A DNA stretch of 48,908 nucleotides from Desulfovibrionaceae bacterium (lineage in GTDB: Bacteria; Desulfobacterota; Desulfovibrionia; Desulfovibrionales; Desulfovibrionaceae): the NCBI GenBank assembly GCA_017454005.1, contig JAFTDU010000096.1, forward strand, positions 1-48,908. The letters run 5' to 3'. Every line of letters begins with the position of its first letter. The stretch's first letter is position 1. A program made the translations under genes and the position numbers. This document shows, one piece after another, positions 1 to 48,908 of the stretch. The notes under the pieces are model-generated. The model was not told where the DNA came from and made no database searches. It was given only the letters and a program-made list of their open reading frames with translations.

Positions 1-205
1 AAAATATTTGTTCTGGAGAAGAACTCAAATTTACAGAATACGTTTAACATGCATAATCATATCAATATATAATAAATTAAATAAACATAAATGTAACATT
101 ATGTGCGCTTTTTTTACCATTTAGTATGAAAATTTATATTTGGAAAAGAAAGAGCGAGCATATGCAAAATTCATGCCGTTAGGCGACTGAACCCTTACCC
201 TTTTT
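1..205. other. AT-rich spacer at left edge
   Basis: No gene is visible in these 205 bases. They hold one copy of the 38-bp repeat listed separately (161-198), which lies just beyond the stop codon of the CstA-type gene. No convincing terminator follows that gene: the T-run at 201-207 would be an A-run in its transcript. Confidence 0.6.
161..198 (-). repeat. 38-bp hairpin-forming repeat, left copy
   Basis: Read on the minus strand, this 38-mer matches 48771-48808 on the plus strand at 36 of 38 positions, with the first 26 identical. It contains GCC-TAAC-GGC flanked by TTCA/TGAA, so it can fold into a small hairpin. In both copies it lies tens of bases or less beyond the stop codon of a gene, in the same orientation as that gene. 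It could be a repetitive extragenic element, a 3'-end RNA signal or a protein-binding site; nothing here decides which. Confidence 0.75.
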
Positions 206-1753
206 TTAATACCTTGCTTCTTCAGCATTAGGCATTTTACTTGCACGTAAAAAAAAGAGTATCAAGATACAGATTGTGAAAGCAATACCAATGATTGTGG
301 CTAAAGGTAGACTTAAATTGAGGGGAAATTGTTTGTCATAGCAAAAATAGGTGCTGCACACAGAAGTCATAAAACATGCTGGGATTAGGGCAATCCAAAA
401 ACAGCGTTTTCTGCGTTTTAAAAAGACGCTACAGGCCCATAAGGTCACGCAAGCTAAGGTCTGGTTTGTCCAGCCAAAGGCCATCCAAATGGCACTAAAG
501 TCGCCCACAGCAAAGTAGATGCCTAAAGCAAATACAGGTAGCGCCACAAGGATGCGATTAGCAATTTTATTCTGATTTAATTGTAGAATATCGGCCATGA
601 TGAGTCGGCCTGTGCGGAAGGCTGTATCGCCGGTAGAGATGGGTAAAATGACAACGCCTAAAAAGACTAACGTGCCACCCAAGACGCCTCCAAGCAAGCC
701 TTCTGAAGCTTGAGAGACGACCACAGGGGGCTTACCTGCTTGTAAGAGCGCCTGCGTATCACCGTTATAAAAAGAGAGGCCTACGGTTACCCAAATTAAG
801 GCAATCAAGCCTTCAGCAATCATGGTGCCATAGAACATACTTCTAGCTTGGGTCTCCGAGCGCATGCAGCGGGCCATCATGGGAGATTGGGTAGCGTGGA
901 AACCTGATATGGCGCCACAGGCAATGGTCACAAAGATTAAAGGCCACAAGGGCAGGTGGTTGGGATGCAGGTTGGTGAAAAAATCTTCTAATTTGACATT
1001 CGGTAAAATATGGTAGTTAGGATTAACAAGCAAGGCTATAAATAAACTCACTGCCATGAAGATTAATAAAATAGCAAAGAGAGGATAAATTTTAGCAATA
1101 ATTGTATCAATTGGTAAGATCGTTGCCAAAAAATAATAGCAAAAAATAATGATTGAAAAGAAAATTACGAAAATCTTGACCAAATCGATTTGCCCTTGAG
1201 CATTACAACAAAACTGCGCTAAAAAACTATCTGTAACACAATCAAGAATACTTTGGGCAACATGTGTGTTTTGAATTAATTGATTGGTTTTAAAGGCTAA
1301 AAGTGCCGCAGGACCGTTGACAAAGACTGCACCAACCAGCACCATGAACCAAATGGTAAAGAGCAATAAAAACCATCTGACATATTTTCCTAGATTGCGG
1401 CCAATGATATCAGGATATGATGCACCACCATACCGCAAACTCATGCTGCCGGCTAAAAAATCATGGACAGCACCAGCAAAGATACTACCAAAGACTACCC
1501 AGAGTAGTGCTGCAGGTCCATACAGGGCTCCTAAAATTGGCCCAAAGACAGGTCCCAAGCCTGCAATATTGAGCAGTTGGATAAAAAAGATTTTATAGGG
1601 TTTTAGAGGTACATAATCAACGCCATCTGCCTTTGTCATGACTGATGTCACACGTGTAGCATCTATGCCAAAAATTTTTGCAGCAACGCGACTATAGATA
1701 GCATAGCCAAGCAATAATAAAATCACTGCTGCTAAAAAATACACAAGACCCAT
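206..1753 (-). CDS. cstA: CstA-family carbon starvation protein, probable pyruvate transporter
   Basis: This is a polytopic inner-membrane protein of 515 residues with about a dozen or more hydrophobic segments. The N-terminal half has the CstA signature region (DYVPLKPYKIFF, then GLGPVFGPILGA and AGAVHDFLAG), and the family's GAISGFHATQSP stretch lies in the middle. Its length fits the short CstA class rather than the ~700-residue E. coli protein. Family members import pyruvate or peptides; pyruvate is the better guess because the next genes on the same strand are ackA and pta and a pyruvate:ferredoxin oxidoreductase follows. The ATG at 1753 has an AGGATT-like ribosome site. A terminator at 1889-1918 separates it from ackA, so it probably has its own promoter. 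The family is sure; the substrate is inferred. Confidence 0.88.
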   Translation of the reverse strand: MGLVYFLAAVILLLLGYAIYSRVAAKIFGIDATRVTSVMTKADGVDYVPLKPYKIFFIQLLNIAGLGPVFGPILGALYGPAALLWVVFGSIFAGAVHDFLAGSMSLRYGGASYPDIIGRNLGKYVRWFLLLFTIWFMVLVGAVFVNGPAALLAFKTNQLIQNTHVAQSILDCVTDSFLAQFCCNAQGQIDLVKIFVIFFSIIIFCYYFLATILPIDTIIAKIYPLFAILLIFMAVSLFIALLVNPNYHILPNVKLEDFFTNLHPNHLPLWPLIFVTIACGAISGFHATQSPMMARCMRSETQARSMFYGTMIAEGLIALIWVTVGLSFYNGDTQALLQAGKPPVVVSQASEGLLGGVLGGTLVFLGVVILPISTGDTAFRTGRLIMADILQLNQNKIANRILVALPVFALGIYFAVGDFSAIWMAFGWTNQTLACVTLWACSVFLKRRKRCFWIALIPACFMTSVCSTYFCYDKQFPLNLSLPLATIIGIAFTICILILFFLRASKMPNAEEARY

Positions 1754-1888
1754 AGACCAATCCTACTCTTTGCATCTGCCCAAAGTTCTATGTCAATTGC
1801 TAAGTACAAATATCTGCAGAAGAATATATGAAAAACAAGATATACTGTAAAGAATAGTTTTAAAGAACTTTGGAGTATAAAAGCATGA

Positions 1889-1919
1889 TAAAAAAAGCCC
1901 TGTTGTAACAACAGGGCTA
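1889..1919 (-). terminator. Rho-independent terminator of ackA
   Basis: A perfect 10-bp stem (AGCCCTGTTG 1896-1905, CAACAGGGCT 1909-1918) with a 3-base loop is followed on the minus strand by a run of T. It lies 17 bases beyond the ackA stop. Confidence 0.9.
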
Positions 1920-1935
1920 TGAATATAGAAGAACC

Positions 1936-3165
1936 TTAAGCTTTCTTTGATTTTGCTAACACATCTTGGGCTGTTAAAGCAATTTGTAATTCTTCATTGG
2001 TAGGAATTACTAAGACTTTAACTCGTGAATCAGCTGTGGAGATATCACGTTCATCACCACTGCGTGTTTCATTTTTAGCTTTATCTAAGCAGATGCCGAC
2101 ACTTTCAAGACCAGCCACTACGCCTGCACGTACTTTGGCGTCATTTTCACCAATGCCAGCACTAAAGATTAAGCAATCTACATGTCCTTCAAGCAAGAAG
2201 AAGAAACTACCAAGTTGCTTCTTGAAGGAGCGAATCAAGATTTTGCGGGCTAAAATAGCGTCAGCATTGTTTTCTTGATCGGCTAAGCGGTGCATGTCAC
2301 GTAAGTCAGTTTGCCCGCAGAGCCCAAGCAAGCCTGACTTTTTATTCATGATGGTATCGACTTCTTTTGCCGACAAGCCTTTTTGATCCATGATATAGGG
2401 CACAATAGCAGGATCAATGCTGCCACAACGTGTACCCATAACCACGCCCTCAAGAGGGGTTAAGCCCATGCTTGTGTCGATACATTTACCATTTTTAACG
2501 CAACCTAAAGAAGAACCATTCCCTAAGTGAAGGGTAATACAGTTGAACTCTTCAAGGGGTTTGTGCATGAAGGCTGCGCCACGATGGGTCAGATAGGTGT
2601 GGGATGTGCCATGGAAACCATAGCGGCGAATTTGCAGCTCTTTGCACAGATCCTTAGGCAGGGCATAGGTATAGGCTTCTTCAGGCATCTGCATGCCAAA
2701 GGCCGTATCAAAGACAGCTACATTGGGTACCCCTGGGAATAATTTCTCAGCAACTTCAATACCTGTGTAGTTCGGTGGATTGTGTAAGGGGCCTAAGGGG
2801 AAGGCGTCGCGAATGGTCTTTTTGCAAGCTTCATCAACCAAGGCCGGCTGAGTTTGATAATAGCCGCCATGGAGTACCCGGTGACCAATGACACTAATTT
2901 CTTTAGTATCCTTGATCACACCCTTTTTGGCATCTGTTAACAACTCAATTACTTTATTGAGGGCCACAGCATGATCTTTAAAGGGCTCTTCCAGGCTAAT
3001 TTTTTCTTCTTTAGCTGTGTCAGGGGCAATCTTGTGCGTTAAGCAACCTGTTGTGGGGTCGCCAATACGCTCTACAAGACCCTGACAAAGCACGCTGTGA
3101 TCATCCATGTTGAAAAGTTTGTATTTACAAGAGGATGACCCAGCATTCAAAACAAGAATTTTCAT
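1936..3165 (-). CDS. ackA: Acetate kinase
   Basis: The enzyme converts acetyl phosphate and ADP to acetate and ATP, the energy-yielding last step of acetate formation, in the cytoplasm. The protein of about 409 residues begins KILVLNAGSSS and carries RVLHGG, GFHGTSH and the HLGNGSS phosphate-binding motif, then GVVMGTRCGSIDP and FSAGIGEN, all typical of AckA over the full family length. An upstream extension to 3222 is open, but the ATG at 3165 has GAGGAAA seven bases ahead and starts at the conserved N-terminus, so I chose it. It follows pta on the same strand with a 275-base gap, and a strong terminator ends it. Confidence 0.97.
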   Translation of the reverse strand: MKILVLNAGSSSCKYKLFNMDDHSVLCQGLVERIGDPTTGCLTHKIAPDTAKEEKISLEEPFKDHAVALNKVIELLTDAKKGVIKDTKEISVIGHRVLHGGYYQTQPALVDEACKKTIRDAFPLGPLHNPPNYTGIEVAEKLFPGVPNVAVFDTAFGMQMPEEAYTYALPKDLCKELQIRRYGFHGTSHTYLTHRGAAFMHKPLEEFNCITLHLGNGSSLGCVKNGKCIDTSMGLTPLEGVVMGTRCGSIDPAIVPYIMDQKGLSAKEVDTIMNKKSGLLGLCGQTDLRDMHRLADQENNADAILARKILIRSFKKQLGSFFFLLEGHVDCLIFSAGIGENDAKVRAGVVAGLESVGICLDKAKNETRSGDERDISTADSRVKVLVIPTNEELQIALTAQDVLAKSKKA

Positions 3166-3440
3166 AAGTTTCCTCGACACGGCACCCAAATGCTTGGCAC
3201 TGGGGAGGATGCGGTGTAACAATCACCTTGTTTCAAGTTGATAGTCAAGGGTTATATGTTAAGCAAAACATCACACTAGTTATGTACCTGCAAGATTCAA
3301 ATCCACAAGAATCATTGAGCATTTAAATCTATAGGTACATACATGTAAGTCAATCAGGCAATAATTTATGAATATTCTGTCTAAATTTTAATCTAGAAAA
3401 GTTCTACGCGTTAGGATCTAAGATACTATTTAATGTAATC

Positions 3441-5027
3441 CTATTTCTCTTGGGCTGCTTGAATTGCAGTAATGGCCACAGTATTAATAATATCAGGTAC
3501 AAGGCAGCCGCGTGATAAGTCATTAACGGGTTTATTTAAGCCTTGGAGTACAGGACCAATAGCAATGGCATTAGCGGCACGTTGGACAGCCTTATAGGTA
3601 TTATTGCCACATGTTAAATTGGGGAAGATAAAGACTGTTGCCTGACCTGCTACAGGGCTGTTTGGCATCTTAGTCTTAGCAACTGTGGGATCAAAAGCTG
3701 CATCATACTGCAGAGGACCATCAATAACGAGATTTGGATCTTTGGCTTTGGCAAGCTTAGTAGCTTCAATAACGAGATCCACATCAGGGCCCTTGCCTGA
3801 ATTGCCTGTGGAGTAGCTCAACATGGCAACTTTTGGATCTACACCAAAGGCTTTAGCTGTTTGCGCTGTGATGACAGCAATTTCAGCTAATTGTTCAGCA
3901 GTGGGATTGGGATTAACTGCGCAGTCGCCAAAGACAAGAACGCGGTCTTTTAAGCACATTAAGAAGCAGGAGGATACTACTGAGAAACCAGGTTTGGTCT
4001 TGATGAACTGCAGGGCAGGACGAATGGTATGGGCGGTAGTATTGACAGCACCACTAACCATGCCATCAGCATCACCTTTTTTCACCATCATGGTGCCATA
4101 AGCTGTGGCATCAAGCATGGCTTTTTTGGCATCTTCTTCTGTTACACCTTTGCTCTTGCGTAATTCATAGAAGGTGTGCGCATAATCTTCATATTTAGGT
4201 GAATCTTTGGGATTGAGTAATGTGGCTTTTGAGATATCAAGATTGAGAGATTGGGCTTTAGCTTTAATAGCATCAACCTGACCTAAGAGGATGATATCAG
4301 CAATATTTTGATTGAGTAATACTGCAGCTGCTTTTAAGATGCGGTCTTCTTCACCCTCAGCTAACACAATGCGCTGTTTGGCTTCGCGGGCGCGATCAGC
4401 AAGTTCTAGCTCAAACAGAGCCGGTGTCATGGGGAGATTCTCTCCTGTGCACACTTTGGCTAAGAGCGCATCGGTATTGACCTGCATGGCAAAATTGTCA
4501 GCAGTAACCTGCTCCATAAAGTAGAGAGGAGATTCGCCCTGTTTAGAGAAGGTGCAATTGAGCACTTCGTCTTGCGCTCTTGTGACACGTTGGCCCACAA
4601 TAATACTGCTAATGACGTAGATACCACAAGGGGCAATGGTTTTGGCACAGTCACTTAAGGCTGCATTTAAATCCGTGGAAGCTTGGACATCAAGCACAAT
4701 GGCTGTGGGAGCTTTGAGTTTGGCAATAGCCAAAGCTTTACTCGTAAATTTGTCAGCCGTAGCGCAAGGTTGCGGGACGCAAAGCACAAAATCATACTTT
4801 CCTTGACATTCCTTAAAAGTACCTTGCAATGTATCAGGATTACAATCCAAAAAGGTCGCTTTACTTCCAACTGCAGTCTTAAGTTTCCCTGCAAAGTCAC
4901 CACCGCAAGGGGAGAGCACGGCAATTGATTTTTTTGCCTTTTGAATTAAGTCAAGTACATTAGGAACGAGAGCAAGAACTGTTTTGTCAGTTGCGGTACC
5001 AAGGATAGTAAGTGCATTACTTTTCAT
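3441..5027 (-). CDS. pta: Phosphate acetyltransferase
   Basis: This enzyme makes acetyl phosphate from acetyl-CoA and phosphate, feeding AckA. The 528-residue protein has the PTA_PTB catalytic domain from about residue 203 to the end: RIVLAEGEEDRIL, then DGMVSGAVNTTA, VFGDCAVNPNP, and MLSYSTGNSGKGPDVD. The first ~200 residues are a separate region that looks like a worn version of the N-terminal P-loop domain of long Pta enzymes: I see no Walker A motif and no complete DRTGG regulatory domain. It is therefore shorter than the ~700-residue form and longer than the ~330-residue form. The ATG at 5027 has AGGAG nine bases upstream. It pairs with ackA downstream. Confidence 0.95.
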   Translation of the reverse strand: MKSNALTILGTATDKTVLALVPNVLDLIQKAKKSIAVLSPCGGDFAGKLKTAVGSKATFLDCNPDTLQGTFKECQGKYDFVLCVPQPCATADKFTSKALAIAKLKAPTAIVLDVQASTDLNAALSDCAKTIAPCGIYVISSIIVGQRVTRAQDEVLNCTFSKQGESPLYFMEQVTADNFAMQVNTDALLAKVCTGENLPMTPALFELELADRAREAKQRIVLAEGEEDRILKAAAVLLNQNIADIILLGQVDAIKAKAQSLNLDISKATLLNPKDSPKYEDYAHTFYELRKSKGVTEEDAKKAMLDATAYGTMMVKKGDADGMVSGAVNTTAHTIRPALQFIKTKPGFSVVSSCFLMCLKDRVLVFGDCAVNPNPTAEQLAEIAVITAQTAKAFGVDPKVAMLSYSTGNSGKGPDVDLVIEATKLAKAKDPNLVIDGPLQYDAAFDPTVAKTKMPNSPVAGQATVFIFPNLTCGNNTYKAVQRAANAIAIGPVLQGLNKPVNDLSRGCLVPDIINTVAITAIQAAQEK

Positions 5028-5432
5028 TAAAAAGAACTCCTAAGATAAAACTTAGATGCTTTACTAAAGAGCGCAAACGATGAAATTTACGATATTTAAA
5101 GAATGAGAACGTTTTTAGGAAGTGTTTATAATAAACGTAAATTGAATATCTGAATATGAAATTAAGTATAATATGCAAACATTAATGTCGTGTTAAAATA
5201 AAATGCTGCATCATTATAAAAGATGTATTTATAAAAATGTAGCAAACTACACTAATTATTTTTCAAAAAAAATAATTAGTAAATCTTTAACGATTTAAAC
5301 ACAGATCAGAGCATTACTGGAATATAACTTAGCTAATTCGTAGAAAAAATATTTTTATGTTTACTATAATACTTGTATACAATATTTAGAATAGCTGTTT
5401 GTTTTATTGATATAAATGTTGAATACGTTTTT
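5028..5432. other. AT-rich intergenic region, no gene seen
   Basis: These 405 bases between the glycosyltransferase stop and the pta start are very AT-rich. They must hold the pta promoter on the minus strand, but I cannot pick it out with confidence. No ORF, repeat copy or clear terminator is seen. Confidence 0.5.
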
Positions 5433-6458
5433 TTAATGCGCATATGTCAGTCTTTTACTCATTTCTAATTTTGCTAATAAAGATTGGTCAGAAGAATGAA
5501 CGAAATTATAAAACCAATTAAAACCACAATATCTTTTTAAAAAATTTACATCTTGAGCTTTTAAATATGCTAAAATCTTGATATCGTTAGACAACGACAT
5601 AAGTTTATTTACTAGTGATAATGCAGTATCAGGCGGGAATGTTTGATGGTATAGTGCTAGAATAATTTTATTAAAAAATGCAACATAAAATCCATTTAAA
5701 ATTGAATAGATACATCCTAAGGAGCTATTCTTTATAGATACATTAACAAAATATGTTATATATTGTAGACCACATACACATTCATCATATGTTGGTGCTG
5801 ACGTTGTAAGACTCTGCTCGCGTTTATGATAATAATATACAATATCAGATACAAATACACATCGATTTATGTGGTAAAAAAGTTTTGCAAGAAACCAATT
5901 ATCTACATAATCTCTGCAATTTTCAGGAAAGTAAATATTATGATCATGCAAAAGATGTGTTGGGAAAAGCTTATTCCAGTATACATCTAAAAATAAATCT
6001 GAAAGATGGTAGTGTGAACAGATATCTCTTGGAGAAAAAATGTCAGAGAGAATTGAAGGACGTTGGATAAAGCGGGTTAAAATCCCATTGTAAAATTCCT
6101 CATAGCCGCCGACCACTAGAGCATTATATTTGTGATATGCATCAAAGCGAATTTGCAGAGAATTGAACGGTAGAGCATCATCTGGATCTGCGAATACCAA
6201 TGTTTCGCCTTGAGCCTGCACAATGCCTTGGTTTAATGCATTATTGCAACCAACATTGTGTTTTAAATGTACGATCTTAATGCGTTTATCTTTGTGTGCG
6301 TAGGATTTTAATATGTCGAGGCTATTGTCTGTGGAATTGTCATCTACTGCAATTAATTCAAAATTTGAGAAGGTTTGCTGTAAAATAGAAGCAAAAAAAC
6401 GCCGCAAATATTGTGCAACATTGTATACTGGCACTATTACTGAAATAAGAGGCTTCAT
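5433..6458 (-). CDS. Family 2 glycosyltransferase
   Basis: The protein of 341 residues starts with the GT-A fold typical of GT2 enzymes: PLISVIVPVYN, QTFSNFELIAVDDNSTD and, near residue 90, FADPDDALP, whose acidic residues bind the metal and nucleotide sugar. The C-terminal ~150 residues are rich in Phe, Tyr, Ile and Lys and are not recognisable. Such enzymes build capsule, O-antigen or other surface glycans at the cytoplasmic face of the membrane; the donor and acceptor cannot be read from the sequence. It stands alone between two long AT-rich spacers, and its own base composition is more AT-rich than its neighbours, which suggests transfer or the remnant of a larger glycan locus. Confidence 0.9.
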   Translation of the reverse strand: MKPLISVIVPVYNVAQYLRRFFASILQQTFSNFELIAVDDNSTDNSLDILKSYAHKDKRIKIVHLKHNVGCNNALNQGIVQAQGETLVFADPDDALPFNSLQIRFDAYHKYNALVVGGYEEFYNGILTRFIQRPSILSDIFSPRDICSHYHLSDLFLDVYWNKLFPTHLLHDHNIYFPENCRDYVDNWFLAKLFYHINRCVFVSDIVYYYHKREQSLTTSAPTYDECVCGLQYITYFVNVSIKNSSLGCIYSILNGFYVAFFNKIILALYHQTFPPDTALSLVNKLMSLSNDIKILAYLKAQDVNFLKRYCGFNWFYNFVHSSDQSLLAKLEMSKRLTYAH

Positions 6459-7046
6459 ATCAATATTCTGATTAAGAATTAATATTTTAATTTGTACTGA
6501 TTAGTTCTTATAATCGTTAAAGCATTCACACTGAATTCTATAGGCATCGAATATTTCAGCATTAAAAAAATAATTTATTATTTGCGAGTAAATAAGAAAT
6601 TTTTTATCCAAAAATTTTCTAGAACGTATCACACTATTGTTATACTCTGATAAGAATCGTTTCGAAATATGTTTTCATTTTTTTTTAGAAAAGCATTTAT
6701 CTCGTCCGCTATTGTGTAGTAATAAATAGTAATTAAATTTTTTAACAAATGTATAAATAATATAAATATATATTATCGCTAAAAATTTAATGAACCTAAA
6801 TATAATGCTACCTAATTGGAAAAATGAGTAATTAAAATTATGGTTAAACTACAAATCAATTTAATTGTATAAGTGTAATAGCTTTATATTTTATCATTAC
6901 ATCATAAGTTACAATAAGTATAACATTATACTATATATGTTTGAATAAATGAACAAAAAAATACAAATTATTAACATTATGTAACTTATTATGTCTTGAT
7001 CTTAATACAAAAAATCTCTTCATATACAGAGTGTAATACATTAATA
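6459..7046. other. AT-rich intergenic region, no gene seen
   Basis: Nearly 600 extremely AT-rich bases with stop codons in all frames. It presumably includes the promoter of the glycosyltransferase on the minus strand near 6460-6560. I find no repeat copy, RNA gene or ORF. Confidence 0.5.
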
Positions 7047-7081
7047 GAAACTACGCCACACTTAACGCATGGCGTAGTTTC
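7047..7081 (-). terminator. Hairpin terminator beyond the PFOR gene
   Basis: A 12-bp perfect stem (GAAACTACGCCA 7047-7058 against TGGCGTAGTTTC 7070-7081) lies about 70 bases beyond the PFOR stop. The tail on the minus strand is only moderately T-rich (TTTCTATTA), so efficiency is uncertain. Confidence 0.7.
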
Positions 7082-7149
7082 TATTGTTGAAGAGTTATGC
7101 CAATATCATATCAATCAGTTCTATTTAGTACAGTAGATCCTAGGGAAGA

Positions 7150-10728
<3,579 letters not shown>

Positions 10729-10953
10729 TTAGGTATATAGATGTGTAACCACACATCTCAAAGATTCTGACAATAAAGAACCATACTCAAGTTCCAGCAT
10801 GATTAACAGTATCAACGCATTCAAGCATTATACAGCAAATCATTGGAACCATTAATATCTACGTTGTGGACTATTATCTTCCAACTAGACCACTAGAATA
10901 TATAGCGTTAATTCATTAGAAAATACGGCGAATACGTATGCCTAAATTAGCTT

Positions 10954-11928
10954 CTATTTTGCAGGAAAAAATTGATCAATAAGTGTGTAGAGTTTACTCC
11001 ACTCTTCCACTTGACATAAGGCTCTACGGATCTCTTTAGCCCTGGGCTCCCCATGGACTAAGGCTGCTAAAATTCCCCGCATACGTTTTGTTTGATCTCT
11101 GTCAGGATAAGCCAACTCTACAAAGTGTAAATATTGACAGAGAAGTTCGCGCAGATTTTTCTCTGGCAGAGGTGTGGCATTAAGTAAAGCCTTATGCTCT
11201 TGAAAGATTTGGGGGTTGCGTAAGGCCCCTCTAGCATACATAACTGTGTTACAGTTAGTAATACTCAAGCACTGCACACCTTGCTCTGCTGTAAATAAAT
11301 CACCTGAGGCCACAAGGGGAATCCTTATGCGCTTGGCAAGGGAGGTCAATTTCGTTAAATCAGCAGTACCCTTAAAATATTGTTTGGCATACCTTGGATG
11401 CAGGGTGATCCAGCCAGCACCTAAGTCTTCAAGAGAAAGCGCTATATCTGGACAGGGGTGCTGAGCATCAAGGCCTAAGCGCAGTTTAAAACCCACATGC
11501 CCTGGTTCTGCGCTTTTAATCATGGCACTAGCGCAGTCTAAAAGCACTTGTGGGTTACTTAACAGGGCTGCGCCTGCATTTTGGCGCATGACTTTGGGCA
11601 CCGAACAGCCCACATTTAAATCAAAATAGCTATAGCCCTTTTCCCGTAATAAACTGACACTAGCTGCTAAAAATTCGGGCTCTGCGCCGAATAATTGCAC
11701 AATAAGCGGCGTATCACTGGGCGTAGTTTTTAGTAAGGGCCAGGTACCTTTACTTTGGTAGATTAAGCCCTTGGCACTGATCATTTCAGTGCAACAACAG
11801 GCTGCACCATAACTGCGAGCAAGGAGTCTAAAGGCTAAATCACTATAGCCTGCCATGGGCGCAAGCCAAGGGGCATCCTTAGTAAAAGGCAATGCGGAAG
11901 TATTGTGTTGAGTGTAAGTTATTTGCAT
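10954..11928 (-). CDS. dusB: tRNA-dihydrouridine synthase
   Basis: This FMN enzyme reduces specific uridines in the D-loop of tRNA to dihydrouridine. The 324-residue protein has the Dus barrel features in order: LAPMAGYSDLAFR binding the flavin, TEMISAKG, QLFGAEPE, and DLNVGCSVPKV with the catalytic cysteine at residue 108, then VASGDLFTAEQG and VMYARGALRNP near the phosphate site. Assignment to the DusB branch rather than DusA or DusC is my best guess from its general look. The ribosome site before the ATG at 11928 is weak. It is flanked by spacers and seems to be a single-gene unit. Confidence 0.88.
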   Translation of the reverse strand: MQITYTQHNTSALPFTKDAPWLAPMAGYSDLAFRLLARSYGAACCCTEMISAKGLIYQSKGTWPLLKTTPSDTPLIVQLFGAEPEFLAASVSLLREKGYSYFDLNVGCSVPKVMRQNAGAALLSNPQVLLDCASAMIKSAEPGHVGFKLRLGLDAQHPCPDIALSLEDLGAGWITLHPRYAKQYFKGTADLTKLTSLAKRIRIPLVASGDLFTAEQGVQCLSITNCNTVMYARGALRNPQIFQEHKALLNATPLPEKNLRELLCQYLHFVELAYPDRDQTKRMRGILAALVHGEPRAKEIRRALCQVEEWSKLYTLIDQFFPAK

Positions 11929-12443
11929 TGCAACAAAAGAAAAAGGTACTTGTAAGTGTGGATCTAGCTAAGTTGATCTATGTGCATTTGCAAGAAGAAC
12001 GATACTGCCATCTCAAGGAAAAAATAGACTAATGGGTAATCATGCCCACATTTTCTTTTATATATAGAGCAAAAATTTAAGAAACTTTTTTTTGCGGCAA
12101 TGAAGAAGAAAAGAGGCAAAGAACTTGTCTTGGGATGACATAATTGCACCTTGCAAAAAGAGCGCATTTCACTTAAAAAGAAAAAGCACTAATCTCAAAT
12201 ATTTGTGCCCGCAAACAAAGCTAAGGGAGCATTCTCACGCGTTTTGGCGTTCACCGCAAAATTTGGGTGAGTCTTCTCTAACCTATTTTTTCAATTAAAA
12301 GTTTAAGTGAGATTGTGACTTAGAGCAATAGCGCCATTTTTTTGACAAGGCGGCCTTAGGAGCTTTGCTAGATCTATGTGGCAAAGTTTTTGCTAGCACC
12401 CTTTTAAGACCCTTTTTAAAGACAGGATCTTGAAGGAGCAGCC
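11929..12443. other. Divergent intergenic region
   Basis: This 515-base gap lies between the divergent dus and transglycosylase genes and should hold promoters for both. A TTGACA hexamer at 12342-12347 on the plus strand could be a -35 element for the transglycosylase, but no good -10 follows at the right distance. A 67-codon reverse ORF at 11964-12167 does not look coding. Confidence 0.4.
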
Positions 12444-13589
12444 ATGTCAAATACTCGCCTCATTTCGCTTGCCTTATTCGTTGTAGCTCTGGCAGGAAGT
12501 TTGATGTTAGCTGGTTTTGTGCCCCACTATGGAGGTTTTGAGGTTCGCCGTAGCGCCACAAATAAAGTCCTAAACTTGCACGCTGAAGATTATCCTGTGC
12601 CTATTGCATGTATGGGAGATGAGGAACATGTGTGGTCTATTAGGCGTAAAGTAGATCTGAAGCCACAAAACCTTGCAAGTACAAGCTTCAAGAATCCTGG
12701 TCCTGTGCAATTTACATCTTATGGTCCTACATTAAATCTTGTGAGCGATGAGACGAGATTTGCACAGCAAGCCTTTGTGTCTTTATTGCCCCTAGATGAC
12801 GTTTTCAAGCCGGAACTTCTTGGGGTGCAGCAGGCCCAATATCAAGTGGATCCCATTCGCTTTAGAAGATCTACCAGTTTGCAGGCAGGCTACACGCCTT
12901 TTTCCTTGCGTAGAAGTTTGACTCTGCCTGTGCAAATACAAGAGCGCGGTAAAAGTAAGAGTAAGGTTAAGAGTAAGAGCCAAGTTGCATCCTTGCCTAA
13001 GCCACAAGCTACATCAACCTATGTTGTGAGATCACCTAAAATTGCTACAACTACTGAAAGTCGCTCGCAAATTTATCAAGGCCTCATCGATATCTATGCC
13101 AAGCGCTACGATCTGGAACCCACCCTTGTCAATGCCATTATCCAAAGTGAAAGTGATTTTAAAACAGGTGTGGTCAGTCCCATGCATGCTGTAGGCTTAA
13201 TGCAAGTCTTACCGTCTACAGCCTCTGATGAGGTACATCGCTATCTTTATGGCAAGAAAACTAATATCCCTAAAGATAAGTTACACGATCCTGCCATCAA
13301 TATTCGCTATGGCACTGCCTATTTACATCTTTTAAAACAAAATTATTTTGCTGGGATTCGCGATCGCCAAGCTCGTGAGTATTGTACAGTAGCAGCTTAT
13401 AACATGGGGCCGCACCGCGTTGTACGTGCCTTTGGGGCTACACCTGAACAAGCTGCCCGCAAGATTAACAATATGAGTGCTGAAGAGGTCTATCAACACT
13501 TGCTTAATCGTTTACCAGCTAAAGAAACGCGCAAGTATGTTGCTAAGGTACGCAATTTAAAAGAACAATATGCTGAGAAGCAAAAGTAA
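12444..13589 (+). CDS. Lytic transglycosylase with SLT domain
   Basis: The protein of 381 residues has an N-terminal hydrophobic segment (about residues 5-25) that would act as signal peptide or anchor. A low-complexity linker follows, including a basic KSKSKVKSKS stretch near residue 170. The C-terminal SLT domain begins around residue 208, with the catalytic glutamate in IIQSESDF (E236), then GLMQVLPSTA, and AAYNMGPHRV near the end. This is the Slt/MltC-like fold that cleaves peptidoglycan glycan strands to 1,6-anhydro ends in the periplasm. The ribosome site AAGGAG is eight bases from the ATG. The N-terminal 200 residues are not recognised. Confidence 0.9.
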   Translation: MSNTRLISLALFVVALAGSLMLAGFVPHYGGFEVRRSATNKVLNLHAEDYPVPIACMGDEEHVWSIRRKVDLKPQNLASTSFKNPGPVQFTSYGPTLNLVSDETRFAQQAFVSLLPLDDVFKPELLGVQQAQYQVDPIRFRRSTSLQAGYTPFSLRRSLTLPVQIQERGKSKSKVKSKSQVASLPKPQATSTYVVRSPKIATTTESRSQIYQGLIDIYAKRYDLEPTLVNAIIQSESDFKTGVVSPMHAVGLMQVLPSTASDEVHRYLYGKKTNIPKDKLHDPAINIRYGTAYLHLLKQNYFAGIRDRQAREYCTVAAYNMGPHRVVRAFGATPEQAARKINNMSAEEVYQHLLNRLPAKETRKYVAKVRNLKEQYAEKQK

Positions 13590-14056
13590 GCTTGCAAAGA
13601 GTGTGTGCCCTAGTATGCATTGCCATATTGCAGGGGCTCTTATAGAATAAAGTTTAAGCGTAGTTCTAGAGATTAAGTGTGGCTTTAAAATGTTCTTTAG
13701 GTTTATCTACAAAGATTACAATTGAACGATATATGTATTATGTTTAGCTTCAATGTTTGAACGTCGTTGTGCCATAGACCAAGTTGTCTTTACCCTTTTT
13801 CGGGTAAGCCATTCAAAAATATCGTCGAAATGTAATAACGTTTTGTAGACACTCATATTACGACGTACAAAGAGTGCAAAATTTTAGTATTGCTTGCACT
13901 CACAACATCCATTTACAAAAGAAGACGCTTTTCTAGCGATATTTTCATAATGCCATAATATTACGCAGCATATTGTTTAAGGTCGAAGTAGTTTTGGGAT
14001 CTAATATACAAGACTGCAGCCCTGAAGCAGATGTTTAATTTGGTTAAGGAGAACCT
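13590..14056. other. Intergenic region with one inverted-repeat element
   Basis: The 467 bases hold repeat copy B (13736-13838, separate entry). After it lies a weaker inverted pairing around 13880-13905 (AGTGCAA...TTGCACT). The promoter of the OmpH-like gene must lie near its end. No ORF is seen. Confidence 0.6.
13736..13838 (+). repeat. Inverted-repeat element, copy B
   Basis: About 103 bp, beginning TATTATG and ending GTAATAA. The two ends are imperfect inverted repeats of about 28 bases (roughly three quarters matching). The middle holds a hairpin with stem CTTACCC/GGGTAAG around a T-run. The core blocks (ATGTTTGAAC, GTTGTG, GTTGTC, AGCCATT, ATATCGTCGAAATG) recur in copies A, C, D and E. 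Confidence 0.8.
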
Positions 14057-14656
14057 ATGTCAAGAATTGTTGTATTGACGTTTTGCTTGCTTGTATCCTG
14101 TTTGTGTCTTGGGTGTGAGCAGAGCGCAAGCGGCCCAAGTCAAAAAATAGGTGTAGTCAATATTAATCGCATTTTAGTTGATAGTGAACCTGGTCGCGCT
14201 GCAGCGAAATATATGGAGAATTTACAGGATTCATTGCGTGAGCAAGCCAATGCGCTGCAACAAAAGATGCTCAAGGCCGAACAAGAAAGCAAAGAGAATG
14301 ATCCTAAAAAAGAAGCTGTGCAGAAAGAAGTGCAAGTTGCTTATATGCAATTGCAAACGAAATTACAATCTGAACAACAAAATATTAATAGTATCTTAAA
14401 TGACCTTGTGCATCGGGTAGTGGAAAAATATCGTAAAGAAAATGGGTTTTCAATTATCATTTTTTCTGATGTAGCTCTTTCTTTTGAAGATAAGGTGGAT
14501 GTTACAAGTGGCATTACAGCTGCTATGAATAAAGAAAAGGTCGAGTTCAAACCTCTGCCAGAACCAGAAGCTGCAAAGCCTGAAGGAGAGAAGACAGAGA
14601 GTCCTGCCAAAGCTCCTGAAGCCAAAGATCAAAAGCCTGCACCAAATACAAAATAA
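14057..14656 (+). CDS. OmpH/Skp-family periplasmic chaperone-like lipoprotein
   Basis: The protein of 199 residues has a signal peptide ending in a lipobox (CLCLGC), so it is probably a lipoprotein. The OmpH/Skp region follows: KIGVVNINRILVDSEPGRAA, then a long charged helix with heptad-like pattern (about residues 50-115), and a return strand near FSIIIFSDVAL. The tail is a Pro/Glu/Lys-rich linker. Skp-like proteins hold unfolded outer-membrane proteins in the periplasm. Lipid attachment differs from classical soluble Skp, so the exact role is open. A bidirectional terminator closes it against thiF. Confidence 0.82.
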   Translation: MSRIVVLTFCLLVSCLCLGCEQSASGPSQKIGVVNINRILVDSEPGRAAAKYMENLQDSLREQANALQQKMLKAEQESKENDPKKEAVQKEVQVAYMQLQTKLQSEQQNINSILNDLVHRVVEKYRKENGFSIIIFSDVALSFEDKVDVTSGITAAMNKEKVEFKPLPEPEAAKPEGEKTESPAKAPEAKDQKPAPNTK

Positions 14657-14669
14657 GCCAAATTTAATA

Positions 14670-14706
14670 AAAAAGTCTTCACAAAGTAATTTGTGAAGAC
14701 TTTTTT
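14670..14706. terminator. Bidirectional terminator between the OmpH-like gene and thiF
   Basis: The stem GTCTTCACAAA/TTTGTGAAGAC around a GTAA loop has a run of A before and a run of T after it, so it can end transcription from both converging genes. Confidence 0.92.
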
Positions 14707-14782
14707 ATTAAAAGTGCATGAAATTGCAAAGATGCTTAAAAAAGACTGTTAATACATCTTAAGTATATCATTCTAACAGATT

Positions 14783-15388
14783 TTACGTATTTTTTAAAAT
14801 TTGGTTCAAGAGAATATCGCACATCATGCTCGCAGCCCAAGTAACTTTTGGTGCCCACATAATTTGCCTGGCTGAATCTTCTACAAAAGTGCCAACAACA
14901 ACTAAATTATTAAAGGATTTAGTTTGAAGTGGAGGTGGTCCAAAGCCTCCAACGCCTGAGGCTGCAACCACAAAAGCCTTAGCAAGGAGAGCATTTTCTA
15001 CTAAGAGGGCTTTAGCTTGGGGAGCATCAAAGGCTTCAAGCCAATAGGGCGCTTTTTGCACTATTGCTTGGCAATTTTCTTCGGTGAGTCTTGTGTTAAG
15101 AAGCGTTAGATTAAGCTTAGGATTTAGGCTCATTAGGCGCTGACTTAAAGCTTGTGTCTTAGGTAGACCTACATCATAAGGCATGTATTGTTGGCGATTT
15201 AAATTGCTTGCCTCAACTTTGTCATAATCTATAAGCACAAAATTGCGCACACCTGACCTTGCTAAAAGCATGGCACAATTGGAGCCAAGACCGCCTAAGC
15301 CTGCAATGCCAATACGTACATTTTGGAGTTTTTTAAGGTCACTTTCTGCAATAATCTTCTGTAACCCTTCTTCAAGGATATTTGACAT
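14783..15388 (-). CDS. thiF: ThiS adenylyltransferase ThiF
   Basis: ThiF adenylates the C-terminal glycine of the sulfur carrier ThiS with ATP, preparing it for thiocarboxylate formation in thiazole synthesis. The protein of 201 residues shows the E1-like nucleotide site GIAGLGGLGSN, the VLIDYDKVEASNLNRQQY segment with the conserved Arg, and LPKTQAL. It is shorter than the ~250-residue MoeB/ThiF of E. coli and lacks the paired CxxC zinc sites, as in short anaerobe ThiF proteins. It lies five bases after thiH and is the last gene of the thiS-G-H-F order. Confidence 0.9.
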   Translation of the reverse strand: MSNILEEGLQKIIAESDLKKLQNVRIGIAGLGGLGSNCAMLLARSGVRNFVLIDYDKVEASNLNRQQYMPYDVGLPKTQALSQRLMSLNPKLNLTLLNTRLTEENCQAIVQKAPYWLEAFDAPQAKALLVENALLAKAFVVAASGVGGFGPPPLQTKSFNNLVVVGTFVEDSARQIMWAPKVTWAASMMCDILLNQILKNT

Positions 15389-15393
15389 AAGAT

Positions 15394-16539
15394 TTAACTG
15401 GCACAGGCTGTGGCCACAGAACTTAGACTAGGATCTTCCCAATCTTTTAATACTGCTTGGTAGCCAATCGTTTTTAGGGCTGCGCACATTTCAGGCAAAG
15501 AACGGTGATCTGTAATTTCAAATTGGCCAGGATTATTGTTGTTGGGGGTCGCACGGCCTCCAACTGCCGTAGACACACCAGCTGAGACGCGCGTAACTCC
15601 TAAAGGCACTAGATGATCCCGCATTCTGGGACTCTCACGCGTTGAACAGGTGATACTAGCTCTTGGCAAAAAACATCTTAGTGCTGTCACATATTGCACA
15701 AAGTGTCGATCATCTACAGCATGTTCGACATTAAAACTCCCTTCATGGGGGCAAATTCTTGGGATAGAGAGACCAATATCTACACCAGGGTAGGTTTGTT
15801 CTAACCAATAGGCATGCAGACCTGTAGCAAAAGCATCCTCTGGGAATGCAGTGAGACCAAGTAGGGCGCCAACCCCTACACAGCGCATACCTGCAGCACA
15901 AGCTCTACTTGGAGCATTTAAGCGCCAAGTGTAGTCGTGTTTGGGACCCACCGGATGCAGCCAACTATAGAGAGTGGGTTCATAGGTTTCTTGGAACATG
16001 GTCATGCTATCTACACCAGTTTGGATTAAGAGAGCATAGTCTTCTTCACTTAAGGCATAGATCTCAATACCCACAGAGGCAAATAAACTCTTAATTTCGC
16101 GCACAACGTCTGCTACATATTTAGGCGAAGCAATTTTAGGCGCATCCCCTGTTAAGAGTAAGATATTGCGATGACCTTGATCATGTAAAAATTTAGCCTC
16201 TTGAAAAGCTTGATCCACTGACAGATGGGTGCGTTTTTGGCGATTTTTCGCATTAAAGCCACAGTAGCGACACTGATTAGTACAGATATCTGAAATATAG
16301 AGGGGTGTAAAAATATTCACGGCCCTGCCAAAGTAGCGAATGGTTAGTTCATGGGCTCTTTGGGCTAGATCTTCAAGCATCTCTAAGGCACAGGGAGAGA
16401 GGAGGCGCAAAAAATCTATAGGTTCTAAATTTTCTCGAGCTAAGGCGCGAGCTACTTGCGCTTTGGTCGTTGACGCAATAACTTCTTTTCTCCGTTCAAT
16501 AGGCCAGGTATTTAAAACTTGGGCAAACTCATGCTGCAT
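15394..16539 (-). CDS. thiH: 2-iminoacetate synthase ThiH (radical SAM tyrosine lyase)
   Basis: ThiH cleaves tyrosine to 2-iminoacetate (dehydroglycine) and p-cresol using S-adenosylmethionine, giving the glycine-like part of the thiazole ring without oxygen. The 381-residue protein carries the radical-SAM triad C86, C90, C93 (ICTNQCRYCGF) that binds the 4Fe-4S cluster. The later GVGALLGL and SAGVSTAVGG stretches are typical of ThiH. The start at 16539 has AAGGA seven bases upstream. It sits 125 bases after thiG and five bases before thiF. Confidence 0.95.
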   Translation of the reverse strand: MQHEFAQVLNTWPIERRKEVIASTTKAQVARALARENLEPIDFLRLLSPCALEMLEDLAQRAHELTIRYFGRAVNIFTPLYISDICTNQCRYCGFNAKNRQKRTHLSVDQAFQEAKFLHDQGHRNILLLTGDAPKIASPKYVADVVREIKSLFASVGIEIYALSEEDYALLIQTGVDSMTMFQETYEPTLYSWLHPVGPKHDYTWRLNAPSRACAAGMRCVGVGALLGLTAFPEDAFATGLHAYWLEQTYPGVDIGLSIPRICPHEGSFNVEHAVDDRHFVQYVTALRCFLPRASITCSTRESPRMRDHLVPLGVTRVSAGVSTAVGGRATPNNNNPGQFEITDHRSLPEMCAALKTIGYQAVLKDWEDPSLSSVATACAS

Positions 16540-16664
16540 ATAAATCCTTGCAGATACACTTTTATTTTCTCTCGGTATAGCTCTACATAAGCCATTTTAA
16601 AGAATCTACAAGAGAGAAAAGTGTTATCTTAATTTCTAAGCATCTTGCTTATACATGATCTACA

Positions 16665-17429
16665 TTAATTTAAGAAGCCTGTGAGCGGCGAAGAGGCTTT
16701 AGCTAAACCTGTGCTTACTCCCCCACCCCCAGCTAGATAGGCCGCACGTCCTGCTTGGATAGCTTCTGCAAAGGCCTGCGCCATTAAGACAGGATCATCA
16801 GCAGAAGAGATGCCTGTATTGACAAGACAGGCACTAGCTCCCATTTCCATGGCCTCACAGGCTTGAGAAGGCCGTCCTAGTCCTGCATCAACGATGATTG
16901 GGCAATCAAGTTCTTCGATTAAAATGCCAATCATTTCTTTGGTTTTGAGTCCTCTGTTGGAACCAATGGGTGCCGCCAGAGGCATGACACAGGCAGCACC
17001 CGCATCAAGACAGCTGCGGGCTACATAGAGATCAGGGTTGATATACGGTAAAACCGTAAAGCCTTCTTTGGCCAAAATTTCGGTAGCTTTGGCTGTGGCA
17101 TAACCATCAGGTAGTAAATGCCTGACATCACTTATAACTTCTATCTTAATCCAATTACCACAGCCTGCGGCCTGGGCAAGCCTAGCTAATCTACAGGCTT
17201 CCTCAGCCGTGCGTGCTCCAGAAGTATTTGGGAGTAAACGCATGCCGCTTGGAATATGATCCATGACACCTTCTTGGCCCATGCCAACACGGCGTAGAGC
17301 CACAGTAATAACTTCAGCTTGACTCGCTTTTACTACTTGCGGGATTAAAGAGTCAGAAGCGTATTTACCTGTGCCAATGAATAAACGACTGTTAAGTGTG
17401 ACACCACCAAGAACAAAAGTATCGTTCAC
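16665..17429 (-). CDS. thiG: Thiazole synthase ThiG
   Basis: ThiG condenses deoxyxylulose phosphate, 2-iminoacetate and ThiS thiocarboxylate into the thiazole of thiamine. The TIM-barrel protein shows [14 protein letters not shown] with the conserved basic patch, [49 protein letters not shown] and NTGIS, which together cover the family. The frame is open back to 17462, but the GTG at 17429 has GAGG nine bases upstream and begins just before the conserved domain, giving 254 residues; I prefer it. The usual close neighbour thiS is 534 bases upstream, separated by a repeat element. Confidence 0.95.
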
Positions 17430-17963
17430 GGCGTTAAACCTCAAAATATAATAAATAAACAAGTGTTAAAAATGGTCTTTATGTACGTATCAATTTTATA
17501 AGCAGAAGCTTTATTTTCTTGCAGTATAAAAGTTGTTTGAATAAACGTATATCTTTTAGATTTAGGTTGCGAGACTTTAAAAATTACATTTGACGATCTT
17601 TTTGACTAGCTTATACTACTAAGAGTGAGACTAGCTATGCTTTGGCAACATGTTGGTACAACTTAATAAACTATTATGTTCCCTTAAAACACGATAATCT
17701 CTTATCTTTTTTTAAACAATTTTTTGAATATAATATAATATATACTCTAAAATCTTAATGCTACAATATTATTTATAAATAAAACGTATCACTATTACAG
17801 CTATACTTATTCAATATAATTTGACCAACATATTGCATTGCACATATATGTTTGAATGGCTGACCCTGATAAGGACAACCTGGACTATGGCACAACAGCG
17901 TTCAAACATTTTGTCACCACATAATAAGTCTTTCAATACACATATTAATTGTATATATCTAGC
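17430..17963. other. Gap between thiS and thiG with one inverted-repeat element
   Basis: Apart from repeat copy A (17831-17927) this is AT-rich DNA without an ORF. I looked on the minus strand for a thiamine-pyrophosphate riboswitch ahead of thiG and did not find the conserved thi-box blocks. Confidence 0.55.
17831..17927 (-). repeat. Inverted-repeat element, copy A
   Basis: About 97 bp, in reverse orientation relative to copy B. Read on the minus strand it starts TTATTATG, holds ATGTTTGAACGCTGTTGTGCC and GGTCAGCCATTCAAA, and ends near GCAATA. The central hairpin is shorter than in B (CCT-GATA-AGG), a deletion of the T-run loop. It lies between thiS and thiG. Confidence 0.78.
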
Positions 17964-18161
17964 TTAGCCGCCACCTACAAATTGGACTAATTCTAATTTA
18001 TCTGCAGGTTGTAACATTCTCGTTTGATATTGATCACGTGGAATGATTTCACCATTGCATTCTGTAACAATTTTTTTGGGATCTAAGGAAAGTTCTTGCA
18101 AGAGGTCTGCCACAGTCTTGGCTGCAACCTCTTTCATTTCACCATTAATAACAAGCTGCAT
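17964..18161 (-). CDS. thiS: Sulfur carrier protein ThiS
   Basis: A ubiquitin-fold protein of 65 residues ending in the required Gly-Gly (FVGGG), on which ThiF builds an adenylate and then a thiocarboxylate for the thiazole sulfur. Length and the pattern IVTECNGEIIPRDQY fit ThiS. AAAGGA precedes the ATG at 18161. It is the first gene of the thi set on this strand. Confidence 0.94.
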   Translation of the reverse strand: MQLVINGEMKEVAAKTVADLLQELSLDPKKIVTECNGEIIPRDQYQTRMLQPADKLELVQFVGGG

Positions 18162-18245
18162 AAGAATCCTTTATGATTAACTCATATTATTTGAAACTCA
18201 TTGCTCTAGATTTATAAGATATAGCATGGCGCTTAAATACTTGGC

Positions 18246-19793
18246 CTAATTGTTTTTGCACCAGGGTAGAAACCTATGCAACAGTTCCCGCAATTCTTGG
18301 CGCTTAAAGCCTAAAAGTTGCGGAAAGATAAAGCATGCAATTACTACGAACAAGGTATAGCTGACTCCACTTAGAAAAAAGCGGGTGACACTTGTGGCGC
18401 TGCCAAGCTCAAGATAGATGGTCAATTCACGGCCAGCAAAGGCCAAAAGCAGTAAAAAACCTAAGCTTAGAATTTGATGCCTGAGATTATGCAAAAAGTT
18501 TAGGGGAATAAATCTGGAGGCTATGAAGAGATAAACATTGACCGTAATAAACTGCACGCAAACAGTTTTGATGGCAAGCCCTGTGGCACCTAAGCCGAAA
18601 CCAAGGCAGTTGGTGGGAGCTATAAAGAGCCAAGTGAGTGCTAAGCCATAGATACATTCAATGATTGCTATGTTGCGCAAAATATGGGTTTTGCCAGAGG
18701 CATGGAATACTGAGCCTGCCAGCTGACCATAGGCTTGATGCAGCGGGTAGAGAGCCATAATCTGCACAGGAAGTAGCGCTTGTTGAAATTGATCGCCGCC
18801 AAAGAGATTGACTAAAGCCTGGCCTTCGCTCAAGGTAAAACAAGAAAAATAGGCGGCAACTACATAGAGCAAGGGCGCAAACCGCGTAATTAAGTGCCCC
18901 ATGGCCTTAGTATCTTTTTGGCCCCAAGCAATAGATAGTTCGCGCATAACTAATGGCGTCATGGCACTGACAAATAGAAAGCAGGCCATGCTCACTTTTT
19001 GGGAGAGCGCAAAAAAGCCCTGTTCAGCACTTCCATTAAACCACTGCAAAAGCCAACGTTCGAAGGTTAGCATCAAAAAGGAAATGAGTGCTTGAATTAA
19101 GAGCGGGTGGCTGTAGTTAAAAAATTCCCGACGGTAGGCGTGAATTTTTTCTGTTGCAAGCTGTAAATGCATGGGTACATTACGCTCTCTACAGCTCTTG
19201 ATGGTCACCCAGAAAAAGGCGCCTGCTGTTGCTGCAAGCATCAGATATTGCTGCCCAAAGAGTGACCAAATATTCAGTTCTTCGGCCAAAAAGAGCATCA
19301 CTAAGATGGCTAAAGCCAAGAGTGAGATTAAAGTTCGAATAATTTCTGAGCTAATTGTGAGACCTAAAGCGTCATTCATGGATCTTAAGACGCGTCCCCA
19401 CCATGTTAAAAAAGCCCAAAGGGCTGCCAAAGGGGCTAACCATAAGGGCATTGATGGCATAAATAAGGCGCCTACAGGCTCATAGAGAAGCAATAAGGCA
19501 ACTAGAGCCGCTAGGGCGAAAATAAAGAGGGTTAAACGCAAGTAAAAGCTAATGAGGGCAGTTTCTTCTTGGCGACGTGAGAGGGCATTATAAAAACACG
19601 TCGATGTGACCATATCAAGAAAACCAAATAATTGTTGAAAGAGATTTGTCGCAAAACTATAATTGCCATACATTGCAGGCCCAAGAGCACGGGGCAAGAG
19701 GGCTTCCATAACCAGATAGACCGGCACAGAAGCTATATTGGCAAGCAGTTTAAAGACATAACGTTGGGCCAGAGGTGGCGTTGTTGTTTGCAT
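18246..19793 (-). CDS. Polysaccharide flippase (Wzx/MATE-like membrane protein)
   Basis: The protein has about a dozen to fourteen hydrophobic segments and the look of the oligosaccharide flippase superfamily: a basic N-terminus (LAQRYVFKLL), then LPRALGPAMYGNYSFA, which is typical of Wzx/RfbX-like exporters that turn lipid-linked glycans across the inner membrane. The substrate is not readable. The frame is open up to 19847 (533 residues); the internal ATG at 19793 (515 residues) gives the usual N-terminus, though neither start has a clear ribosome site. No glycosyltransferase or polymerase gene is adjacent, so it may act with surface-glycan genes elsewhere, possibly including the lone glycosyltransferase at 5.4 kb. 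Confidence 0.83.
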   Translation of the reverse strand: MQTTTPPLAQRYVFKLLANIASVPVYLVMEALLPRALGPAMYGNYSFATNLFQQLFGFLDMVTSTCFYNALSRRQEETALISFYLRLTLFIFALAALVALLLLYEPVGALFMPSMPLWLAPLAALWAFLTWWGRVLRSMNDALGLTISSEIIRTLISLLALAILVMLFLAEELNIWSLFGQQYLMLAATAGAFFWVTIKSCRERNVPMHLQLATEKIHAYRREFFNYSHPLLIQALISFLMLTFERWLLQWFNGSAEQGFFALSQKVSMACFLFVSAMTPLVMRELSIAWGQKDTKAMGHLITRFAPLLYVVAAYFSCFTLSEGQALVNLFGGDQFQQALLPVQIMALYPLHQAYGQLAGSVFHASGKTHILRNIAIIECIYGLALTWLFIAPTNCLGFGLGATGLAIKTVCVQFITVNVYLFIASRFIPLNFLHNLRHQILSLGFLLLLAFAGRELTIYLELGSATSVTRFFLSGVSYTLFVVIACFIFPQLLGFKRQELRELLHRFLPWCKNN

Positions 19794-19847
19794 ATTAAGG
19801 ACTACAGACGCTTCAAAATCAGCTTGATGTAAATGTATATAAAACAA

Positions 19848-20340
19848 AAGTATCTTGTAATGAATTTATTTACAAAAAATATGTGTGAGTATCTATACCG
19901 TATTTTATAATATGACAAAATTTTTACTACGGTACTTGATTTAGGTATCACTATTGAAATATCTCACAAAATCTACTCACATATATTATATATGAAATAT
20001 AATATTGTACTCTAAATTGAGATTATGTAGCACACAAAAACATTATTTATCGAGAAAATGCATAATAGAGCTTTAAGCTTGCTAGAAGATAAAAGAGATT
20101 TGAATTTTTTGAATAGAACCATGTACTCAATAGTAACTACAGCTTGTGAACGCATATGTGTAAGCTATATTTTTCTTCTTTGAGATAAGGATATGAAAAA
20201 TTAAATTCAAGAATATTTAAAGCTCTTTACAATTTTTTAAATCCTAGCTATACTGTGCGTCACAGAACATTATTAGGCCTAGGTTTATGGCTTAATGTAA
20301 GTGTGCTGTGGGAACATTTTTCAGCATGCGAGGTGTGTGG
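19848..20340. other. AT-rich divergent spacer before ilvD
   Basis: No ORF or repeat copy is seen. The last 115 bases contain a good sigma-70-type promoter for ilvD (separate entry). The flippase promoter should lie near 19850-19900 on the minus strand but is not clear. Confidence 0.5.
20226..20254 (+). promoter_or_regulatory. Probable sigma-70 promoter of ilvD
   Basis: TTTACA (20226-20231) and TATACT (20249-20254) are separated by 17 bases, each five of six to consensus. Transcription would start near 20261, about 80 bases before the chosen ATG. Confidence 0.6.
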
Positions 20341-22023
20341 ATGATTGATGAACGCAGTCAAAAAATGAAATGTGGGTTAGAAAAGGCGCCGCATCGTTCT
20401 TTACTCTATGCCTTAGGCTTAACTAAAGAAGAGATGGAGCGGCCTTTAGTTGGGGTTGTCAATGCCGCCAATGAGGTTGTGCCAGGGCATCTGCATTTAA
20501 ATACCCTAGCCCAAGCTGTGAAAGCTGGGGTGCGTATGGCAGGTGGTACACCTTTGGAATTTCCTGCCATTGCCGTCTGTGATGGCATTGCCATGAATCA
20601 TGAAGGCATGCGTTTTTCTCTGCCCTCGCGTGAATTTATCTGTGATTCAATTGAGATTATGGCAAGGGCTCATGCCTTTGACGCCTTGGTCTTTATTCCC
20701 AACTGCGATAAGTGTGTGCCAGGCATGCTGATGGCTATGGTGCGCTTAAATTTACCTTCAGTACTCATTTCAGGTGGCCCCATGTTGCCAGGCAATGTTG
20801 GGCCCCACAAAAAAGCCGATCTGATTTCAGTATTTGAAGCTGTAGGTGGCGTGCGTGCTGGCAAAATTACCGAAGCCGAACTTGACGAAATGACAGAACA
20901 TGCCTGTCCGGGGTGTGGAGCCTGTGCAGGAATGTTCACGGCCAATTCGATGAATTGCCTTGCAGAAACCATAGGTGTTGCTCTGCCTGGCAATGGTACT
21001 ATTCCTGCTGTTGATGCAGCCCGTGTGCGTTTAGCTAAACAAGCTGGCATGCGGGTCATGGATTTGCTGAAAAAAAATATCAGGCCCTTAGACATTGTAA
21101 CACGGGAATCTGTGGCAAATGCTGTGGCTGTGGATATGGCTCTTGGCTGCTCAACAAATACTGTGTTGCATTTGCCTGCAATTTCAGGTGAAGCAGGGCT
21201 TGATCTTGGCATGCCCATCTTTGATGAAATTAGTCGCAAGGCGCCAAATCTCTGTAAGCTCTCGCCTGCAGGCAAGTACTATATGGTAGATTTAAATAAT
21301 GCAGGTGGTATTCCTGCTGTCATGCAAGAACTGGCGCGTTTAGATCTCATCCATAAAGATTGTTTGACTGTTACAGGTAAAACTGTCGGTGAAAATTTAC
21401 GCGATTTACGGGCAGAGATTCGTGATCCTGAAGTGATTCATCCACTGGAGAAGGCTTATTCTAAAGAAGGTGGCATTGCCATTTTAAAAGGTAGCTTGGC
21501 CCCTGAAGGTGCAGTGGTTAAACAATCTGCTGTGGCCGCTGAGATGATGACACGGGATGTGCGAGCCAGAGTCTTTGAGTCTGAAGAAGATGCCATGCAC
21601 GCAATTTTAGATGGCAAGATTAAGCCAGGCGATGGGGTTGTGATTCGCTATGAAGGTCCTAAAGGTGGGCCTGGGATGCGGGAGATGCTCTCACCAACCG
21701 CTGCCATTACAGGCATGGGGTTAGGCAAAGATGTGGCCTTATTGACAGATGGCCGGTTTTCAGGTGGCACCAATGGAGCAGCCATTGGGCATATTTCACC
21801 TGAAGCTGCCGATGGGGGCATCATTGGCCTTGTGCAAGAGGGCGATATGATTCATATCGATATCCCCAATAGGAAACTCGATTTGCTAGTATCTGAAGAA
21901 GAGCTGCAAAAACGTAAGTCCGCTTTTGTAGCGCCAAGCAAACAATCGCAGTATTCTGTCTTACGCCGTTACGCTAAGCTTGTAAGTTCAGCTGCCAATG
22001 GTGGTAGATACAAAGATATTTAA
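20341..22023 (+). CDS. ilvD: Dihydroxy-acid dehydratase
   Basis: IlvD dehydrates dihydroxyisovalerate and dihydroxymethylvalerate to the keto acids for valine, leucine and isoleucine. The protein of 560 residues has [15 protein letters not shown] at its start, the cluster-binding cysteines in NCDKCVPGM (C122, C125) and [13 protein letters not shown] (C189-C195), then SANGxY-region equivalents [12 protein letters not shown] and [13 protein letters not shown] for the active site. The frame is open to 20308, but the ATG at 20341 has GAGG seven bases upstream and matches the usual N-terminus, so I chose it. It has its own promoter and terminator, so it is monocistronic; no other ilv gene is in the window. 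Confidence 0.96.
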
Positions 22024-22047
22024 GAAGTTGTTTATTTGAGGATAGAT

Positions 22048-22093
22048 GAGCTTAATTCTGATCTGAGAAGAGCAGTAATTAAGCTCTTTTTTT
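22048..22093 (+). terminator. Rho-independent terminator of ilvD
   Basis: A 10-bp stem GAGCTTAATT/AATTAAGCTC with a 19-base loop is followed by seven T. It starts 25 bases after the ilvD stop. The remaining bases up to 22361 hold nothing I can identify. Confidence 0.85.
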
Positions 22094-22361
22094 ATTGATT
22101 AGTGTTTGCAAAGTATTGTGTGTAACTTGATATAAATTTCTTGCGTATTAAATCTATGTTGCAGGAGCTTTTTTAAGATATTAAAACCTACATTGCAATG
22201 ATCTTTTTACATTGCTAACCATAACAAACTAGAGAGACTGCCAGAATGTAGTGTCAATATTTAGACTAAATGTAATCTAAAAAGTACGTTTATCTCTTGT
22301 GACTTATGCAAAACGTAAAAGCAGTATTTAAGCGACATATTTATCTTATCTTGCACATGTA

Positions 22362-23444
22362 TTAAGATACTTCTTCACTTTGATTTTCATAAGCTTCAAA
22401 GTCAATTTTGACTTGCTCATCACCTGTGCGTTTGCCAATGACGCCAATTTGCCACGCGCCCATTTTAAAGACACGAATGCGACTCACTGCTTCTTCTGCT
22501 TGTTCAGCAGGCAGAATTAAAATGTAGCCAATGCCACAATTAAAAATTTGTAACATTTCAGGCCAAGATAAATTGCCTTGTGTCTTTAACCATTGGAAAA
22601 TCAAGGGTATATCCCAAGAACCAAATTGAATATTAGCTTCAATCCGTTCTGTGAGCGTACGCGGAATATTATCATAAAAGCCACCGCCGGTAATATGCGC
22701 CATACCTTTAATTTCCATATCACGCAATAGGTGCCGGACGGTTTCCACATAGATTGAGGTAGGTGTCAGCAGCACATCAGCCATGGTTTGGCTGTTATCT
22801 AGTGGGAAAGAATCACTCAGTTGCAGGCCACTTTCTTTCACTATCTTGCGTACCAAAGAATAGCCATTTGAATGCAGACCTGAAGAGGCAATACCAATAA
22901 TTGCATCGCCGACCCTAATGCTTGAGCCGTCAATTAATCTGGCATTATCAACAATGCCGACACAGAAGCCTGCGAGATCATATTCACCTTGAGCATACAT
23001 GTCAGGCATTTCAGCTGTTTCGCCACCAAGCAAGGCGCATTCTGCCAATTTACAACCTTGGGCAATGCCCTTGATCACTGTTTCTGTAACATCAAGATCC
23101 AGCTTACCTGTCGCAAAATAATCGAGAAAGAATAAAGGTAAGGCGCCCTGCACAAGGATATCATTGGCACTCATGGCGACGAGATCAATGCCCACAGTAT
23201 CATGGCGGTTACAGGCAAAAGCAATTTTCAGCTTGGTGCCCACCCCGTCGGTGGAGGCCACAAGATAGGGCTCTTCCATGTTGGCTAAATCTGGGCGAAA
23301 GAGTCCTCCAAAGCCACCAATGTCTGAGACTACACCGCGTGTTTGCGTGCTGGCAACAATTTTTTTAATGCGCTCTACCAGGGCCGTGCCTGCTTGAATG
23401 TTCACGCCTGCTTCAGTATATGCTTTTGTTCTATCCGCTGGCAT
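22362..23444 (-). CDS. purM: Phosphoribosylformylglycinamidine cyclo-ligase
   Basis: PurM closes the imidazole ring of 5-aminoimidazole ribotide with ATP in de novo purine synthesis. The 360-residue protein shows the AIR-synthase features: YTEAGVNIQAG at the start, DIGGFGGLF, STDGVGTKLKIA, GIDLVAMSANDIL, LLGGETAEMPDMY, GIASSGLHSNGYSL and AHITGGGFYDNIPR. A strong AAGGAGG ribosome site precedes the ATG at 23444. It is a single-gene unit, convergent with ilvD and divergent from the small secreted protein gene. Confidence 0.97.
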   Translation of the reverse strand: MPADRTKAYTEAGVNIQAGTALVERIKKIVASTQTRGVVSDIGGFGGLFRPDLANMEEPYLVASTDGVGTKLKIAFACNRHDTVGIDLVAMSANDILVQGALPLFFLDYFATGKLDLDVTETVIKGIAQGCKLAECALLGGETAEMPDMYAQGEYDLAGFCVGIVDNARLIDGSSIRVGDAIIGIASSGLHSNGYSLVRKIVKESGLQLSDSFPLDNSQTMADVLLTPTSIYVETVRHLLRDMEIKGMAHITGGGFYDNIPRTLTERIEANIQFGSWDIPLIFQWLKTQGNLSWPEMLQIFNCGIGYILILPAEQAEEAVSRIRVFKMGAWQIGVIGKRTGDEQVKIDFEAYENQSEEVS

Positions 23445-23760
23445 CGTTAATCAGCCTCCTTGAAGATCGCTAGAAAGTTTAGCAGACAATTATATAAAAC
23501 GCGAGTCTCTTTTTTTGTGGCATCTGGCGCATAAAGTTGAGATTTTTTGCATCTCTCTATCTTAAGGCGTTTGAGCAGCCTATGCTGGCTTTCTTAAGGT
23601 CTTTGGAGACGATTTTGCCTGCGAGCCCGCCTAAATCAATTGTTTATGTTCCGCACACGATTTTTCTTGCAAAGTTCTAGTAACCCCTATAAAATTAGAA
23701 GTTCAATTTTTTAAAAATAGGTTCCCCTAATACCTTAGGCGATACTTGGGAGAGGCACAC
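23445..23760. other. Divergent spacer, nothing identified
   Basis: These 316 bases should contain the promoters of purM (minus) and of the small secreted protein gene (plus). I see no ORF, repeat copy or convincing hexamer pair. Confidence 0.4.
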
Positions 23761-24045
23761 ATGTTGCGTATCATTTTAAGTTGCCTATTGCTCTTCTTGT
23801 GTGGTGGACTTGTGGCTCAAGCTGCTGAGCCGACCACGCATAATTATAATAATTCCAATATTTATTATGGTGAATCACAGTCACCTGACAACATTAAGCC
23901 CGACGAATACGGCATTCGCACCTTCCGTGATCCCGAAACAGGTGATCGAATGACCCAAATCCGTTCTAGGCCCTACCCTCAACAGCAGCAACAACAACCC
24001 CAAATGCCTATCTATGTTGAACCGCGCGTCAGACCATATTATTAA
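23761..24045 (+). CDS. Small secreted protein of unknown function
   Basis: A 94-residue product starts with a signal peptide (LRIILSCLLLFLCGGLVAQAA) with probable cleavage after QAA, so it is exported to the periplasm or beyond. The mature part is polar and rich in Asn, Tyr, Pro and Gln, with a run of glutamines (QQQQQQP) near residue 80 and no recognisable domain. An in-frame TTG at 23746 is possible, but the ATG at 23761 has GGGAGAGG just upstream and puts the signal sequence at the very start. It lies 18 bases ahead of amrS on the same strand and may share its transcript. Confidence 0.7.
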   Translation: MLRIILSCLLLFLCGGLVAQAAEPTTHNYNNSNIYYGESQSPDNIKPDEYGIRTFRDPETGDRMTQIRSRPYPQQQQQQPQMPIYVEPRVRPYY

Positions 24046-24063
24046 TCAGGAAAGGATTTGTAC

Positions 24064-25068
24064 ATGCTGGATGCTTTACTTTGGCTAAATATAGATGACA
24101 CCACTGTCGAATGTCTTGTTTGTGGGCATCATTGTCGGCTTAAAAACGGCATGAAAGGCCGTTGCGGGGTACGCGTTAATAAAGAAGGAAAACTCTTTAG
24201 TGTTGTTACAGATTTAGTTTCAAGTATCCAGATGGATCCTATAGAAAAGAAACCTTTGTATCACTTCTTACCAGGAACGAGAACTTTTTCTATTGGTAGC
24301 GTGGGTTGTAATTTTAGATGTAAATTTTGCCAGAATGATCATATTTCTGTCATTCCTAAATCTGGCATTATTAATGGTAAACGTACCTCAGCGCGTTCCC
24401 TGATCGATTTAGCAATCCAATATAAATCAAAAAGTATTGCTTTTACATATAATGAACCCACAATATTTATTGAATTAATTAATGATGCCTCAGAATTAGC
24501 TTTTGCCCATAAAATTCCCGTAATTCTTGTCAGTAATGGGTTCATGAGCACAGATTTTCTTGATATGCTTGCCAACCGCGTGCAAGCTGTCAATATAGAT
24601 TTGAAGTCCTTCAGAGAAGACTTTTACCGTGAATATTGTGGAGGACATCTCCGTCCCGTCCTCGATAGTTTAAAACGCATTCGGAAGATGGGTTGGTGGT
24701 TAGAAGTCACAACCTTAGTTATTCACGGGCTTAATGACAGTCCTGAAGAAATTCGCGATTGTGCAAGGTTTATTCGTGATGAATTAGGCGCAGATGTGCC
24801 CTGGCACCTCTCGGCTTTTCATCCTGCCTATCTCATGCAAGATCGCGCAGATACTTCCCTGGAACAATTGCAAGCTGCGTGGAGCATTGGCAAAGAAGAA
24901 GGTTTAGAATATGTCTATCTTGGCAATGTGGGCGCTGCAGTTGGCGGCAATACCTATTGTCCACAGTGTTCTAACTTGGTAGCTGAACGCTCGCCTTGGA
25001 AAATTAGTTTCCCAGCTTCGGGTAAGTGTCCCAAGTGTGGACATGATATTCCAGGAGTGTGGCATTGA
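24064..25068 (+). CDS. amrS: AmmeMemoRadiSam-type radical SAM protein
   Basis: The protein of 334 residues has an N-terminal cysteine-containing part (CLVCGHHCRLKNGMKGRCGVR), the radical-SAM motif C82, C86, C89 (GCNFRCKFCQN), the SAM-binding region FTYNEPTIF and a C-terminal pair of CxxC motifs (CPQCSN, CPKCGH). This arrangement belongs to the AmrS family, named for frequent linkage or fusion with Memo and AMMECR1 proteins. Its substrate is unknown to me. The frame is open to a TTG at 24058, but the ATG at 24064 has AGGAAAGG eight bases upstream. No Memo or AMMECR1 gene is adjacent here. The end overlaps the start of cobO, so the two are probably cotranscribed. Confidence 0.9.
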   Translation: MLDALLWLNIDDTTVECLVCGHHCRLKNGMKGRCGVRVNKEGKLFSVVTDLVSSIQMDPIEKKPLYHFLPGTRTFSIGSVGCNFRCKFCQNDHISVIPKSGIINGKRTSARSLIDLAIQYKSKSIAFTYNEPTIFIELINDASELAFAHKIPVILVSNGFMSTDFLDMLANRVQAVNIDLKSFREDFYREYCGGHLRPVLDSLKRIRKMGWWLEVTTLVIHGLNDSPEEIRDCARFIRDELGADVPWHLSAFHPAYLMQDRADTSLEQLQAAWSIGKEEGLEYVYLGNVGAAVGGNTYCPQCSNLVAERSPWKISFPASGKCPKCGHDIPGVWH

Positions 25069-25273
25069 TATTACTGTATACAGGCCCGGGCAAAGGCAAA
25101 ACATGTGCTTGTGTTGGTCAAGTCTTGCGAGCACTCGGGCAAAATTTACAGGTGGCCTTTGGACAGTTTATCAAACGCGAAGGCCAAGCAGGTGAACAGC
25201 GTTTCCTCAAAGACTTATTGAGGGAACGCTTTTGTGCCTGTGGGGCTGGGAAAATAAATAAAACCCTTTACAT
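25065..25273 (+). CDS. cobO: Corrinoid adenosyltransferase CobO, exon 1
   Basis: CobO (BtuR/CobA type) moves the adenosyl group of ATP to cob(I)alamin or a precursor. This first part carries the P-loop (YTGPGKGKT) and LRALGQNLQVAFGQFIKR, then CACGAG, and would run into a stop at 25287-25289 if not spliced. The second half of the protein lies over 1 kb downstream, at 26342. I chose the TTG at 25065 because GGAG is seven bases upstream; a GTG at 25059 is too close to it. Both overlap the amrS stop. With the splice model the product is 168 residues, close to the family's usual length. If splicing fails, the gene is broken. Confidence 0.8.
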
Positions 25274-25818
25274 CTTGCAAGAGGTGTAAACTCAACGTTA
25301 AATGCTTTGAATCCCTAAAGCCTTACACCTAAACAGTAATCTGAAAAGATAAGCTGAAGGCGCGAAAGCAAAAAAAACGTAAGGATGGCATAAGGTGCAA
25401 GACAAGCGGAACTCCGTCCTAAGTGCCATAAATAATGGGTGTTTAGCAGGGACAGTCCTAAACTTTTTTTAAGCATGGAAGACCCCCAACGACTATCTCC
25501 TTGAGGGAGAGTAAAGCAGGAAGCCTACGCCTGAAGAAAAATGTTGCGCCACTTTGTTATTACCTTTTGAATATATTGTGCAGAGAAGGTGCTAAAATAT
25601 TGAGCGTAATGTGTACAATATTCAAATACAGTTTAAAAATTTGAAAGTGCATGTATTAGATTACTACGATATTTTGCATAAACTTGCCGTTGCACACAAC
25701 TATATTCAAAGCTTTTAGGAAACATAATAAGAAATGGCTGAAGATATAGTCTGCACTCATGTGAAAGCATGAGAGGTCCTAGAGACTGCGTTAAAAGTTG
25801 CGTTTTAACGTGAACAAG

Positions 25819-26340
25819 ATCATTATATTTTAAGTTGACTTTTTTCTATATCATAGATGACAGATATTTTGTAATTTATTGTAAGATGGTATATTTTTGC
25901 ATCAGACTTATTTTTTTGAAAGATTATATATGATTAATATAAATAATTACAAATAGTACTTTTCTCTAAGTCTTAGGTAATCTTCTAAACAATATGTAAA
26001 ATGCAAAGATGATCTAGCTATAAGAGTACTATTTACAAATTACACTATTGATGTACACTGTATTGTCCAGTCTCCGTAATTTTTCTTAGACTTTACTTTT
26101 CTGAATAGAAGATTTGCTAACATATATTAATCATGCAAGACATTACGTTTCATCGCTATTTGTGATTGGCTGACCTTAAAAGTGTTAGAACAATCTTAGC
26201 TCTGGAACAACGATGTCCAAACATTTTGATGCAACATAATAATTTGCTGTAAAGTGATATAGAAAAATTCTTTGTAAGAAAATATAGATCAAGAGTATCG
26301 CAACTTAAAATATTTTAATCATTATGGTTTATTTCAAAAA
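25819..26340 (+). other. Non-coding tail of the intron insertion
   Basis: About 520 AT-rich bases lie between the last recognisable intron helix and cobO exon 2. No homing endonuclease or transposase ORF remains. The tail contains repeat copy D (26142-26243). An alternative 3' splice site at G25818 (TGAACAAG, resembling the td intron end) would leave this tail in the message and lead to a stop. Confidence 0.6.
26142..26243 (-). repeat. Inverted-repeat element, copy D, inside the intron tail
   Basis: About 102 bp in reverse orientation relative to copy B. On the minus strand it reads TTATTATGTTGC, AAAATGTTTGGACATCGTTGT, GGTCAGCCAATCA and ends CGTAAT. It is somewhat more diverged than A, B and C. 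It lies about 100 bases before cobO exon 2. Confidence 0.75.
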
Positions 26341-26341
26341 G

Positions 26342-26639
26342 TGGTGTACCCTTTGAAATACATCGTAGTTGTGCGCAAAAAGTACTTGCTTGGGCGCATG
26401 CCAATTTGACCAAGGTTGACCTTTTAGTCTTAGATGAACTCTGTTATGCGCTGCACTATGAGTTAATTACAGAAGAAGAGGTACAAGACTTAATTAACAA
26501 GGCTAGATGCCATTTGGTGTTTTCGGGTAGATTTGCGCCTCCTTGGCTTGTGGATGCAGCTGATCTTGTGACCATTATGGATTCCCCTAAACATCCTAAA
26601 ATGCAGGGCGTGTCTGCCAGGCCAGGACTCGAATATTGA
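26342..26639 (+). CDS. cobO: Corrinoid adenosyltransferase CobO, exon 2
   Basis: The second part of CobO reads GVPFEIHRSCAQKVLAWA, then VDLLVLDELCYAL, with the Walker-B-like acidic residues, EEVQDLI, LVFSGRFAPPWLVDAADLVT and a C-terminus ending ARPGLEY, which matches the end of BtuR/CobO proteins. The frame is open back to 26319, so residues FISKSG before G26342 could also belong to the ancestral protein; indeed CACGAG followed by FISKSGVPF aligns better with E. coli BtuR spacing than the spliced model does. No start codon with a ribosome site is seen for independent translation. murA follows 72 bases later. Confidence 0.78.
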
Positions 26640-26711
26640 CCTTTAACTAATCCCAAGCGGGCATAGAATCTTTGTTTAACTTTGAGCTGCTTTAGAGCGC
26701 ATAGGTGACTA

Positions 26712-27965
26712 ATGGATAAATTTGTGATTACAGGAGGAGTGCCACTAAAGGGCACAGTGACTATCAGTGGCTCCAAAAATGCCGCTTTACCCATTTTATT
26801 TGGAGCGATCCTCCTTGATACACCATTTACATTTTTAAATGTACCCAGACTCCAAGATATCAAAACTACACTGAAGCTCCTAGCCTTGTTAGGAGTTGAT
26901 GTAACATTAAATAATGATATCGTGCATAGTAAACCAGGCAATCTTGTGCCTGAAGCACCATATGATTTGGTGCGCACCATGCGGGCTTCCATTTTGTGTT
27001 TGGGACCATTACTCACACGCTTAGGTCATGCTAGGGTTTCTTTGCCTGGAGGGTGTGCCATTGGCGCTAGACCTGTGGATCAACACTTGAAAGGGTTGCA
27101 AAAAATGGGGGCAACCTTTGATCTGCAAGGTGGCGATATAATAGGACATGCACCCAAATTACATGGTGCACGCATCTCTTTTGATATGACTACGGTCGGG
27201 GGCACAGAAAATTTACTGATGGCGGCAGTGTTAGCTGATGGCCGCACCATCTTAGAAAATGCCGCCCGTGAGCCTGAAGTGGTTGATTTGGCTAATTTCC
27301 TTGTGAGTTGTGGCGCTAAAATTCACGGCCAGGGTACCAGCGTCATTACCATTGATGGTGTGCAGGCTCTAAAGGGGAAGAACTACAGTATTATGCCAGA
27401 TCGCATTGAGGCTGGAACCTTTTTGGCGGCAGCTGGCATAACCCATGGTGAGCTGCTCATAAAAGATTGTCCTTTTAGAGCCCTTGAGACGGTCATAGCC
27501 AAGCTTAGAGCTATGGGTATGGAGATTTTAGAGACACCTGAAGGGGTTCGGGCCGCTTGTAGGGATGAACGCCTCCATGGTATTGATGTGCAGACTCAAC
27601 CTTACCCTGGCTTTCCCACAGATATGCAGGCGCAGATCATGACTTTAATGTGCCTTGCCTCCACAACGAGCATGGTCGAGGAACGGATTTTTGAAAATCG
27701 CTTCATGCATGTGCAGGAACTAGCTCGCATGGGTGCCCAAATTAAGGTTTCAGGGCATTCGGCAATCATCAGAGGTGTAGAAGAGCTTTATGGTGCGCAG
27801 GTTATGGCCTCAGATTTAAGAGCTAGTGCTTCCCTTGTGTTAGCAGGGTTAGCCGCAAAAGGTACGACCCATGTGCGCAGAATTTATCATTTAGATCGGG
27901 GTTATGAACACTTGGAGCAAAAACTGAGTGCCTTGGGTGCCAGTGTTGAACGTGTTGAACAATAA
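26712..27965 (+). CDS. murA: UDP-N-acetylglucosamine 1-carboxyvinyltransferase
   Basis: MurA transfers enolpyruvate from phosphoenolpyruvate to UDP-GlcNAc, the first committed step of peptidoglycan synthesis in the cytoplasm. The 417-residue protein covers the whole family: [16 protein letters not shown] with the conserved Lys-Asn, VRTMRASIL, the active-site loop [11 protein letters not shown] with Cys115 (the fosfomycin target), [19 protein letters not shown], and the final [12 protein letters not shown]. It lies 72 bases after cobO on the same strand and may be read through from it. Confidence 0.97.
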
Positions 27966-28068
27966 CAGACACAGCAAGATAGTCTTTGTGCGTGTATTTG
28001 TGATTTAATAATACGTTGTTATTTGTCGTTACAAAATTATTCTTGAATCAGTACTGTCTGACCACGCA

Positions 28069-28171
28069 TATTACGTTTATCCAACATGTTTGAACATCGT
28101 TGTGTCAGATTACAGGTTGTCCTTACTCTTTTTCTGGTCAGCCATTTAAAAATATCGGCGAAATGGAATAA
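28069..28171 (+). repeat. Inverted-repeat element, copy C
   Basis: About 103 bp, same orientation as copy B and closest to it: ATGTTTGAACATCGTTGTGTC, GGTTGTCCTTACTC, TCAGCCATTTAAAAATATC, ending GGAATAA. The central stem is weakened relative to B. Confidence 0.8.
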
Positions 28172-28262
28172 GCTATTTATCCTATAAATTACTGCTTTCT
28201 TTTTTATAAATTGTTCTATCTTATAGCTTATATACCGACATTAAGAAATCGTTAGCGTTCTA

Positions 28263-28365
28263 TATTAAGTTGCGACAAAATGTTTTAATGTTATTGTGAT
28301 ATAACACAAGTTGTCTCTAGTCTGTTTAAGGCTAGTGATTAAACAATATCGTCGAAATACAATAA
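28263..28365 (+). repeat. Inverted-repeat element, copy E
   Basis: About 103 bp, the most diverged clear copy: TATTAAGTTGCGACAAAATG at one end and AATATCGTCGAAATACAATA at the other. The central hairpin has changed sequence but kept pairing (CTAG/CTAG), as if the fold mattered or as a chance effect of palindromic DNA. Confidence 0.72.
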
Positions 28366-28422
28366 TATAATTATAGTAAATCATTTTTATCTTATTTTTT
28401 AGTCAATATAGGTTATCTACAA

Positions 28423-29079
28423 TTGAAGAATATAGTCAAATTTAAACTTATCTTGTTATTGCTAACAGTGTTCTTTTTACAAAGTTGTGCTTATGCCATA
28501 TATGATGACAAGCGTCTTCTTGATACGATGACACAAGATGAAGCTCTTGCCAAAAGCATCAAAGCAGAATTGATGAAAAAAGATTTCTTAGGCAGTTTTT
28601 CAATTTCTGTATATTCTTTTTACAAACATGTGTTTTTGGTAGGCCAAATACCAGCAAATTTGCAGTCTAAAGCGTTAAGAATTGCCCAAAGTAAAAATCC
28701 CATTTCTGTGACAACACATTGGTTTACTTTTCGTAAAGCCCAAGATAGCGATTTTTTGCTTAAGAGCAAATTGCGGGCGGTGTTAATTTCAACTAAGGGA
28801 CTTTCTTCAACTAGGGTTGAGACCGAGATCAATGCTGGGCGCGTTGTGCTTTTAGGGGTTGTGGAGAGCGAAGCAGAACGCAAGCTAGCAGCTAGGGCCG
28901 CACGACGTGTTGAGGGTATCATTGATGTCACAAACTTCTTGATGCTGCCTTTAAATGCCAAGACACTGCAAAAAGAGCCGCAATTGGAAGAGCCAAGCCC
29001 TATGGAAATGCCTGAACAAGAAGCACGAACGCCTGTAAAAAATGAACCTGCAACAACCTTTGAAGAACGCGAGCTCTAG
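28423..29079 (+). CDS. BON-domain lipoprotein
   Basis: The protein of 218 residues starts with a signal peptide and lipobox (FFLQSC), so it should be anchored to a membrane facing the periplasm. Two BON-like modules follow, about residues 35-95 (AKSIKAELMK...VFLVGQIP) and 105-175 (LKSKLRAVL...GRVVLLGVVESEAERKLAARAARRVEGIIDVTNFL), the latter very typical. The tail is a Glu/Pro-rich linker. Relatives such as OsmY or DolP maintain the cell envelope. The start is a TTG; no strong ribosome site is visible, so the start is the weakest part of the call. Confidence 0.85.
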   Translation: MKNIVKFKLILLLLTVFFLQSCAYAIYDDKRLLDTMTQDEALAKSIKAELMKKDFLGSFSISVYSFYKHVFLVGQIPANLQSKALRIAQSKNPISVTTHWFTFRKAQDSDFLLKSKLRAVLISTKGLSSTRVETEINAGRVVLLGVVESEAERKLAARAARRVEGIIDVTNFLMLPLNAKTLQKEPQLEEPSPMEMPEQEARTPVKNEPATTFEEREL

Positions 29080-29179
29080 CAACTTCTTGCTTGGCACATT
29101 TTTTGCTTTAAGCAAATGCTAGATGTGGATTAATGTGAGATACGGTTGCCCTCTTGTAATTTTGGCGCAGAAAAAAAGC

Positions 29180-29208
29180 TTGCGCAAAGAGCGCTTCTGT
29201 ATTATATA
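29180..29208 (+). promoter_or_regulatory. Probable promoter of tRNA-His
   Basis: TTGCGC (29180-29185) and TATATA (29203-29208) are spaced by 17 bases. Initiation would fall only a few bases ahead of the tRNA 5' end. Confidence 0.5.
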
Positions 29209-29217
29209 AAAACAGAT

Positions 29218-29294
29218 GGCGAGAGTAGCTCAGTTGGCAGAGCACCTGGTTGTGGCCCAGGGGGCCGTGGGTTCAAGTCCCGCCCCTCGCCCCA
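29218..29294 (+). tRNA. tRNA-His (anticodon GTG)
   Basis: The 77 bases fold into a full cloverleaf with the encoded extra G at -1 facing C73, which marks tRNA-His, and with encoded CCA. D arm GCTC/GAGC, anticodon arm CCTGG-TTGTGGC-CCAGG with GTG, T arm GTGGG-TTCAAGT-CCCGC. The acceptor stem has one A-C mismatch at its sixth pair. Confidence 0.96.
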
Positions 29295-29303
29295 TCGTCA
29301 AAT

Positions 29304-29327
29304 GTCCGCACTGCGGACTTTTTTTTT
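29304..29327 (+). terminator. Rho-independent terminator of tRNA-His
   Basis: The stem GTCCGC/GCGGAC with a 3-base loop is followed by nine T, ten bases after the tRNA. Confidence 0.93.
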
Positions 29328-29406
29328 GACCAAAAAATGGCTGACGCATCTTGCGCCTGCCGTTTTGTTACTGAAAGTGCGACACATTCAGGATGGGAGA
29401 CAATTT

Positions 29407-30597
29407 GTGAAAATTGCAATTGCCGGCACAGGTTATGTGGGTTTAAGTCTAGCTGTGCTCTTGGCACAACATAATGACGTTACTGCCGTAGATATTCTGC
29501 CAGAAAAGATTGAACAATTAAATAAAAGGCAGTCCCCGATCAAGGATCAAGAGATTGAAAAGTATCTTGCTCAAGCTAAGCTGTCTCTTACAGCAACCCT
29601 TGATGCCAAGGAAGCCTACCGCACAGCTGAACTTATTATTATTGCAACACCCACCAATTATGATCTTAGCACCAATCATTTTGACACTTCCTCCATTGAG
29701 GCTGTGTTAGAGGTGATCAGATCAGTGAATCCTTTGGTGACTGTTGTGATTAAATCAACTGTGCCTGTGGGATTTTTGCAAGAAGTCATGCAACGCTTTC
29801 CTGAGTTGCCCAATATGTTGTTTTCCCCTGAGTTTTTGCGTGAGGGGAGGGCTCTCTATGATAATCTGCATCCATCAAGAATTATTGTAGGGGTACCAGA
29901 AGGGGCATCTGAGCATTTACAAGAGCAAGCAAAGTGTTTTGCTAAACTTTTGCAAGAAGGCGCCATTGATCGTGATGTGCCCTGCCGTATCGTCAAGTCG
30001 ACCGAAGCTGAATGTATTAAGCTCTTTGCCAATACTTATCTTGCCTTGCGTGTGGCCTACTTTAACGAACTTGACACTTATGCCGAACAATATGGGTTAA
30101 ATGCACCGCAAATTATTGATGGCATCTGCTTGGATCCACGCATTGGTGCCCATTACAATAACCCCTCCTTTGGTTATGGGGGCTATTGTTTACCTAAAGA
30201 TACGCGCCAGTTGGTTGCCAATTTTGTGCGCACCCCCTGTTCTTTGATTCCAGCAATAGTTGCCGCCAATACTACGCGGAAACATTTTATTGTGCGGCAG
30301 ATCTTAGCTAAGAAAGCCAAGGTAGTTGGCATCTATCGCTTAATTATGAAGGCTGGCAGTGATAATTTTCGTCAAGCAGCCATGCATGATGTGCTAAAAG
30401 GCTTGCGGGAGGCCCAGGTCAAAGTTGTGCTCTATGAACCAATGCTCTCATGCACAGAATACGAAGCATGTCCTGTGGTGCATAATCTAGCTAACTTTGC
30501 AGAACAAGTAGACTTGATTGTCGCAAATCGTATGACCGAAGAATTAGAACAATATAAAGAGAAAATTTATACGCGTGATATTTTTGCCCGTGATTAG
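29407..30597 (+). CDS. ugd: UDP-glucose 6-dehydrogenase
   Basis: The enzyme oxidises UDP-glucose to UDP-glucuronate with two NAD, supplying acidic sugar for capsule or lipopolysaccharide. The 396-residue protein has the N-terminal Rossmann motif IAGTGYVGLSLAVLLA, STVPVGF, SPEFLREGRALYDNLHPSRI, and the catalytic-cysteine motif FGYGGYCLPKD. The short length fits the enterobacterial Ugd class. The frame is open across the tRNA, so upstream start codons are excluded; the GTG at 29407 begins the Rossmann fold and has GGGAG upstream. It stands alone between the tRNA terminator and a long empty spacer. Confidence 0.93.
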   Translation: MKIAIAGTGYVGLSLAVLLAQHNDVTAVDILPEKIEQLNKRQSPIKDQEIEKYLAQAKLSLTATLDAKEAYRTAELIIIATPTNYDLSTNHFDTSSIEAVLEVIRSVNPLVTVVIKSTVPVGFLQEVMQRFPELPNMLFSPEFLREGRALYDNLHPSRIIVGVPEGASEHLQEQAKCFAKLLQEGAIDRDVPCRIVKSTEAECIKLFANTYLALRVAYFNELDTYAEQYGLNAPQIIDGICLDPRIGAHYNNPSFGYGGYCLPKDTRQLVANFVRTPCSLIPAIVAANTTRKHFIVRQILAKKAKVVGIYRLIMKAGSDNFRQAAMHDVLKGLREAQVKVVLYEPMLSCTEYEACPVVHNLANFAEQVDLIVANRMTEELEQYKEKIYTRDIFARD

Positions 30598-30677
30598 TTG
30601 TTGTGAGAGAGAAGCAAGTAGTTTTTGCCATGAGTTAAGCATACAATCATTGTATTTGTGTACAACATACTGCAGCT

Positions 30678-30702
30678 TATTACTATTACTATTACTATTA
30701 AT
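30678..30702. repeat. Short tandem repeat TTACTA x about 3.5
   Basis: A perfect six-base unit is repeated just over three times. It lies 80 bases beyond ugd and outside any gene. Confidence 0.75.
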
Positions 30703-30830
30703 GTGTATACTATATAAATTATGTGTATTTTGTGTATGTACCCATGCATTACTAATTTTTTCTAGAAAAAACTAATTAAGACCTCGTTAAGCCTCTTTGA
30801 CAATATCTTTAGAAATTCAATCGCAAATTT

Positions 30831-30860
30831 GCACATAAGGCATGTATGTGCCTTTTTTTT
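30831..30860 (+). terminator. Terminator downstream of ugd
   Basis: The stem GCACATA (30831-30837)/TATGTGC (30845-30851) is followed by C and eight T. An alternative inner stem AAGGCA/TGCCTT is also possible. It lies about 230 bases beyond the ugd stop. Confidence 0.8.
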
Positions 30861-31260
30861 AAGCGATCATATTTTCAATTTGATACTTCAAAAAGAATAT
30901 ATAGATTTTGTTTTGAATCTCGCCATGAGGAAATTGTATAGCCATGTCTGCTATTGTTTGCCTTAGACACAAGTAGAGCTGTACAAAGTGCATTATACCA
31001 ATATGGGTATTATTCTATAATTATTTTAAATAATGTAAGAACATATCTCAGAAGGAATATGCTACTCATATAATAATTATAGCCATGATTATATTGCAAT
31101 ATGTTATCGATATACTAAGAGTATCCATAATATGAAAAATAAATGTATTTAAATAGAACAAAGATTGATTTATTATACGAACTATAAGTATCAATAATGA
31201 TCATATCAACTATTCATTAAATTTGATTATGAACTGACAGCATACATTACTTATATACTA

Positions 31261-31291
31261 AAAAGGCTCCTCTAAATTAGCGGAACCTTTT
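31261..31291 (-). terminator. Terminator downstream of the second nucleotide-sugar dehydrogenase
   Basis: The stem AAAAGGCTCC/GGAACCTTTT has one mismatch and an 11-base loop, and T follows on the minus strand. It is about 260 bases beyond the stop of that gene. Confidence 0.65.
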
Positions 31292-31550
31292 CAGTATAAT
31301 ATATTATCTTGTAGGCATTTTATTAAAGGTTGTTATGTTGTCAATTATCATGAATAGAGTAAATTAAATATTGTACAAAATACTTTATGTAAGTTGATCA
31401 CAATTAGCTAAACATTATTACCACTCAATATTTTACAAATCAATATAAAACTATTTACAATATTTCTTATTTTCTCTTAGTTTTGTCTGCATGCGCATAA
31501 CTAAATATCATATATCTCTATGAATTTATCTATGGCTTTCGAGCAAACAC

Positions 31551-32864
31551 CTATAAACGCCATAAATCAATGCCAGCTTCAAGACAAGCCTCGCGATTGA
31601 GCATGCCTTTAAGATCCAAGACACAATATGGTGCGGTTTTAAACATATTTTTTAACATACTTGGGTCTAATTCTTTTAAAGGTGCATGTTGTACAGCACA
31701 AATGAGCGCATCTACATCTTTGATCTCTTTGAGATCTAAGAGCTCTAAATTGGGGTAGGTTAATTTAGCTTCAGCTTTATCTGCACATGGATCATGCACT
31801 AAAGGTACAATGCCATATTCGTGCAATTCTTCAATTATATCGATGACGCGGGTGTTGCGAATATCAGGCACATTTTCTTTGAAGGTAAAGCCCAAAATGC
31901 CAACACGCGCCCCTTTGATAGCCTTGCCACTGTGAATTAAGCGTTTAACACAGACCTCGGCTACATATTTACCCATGTGATCATTGATGCGGCGGCCTGC
32001 CAAAATAACTTCAGGGTGCAGCCCAAGTTCTTCAGCTTTAAAGGTTAAATAATAGGGATCAACACCTATGCAATGGCCGCCCACAAGCCCTGGTCTAAAG
32101 GGGAGAAAATTCCATTTGGAGCCTGCAGCTTCTAAGACCTCAAGGGTATCAATGCCCATTTTATTGAAAATCATCGCCAATTCATTCATCAAGGCAATAT
32201 TGATGTCGCGTTGGGTATTTTCAATGACCTTGGCAGCTTCAGCCACGCGTATACTCGATGCTTCATGAATGCCTGCACTTACAACCGTGCCATAGACTTG
32301 GGCTAAGAGTTTGCGTGTTGATGGATCCGATCCCGCCACAATTTTGCAGATGGTTTCCAAGCGATGGACTTTATCACCTGGATTGATGCGTTCAGGCGAA
32401 TAGCCCAAGAAAAGATTTTGGCCGAGTTTAAATCCTGAAGCTTCTTCTAAGATGGGGCGACAGAGGTCTTCAGTGACCCCTGGATAGACTGTTGATTCAT
32501 AGCAAACAACGGTGTCAGGACTTAAATTTTGCCCCACTGTTAAACTTGCACCTAAAACCGGTTTCAGATCTGGATTTCTATGGCTGTCAATGGGGGTAGG
32601 TACAGCCACAATAATGACACCAGCCTGTTTTAACATCTTGGGATCAGATGTAAAAGTAGCTGTGGTAGCTTTGAGTGTTGCATCATCTACTTCATTGGTC
32701 GCATCATGACCTTGTTGTAAGGCCGCAATGCGTTGTTCTTTAACATCAAAGCCAATCACATGAAAATGTTTAGCCAGGGCACAGGCTAAAGGTAAGCCCA
32801 CATAGCCTAAGCCCACAATGGCGATGCTGCGTTTATGTGCAAGTAAATCAGCGTAAGCAAGCAT
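31551..32864 (-). CDS. UDP-N-acetyl-hexosamine 6-dehydrogenase (TviB/WbpO-like)
   Basis: The enzyme oxidises a UDP-N-acetylhexosamine, most likely UDP-GalNAc or UDP-GlcNAc, to the uronate used in capsule or O-antigen. The protein of about 437 residues has SIAIVGLGYVGLPLACALAK, ESTVYPGVTEDLC, GYSPERINPGD, NTQRDINIALMNELA and the catalytic motif LVGGHCIGVDPYYLT, then GFTFKENVPDIRNT. These are marks of the WbpO/TviB branch, distinct from the Ugd at 29.4 kb. Several ATGs lie close together; the one at 32864 has AAAGG nine bases upstream. Its pathway partners (epimerase, transferases) are not adjacent. Confidence 0.92.
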   Translation of the reverse strand: MLAYADLLAHKRSIAIVGLGYVGLPLACALAKHFHVIGFDVKEQRIAALQQGHDATNEVDDATLKATTATFTSDPKMLKQAGVIIVAVPTPIDSHRNPDLKPVLGASLTVGQNLSPDTVVCYESTVYPGVTEDLCRPILEEASGFKLGQNLFLGYSPERINPGDKVHRLETICKIVAGSDPSTRKLLAQVYGTVVSAGIHEASSIRVAEAAKVIENTQRDINIALMNELAMIFNKMGIDTLEVLEAAGSKWNFLPFRPGLVGGHCIGVDPYYLTFKAEELGLHPEVILAGRRINDHMGKYVAEVCVKRLIHSGKAIKGARVGILGFTFKENVPDIRNTRVIDIIEELHEYGIVPLVHDPCADKAEAKLTYPNLELLDLKEIKDVDALICAVQHAPLKELDPSMLKNMFKTAPYCVLDLKGMLNREACLEAGIDLWRL

Positions 32865-32948
32865 GCTTGTCATCCTTTGCAAAAATTGAGGCAGGGTCTC
32901 AATATGACACCCTGCCCTGAAAAAAGTTATATGCCTTAAACTTGATGT

Positions 32949-33965
32949 TTAGTGCAGTTCAAGATCTTCATGTGTTAAGGGTTTGGCAAATAGGCGATAC
33001 ATCCACACTTGATATCCGATTACAATGGGTACCATGACAATGACTACGCCTAACATAATTTTGAGCGTCAAAGCACTGGAAGCGCCATTGAAAATAGTGA
33101 TGGTAGCTTGTGGATCCAGTGAAGAGAGAATCATGCCAGGGTAAATGCCCACTAGTCCTGTGAAGGTAATGCCTAAGATAAAGAGGGCGTGGCTTCCAAA
33201 GGCTTTCCACAATTGGCCGGCACTTAAGAAGGCTTTGGTCGCCATAAGAGCTGCAATGGTTAAGATTGGTACAATAAAGAGGGCAGGTGTATCGAGGTAA
33301 TTTTGCAGGATGTTAGTGCGAGCTAAAGTCATCCAAATAAATAACAAGAGCAGTAAGATTTCAATGGGCCAGATAAAATTACACGAGGCGATGGCGCGAA
33401 TTTGCAGGGAGCCTTCACTCTTTAAGATGAGCCATAAAGCACCATGTAAAATGAAGAAGCTGGTGAAGAAGAGGGCACCTGTAATGCCATAAACATTGAG
33501 CAGACCACCTAAGGAACCATGGAAGACACCTTGAGCATCGATGGGAATACCCATAAAGAGATTGGCAAAAGCACAACCTAAGAGAATGCAGGCTACGAGA
33601 TTGACGATAAAGTGGATGGTATCCCAGAGGCTCACCCACACTTCACTCAAGATCTTATCACGAAATTCAAAAGATACTGCACGCAAAATTAAAGCAAAAA
33701 GCAGCATTAAGAGTGGCGTATATAAGGCGCTAAACATGACAGCATAGGCTTTGGGGAAGGCCGCAAAGGTCACACCCCCTGCCGCAATCAGCCAAACCTC
33801 ATTGCCATCCCAGAACGGGCCTGCAGCTTGATAAATGGCGCGACGATCCTCTTCACTATGCCCAATAAAGGGCAAGAGCGTACCTAAGCCCAGATCAAAG
33901 CCATCCAAAGCAAAATATACAGCCCATAACAGCATCCACAGAATGAACCAGATCGTTTCTAGCAT
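32949..33965 (-). CDS. cydB: Cytochrome bd ubiquinol oxidase subunit II
   Basis: Subunit II of the quinol-oxidising, oxygen-reducing bd oxidase in the inner membrane. The 338-residue protein has about eight hydrophobic segments and the family start WMLLWAVYFALDGFDLGLGTLLPF, then FWDGNEVWLIAAGG with the conserved Trp-Asp-Gly-Asn-Glu-Val, and GYQVWMYRLFAKPL near the end. It follows cydA by three bases on the same strand, and GAGGAA precedes its ATG. In an anaerobe this enzyme removes oxygen or allows growth at traces of it. Confidence 0.96.
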   Translation of the reverse strand: MLETIWFILWMLLWAVYFALDGFDLGLGTLLPFIGHSEEDRRAIYQAAGPFWDGNEVWLIAAGGVTFAAFPKAYAVMFSALYTPLLMLLFALILRAVSFEFRDKILSEVWVSLWDTIHFIVNLVACILLGCAFANLFMGIPIDAQGVFHGSLGGLLNVYGITGALFFTSFFILHGALWLILKSEGSLQIRAIASCNFIWPIEILLLLLFIWMTLARTNILQNYLDTPALFIVPILTIAALMATKAFLSAGQLWKAFGSHALFILGITFTGLVGIYPGMILSSLDPQATITIFNGASSALTLKIMLGVVIVMVPIVIGYQVWMYRLFAKPLTHEDLELH

Positions 33966-33968
33966 GAG

Positions 33969-35285
33969 CTATTCCTCCTCACTGTCAGGACCCTTGATGG
34001 CATATTTCCGTAAGAGATAAATATCAAGCACACCTAAGATGGTGTAGAGCACAATAAAAGCAATGAAGGATACGGAGACCTGACTGGCAGCAAGTGGTGA
34101 CACGCCGTCTTGGGTGCGCATAAGCCCATAGACGAGCCAGGGTTGGCGGCCAATTTCCGCCACTGCCCAGCCGAGACCTAAGGCCAGGTAGGGTAGTGGA
34201 ATATTATGGACAAGACCTTTTAAGAGTTTGGGATTAATGGTTTCCTTGTTCCTAGCCAAAAAGGCCCATAACCCAAGTAAGATAAAGAGCATGCCAAGGC
34301 CTACCATCAACCTGAAAGACCAGAAGGTCGCAGCCACTGGCGGTCTATCTTCCTTGGGAAAGTCTTTTAAGCCATTAATTTCTGCATCACTTGAGCCATA
34401 AGCTATGAAACTCATAAGTCCTGGGATAGCAATGGCCTCGACCTTATTGCGCTCTTCTTGGACATTGGGGATGACCAAAAGATTAAAGGGCACATTGCGC
34501 TCTGTTTCCCATTGGGCTTCCATGGCAGCCAGTTTGGCAGGTTGGTGTTCTGCCACATCCTTACCATTAAAGTCACCTGTGGCAGCCACTAAGATGGCCA
34601 TGATGAGTGTCCATGGGGCGGCCAATTTGAAGGAGCGGCGGAAAAATTCTGTTTGGTGGTTGCGTAATAAATGCCAGGCAGACACACCAAGCACAAAGAA
34701 GCCACCGAGTGTCCAAGCACCTAAGACCGTGTGTCCATACATCCACCATGCAAAGCCATTGCCGAAGACTTCTGCAAAACTACTCAGTTCGGCGCGTTTG
34801 GCTGTTTCACTAATGGTGTAGCCCACAGGATGTTGCATAAAACCATTGGCTAAAATGATCCACAGGGCGGAAATATTGCCGCCTAAGGTTACGAGCCAAA
34901 TACAAGCGCAGTGTGCCTTGCTGCTTAATTTTTTCCAGCCAAAGACCCAGATGGCTAAGAATGTGGACTCTAAAAAGAAGGCTACCGTTGCCTCGATGGC
35001 CAAGAGGGAGCCAAAAATGTCGCCCACATACTCTGAATAGCGCGACCAGTTGGTGCCAAATTGAAATTCTAGGGTAATGCCTGTGACTACGCCTAAAGTA
35101 AAATTAATCAAAAACAGTCTACCCCAAAATTTGGTGTGTTGTTTCCACACGGGATCTTGAGTTTGGCAGTAGCGTGTTTCCATGAAGGCAACGAGCACAG
35201 AGAGGCCTAGAGTGAGTGGCACAAAGATAAAGTGGAAAAATACCGTTGCGGCAAATTGCAGCCGCGATAGCATAACTACGTCCAT
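33969..35285 (-). CDS. cydA: Cytochrome bd ubiquinol oxidase subunit I
   Basis: Subunit I carries the three hemes and the quinol site. The 438-residue protein begins LSRLQFAATVFFHFIFVPLTLGL with the heme ligand His18 (His19 in E. coli), has GTNWSRYSEYVGDIFGSLLAIE, a quinol-binding loop with HQPAKLAAMEA, and the GRQPWLVYGLMRT motif. The loop is short, as in the CydA type common outside enterobacteria. The frame is open to 35345, but the ATG at 35285 has AGGGGGCG upstream and starts the conserved domain. It heads the cydAB operon and is divergent from htpG. Confidence 0.96.
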   Translation of the reverse strand: MDVVMLSRLQFAATVFFHFIFVPLTLGLSVLVAFMETRYCQTQDPVWKQHTKFWGRLFLINFTLGVVTGITLEFQFGTNWSRYSEYVGDIFGSLLAIEATVAFFLESTFLAIWVFGWKKLSSKAHCACIWLVTLGGNISALWIILANGFMQHPVGYTISETAKRAELSSFAEVFGNGFAWWMYGHTVLGAWTLGGFFVLGVSAWHLLRNHQTEFFRRSFKLAAPWTLIMAILVAATGDFNGKDVAEHQPAKLAAMEAQWETERNVPFNLLVIPNVQEERNKVEAIAIPGLMSFIAYGSSDAEINGLKDFPKEDRPPVAATFWSFRLMVGLGMLFILLGLWAFLARNKETINPKLLKGLVHNIPLPYLALGLGWAVAEIGRQPWLVYGLMRTQDGVSPLAASQVSVSFIAFIVLYTILGVLDIYLLRKYAIKGPDSEEE

Positions 35286-35353
35286 AAGACGCCCCCTCGA
35301 TTGTCTGTCTCCCATCTTTATATACATAAGCGCTGCATTTCTCAACCGTAAGC

Positions 35354-35381
35354 TTGACTTAACAAGAAGTGCACTTATCTT
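35354..35381 (+). promoter_or_regulatory. Possible promoter of htpG
   Basis: TTGACT (35354-35359) and TATCTT (35376-35381) are separated by 16 bases, about 30 bases before the htpG start codon. I do not see a clear heat-shock sigma-32 pair or a CIRCE inverted repeat in the short divergent region to cydA. Confidence 0.45.
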
Positions 35382-35410
35382 ATGTACTTAAGCTACTTAA
35401 GGAGGATATC

Positions 35411-37351
35411 ATGGCTGATGAAGCAAATAAACATGAGTTTCGTGCAGAAGTGCGCAAGGTACTAAATATATTAACTAATTCATTGTATACAAATCGTGAA
35501 ATATTTTTACGTGAACTGATTAGTAATGCCTCTGATGCATTAGATAAATTAAGATTCCGCTCTAATCGTGGCGAAACACCAATACATAATGATTTACCAC
35601 TTGATATTCATATTAAAGTCGATAAAGATAAAAAAATCTTAACAATTTCGGATACCGGTGTTGGTATGACCGATACCGAACTTGCAGAGAATTTAGGTAC
35701 TATTGCACATTCTGGTTCGGAGAATTTTTTAGCTGACTTTGCCAATGAGCATCAAGCAGAAGAAGCGAAAGATGCGTCAAATATTATTGGCAGATTTGGT
35801 GTGGGCTTTTATTCAGTCTTCATGGTGGCTGATGAGGTGCGCGTCACCTCACGTCCGGCCTTTGGCGAGCAAGCTACAGCCTATGTCTGGGTTAGTGATG
35901 GTTTAGGTACCTATACCTTAGAAACAACTACTGCTGAGGAACCTAAACGTGGTACCAGCATTGAAGTGCATTTAAAATCCACAGCTGAGGAATTTGCCCA
36001 CCCCTTTAAGATTCGGGAAATTATTCAAAAGCATTCGGCCTTTATTCCTTTCCCCATTTATGTAGATGATGAGCAGGCTAATACGCAACCTGCCTTGTGG
36101 CGTGAACCCAAAAGCAGTGTCACCCAAGAACAATACCAAAACTTTTACAAGGCCATGACCTTTGATAGTGAGGACGCTCTATCTGTCCAACACATCGCTG
36201 TGGATGTGCCAGTACAGTTTGCGGCCTTATTATTTATCCCAAGTCGCAAACAAGATATCTATGGCTTAGATCAAGATAATTGGGGACTAGATCTTTATTC
36301 TAGACGCGTGCTTATTCAACGCAAAAATCGCGACGTTGTCCCTGACTTTTTAGGCTTCATGAAAGGTGTGGTGGACGTTGAAGATTTGCCCTTGAATATT
36401 TCACGTGAAACATTACAAGAAAATGTGCTCTTACAAAAGATCAAACAAGTGATCATTAAACAGACTTTAGGCGTCTTAGAAAAGATGTGTAAAGATGAGC
36501 CTCAAAACTATGAAAAGTTTTGGGAGGAACATGGCCGCATCTTTAAGCTTGGCTACCATGATATGACTAACCATGAACGGATTAGTGCCCTGTTCCGCTT
36601 TAATTCATCAAGTCTCCCGGATGGGGAGAATGGCAAAATCCTCTGGACGAGTCTTGATGAATATATGGGGCGGGCCAAGCCTGGGCAGAAGACCTTCTGG
36701 TTTGTGCAAGCCCAGAATAGAGAAGCAGCTCGCTTGAATCCCCATGTTGAGATGTTTAAGAAAAAAGGCTTGGAGGTCTTTTATTTCTTAGATCCCATTG
36801 ATGAATTTGCCCTAGGTCAAGGTGGCACTTATAAAGATTGGAATTTTAAATCGGTAGATACGGCTGAACCAGATGATCTGAAGGATTTCCCGGATGTGGA
36901 GACAGAGAAGACGGAAGATGCTGCAACACCCTTGTCAGATGAAGATAACGCTATTTTTGACGCCTTTGTCAAATATATAAAGCGCGAATTGGGCGATAAA
37001 GTCAAAGAGGTGCGCGTCTCCGAACGCTTAGCTGATAGCCCCGCTGTCTTTGTGTCTGATAAAGGCATCAGCAGCAACATGGAAAAATTTATGAAGGTGA
37101 TGCAAAAAGATGATTCTGTACCTGTGCGCGACATGGAGGTGAACCGGGATCATGCTCTTCTTAGGCACATGTTCAGCATCTTTAAGGCAGATAAAGAGGA
37201 TAGTACCTTAAAAGAGATGGTCGATAGCCTCTATGATTATTGTCTCTTATTAGATGGCTATGTGCGGGAACCCTACCTCTTAGCTGACCGGATCCAAAAT
37301 TTACTCACCAAGGCTTCCACCTGGTATAAAACAGTGCGCAATTTAGCGTAG
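35411..37351 (+). CDS. htpG: Chaperone HtpG (bacterial Hsp90)
   Basis: HtpG is an ATP-dependent dimeric chaperone of the cytoplasm. The 646-residue protein has the GHKL ATPase domain at its start (RELISNASDALDKLRF, ISDTGVGMT, GRFGVGFYSVFMV), the middle domain with LYSRRVLIQRKN and NISRETLQ, and the dimerisation domain at the end; the length is normal. The frame is open to 35369, but TAAGGAGGATATC right before the ATG at 35411 decides the start. An unusual pair of interleaved stems begins at its stop codon. Confidence 0.97.
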   Translation: MADEANKHEFRAEVRKVLNILTNSLYTNREIFLRELISNASDALDKLRFRSNRGETPIHNDLPLDIHIKVDKDKKILTISDTGVGMTDTELAENLGTIAHSGSENFLADFANEHQAEEAKDASNIIGRFGVGFYSVFMVADEVRVTSRPAFGEQATAYVWVSDGLGTYTLETTTAEEPKRGTSIEVHLKSTAEEFAHPFKIREIIQKHSAFIPFPIYVDDEQANTQPALWREPKSSVTQEQYQNFYKAMTFDSEDALSVQHIAVDVPVQFAALLFIPSRKQDIYGLDQDNWGLDLYSRRVLIQRKNRDVVPDFLGFMKGVVDVEDLPLNISRETLQENVLLQKIKQVIIKQTLGVLEKMCKDEPQNYEKFWEEHGRIFKLGYHDMTNHERISALFRFNSSSLPDGENGKILWTSLDEYMGRAKPGQKTFWFVQAQNREAARLNPHVEMFKKKGLEVFYFLDPIDEFALGQGGTYKDWNFKSVDTAEPDDLKDFPDVETEKTEDAATPLSDEDNAIFDAFVKYIKRELGDKVKEVRVSERLADSPAVFVSDKGISSNMEKFMKVMQKDDSVPVRDMEVNRDHALLRHMFSIFKADKEDSTLKEMVDSLYDYCLLLDGYVREPYLLADRIQNLLTKASTWYKTVRNLA

Positions 37352-37396
37352 CGAAAGCCAAAAAGCACCACAGGCTTTCGCTTGCGGTGCTTTTTA
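37351..37396 (+). terminator. Terminator of htpG with a competing hairpin
   Basis: The stem AAAAAGCACC (37360-37369)/GGTGCTTTTT (37386-37395) ending in T is a good intrinsic terminator. A second perfect stem GCGAAAGCC (37351-37359)/GGCTTTCGC (37373-37381) interleaves with it, so the two compete. The upstream stem starts on the last base of the htpG stop codon. Confidence 0.82.
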
Positions 37397-38044
37397 TTGA
37401 ATTTTTAAGTGCGAATATCCCTCTAACATGTTGCTGGATATTGTGATCTAAGATACTTGACCGTTTTTTAACAACAAAGTAATCTGCGTGATTTTGGATG
37501 TTTTTATTTGATTAAGATAGCAGACCTACTTGTGTACAAGAGATACTGCTCTGTCGCATGTTAAAAAGTTGGCTGTTTTTATCTTCAGCATTGTACAAGT
37601 CATAATTTTTCTTTTTGATAGAGAAATCTGCAAGAGGGATCACATGGCTCTATGACTTATTGCTTTTATTCCAGTAATACTATTCTTCCTTTGGGACGAT
37701 TCTTTTAAGTAGCTCACCTTAAACAGGATATAAAAACTTTTTTCTAGAAGAATAGCTTTCAATTATTAAATCAAGCGTAAGAGCATTTGGGTAGTTATGT
37801 TGCGCATTACAAAGAAAAACTTTGAGAGTAAAAAAGCCCTTTAGTTTAAGGCTAAAGGACTTTTTTTGTTAGCAAAATTTTTATTTGATCAGATTTGCTT
37901 GGCAAGCTTTGTATGTAAATATGTCCTTAAGCTTTTTTTAGCAAAGGTAAAGTAAGTATATCAAGCGTGAATATAAGAAAATCAATGTATAATAATGCAA
38001 AAGCTATACCAAATATTTTTTTAAATAGTTGATCAAAAGTTTAC
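37397..38044. other. Intergenic region of about 650 bases
   Basis: No ORF of coding character and no inverted-repeat element copy are seen. The only clear feature is the bidirectional terminator at 37831-37867. A small RNA gene between the two terminators cannot be excluded but has no direct support. Confidence 0.5.
37831..37867. terminator. Bidirectional hairpin terminator
   Basis: The stem CCTTTAG/CTAAAGG extends with one mismatch into flanking AAAAAG/CTTTTT. It can end transcription on both strands; the likely user is the dehydrogenase gene at 38045 on the minus strand. Confidence 0.82.
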
Positions 38045-38971
38045 TTAAGCAAGCCCCAAGTCCCTTAAGAGATTGCTACAAGCCATGTGGCCCATGGTGG
38101 CTGTGGCCCCAAGGGTCGAGGATGAACAGTGCGAGCCCATGACAACATTCTCTAAGGTATACCAGGTGGGGTTTAATGGCGGCTCTTCACAAAAGACATC
38201 TAAGCCAGCACCATATAAAGCATTATTTTGCAGGGCATTGAGCAAAGCGTCTTCATCGATTAAGCCTCCGCGTGCGGTATTAATAAGAATAGCTGTAGGT
38301 TTCATTAAGGCTAAACGTTCGGCATTGATGAGCTTTTCATTGGCAGATGTGAGCTGCGCATGAAGGGTAACCACATCACTTTGTTGCAAGAGCTCTTCTA
38401 AGGTTGTATAGCGAATATTATGATCCTTGGCATAAGCTGGATCCTGTTGCACATCATAGGCTAAGACCTGCATGCTAAAGCCTTGGGCTCGCTTGGCTAC
38501 ACATTTGCCCACAGCCCCAAGACCAATGATCCCAAGGGTTTTCCCGTAAATATCCAAGCTTGTGATTTTTGTCCAATCATGAGCATGGCATTTCGTGTTA
38601 ATTAACATGGCCTTACGAGCTACTGCCAACATGAGGGTAAAAGTAAAGTCAGCTACGGCATTGCTGTTGGCACCGATGGTGCGCGAGACCTTGATGCCAC
38701 GTTTGGCACAATAGTTTAGATCAATATTGTCAAGACCTACCCCATACTTGGCAATGGCTTGAAGATTTGGCGCAGCATCGAGTACCTTTTGGGTGACAGG
38801 ATCAACTCCCACAATGAGTCCGCTGCAGCCAGCAAGCTTCTCTTCCATGGCAGCTTCACTTAAGATTGCTCCTGTATCATTGCGGATTATGTCAAGGCCT
38901 GCTTGGGTTAAGATGTCAAATAATTCAGGGTTATTTTTACCAAAGGATCTAGGTGTAATTAAAATTTGCAT
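38045..38971 (-). CDS. D-3-phosphoglycerate dehydrogenase-like 2-hydroxyacid dehydrogenase
   Basis: The 308-residue protein has the D-isomer-specific dehydrogenase plan: an N-terminal catalytic part (SGLIVGVDPVTQKVLDAAPNLQAIAKYGVGLDNID), a nucleotide-binding part with GKTLGIIGLGAVGKCVAKRAQGF, then INTARGGLIDEDALLNAL with the substrate Arg, a Glu in CEEPPL, and a His in MGSHCSS. It is the short SerA class without the ACT regulatory domain. Serine synthesis is the likely role, next to cysE (serine acetyltransferase), which is transcribed away from it; another 2-hydroxyacid substrate remains possible. Confidence 0.87.
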   Translation of the reverse strand: MQILITPRSFGKNNPELFDILTQAGLDIIRNDTGAILSEAAMEEKLAGCSGLIVGVDPVTQKVLDAAPNLQAIAKYGVGLDNIDLNYCAKRGIKVSRTIGANSNAVADFTFTLMLAVARKAMLINTKCHAHDWTKITSLDIYGKTLGIIGLGAVGKCVAKRAQGFSMQVLAYDVQQDPAYAKDHNIRYTTLEELLQQSDVVTLHAQLTSANEKLINAERLALMKPTAILINTARGGLIDEDALLNALQNNALYGAGLDVFCEEPPLNPTWYTLENVVMGSHCSSSTLGATATMGHMACSNLLRDLGLA

Positions 38972-39286
38972 AGTTTTGGGTACGCCAGGAAGGCGTTTGG
39001 CTTATTTTTTTAGATTAATGAAAGAGTACGCCAAGCTTATAAGAATAAAGCTGCACACCTAAAGACACATATATGTTTAGCGCTGAAACTTTGCTTGAGA
39101 TTACTCTAGCAGAATGCGTATAGCTTGAAGTGTGCTTAAATTCTCAAGTACACATCTTTTAAAAGTCTTGAAACATGTCTGCCACACAAATGAGTGCAGC
39201 TTATTGTCGCCTCTTTGACAAGATGAACACCTTTTAATTATGAGGATCGTTTTGAATAGTTCATTGCTATTCAAGGTGTAAGAAGT
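38972..39286. other. Divergent spacer between the dehydrogenase and cysE
   Basis: These 315 bases should hold promoters of both genes. A 63-codon reverse ORF (39101-39292) overlapping the cysE start looks like chance. No riboswitch or T-box is recognisable. Confidence 0.45.
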
Positions 39287-40192
39287 ATGCATGAGTCACA
39301 AACTAGTTACGCCAGCTGCATCCCAGAGGTGGATAAGGTTGCAGACGCGCTGTGTCAGAGCACATCCTTGAGTAAAGTGTGGCGCGAAGCCTCCTCAGGG
39401 GCAAGCATGCCTTCAATTACAATCCTGAAGGAAATTATGCAACGGCTGCGTGCCATTATTTTTCCAGGCTATTTTGGGAGCAGTGTGAGTTCAAGGTCGG
39501 TGCGCTATCACATAGCTGCCAATCTTGATTCCGTCTATCATTTATTACGGGAACAGATTAGCCGCGGCTTTAGTTTTGCAGATAATTTAGATCTTGCGCC
39601 TTTGCAAATTAAAGAGAAAGCAGATTACGCTAGTCTAAGCCTCATAGAGCGCTTGCCTTTGATTCGCGATCTTTTGGCTGGGGATGCCAAGGCAAGTTAT
39701 GAAGGAGATCCTGCAGCCACAAGTCCTGGGGAAACTATTTTTTGCTATCCGTCCATGTATGCCATGTTTCATCATCGCATTGCCCATGAATTATATACCC
39801 TTGGAATCCCCTTAATTCCTAGGATTATTTCCGAGATGAGTCATGCCCGCACTGGCATTGATATTCATCCAGGTGCTGTAATTGGCCAAAATTTTTTCAT
39901 TGATCATGGCACAGGGGTAGTCATTGGGGAAACAAGTGTTGTGGGCGATTCTTGCAGGCTCTATCAAGGGGTGACTTTGGGGGCAGTATCTTTCCCCAAA
40001 AATCCTGATGGAACATTAATTAAAGGCATTCCTAGGCACCCATCCTTAGGCAATAATGTTACAGTATATGCTGGTGCGACAATCTTAGGGCATATTCACA
40101 TTGGCGATAATGCTGTGATTGGTGGTAATGTCTGGATTACCAATGATGTGGCTGCAGGCACGCGTGTGATCCAAGGGAAAGACGATGCTTAG
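39287..40192 (+). CDS. cysE: Serine O-acetyltransferase
   Basis: CysE makes O-acetylserine from serine and acetyl-CoA for cysteine synthesis. The 301-residue protein has a helical N-terminal part of about 180 residues and a left-handed beta-helix built from hexapeptide repeats: IDIHPGAVIGQNFFIDHGTGVVIGET with the catalytic His in DHGTG, then YQGVTLGAVSF, HPSLGNNVTVYAGATILG and NAVIGGNVWIT. The chain ends soon after the beta-helix, with little of the C-terminal tail that carries cysteine inhibition in enteric CysE. The gene end overlaps the start of a tiny lipoprotein gene. Confidence 0.95.
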   Translation: MHESQTSYASCIPEVDKVADALCQSTSLSKVWREASSGASMPSITILKEIMQRLRAIIFPGYFGSSVSSRSVRYHIAANLDSVYHLLREQISRGFSFADNLDLAPLQIKEKADYASLSLIERLPLIRDLLAGDAKASYEGDPAATSPGETIFCYPSMYAMFHHRIAHELYTLGIPLIPRIISEMSHARTGIDIHPGAVIGQNFFIDHGTGVVIGETSVVGDSCRLYQGVTLGAVSFPKNPDGTLIKGIPRHPSLGNNVTVYAGATILGHIHIGDNAVIGGNVWITNDVAAGTRVIQGKDDA

Positions 40193-40301
40193 AGTATGTT
40201 TAATTTTTTATATATGTATCTTTTTAGCAGGTTGTGCTGAAGGATCTTTCAAGGTCAAGGGCCAAATGACTACAGGTGTTGGAGTTGGACGCAGTCTTTA
40301 A
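40185..40301 (+). CDS. Tiny lipoprotein overlapping the cysE end
   Basis: A 38-codon frame, shorter than usual ORF cutoffs, starts with ATG eight bases before the end of cysE, with AAGGGA correctly placed upstream. It encodes a hydrophobic signal segment ending in a lipobox (FLAGC at residues 13-17), then about 20 residues rich in Gly and Thr (GQMTTGVGVGRSL). The overlap with cysE suggests translational coupling, and a terminator follows 15 bases later. It resembles other very small membrane-anchored lipoproteins; the function is unknown. Confidence 0.6.
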   Translation: MLRVCLIFYICIFLAGCAEGSFKVKGQMTTGVGVGRSL

Positions 40302-40315
40302 GCTTACTTTTTGCA

Positions 40316-40343
40316 GAAGAAGAGTAAGACATACTCTTCTTTT
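40316..40343 (+). terminator. Terminator of the cysE unit
   Basis: The perfect stem AGAAGAGTA (40318-40326)/TACTCTTCT (40332-40340) with a 5-base loop is followed by T residues, just beyond the small lipoprotein gene. Confidence 0.85.
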
Positions 40344-40525
40344 GCCAAAAGCAAATAAGATTTGTTGTCTGCTTTATATTGCATAGTATGGTTTGTGCAG
40401 GTCTAGAGCTTGAGTGCCGTAATACATTATCTTAGGTGCAAAAGATTGTGCTAGAAACCTCATAACATAAATTTTGGATAAGTTGTAATATTTTTGACCC
40501 ATCTAATTTAAGAAGACTTTTTAAG

Positions 40526-40554
40526 TTTACAGCAACAAGTTGTTGTTGCTGTAA
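40526..40554 (-). terminator. Hairpin beyond the ABC-F gene
   Basis: A 12-bp stem TTTACAGCAACA/TGTTGCTGTAAA lies 15 bases after the ABC-F stop on the minus strand. The T content of the tail is modest. Confidence 0.65.
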
Positions 40555-40568
40555 AATTTGCAAAACGT

Positions 40569-42506
40569 TTAGGCGTCACTTGGGCCTTTGAGGGCATTAA
40601 TCTCTTCCTCAAGTTGCGCCATTTTTTCAATTAAGCTGTCACTTTGCTGTTTGCACATTTCAAATTGGTTTAAGAGCGTTTGGGCTTTTGTGGCATCGGC
40701 ATAAATAGCTGGATCAGCAAGATCCGCTTCCACTTGGGCTTGTTCTTCTAAGATAGCGTTTAATTCTTCTTCTAAGCGCGTATATTCTGTTTGCAAGGGT
40801 TTTAATTTACGGTGCAGGGCATTGCGCTCTTCGGCTTGGGCGCGTTTTAAGCGTTTTTGATCATCACGCGAGGCAGGCTTAAGAGGAGTTATTTGGGCTG
40901 CTTGCGCCTTTCTTGTGGCATCATAGGCTGCATAATCTGGGTAGGTAGTTAAGCCCTTGCTTGTTAATTCCCACGCTTCACAATGGCTCTCACTAAGTAG
41001 CCACCTGTCATGGGCAATCATTAACAATGTGCCCTGAAATTGATTTAAGGCCTTGAGTAGTGCTTCCCGGCTCTCTAAATCCAAGTGGTTTGTGGGTTCA
41101 TCTAAGAGCAAACAATTACAGCGTTTTAAAAAGAGGCTTGCTAAGACTAGGCGACATTTTTCGCCACCTGAGAGGAGGGTTATTTGGCGATCAAAGTAGG
41201 TCTCCCCCAACATAAAGAGCCCTAAAACACTCATGAGTTCTTCTTCATTGATGTGCGGGTCGGCTAAGCGTCTAATTTCTCCAAGGACTGTTGTATCTGG
41301 ACGCAGCGTTTCCATTTGATGTTGGGAATAGTAGCCCAAACGCAACTGTTGGGCCTGGGCAATATTGCCACCTGTTTTGGCCAAGGCATTGGCCAAAAGT
41401 TTCACAAGGGTGGATTTCCCGCAGCCATTGTGGCCCACAAGGGCTACACGCATGCCACGATAGAGGGTGAAGGTTAAGGGCGGCCAGAGGCTTTTGCCAT
41501 CAGGAAACTGAAAGGCTAACTCCGACACGGCCAAGACCGTTTTTTCCACATGGGGGGCTTCAGGCCAAAAAAAGCGCAATTCTTTGCGTTTGGGTTCTGG
41601 GCGATAATCTTCCAGCTGTTTTTCAAGTTTTTTGGCCATCTTCTGATGGGATGATGCCTGGCGAGCCTTGGTTGCTTTGGCCCGGAAGCGCTCCACAAAG
41701 GCCATTTTGCGGGCTAGTTCGTCTTGTAGGGCCTGTTGCTCACGGGAGCGTTGGGCATTGTACTCTTCTTGGAGGGCCAAAAATTGGGTATAGTTAGTCT
41801 TTTTGAGCACAGGTTTACTTAAGCCCAAATAGAGCACGTAATTGCCAATGTTATCCATGAATCTTCTGTCATGGGCCACAAAGACTAAGGCGCCAGGAAA
41901 ATCAAGGAGAAAATTTTCTAGCCATTCAACGGCATCAATATCCAGGTGGTTCGTGGGCTCATCTAAAAGGAGCACATCAGCCCCTTGGGTTAAGACGCGG
42001 GCTAATTTGGCGCGTTCCCTAAAGCCGCCAGAGAGTTTGCTTAAAGGCAAGTGCCATTTACTTTCGGCAAAGCCAAGACCAGAGAGTACTTTTTTAGCCT
42101 GTTGTTCAGGATTGTAGCCATAGGTGCGTTCAAGTTCGGCCTGTTGCTGCATGAGCTTTTGTAGCTCTGCCTGATCATTGCTGCTTTGAGCTTTCTCCCA
42201 TTGTTGCCAAAAGTCAGTCCAACTGTGTAAGACTTGGAGCACATAGGTGAGGAGAGGTGTATTTAAATCAGTCTCGGGCAACTCTTGTTCCACATAGCCC
42301 AAGCGACAGCCTTTGGGGAGAATAATGCGCCCGCCATCTGGTTCATCTATTCCAGCTAAGATGCGCAAGAGCGTAGATTTGCCTGTACCATTGGGTCCAC
42401 ATACGCAGAGTCTTTGACCCGCATCAACCTCGAGGGAGAAGTGGTTAAAGAGCTCGCGTGCCCCATAGGACTTGGAAATATCTTGCACGGTAATTTTCAC
42501 AGCCAA
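40569..42506 (-). CDS. ABC-F family ATPase
   Basis: The protein of 645 residues has two ABC ATPase domains and no membrane segments. The first has CGPNGTGKST and LSGGFRERAKLARVL with LLLDEPTNHLD, the second GHNGCGKST, LSGGEKCRLVLASL and again LLLDEPTNHLD. The linker between them (about residues 240-310) is rich in Arg, Lys and Gln, and the C-terminus is a charged coiled coil (residues ~545-640). This is the ABC-F plan (Uup/YheS/EttA-like) of ribosome-associated translation factors. Which subfamily it is cannot be settled by eye. It overlaps the epimerase gene by ten bases, so the two are cotranscribed. Confidence 0.93.
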   Translation of the reverse strand: MAVKITVQDISKSYGARELFNHFSLEVDAGQRLCVCGPNGTGKSTLLRILAGIDEPDGGRIILPKGCRLGYVEQELPETDLNTPLLTYVLQVLHSWTDFWQQWEKAQSSNDQAELQKLMQQQAELERTYGYNPEQQAKKVLSGLGFAESKWHLPLSKLSGGFRERAKLARVLTQGADVLLLDEPTNHLDIDAVEWLENFLLDFPGALVFVAHDRRFMDNIGNYVLYLGLSKPVLKKTNYTQFLALQEEYNAQRSREQQALQDELARKMAFVERFRAKATKARQASSHQKMAKKLEKQLEDYRPEPKRKELRFFWPEAPHVEKTVLAVSELAFQFPDGKSLWPPLTFTLYRGMRVALVGHNGCGKSTLVKLLANALAKTGGNIAQAQQLRLGYYSQHQMETLRPDTTVLGEIRRLADPHINEEELMSVLGLFMLGETYFDRQITLLSGGEKCRLVLASLFLKRCNCLLLDEPTNHLDLESREALLKALNQFQGTLLMIAHDRWLLSESHCEAWELTSKGLTTYPDYAAYDATRKAQAAQITPLKPASRDDQKRLKRAQAEERNALHRKLKPLQTEYTRLEEELNAILEEQAQVEADLADPAIYADATKAQTLLNQFEMCKQQSDSLIEKMAQLEEEINALKGPSDA

Positions 42507-43507
42507 CCCCGTGCTTTGTAGCCAGAAACAGCTTCCTTGAGGCCTGCCTCAAGGGCATAGGTTGGTGAATAGCCAAGAGATAGGAGACGCGATGCATCTA
42601 AAAGCCACCCTGCTTCTTTGGCCTCTAAGTATTTATCGCTATTCCAGTTGGGACCTCTCTCTTGATGTATGAGACGTGCATAGATTTGGTAAGCTAAGGT
42701 TGTAAGTGCGGCTGAGATGTGCATAATGGATAAGGGGATATGAAAGATGTGGGCACCTTGGGGACGCAAGATCTGGCCTAAAGTGCTACAAAATTGGGCC
42801 ATGGTATAGTTTTGCCCATCACTTACATGGTAGATGCCCTGGGCATTTTCTTCGAGCACTTTAATTATGGCACGCGCCATATCTGTCCCATGGATAATTG
42901 ATACCGGAAACTCGCGGCCATAGCCTGGACTTACGGCAAAGCCTTTTTTGACACCTTGAAAGAGCGGCAAGAGGCCTCTATCCCCTGAACCATAGATTAT
43001 GCCTGGCCGCAAAATAACTAAACGCCCCTGATAACTACTCTGCCAGGTGCGTTCGACCAAGAGTTTGGACCAGCCATAGGCAGAGACAGGGGCTGGCTTG
43101 CAGGTTTCATTAAGACCTGGGGGGATAGCACAGGGGCCTGCGGCAGCTAAGCTTGAGACAAGAATGGTGGCTTTGGGCCCTCTATCTTTAAGGTTTTCTA
43201 TGACCGCACAGATATTTTGGGCACTCTTTACATTGGCTTTAAGATAATCTTGCCAGTTTAAGCCAAAGAGGAGGGCTGCAAGATGAATAAAAATATGTTG
43301 GTCTAAGAAAGCCTCATTGAGCCCTTCTCCAGAAATAAGATCTGCTGTGACCCACTTAACACCATTGGGCAGGTTGCTTATGTTAGAACTTTTGCGCACA
43401 AGGCAGGTAATGTTAGCACCAGTTTTTTGTAAGAGGGGCAAGAGGTGGCTGCCGACAAAGCCTGTAGCGCCTGACACAAGAATATTCGTTGGCGTTGAAT
43501 TAAACAT
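42497..43507 (-). CDS. NAD-dependent epimerase/dehydratase family protein
   Basis: The protein of 336 residues is an extended short-chain dehydrogenase: the NAD motif VSGATGFVGSHLLPLL at the N-terminus, IHLAAL, VSSLAAAGP, and the catalytic YGWSKLLVE (Tyr-x3-Lys near residue 145), then LRPGIIYGSGD. Such enzymes change nucleotide sugars, or act as 3-beta-hydroxysteroid-dehydrogenase-like reductases; this sequence has no feature that fixes the substrate. The stop overlaps the ABC-F start by ten bases. It could belong to surface-sugar metabolism together with the two sugar dehydrogenases, though these are 10 kb away. Confidence 0.87.
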   Translation of the reverse strand: MFNSTPTNILVSGATGFVGSHLLPLLQKTGANITCLVRKSSNISNLPNGVKWVTADLISGEGLNEAFLDQHIFIHLAALLFGLNWQDYLKANVKSAQNICAVIENLKDRGPKATILVSSLAAAGPCAIPPGLNETCKPAPVSAYGWSKLLVERTWQSSYQGRLVILRPGIIYGSGDRGLLPLFQGVKKGFAVSPGYGREFPVSIIHGTDMARAIIKVLEENAQGIYHVSDGQNYTMAQFCSTLGQILRPQGAHIFHIPLSIMHISAALTTLAYQIYARLIHQERGPNWNSDKYLEAKEAGWLLDASRLLSLGYSPTYALEAGLKEAVSGYKARGWL

Positions 43508-43770
43508 ATTGATTTGAAAAACTTTAATCTTATAAATTTTGATTTTGTCTTAAATAGAGAAAAGGTAAGAAAAATTTATGCGTTATTTAAGCAAGTAGTA
43601 ATTGTAAATAAGATGAAATTGCGAAGTGATTTTTGAATAACAGTATATAAAAGATTCGAGATAACTTATAAGAACATACAAGCCTTGTGTAGACATGTAA
43701 TCTACTTAAAGATATGAAGACATGATATATATTTATATGCATGGTAAAAAATCAGAAGCAAGTTGCTCTT

Positions 43771-44925
43771 TTAGTGCATAGATATTGTGCACGCATTAGC
43801 ATCAAGTTCTCTGCGATAAATACGGTAGCGCTTAGTAATAGTGCCTGAAAAATCTTCAAGCAGCATACAAATTGGTTTATTTCTCTCTAAAACCCAGGAG
43901 CCTTCCACCCAACTAAGTTCAGGTTTTTTTTGCGCTTGCTTAATCATATATTCAAAGAGTAGAGCTGGCAGACCCAAAAGACGATATTTAGGGCGAATGC
44001 CAAAGAGCATGATGCGATAGCCCTCTTGAAAACGCTCTTTTACAGATAAGTAGTCCCAGGGGGTGGAAAGCCTAAAGCTTCCGCGCATTTTGCGTAAGAG
44101 ATGGGTTAAATCAGGCAAAGCGACCATGCCTGCGGCAGGCTGACCTTTGTAAAAAAATAACACAAAGAATTCTGGGTTAAGACCTGTGACAAGTTCCTTA
44201 ACAATTGCTTCTTCTTCAAGATCAGTTAAAGGTGAAAAATACCAATTTTTGGCCCAAGATTCGCGATAGAGATCCAGCATGATCTTGATATCGGCTTTGA
44301 GATTCTTTTTATCTGCCGGTCTGCAACTTAAATTAGGATTGGCCCTGGCATGATCCATTTTGGTTTGTAAGAGGGGCGGGATGTCAAGAGCTGTACGGAA
44401 GATGCGGTAAGCTAAAAGATCTTCTTCCTTCTGCATGTGGCATGCCTCTAACATAGAACCATAATAGGGCGGATTATAGGGCATCATGATTGCAGGAGGT
44501 TCATTAAAACCATCTATTAACATGCCACAGCTATAATTGGTTGAGGGATTGACAGGGCCACGCATGTAGGTCATGCCACGTGTTTTAAGCCATGAAGCTG
44601 CACTGTTCAGCAAGGCAGCACATGCCTCTTGATCATGATAGCACTCAAAAAAGCCAAAGGCACCACATAGTTCTTTGGCATAAGCATTGTATTTATGATC
44701 AATAATAGCTGCAATACGTCCAACCATGCGGCCAGAACGTTTGGCTATGAAGAGACATCGTTCAGCTGTGTTCCAAAAGGGGTGGCAGGTAGGGCTTAAG
44801 AGGAAGCGTTCTTGACTTTTTATGGGGGGCACCCAGAGCGAATCTTTGGGATAGAAGGAATAGGGGAAATCAAGAAAAGTGTTTAAATCTAGCCCTGAGA
44901 AGACTGGCACAATGGTAAGAGACAT
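43771..44925 (-). CDS. GNAT-like protein of unknown function
   Basis: The protein has 384 residues. The first part (FLDFPYSFYPKDSLWVPP, then HPFWNTAERCLFIAKRSGRMVGRIAAIID) and a YMRGPVNPSTNYSCGMLIDG segment are typical of a family of N-acetyltransferase-like proteins found in many deltaproteobacteria and other anaerobes. The C-terminal part looks like a second GNAT-type fold (FYKGQPAAGMVALPDL...LFGIRPKYRLLGLPALLFEYMI). No substrate is known to me. It begins four bases after pyrD ends and so lies in one unit with pyrK-pyrD, without an obvious link to pyrimidine synthesis. Confidence 0.75.
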   Translation of the reverse strand: MSLTIVPVFSGLDLNTFLDFPYSFYPKDSLWVPPIKSQERFLLSPTCHPFWNTAERCLFIAKRSGRMVGRIAAIIDHKYNAYAKELCGAFGFFECYHDQEACAALLNSAASWLKTRGMTYMRGPVNPSTNYSCGMLIDGFNEPPAIMMPYNPPYYGSMLEACHMQKEEDLLAYRIFRTALDIPPLLQTKMDHARANPNLSCRPADKKNLKADIKIMLDLYRESWAKNWYFSPLTDLEEEAIVKELVTGLNPEFFVLFFYKGQPAAGMVALPDLTHLLRKMRGSFRLSTPWDYLSVKERFQEGYRIMLFGIRPKYRLLGLPALLFEYMIKQAQKKPELSWVEGSWVLERNKPICMLLEDFSGTITKRYRIYRRELDANACTISMH

Positions 44926-44929
44926 AGCG

Positions 44930-45856
44930 TTAGCTCACCTTAAGACTGCCACGCAATTCTGTAAGTGATGTAATATTTAATTCTTCACAGAGGAGGGGGA
45001 TGTCTTTGATAAGTTCAAAGCTGATTTGTGGGCGCATAAAGTTGGCTGTACCTACTTGGATGGCCCAGGCCCCAACCAAAATAAACTCTAAGACATCACG
45101 GGCTGATGTGATCCCACCCACTCCAATTACTGGGATCTTAACTGCTTTTGCTACTTGCCAGACACAGCGCAACGCTACGGGTTTGATGGCAGGACCTGAG
45201 AGGCCTCCAATGACATTGGCAAGCATGGGGCGGCGCGATTTTAAATCTACGCTCATTCCTTGCAGGGTATTAATACAGGAAATGCAGTCACAACCTGCCC
45301 CTTCTACAGATTGGGCAATGTAGGCAATGTCTGTGACATTGGGCGAGAGCTTGACAATGAGGAATTTATTAGGTGCAGCCTGGCGGCAGGCTTTTGTAAC
45401 GTGGGCTGCCATTTTGGCATCTTGGCCAAATAAGACACCACCTTGGCGCACATTGGGACAGGAAATATTGACCTCAAGGGCTTTGATTCTAGGTTCATGC
45501 TCAAGGATAGCCGCTAACTCGGCAAATTCTTCGACTGAACTTGCGTAGATATTGGCTATAACATTGGTTTGGTTTGTGGGAAGTTTTGGTAAGGTTTCCC
45601 TGCAAAAATATTCAACGCCTGCATTTTGTAAGCCTACGGCATTGAGCATACCTGCCGTAGTTTCCACAATGCGTGGGCCCGGATTGCCCAATCTGGGTTT
45701 TAGGGATAGCCCTTTAACAATAAAGCCCCCTAGGCTGCTTAAATCGCCAAAGGGGGCAAATTCTAGCCCATAACCAAAGGTACCTGAGGCAGTCAAAATA
45801 GGATTTTTTAATTCTAACTTTTGACTTTGCCCTGAAAGTGTGACGGCAAGATTCAC
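44930..45856 (-). CDS. pyrD: Dihydroorotate dehydrogenase, catalytic subunit (class 1B)
   Basis: The FMN subunit oxidises dihydroorotate to orotate. The protein of 308 residues has the barrel features NPILTASGTFGYG, GFIVKGLSLKPRLGNPGPRIVETTAGMLNAVGLQN, LEVNISCPNVRQGG with the class 1 catalytic cysteine, IVKLSPNVTDI, CINTLQGM, GGLSGPAIKPVALR and GVGGITSARDVLEFI. The neighbour upstream, pyrK, is the iron-sulfur/FAD subunit, which makes this the NAD-linked class 1B enzyme. The two are 27 bases apart. Confidence 0.96.
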   Translation of the reverse strand: MNLAVTLSGQSQKLELKNPILTASGTFGYGLEFAPFGDLSSLGGFIVKGLSLKPRLGNPGPRIVETTAGMLNAVGLQNAGVEYFCRETLPKLPTNQTNVIANIYASSVEEFAELAAILEHEPRIKALEVNISCPNVRQGGVLFGQDAKMAAHVTKACRQAAPNKFLIVKLSPNVTDIAYIAQSVEGAGCDCISCINTLQGMSVDLKSRRPMLANVIGGLSGPAIKPVALRCVWQVAKAVKIPVIGVGGITSARDVLEFILVGAWAIQVGTANFMRPQISFELIKDIPLLCEELNITSLTELRGSLKVS

Positions 45857-45883
45857 CAGGCTGTGCTCCTAAAGAACTAAAAA

Positions 45884-46690
45884 TTACAAAATAATCTGCT
45901 CGGCCCAGAACACAGGTCCATGGGTACAGACTTGGACGTAGTTATTGGCAAGCTTTTGGTCTTGCCAATTCGGTGTAGTTTTGGTTACGCAGCCAAGACA
46001 CGCCCCAACTCCGCAAGCCATGCGATTTTCTAAGGAGAGTTGGGTGCGGGCCTGAAACTGCAAGGCAAAGCGTTGGACTGTTTTTAAAAAGGGTAGGGGG
46101 CCACAAGCAAGGACTAAACCATGTTGTTCAGCACAGTCATGAATCCTCTCTTGTAAGGAAAAAATGAGGTTATCAAGATCACCAGGCACTGTTTCTTGTA
46201 AGCTATCTAAGGTAATCCGTTCATTGATGCTATCTACAGGATAACAATCAATGGGCGCACGGTGACCAAATAACATGCTTAAGTTCCAGGGTTGACTGTG
46301 GCGATTGACATAGCCTACAAAAGGTACAATGCCCATGCCACCTGCTAACAAGAGGGTTGGGGTGGCTTCCTCCATGACAAAGCCCTGACCTAAGGGCCCG
46401 ACCACCTGCACATAATCTCCGGTTTTTAATTGCGCTAAACGTTCTGTGCCGCGCCCTAGGACCTGAAAAAAACAGATAAGGTGCTGATGGGTTAAGTGAC
46501 AAATCCCTAAGGGGCGTCCCCAAGGGATCTCAAGGCCAAAAGAAGCCGGGCGCAGCATAACAAATTGTCCTGGCTGCCACTCTTCCCAGTTGGGATTTTC
46601 CAGGCGTAAGGCAAAAAAATAATGCTTGGTTCCAGTTTGACCAAAGGGAACAAGGTCGAGAACTTTAAGTTGCAAGGATTTAGGCGTCAT
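45884..46690 (-). CDS. pyrK: Dihydroorotate dehydrogenase, electron transfer subunit
   Basis: PyrK carries FAD and a 2Fe-2S cluster and passes electrons from PyrD to NAD. The protein of 268 residues has the ferredoxin-reductase-like plan: an FAD part with WGRPLGIC (where many members have RPYSI), FQVLGRGTERLAQL and VGPLGQGF, a nucleotide part with LLAGGMGIVPFVGY and ACGPLPFLK, and the C-terminal cluster site MACGVGACLGCVTKT with a further Cys in VQVCTHGPVF. All four cluster cysteines are visible. It is first in the pyrK-pyrD-GNAT unit. Confidence 0.94.
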   Translation of the reverse strand: MTPKSLQLKVLDLVPFGQTGTKHYFFALRLENPNWEEWQPGQFVMLRPASFGLEIPWGRPLGICHLTHQHLICFFQVLGRGTERLAQLKTGDYVQVVGPLGQGFVMEEATPTLLLAGGMGIVPFVGYVNRHSQPWNLSMLFGHRAPIDCYPVDSINERITLDSLQETVPGDLDNLIFSLQERIHDCAEQHGLVLACGPLPFLKTVQRFALQFQARTQLSLENRMACGVGACLGCVTKTTPNWQDQKLANNYVQVCTHGPVFWAEQIIL

Positions 46691-46879
46691 AAATTACCTG
46701 GCGAAAAGTTGTTGCGCATAGTGCACTAGAGCATTGCTTGCTATATAAGTTTGATACATTAACTATCAAGGTAAGAGAATGATCTACGATTTTTAAATTT
46801 GTAAAGCATATATTTTAAATTACAAGCATCAAAGAGTGTACGATATCTTCTAGTATAAACTTTATTGATCCATGAGTTA

Positions 46880-46985
46880 TATAATTATTTCACTCCAAAA
46901 TGTTTGAAAGACATTGCATTAAATTTGATAAGTTTTAAGATTACTTAAAAATATATTTAAACAAATATGGTACTGATTTAGTCTA
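46880..46985 (+). repeat. Possible degenerate inverted-repeat element, copy F
   Basis: CAAAATGTTTGAAAG, then ATTG, AAGTTTT and ATTTAAACAAATATGG occur in the same order and at similar spacing as in copy E. The outer ends are not clearly conserved, so this may be chance in AT-rich DNA. Confidence 0.3.
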
Positions 46986-47050
46986 TATTACATTGACAAG
47001 AAATATTAGGTGTATTTAGGTTCAATTAATCTTTGTCTGCAAAACTAGTT

Positions 47051-47312
47051 TAATTTGAAGCAGATCATCCATCTTAAGGAGATCCATTTACAAGATGCAG
47101 ATTTGCAAAAATAAGGGCAGTGTTTTGGGTTTTTAAGATTCTTGTCTAGAAAATTAACAAAGCTCTTTCGTGATTTTCTTTTTCGAGCTAAAATTAAAGC
47201 CGTTTTAAGTGCACAAGAATCTAAAAGACGCATCTTAGGCAAAGACTTAAGTTGGGTCAACCTAGGTTGGTATGAGAACTGTATGCCAATTTTGCTAGCA
47301 ACAAATTTTTTG
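47051..47312 (+). pseudogene. Possible gene relic with one internal stop
   Basis: One plus-strand frame runs 87 codons with a single TAA (near 47115). It reads LKQIIHLKEIHLQDADLQK before the stop and FLFRAKIKAVLSAQESKRR followed by ILGKDLSWVNLGWYENC after it. The composition is protein-like and less AT-rich than its surroundings, but I do not recognise a family. A 71-codon ORF lies on the opposite strand over the same bases. Neither has a good ribosome site. Confidence 0.3.
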
Positions 47313-47639
47313 TGATTTTTTGGGGCAGAGATTTCAATGTTTATCTTTTAGGCATAATACTAATTATGATACTAATAGATGCAGAAGCGTGTTTGTAATT
47401 TAATCTATATTTTAATAATGAAATAATAGATAAATTATAAAATTTATGATATTATCGTATATACACATATCATCTAGAAATACTGATAAATTATATATAT
47501 TGCTTGTTTAAGCAAATACATCGATTATAGCATATGTAAGGCTTTATTTTATATCTATATAAATTCATTTTAGGAAATTTATTACTGATTTAGATTATAG
47601 CAATTACATATATTCATAAAAATATCGAGGCAAGAGTTC

Positions 47640-48713
47640 ATGCAAGATATTTATGCCAAACGGCGCGATAAAGTGCGTGCTTTAATGCGGAAGCAAGGGC
47701 TGGATGCTTTACTTGTGCGTTATGCAGCCAACCGCTATTACTTATCAGGTTTTGAGTTGCATGATGTACAATTTAATGAGAGTTCAGGTAGTTTGATCAT
47801 TGCAAGTTCTGGGGAAGACTATTTAGCTACAGACCCAAGGTATATGGATGTGGCCCAAACTCTATGGCCTAAAGAGCGCCTTGTCATCTACCGCAACAAT
47901 ATGCCTGAAGTGTTAACAAGTATTTTGCGCAAAGTAGGGGTAAGTGTTGGGCTTGAAGTTGATGCTCTAAGTCAAAGCTTTTGGAACGAACTCTGTAAAG
48001 AAAAAGGTTTCTTAAGTTTTGTGCCGGTTAGAGGGTTGGTTGAAGAGGTGCGGTCAATTAAAGATGCCACAGAAATTAAAGCCCTTGAGCAATCTTTTGC
48101 ACTAAATCATGCTATGCTCTCTTGGCTTGAAGCGCAGGTTGAGCCAGGCTTATCTGAGATGGATGTAAGTTGGCAGATTGAGCGCTATTTTCGCGAACAT
48201 GGTGCCAGTGAATTGGCTTTTCCAAGCATTGTTGCGGTCAATGAGCATGCTGCAAGGCCCCATGCAATTCCTGACGCAACCAAGATTCAAAAAGAGTCGC
48301 TCTTATTAATTGATGTGGGTTGCAGAGTAGCTGATTACTGTTCAGATCAAACACGCACCTTTTGGATTGGCGAGCATCCAAGCTCAAGATATTTGGACAC
48401 AGTAGCACTTGTGCGGCAAGCGCAAGAGCGGGCCATAAAGATGATGCGTCCAGGAGTTACTTTAGGGAGTTGCTATGAGGCAGCCCGGGATGTTTTTTTA
48501 GAAGCAGGAGTTGCTGATAGCTTTACCCACGGGCTTGGCCATGGGGTCGGCCTTGAAACCCATGAACTGCCAAGCTTGGGCCCCAAAAGAAGTGCTAAAT
48601 TACAAGAAGGCATGATTGTAACGGTTGAACCAGGCTTATATTTTCCTGACTGGGGTGGGGTACGCATTGAACACACTGTAGTAGTTGAGAAAAATAGTGT
48701 ACGTATTTTATAA
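47640..48713 (+). CDS. M24-family Xaa-Pro aminopeptidase
   Basis: The protein of 357 residues has an N-terminal creatinase-like domain (LVRYAANRYYLSGFELHD, DYLATDPRYM) and the pita-bread metallopeptidase domain. Metal ligands can be seen in LLIDVGCRVADYCSDQTRTF (two Asp), GLGHGVGLETHELP (His), VTVEPGLYFP (Glu) and GVRIEHTVVV (Glu). Such enzymes remove an N-terminal residue before proline, in the cytoplasm, using two metal ions. The length fits the short YpdF/PepQ-like class. The sequence GAGG upstream supports the ATG at 47640. The 38-bp repeat follows 57 bases after the stop. Confidence 0.94.
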   Translation: MQDIYAKRRDKVRALMRKQGLDALLVRYAANRYYLSGFELHDVQFNESSGSLIIASSGEDYLATDPRYMDVAQTLWPKERLVIYRNNMPEVLTSILRKVGVSVGLEVDALSQSFWNELCKEKGFLSFVPVRGLVEEVRSIKDATEIKALEQSFALNHAMLSWLEAQVEPGLSEMDVSWQIERYFREHGASELAFPSIVAVNEHAARPHAIPDATKIQKESLLLIDVGCRVADYCSDQTRTFWIGEHPSSRYLDTVALVRQAQERAIKMMRPGVTLGSCYEAARDVFLEAGVADSFTHGLGHGVGLETHELPSLGPKRSAKLQEGMIVTVEPGLYFPDWGGVRIEHTVVVEKNSVRIL

Positions 48714-48770
48714 AGAGTAGCACAAGAGTTATTGTTTTTAATTACTTAGGTATAAGAAGTATCTTAATTT

Positions 48771-48808
48771 GTAAGGGTTCAGTCGCCTAACGGCATAGAT
48801 TTTGCATA
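48771..48808 (+). repeat. 38-bp hairpin-forming repeat, right copy
   Basis: This is the plus-strand match of 161-198, identical for the first 26 bases and 36 of 38 overall. The hairpin core GCC-TAAC-GGC is kept, while the outer TTCA/TGAA pairing of the left copy is lost. It lies 57 bases after the M24 peptidase stop. Confidence 0.75.
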
Positions 48809-48863
48809 GACAGCCACCTTTTAATTTTTTCGATTTTTTAAAGTAAAAAATTAAGTCTAAGGG

Positions 48864-48891
48864 TTGACTTCGGTAAAATATGCCCTATTTA
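48864..48891 (+). promoter_or_regulatory. Possible promoter reading out of the window
   Basis: TTGACT (48864-48869) and TATTTA (48886-48891) are spaced by 16 bases. It would start transcription just at the right edge of the window. Confidence 0.35.
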
Positions 48892-48908
48892 TTTAAGAGT
48901 TTTTCCGT

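Follow-up and report, generated by a model that had tools for sequence, protein, structure and literature searches.

A probable group B-like IStron copy in a split cobO-like gene and its relatives in a Desulfovibrionaceae genome

INTRODUCTION

What divides the cobO-like gene of a Desulfovibrionaceae bacterium into two halves, where exactly does the intervening DNA begin and end, and how may it have come there? In the window, which is the whole stretch of 48,908 nucleotides of DNA analyzed here, this gene for a corrinoid adenosyltransferase is split on the plus strand, with exon 1 starting at 25059 and exon 2 ending at 26639. A sequence-only reading had described the DNA between the halves as a group I intron of the phage td type and as an isolated, rare case. 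Among open papers, searched by their titles and the beginnings of their abstracts, no paper on group I introns in Desulfovibrio was found.

According to its main text, the IStron survey of 2014 worked through mobility genes, screened 584,685 genes, and placed IStrons only in Firmicutes and Fusobacteria, with at most 24 per strain; Desulfovibrio is not mentioned in that main text (PMC4227781). As characterized there, group B (IS607-type) IStrons have a 5′ exon ending in G, a GG-ending target, the 3′ end CGG, and U as the first intron base, and GAACAA after P9.2 is an IStron motif.

RESULTS

The joined product of the two halves matched CobA_CobO_BtuR over residues 7-171 of 171 with 155.8 bits, above the Pfam cut-off, bearing out the earlier statement that both belong to one adenosyltransferase; its NCBIfam score was below the cut-off (127 vs 185 bits). 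When 61 genomes were searched, the cobO match was uninterrupted in 49 other genomes of the same genus. Exon 1 (25059..25250, plus strand), placed from its ORF, the Pfam match of the joined protein, and the same-genus relatives, ends in GGG GCT GGG, and exon 2 (26328..26639, plus strand), placed by the junction against relatives, begins with TTT ATT TCA. The intron ends were set by host-protein homology together with the family pattern, in which TGGG precedes the intron and xGG ends it. The predicted junction joins the exon end GCTGGG (G25250) to T26328 and reads GCTGGG followed by TTTATTTC. It restores a GF motif present in all 19 aligned same-genus relatives, and the junction peptide GAGFISKS is one residue longer than theirs.

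With a profile of the 19 relatives, the G25250/T26328 junction scored 224.2 bits, compared with 216.2 bits for the previously proposed junction of U25273 to T26342 and 214.0-215.1 bits for three further in-frame choices. The U25273/T26342 junction is in frame and stop-free as claimed; however, it replaces FISKS by KINKTLYI, loses GF, and is 8 bits lower. The 5′ splice site is accordingly placed 23 nt upstream of U25273, after G25250, and the 3′ end at G26327 instead of G26341. Exon 1 ending at 25249, combined with 26342 or 26345 as the 3′ end, was rejected (214.0-215.1 vs 224.2 bits). An exon 1 ending at the T before GGG was also rejected, as it would substitute R, S, and I for conserved G, W, and M residues in polA, glmS, topA, and panC. 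The predicted intron in cobO is 25251-26327 (plus strand, 1,077 nt); a shift of 1-2 bases is possible and compatible with homology, because GG is present at both intron ends.

To ask for relatives, the earlier-claimed intron DNA was used as the query against the genome from which the window comes (1.97 Mb in 120 contigs, scored 67.85% complete). There were 70 matching pieces, most of which fell into two blocks, query 1-278 and 462-562, corresponding to P2 to P9.2, while a few were part of another, dispersed repeat. With a covariance model for P7-P9, constructed from 22 copies, 28 matches were obtained in this genome, representing 27 core loci, since two matches came from the split cobO copy. 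Four more 5′ halves without a core lay at contig ends (C50, C53, C78, and C24); they may belong to cores without 5′ ends, and the copy number is therefore 27 to 31. Of the 31 listed copies, 8 were cut by a contig end and 23 were not, and the cobO copy lies in the middle of its 48.9-kb contig. The cobO intron is thus no isolated case: at least 27 core copies occur in the same genome, together with copies or loci that carry TnpB and RAGATH-18.

The RNA structure was derived from an alignment of 17 copies, from ACCC to GTGAACA, which excluded the window copy on account of its P8 insert. RNAalifold predicted 104 pairs, and 38 of these showed compensated changes. For 12 named helices with 71 pairs (P7 as a pseudoknot), 98.7% of 1198 cells were paired and 32 of the 71 pairs had changed on both sides. 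In versions slid by 1-3 columns, 36-41% of cells were paired, and none of 500 shuffles was as high on either measure (cells paired or covarying pairs), a count that is not a probability because the copies are related.

The helices could be positioned on the plus strand of the cobO copy, in which P1, P2, P3, P7, and P9.2 are all intact. P1 (25248..25266) would be formed by exon GGG at 25248-25250 and CCC at 25264-25266 around the loop AAAATAAATAAAA; it shows no covariation because GGG and CCCTT are invariant in the 25/25 copies with a placed 5′ junction. P2 (25267..25290) pairs 25267-25276 with 25281-25290, and in the 17 copies 10/10 pairs were kept, 6 of them compensatory. This helix, with U25273 opposite G25284, had been taken for P1. 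It directly precedes P3 and is therefore P2, and it recurs inside other copies, so that it is not exon sequence. The 5′ strand of P3 (25293..25299) has its partner at 25540..25546; all 7 pairs were kept, 2 of them compensatory in 7/17 copies. The change among copies from CAACGUU/AAUGUUG to CAGUGUU/AAUACUG fixes the order P2-P3. The proposed P7, 25491..25496 with 25746..25751, pairs exactly and was invariant in 17/17 copies. P7.1 and P9, also proposed before, were found in the 17-copy fold, and the alignment positions the P9 hairpin at 25756..25773 and the P9.2 hairpin, followed by GTGAACAAGAT, at 25788..25811. Judged from the sequence, the element has the P3-P7-P8-P9 core with the conserved P7 guanosine-binding site and is on this ground a group I intron, with splicing itself as a prediction.

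The P8 loop of the cobO copy contains a 183-nt insert (25552..25734, plus strand), to which query 279-461 corresponds; beyond a few edge bases, this part was unmatched among the copies. The distance from P7 to P7′ was 253 nt in the cobO copy vs 75-92 nt in the other 26 measured, and the insert split the covariance-model match in two (25467-25587 and 25712-25774). In the predicted fold, the insert forms a long stem. Downstream of P9.2, AU-rich left inverted repeats (25818-25837 and 25841-25853, together 25818..25853, plus strand) pair with right repeats at 26301-26320 (85%) and 26255-26267 (100%), respectively, and both close an AU-rich tail. The right repeats and the right end, TAATCATTATGG, occupy 26255..26327 (plus strand); the Selenomonas element and the C13 copy described below have TATTTATCGTAGCGG for comparison. 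A dispersed repeat of ~100 nt is nested in the tail (26142..26241, plus strand). It was also seen in the window at 13736-13836 (-), 28069-28169 (-), and 17847-17927 (+), and elsewhere in the genome on contigs C36, C52, C71, C72, C86, and C97.

The Rfam Intron_gpI search proposed as a check gave no match in the window at the gathering score (50); a 1,601-base search returned 25624-25773 with 30 bits (E 2.5e-5). At the gathering level, an intron was called in one of nine scanned loci that hold copies (the window, L012, L015, L023, L029, L110, L028, L033, and L092, among which L028 and L033 are without a 5′ end and L092 is a weak copy), namely the C13 copy with 52.5 bits. The copies and their covariation are much stronger evidence for a group I intron than Rfam.

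Where the host gene was identifiable, homology to the host protein extended up to a GG-ending site. Of the 25 copies with a placed 5′ junction, 24 had the tetramer TGGG and one had AGGG; outside these, L009b directly follows another intron, and the 5′ junction of L027 was not placed. In the 25 copies, the GG-ending 5′ site lay 11 to 189 nt upstream of CCCTT. As such a tetramer occurs within 120 nt in 25/27 copies and is common by chance, we put the weight on host-protein homology in ten joined genes, which were all genes with both junctions set (L010a and L024 are without a right junction). Removal of the predicted introns restored a single frame in 10/10 genes: cobO, panC, glmS, polA, topA, truB, nth, and the genes for an [FeFe] hydrogenase, a YcaO protein, and an M50 protease. 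The first junctions chosen for M50 and nth did not restore the frame. For M50, the 3′ junction was then moved; for nth, the frame was restored only with both introns removed, the second cut being after GGGG. The two nth introns (L009, 1393-2290) stand back to back, the second beginning at the end of the first, so that removal of the first would create the 5′ site of the second. The truB gene also has two introns, and their removal restored the frame. Closely spaced intron pairs were seen at L009 (nth), L010 (endonuclease I), and L020 (truB).

Family matches spanned the junction in 7/7 joined proteins scanned (CobA/CobO, PanC, GlmS, the N-terminal part of PolA, TruB, [FeFe] hydrogenase, and YcaO), the PolA part scoring below the NCBIfam whole-protein cut-off; for the joined nth product, all Pfam matches were below the cut-off. 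Among the 12 introns in the ten joined genes, 8 ended in CGG, those of cobO and YcaO in TGG, that of M50 in AGG, and that of polA in CGA. The topA copy is compact, at 504 nt. A stop in the host frame was located 0-36 nt inside the intron in 21/21 copies measured, and one more was not located; an in-frame stop just inside the intron is described in an excerpt of PMC3984707 as a trait of many group I introns in protein genes. Outside the ten genes with both junctions set, further interrupted genes named by homology were rpsF (below the Pfam cut-off), thyX, rtcB, trpA, argJ, and the genes for an HU/IHF-type DNA-binding protein, an OTC/ATC-type carbamoyltransferase, cyclophilin, and endonuclease I. 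In one host-gene scan, no family was found for 5/10 fragments, and one fragment had only a domain of unknown function below the cut-off; in another scan, no family was found for 2/10. Several of the interrupted genes (polA, topA, and glmS) are usually essential.

Several marks of group B IStrons were present in these copies. The insertion site ends in GG, with a 5′ exon ending in G, and a last exon base of G still fits a group I intron because group B IStrons, themselves members of group I, have been described with it. The motif after P9.2 was GTGAACA in 15 of the 17 aligned copies, with GTGAACG and GTGAACT once each; this GAAC(A/G)N motif is followed by AU-rich inverted repeats, which were measured in the cobO and C13 copies (in C13, the longest exact run was 9 nt within a longer imperfect match). 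The 3′ end CGG is found in the family and not strictly in the cobO copy, which ends in ATGG. The first intron base was C in 16, T in 8, and A in 1 (cobO) of the 25 placed copies. U is therefore not the rule at this position, and the element is called group B-like, a variant. A group A IStron of the CdISt1 type was rejected, since the target is TGGG or AGGG and the end is xGG or CGA, vs a T-rich pentanucleotide and TCAG.

The same genome also contained loci with a protein gene. In the C13 copy, the intron core is accompanied by what looks like a decayed first gene, by two overlapping pieces of TnpB, and by RAGATH-18, and its right end is the same as that of the Selenomonas element. Contig C11 carries a 393-aa TnpB with RAGATH-18 and has no intron model match. 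Two more TnpB pieces, not tied to any intron, were located at contig starts (C110, above the Pfam cut-off, and C76, below it). RAGATH-18 RNA (Rfam RF03064) was seen just downstream of TnpB near the right end at L033 455-529, L105 1664-1738, and L110 5858-5930; as it stands directly 3′ of TnpB in three loci, it is probably the TnpB guide-RNA scaffold of this family. The IS607 transposase (NF033518) was not found in this genome, at its completeness of 67.85%, or in the same-genus genome G151; a further genome of the genus, G150, has a match that passes the cut-off, although its intron copy lies on a different contig. Regarding ORF A and ORF B of IS607, the window copy has neither, its genome has TnpB at C13 and C11 and no ORF A, and the Selenomonas relative has both.

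This relative, an element on Selenomonas ruminantium pSRC1 (NC_017078), which we infer to be SrISt1 of PMC4227781, where the main text places SrISt1 on a plasmid, is among the closest known systems. It shares the left end (ATAATGGG, then TAAC), the P2, P3, P7, and P9 blocks, and the GTGAACAAGATAAAT motif, and its right end, TACATATTTATCGTAGCGG, is that of the C13 copy. The compact L029 copy was 69.8% identical to it over all 386 nt, after which its IS607 transposase and TnpB follow. Unlike this element, the cobO copy has neither gene, starts with A where the element has U, and contains the P8 insert and the nested repeat. The 1,077-nt cobO intron matched the Selenomonas plasmid over 332 (72.9%) and 120 columns (72.5%) with 199 and 69 bits, past P9.2, and an Enterococcus phage intron in one block of 250 columns (71.2%, 109 bits). 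The two matches are close in identity, and it is the ends and the relatives with TnpB that settle the assignment.

Three other systems were compared. According to the main text of PMC4227781, BcISt1 of the Bacillus cereus group (group B) also has a GG-ending target, an exon ending in G, and a CGG end, and ORF-less variants of it are known; its splicing was demonstrated by RT-PCR. It differs in its U as the first intron base and in having three copies in the tested strain. CdISt1 of Clostridioides difficile (group A), as described in the same text, likewise combines a group IA2 intron with an IS and has 9-24 copies per strain in protein genes, whereas its IS200/IS605 type, T-rich pentanucleotide target, exon end U, and 3′ end TCAG are unlike ours. 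The dsrA intron of Thiomargarita with a MITE likewise interrupts a core metabolic gene of a bacterium that does not belong to Firmicutes; it is of group IA2, and its P9 region contains a dispersed repeat comparable to the one nested in the cobO intron tail; unlike the cobO intron, it is of the U-G type and was compared with phage Twort introns (PMC4853749).

The intron DNA query had no match in 60 relatives, 36 of them of the same genus. The P7-P9 model matched in 4 of 348 genomes of the order, namely the window's own genome, G151 (7 matches, one weak), G150 (1), and one genome of another genus with a weak match, and in 2 of 395 genomes of the phylum, the own genome and one with a weak match; stricter filters were used for both sets, so that weak members may be missed. 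The weak matches outside the genus, in G179 (37.9 bits) and G436 (37.3 bits), were not counted and seem to be group IA introns of another kind. A P7-P9 pattern search over one genome per species gave 26 stretches, located in the goat-rumen Desulfovibrionaceae RGIG3607 (5) and RGIG3724 (1), Lysinibacillus (10), Lachnospiraceae (2), Defluviitaleaceae (2), Prevotella, Acetobacterium, a Veillonellaceae, a rumen Selenomonadaceae, Synergistales, and goat-reticulum Synergistaceae genomes. The same pattern was observed in three viral contigs (L160, L161, and L162), in one of them twice.

A tree was constructed from 34 of 46 extracted rows, after 12 without a 5′ half were dropped; it has no row from phage, Lachnospiraceae KH1T2, or one Lysinibacillus locus, and other pattern-search loci were left out. 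On one side of a split with support 98/96 were 21 of the 22 copies from the window's genome. The other side held the remaining copy, L020b, along with G150, six G151 rows, Selenomonas, Synergistaceae, Prevotella, and two Lysinibacillus rows. Many inner forks were weak, and 9 of 31 were starred. The G151 copies, assigned by translation only, are in other genes (metG, priA, a permease, and a tRNA-modification gene). Considering this and the split, the copies in the window's genome seem to have arisen largely by multiplication within it, once the element had come in from elsewhere.

DISCUSSION

The cobO intron is very probably a copy of a group B-like (IS607-type) IStron that has multiplied in a Desulfovibrionaceae lineage, with splicing, past mobility, and cobO function as the predicted parts of this explanation. 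We observed the copies, the structure by covariation, the in-frame junctions, and the TnpB-bearing relatives in the same genome. IStrons are already known; the present variant belongs to a lineage other than Firmicutes and Fusobacteria and has radiated widely there.

On this explanation, an IS607/TnpB transposon with which a group IA-like self-splicing intron had fused would have entered this lineage and multiplied at GG-ending targets, mostly TGGG, with mobility provided by an IS607-type recombinase that is now perhaps lost. The cobO copy and apparently most others would then have shed their protein genes, while the ribozyme and the P9.2-GAACA motif were retained and, in cobO, the AU-rich inverted repeats as well; for copies other than that in cobO, the ORF-less state was judged from size in the stretches read, not gene by gene. 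In the RNA, exon GGG would pair with the internal guide CCC as P1, a guanosine bound by P7 would attack after the last exon G, and the freed exon end would attack after the terminal G of the intron, joining the exons without a scar, so that cobO is proposed to stay functional. Translating ribosomes would be stopped short of the ribozyme core by the in-frame stop codon near the intron start.

The cobO copy could instead splice poorly, or be a dead remnant of an IStron that no longer splices, leaving cobO a pseudogene. Its P8 insert, nested dispersed repeat, non-CGG end, and A as the first intron base would suit such decay, as would the absence of a detected transposase from the incomplete genome. 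Nevertheless, the reading frame is open in both cobO exons, which can be aligned with relatives along their full length, the helices from P1 to P9.2 listed above as intact have been preserved, and sister copies sit in polA, topA, and glmS, genes that are hardly dispensable; we therefore consider a dead copy unlikely.

That an ordinary group IA intron of the phage type, unrelated to any transposon, homed or reverse-spliced into cobO is very improbable. The earlier assignment to the td type holds as far as the group I class, the phage-like (IA) core blocks, and the restored frame are concerned, and the P2-P7.2 part had matches of 60-80% identity in 76 phage records; in 17 of these, the match covered at least 80% of that query. 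What argues against an isolated td-like phage intron is the many copies in unrelated genes behind GG-ending sites, the longer part of the cobO intron query that is matched by the Selenomonas IStron than by the phage intron, and the presence, in the window's genome, of a TnpB copy that has both the intron core and the family right end. The ORF list of the window also contains no reading frame of at least 60 aa wholly inside the cobO intron, which speaks against both a phage intron and a homing intron. An assembly or binning artefact, to which the 120 contigs, the low completeness, and the copies cut by contig ends might point, is scarcely credible given the mid-contig position of the cobO copy, the 23 uncut copies, and a second genome (G151) with its 7 model matches in other contexts.

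Returning to the group B-like IStron, we give about even chances to a wider proposal, according to which its radiation has left one bacterium dependent on about 30 ribozymes. Most copies would be one intragenomic clade, apparently without protein genes, with the 5′ site after G mostly lacking the group B U. They would interrupt replication, translation, and metabolic genes (polA, topA, glmS, rpsF, truB, hydrogenase, and cobO), including genes with two introns and an intron directly behind an intron, and splice without a scar, so that part of the core metabolism would be expressed only through group I splicing.

ORF-less IStron families of this kind would escape surveys, because IStrons have been surveyed through mobility genes, as the main text of PMC4227781 describes. 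Interrupted genes may also appear lost in genome-quality estimates; in the genome studied here, interrupted markers (rpsF, polA, and topA) may artificially lower the completeness score of 67.85%. The rumen may be a place where such elements cross phyla. With so many copies, natural substrates are available for studying how the 5′ site after G is selected by a group I ribozyme, and the presence of at least 27 introns, several of them in usually essential genes, suggests that bacterial protein genes can accumulate group I introns in large numbers.
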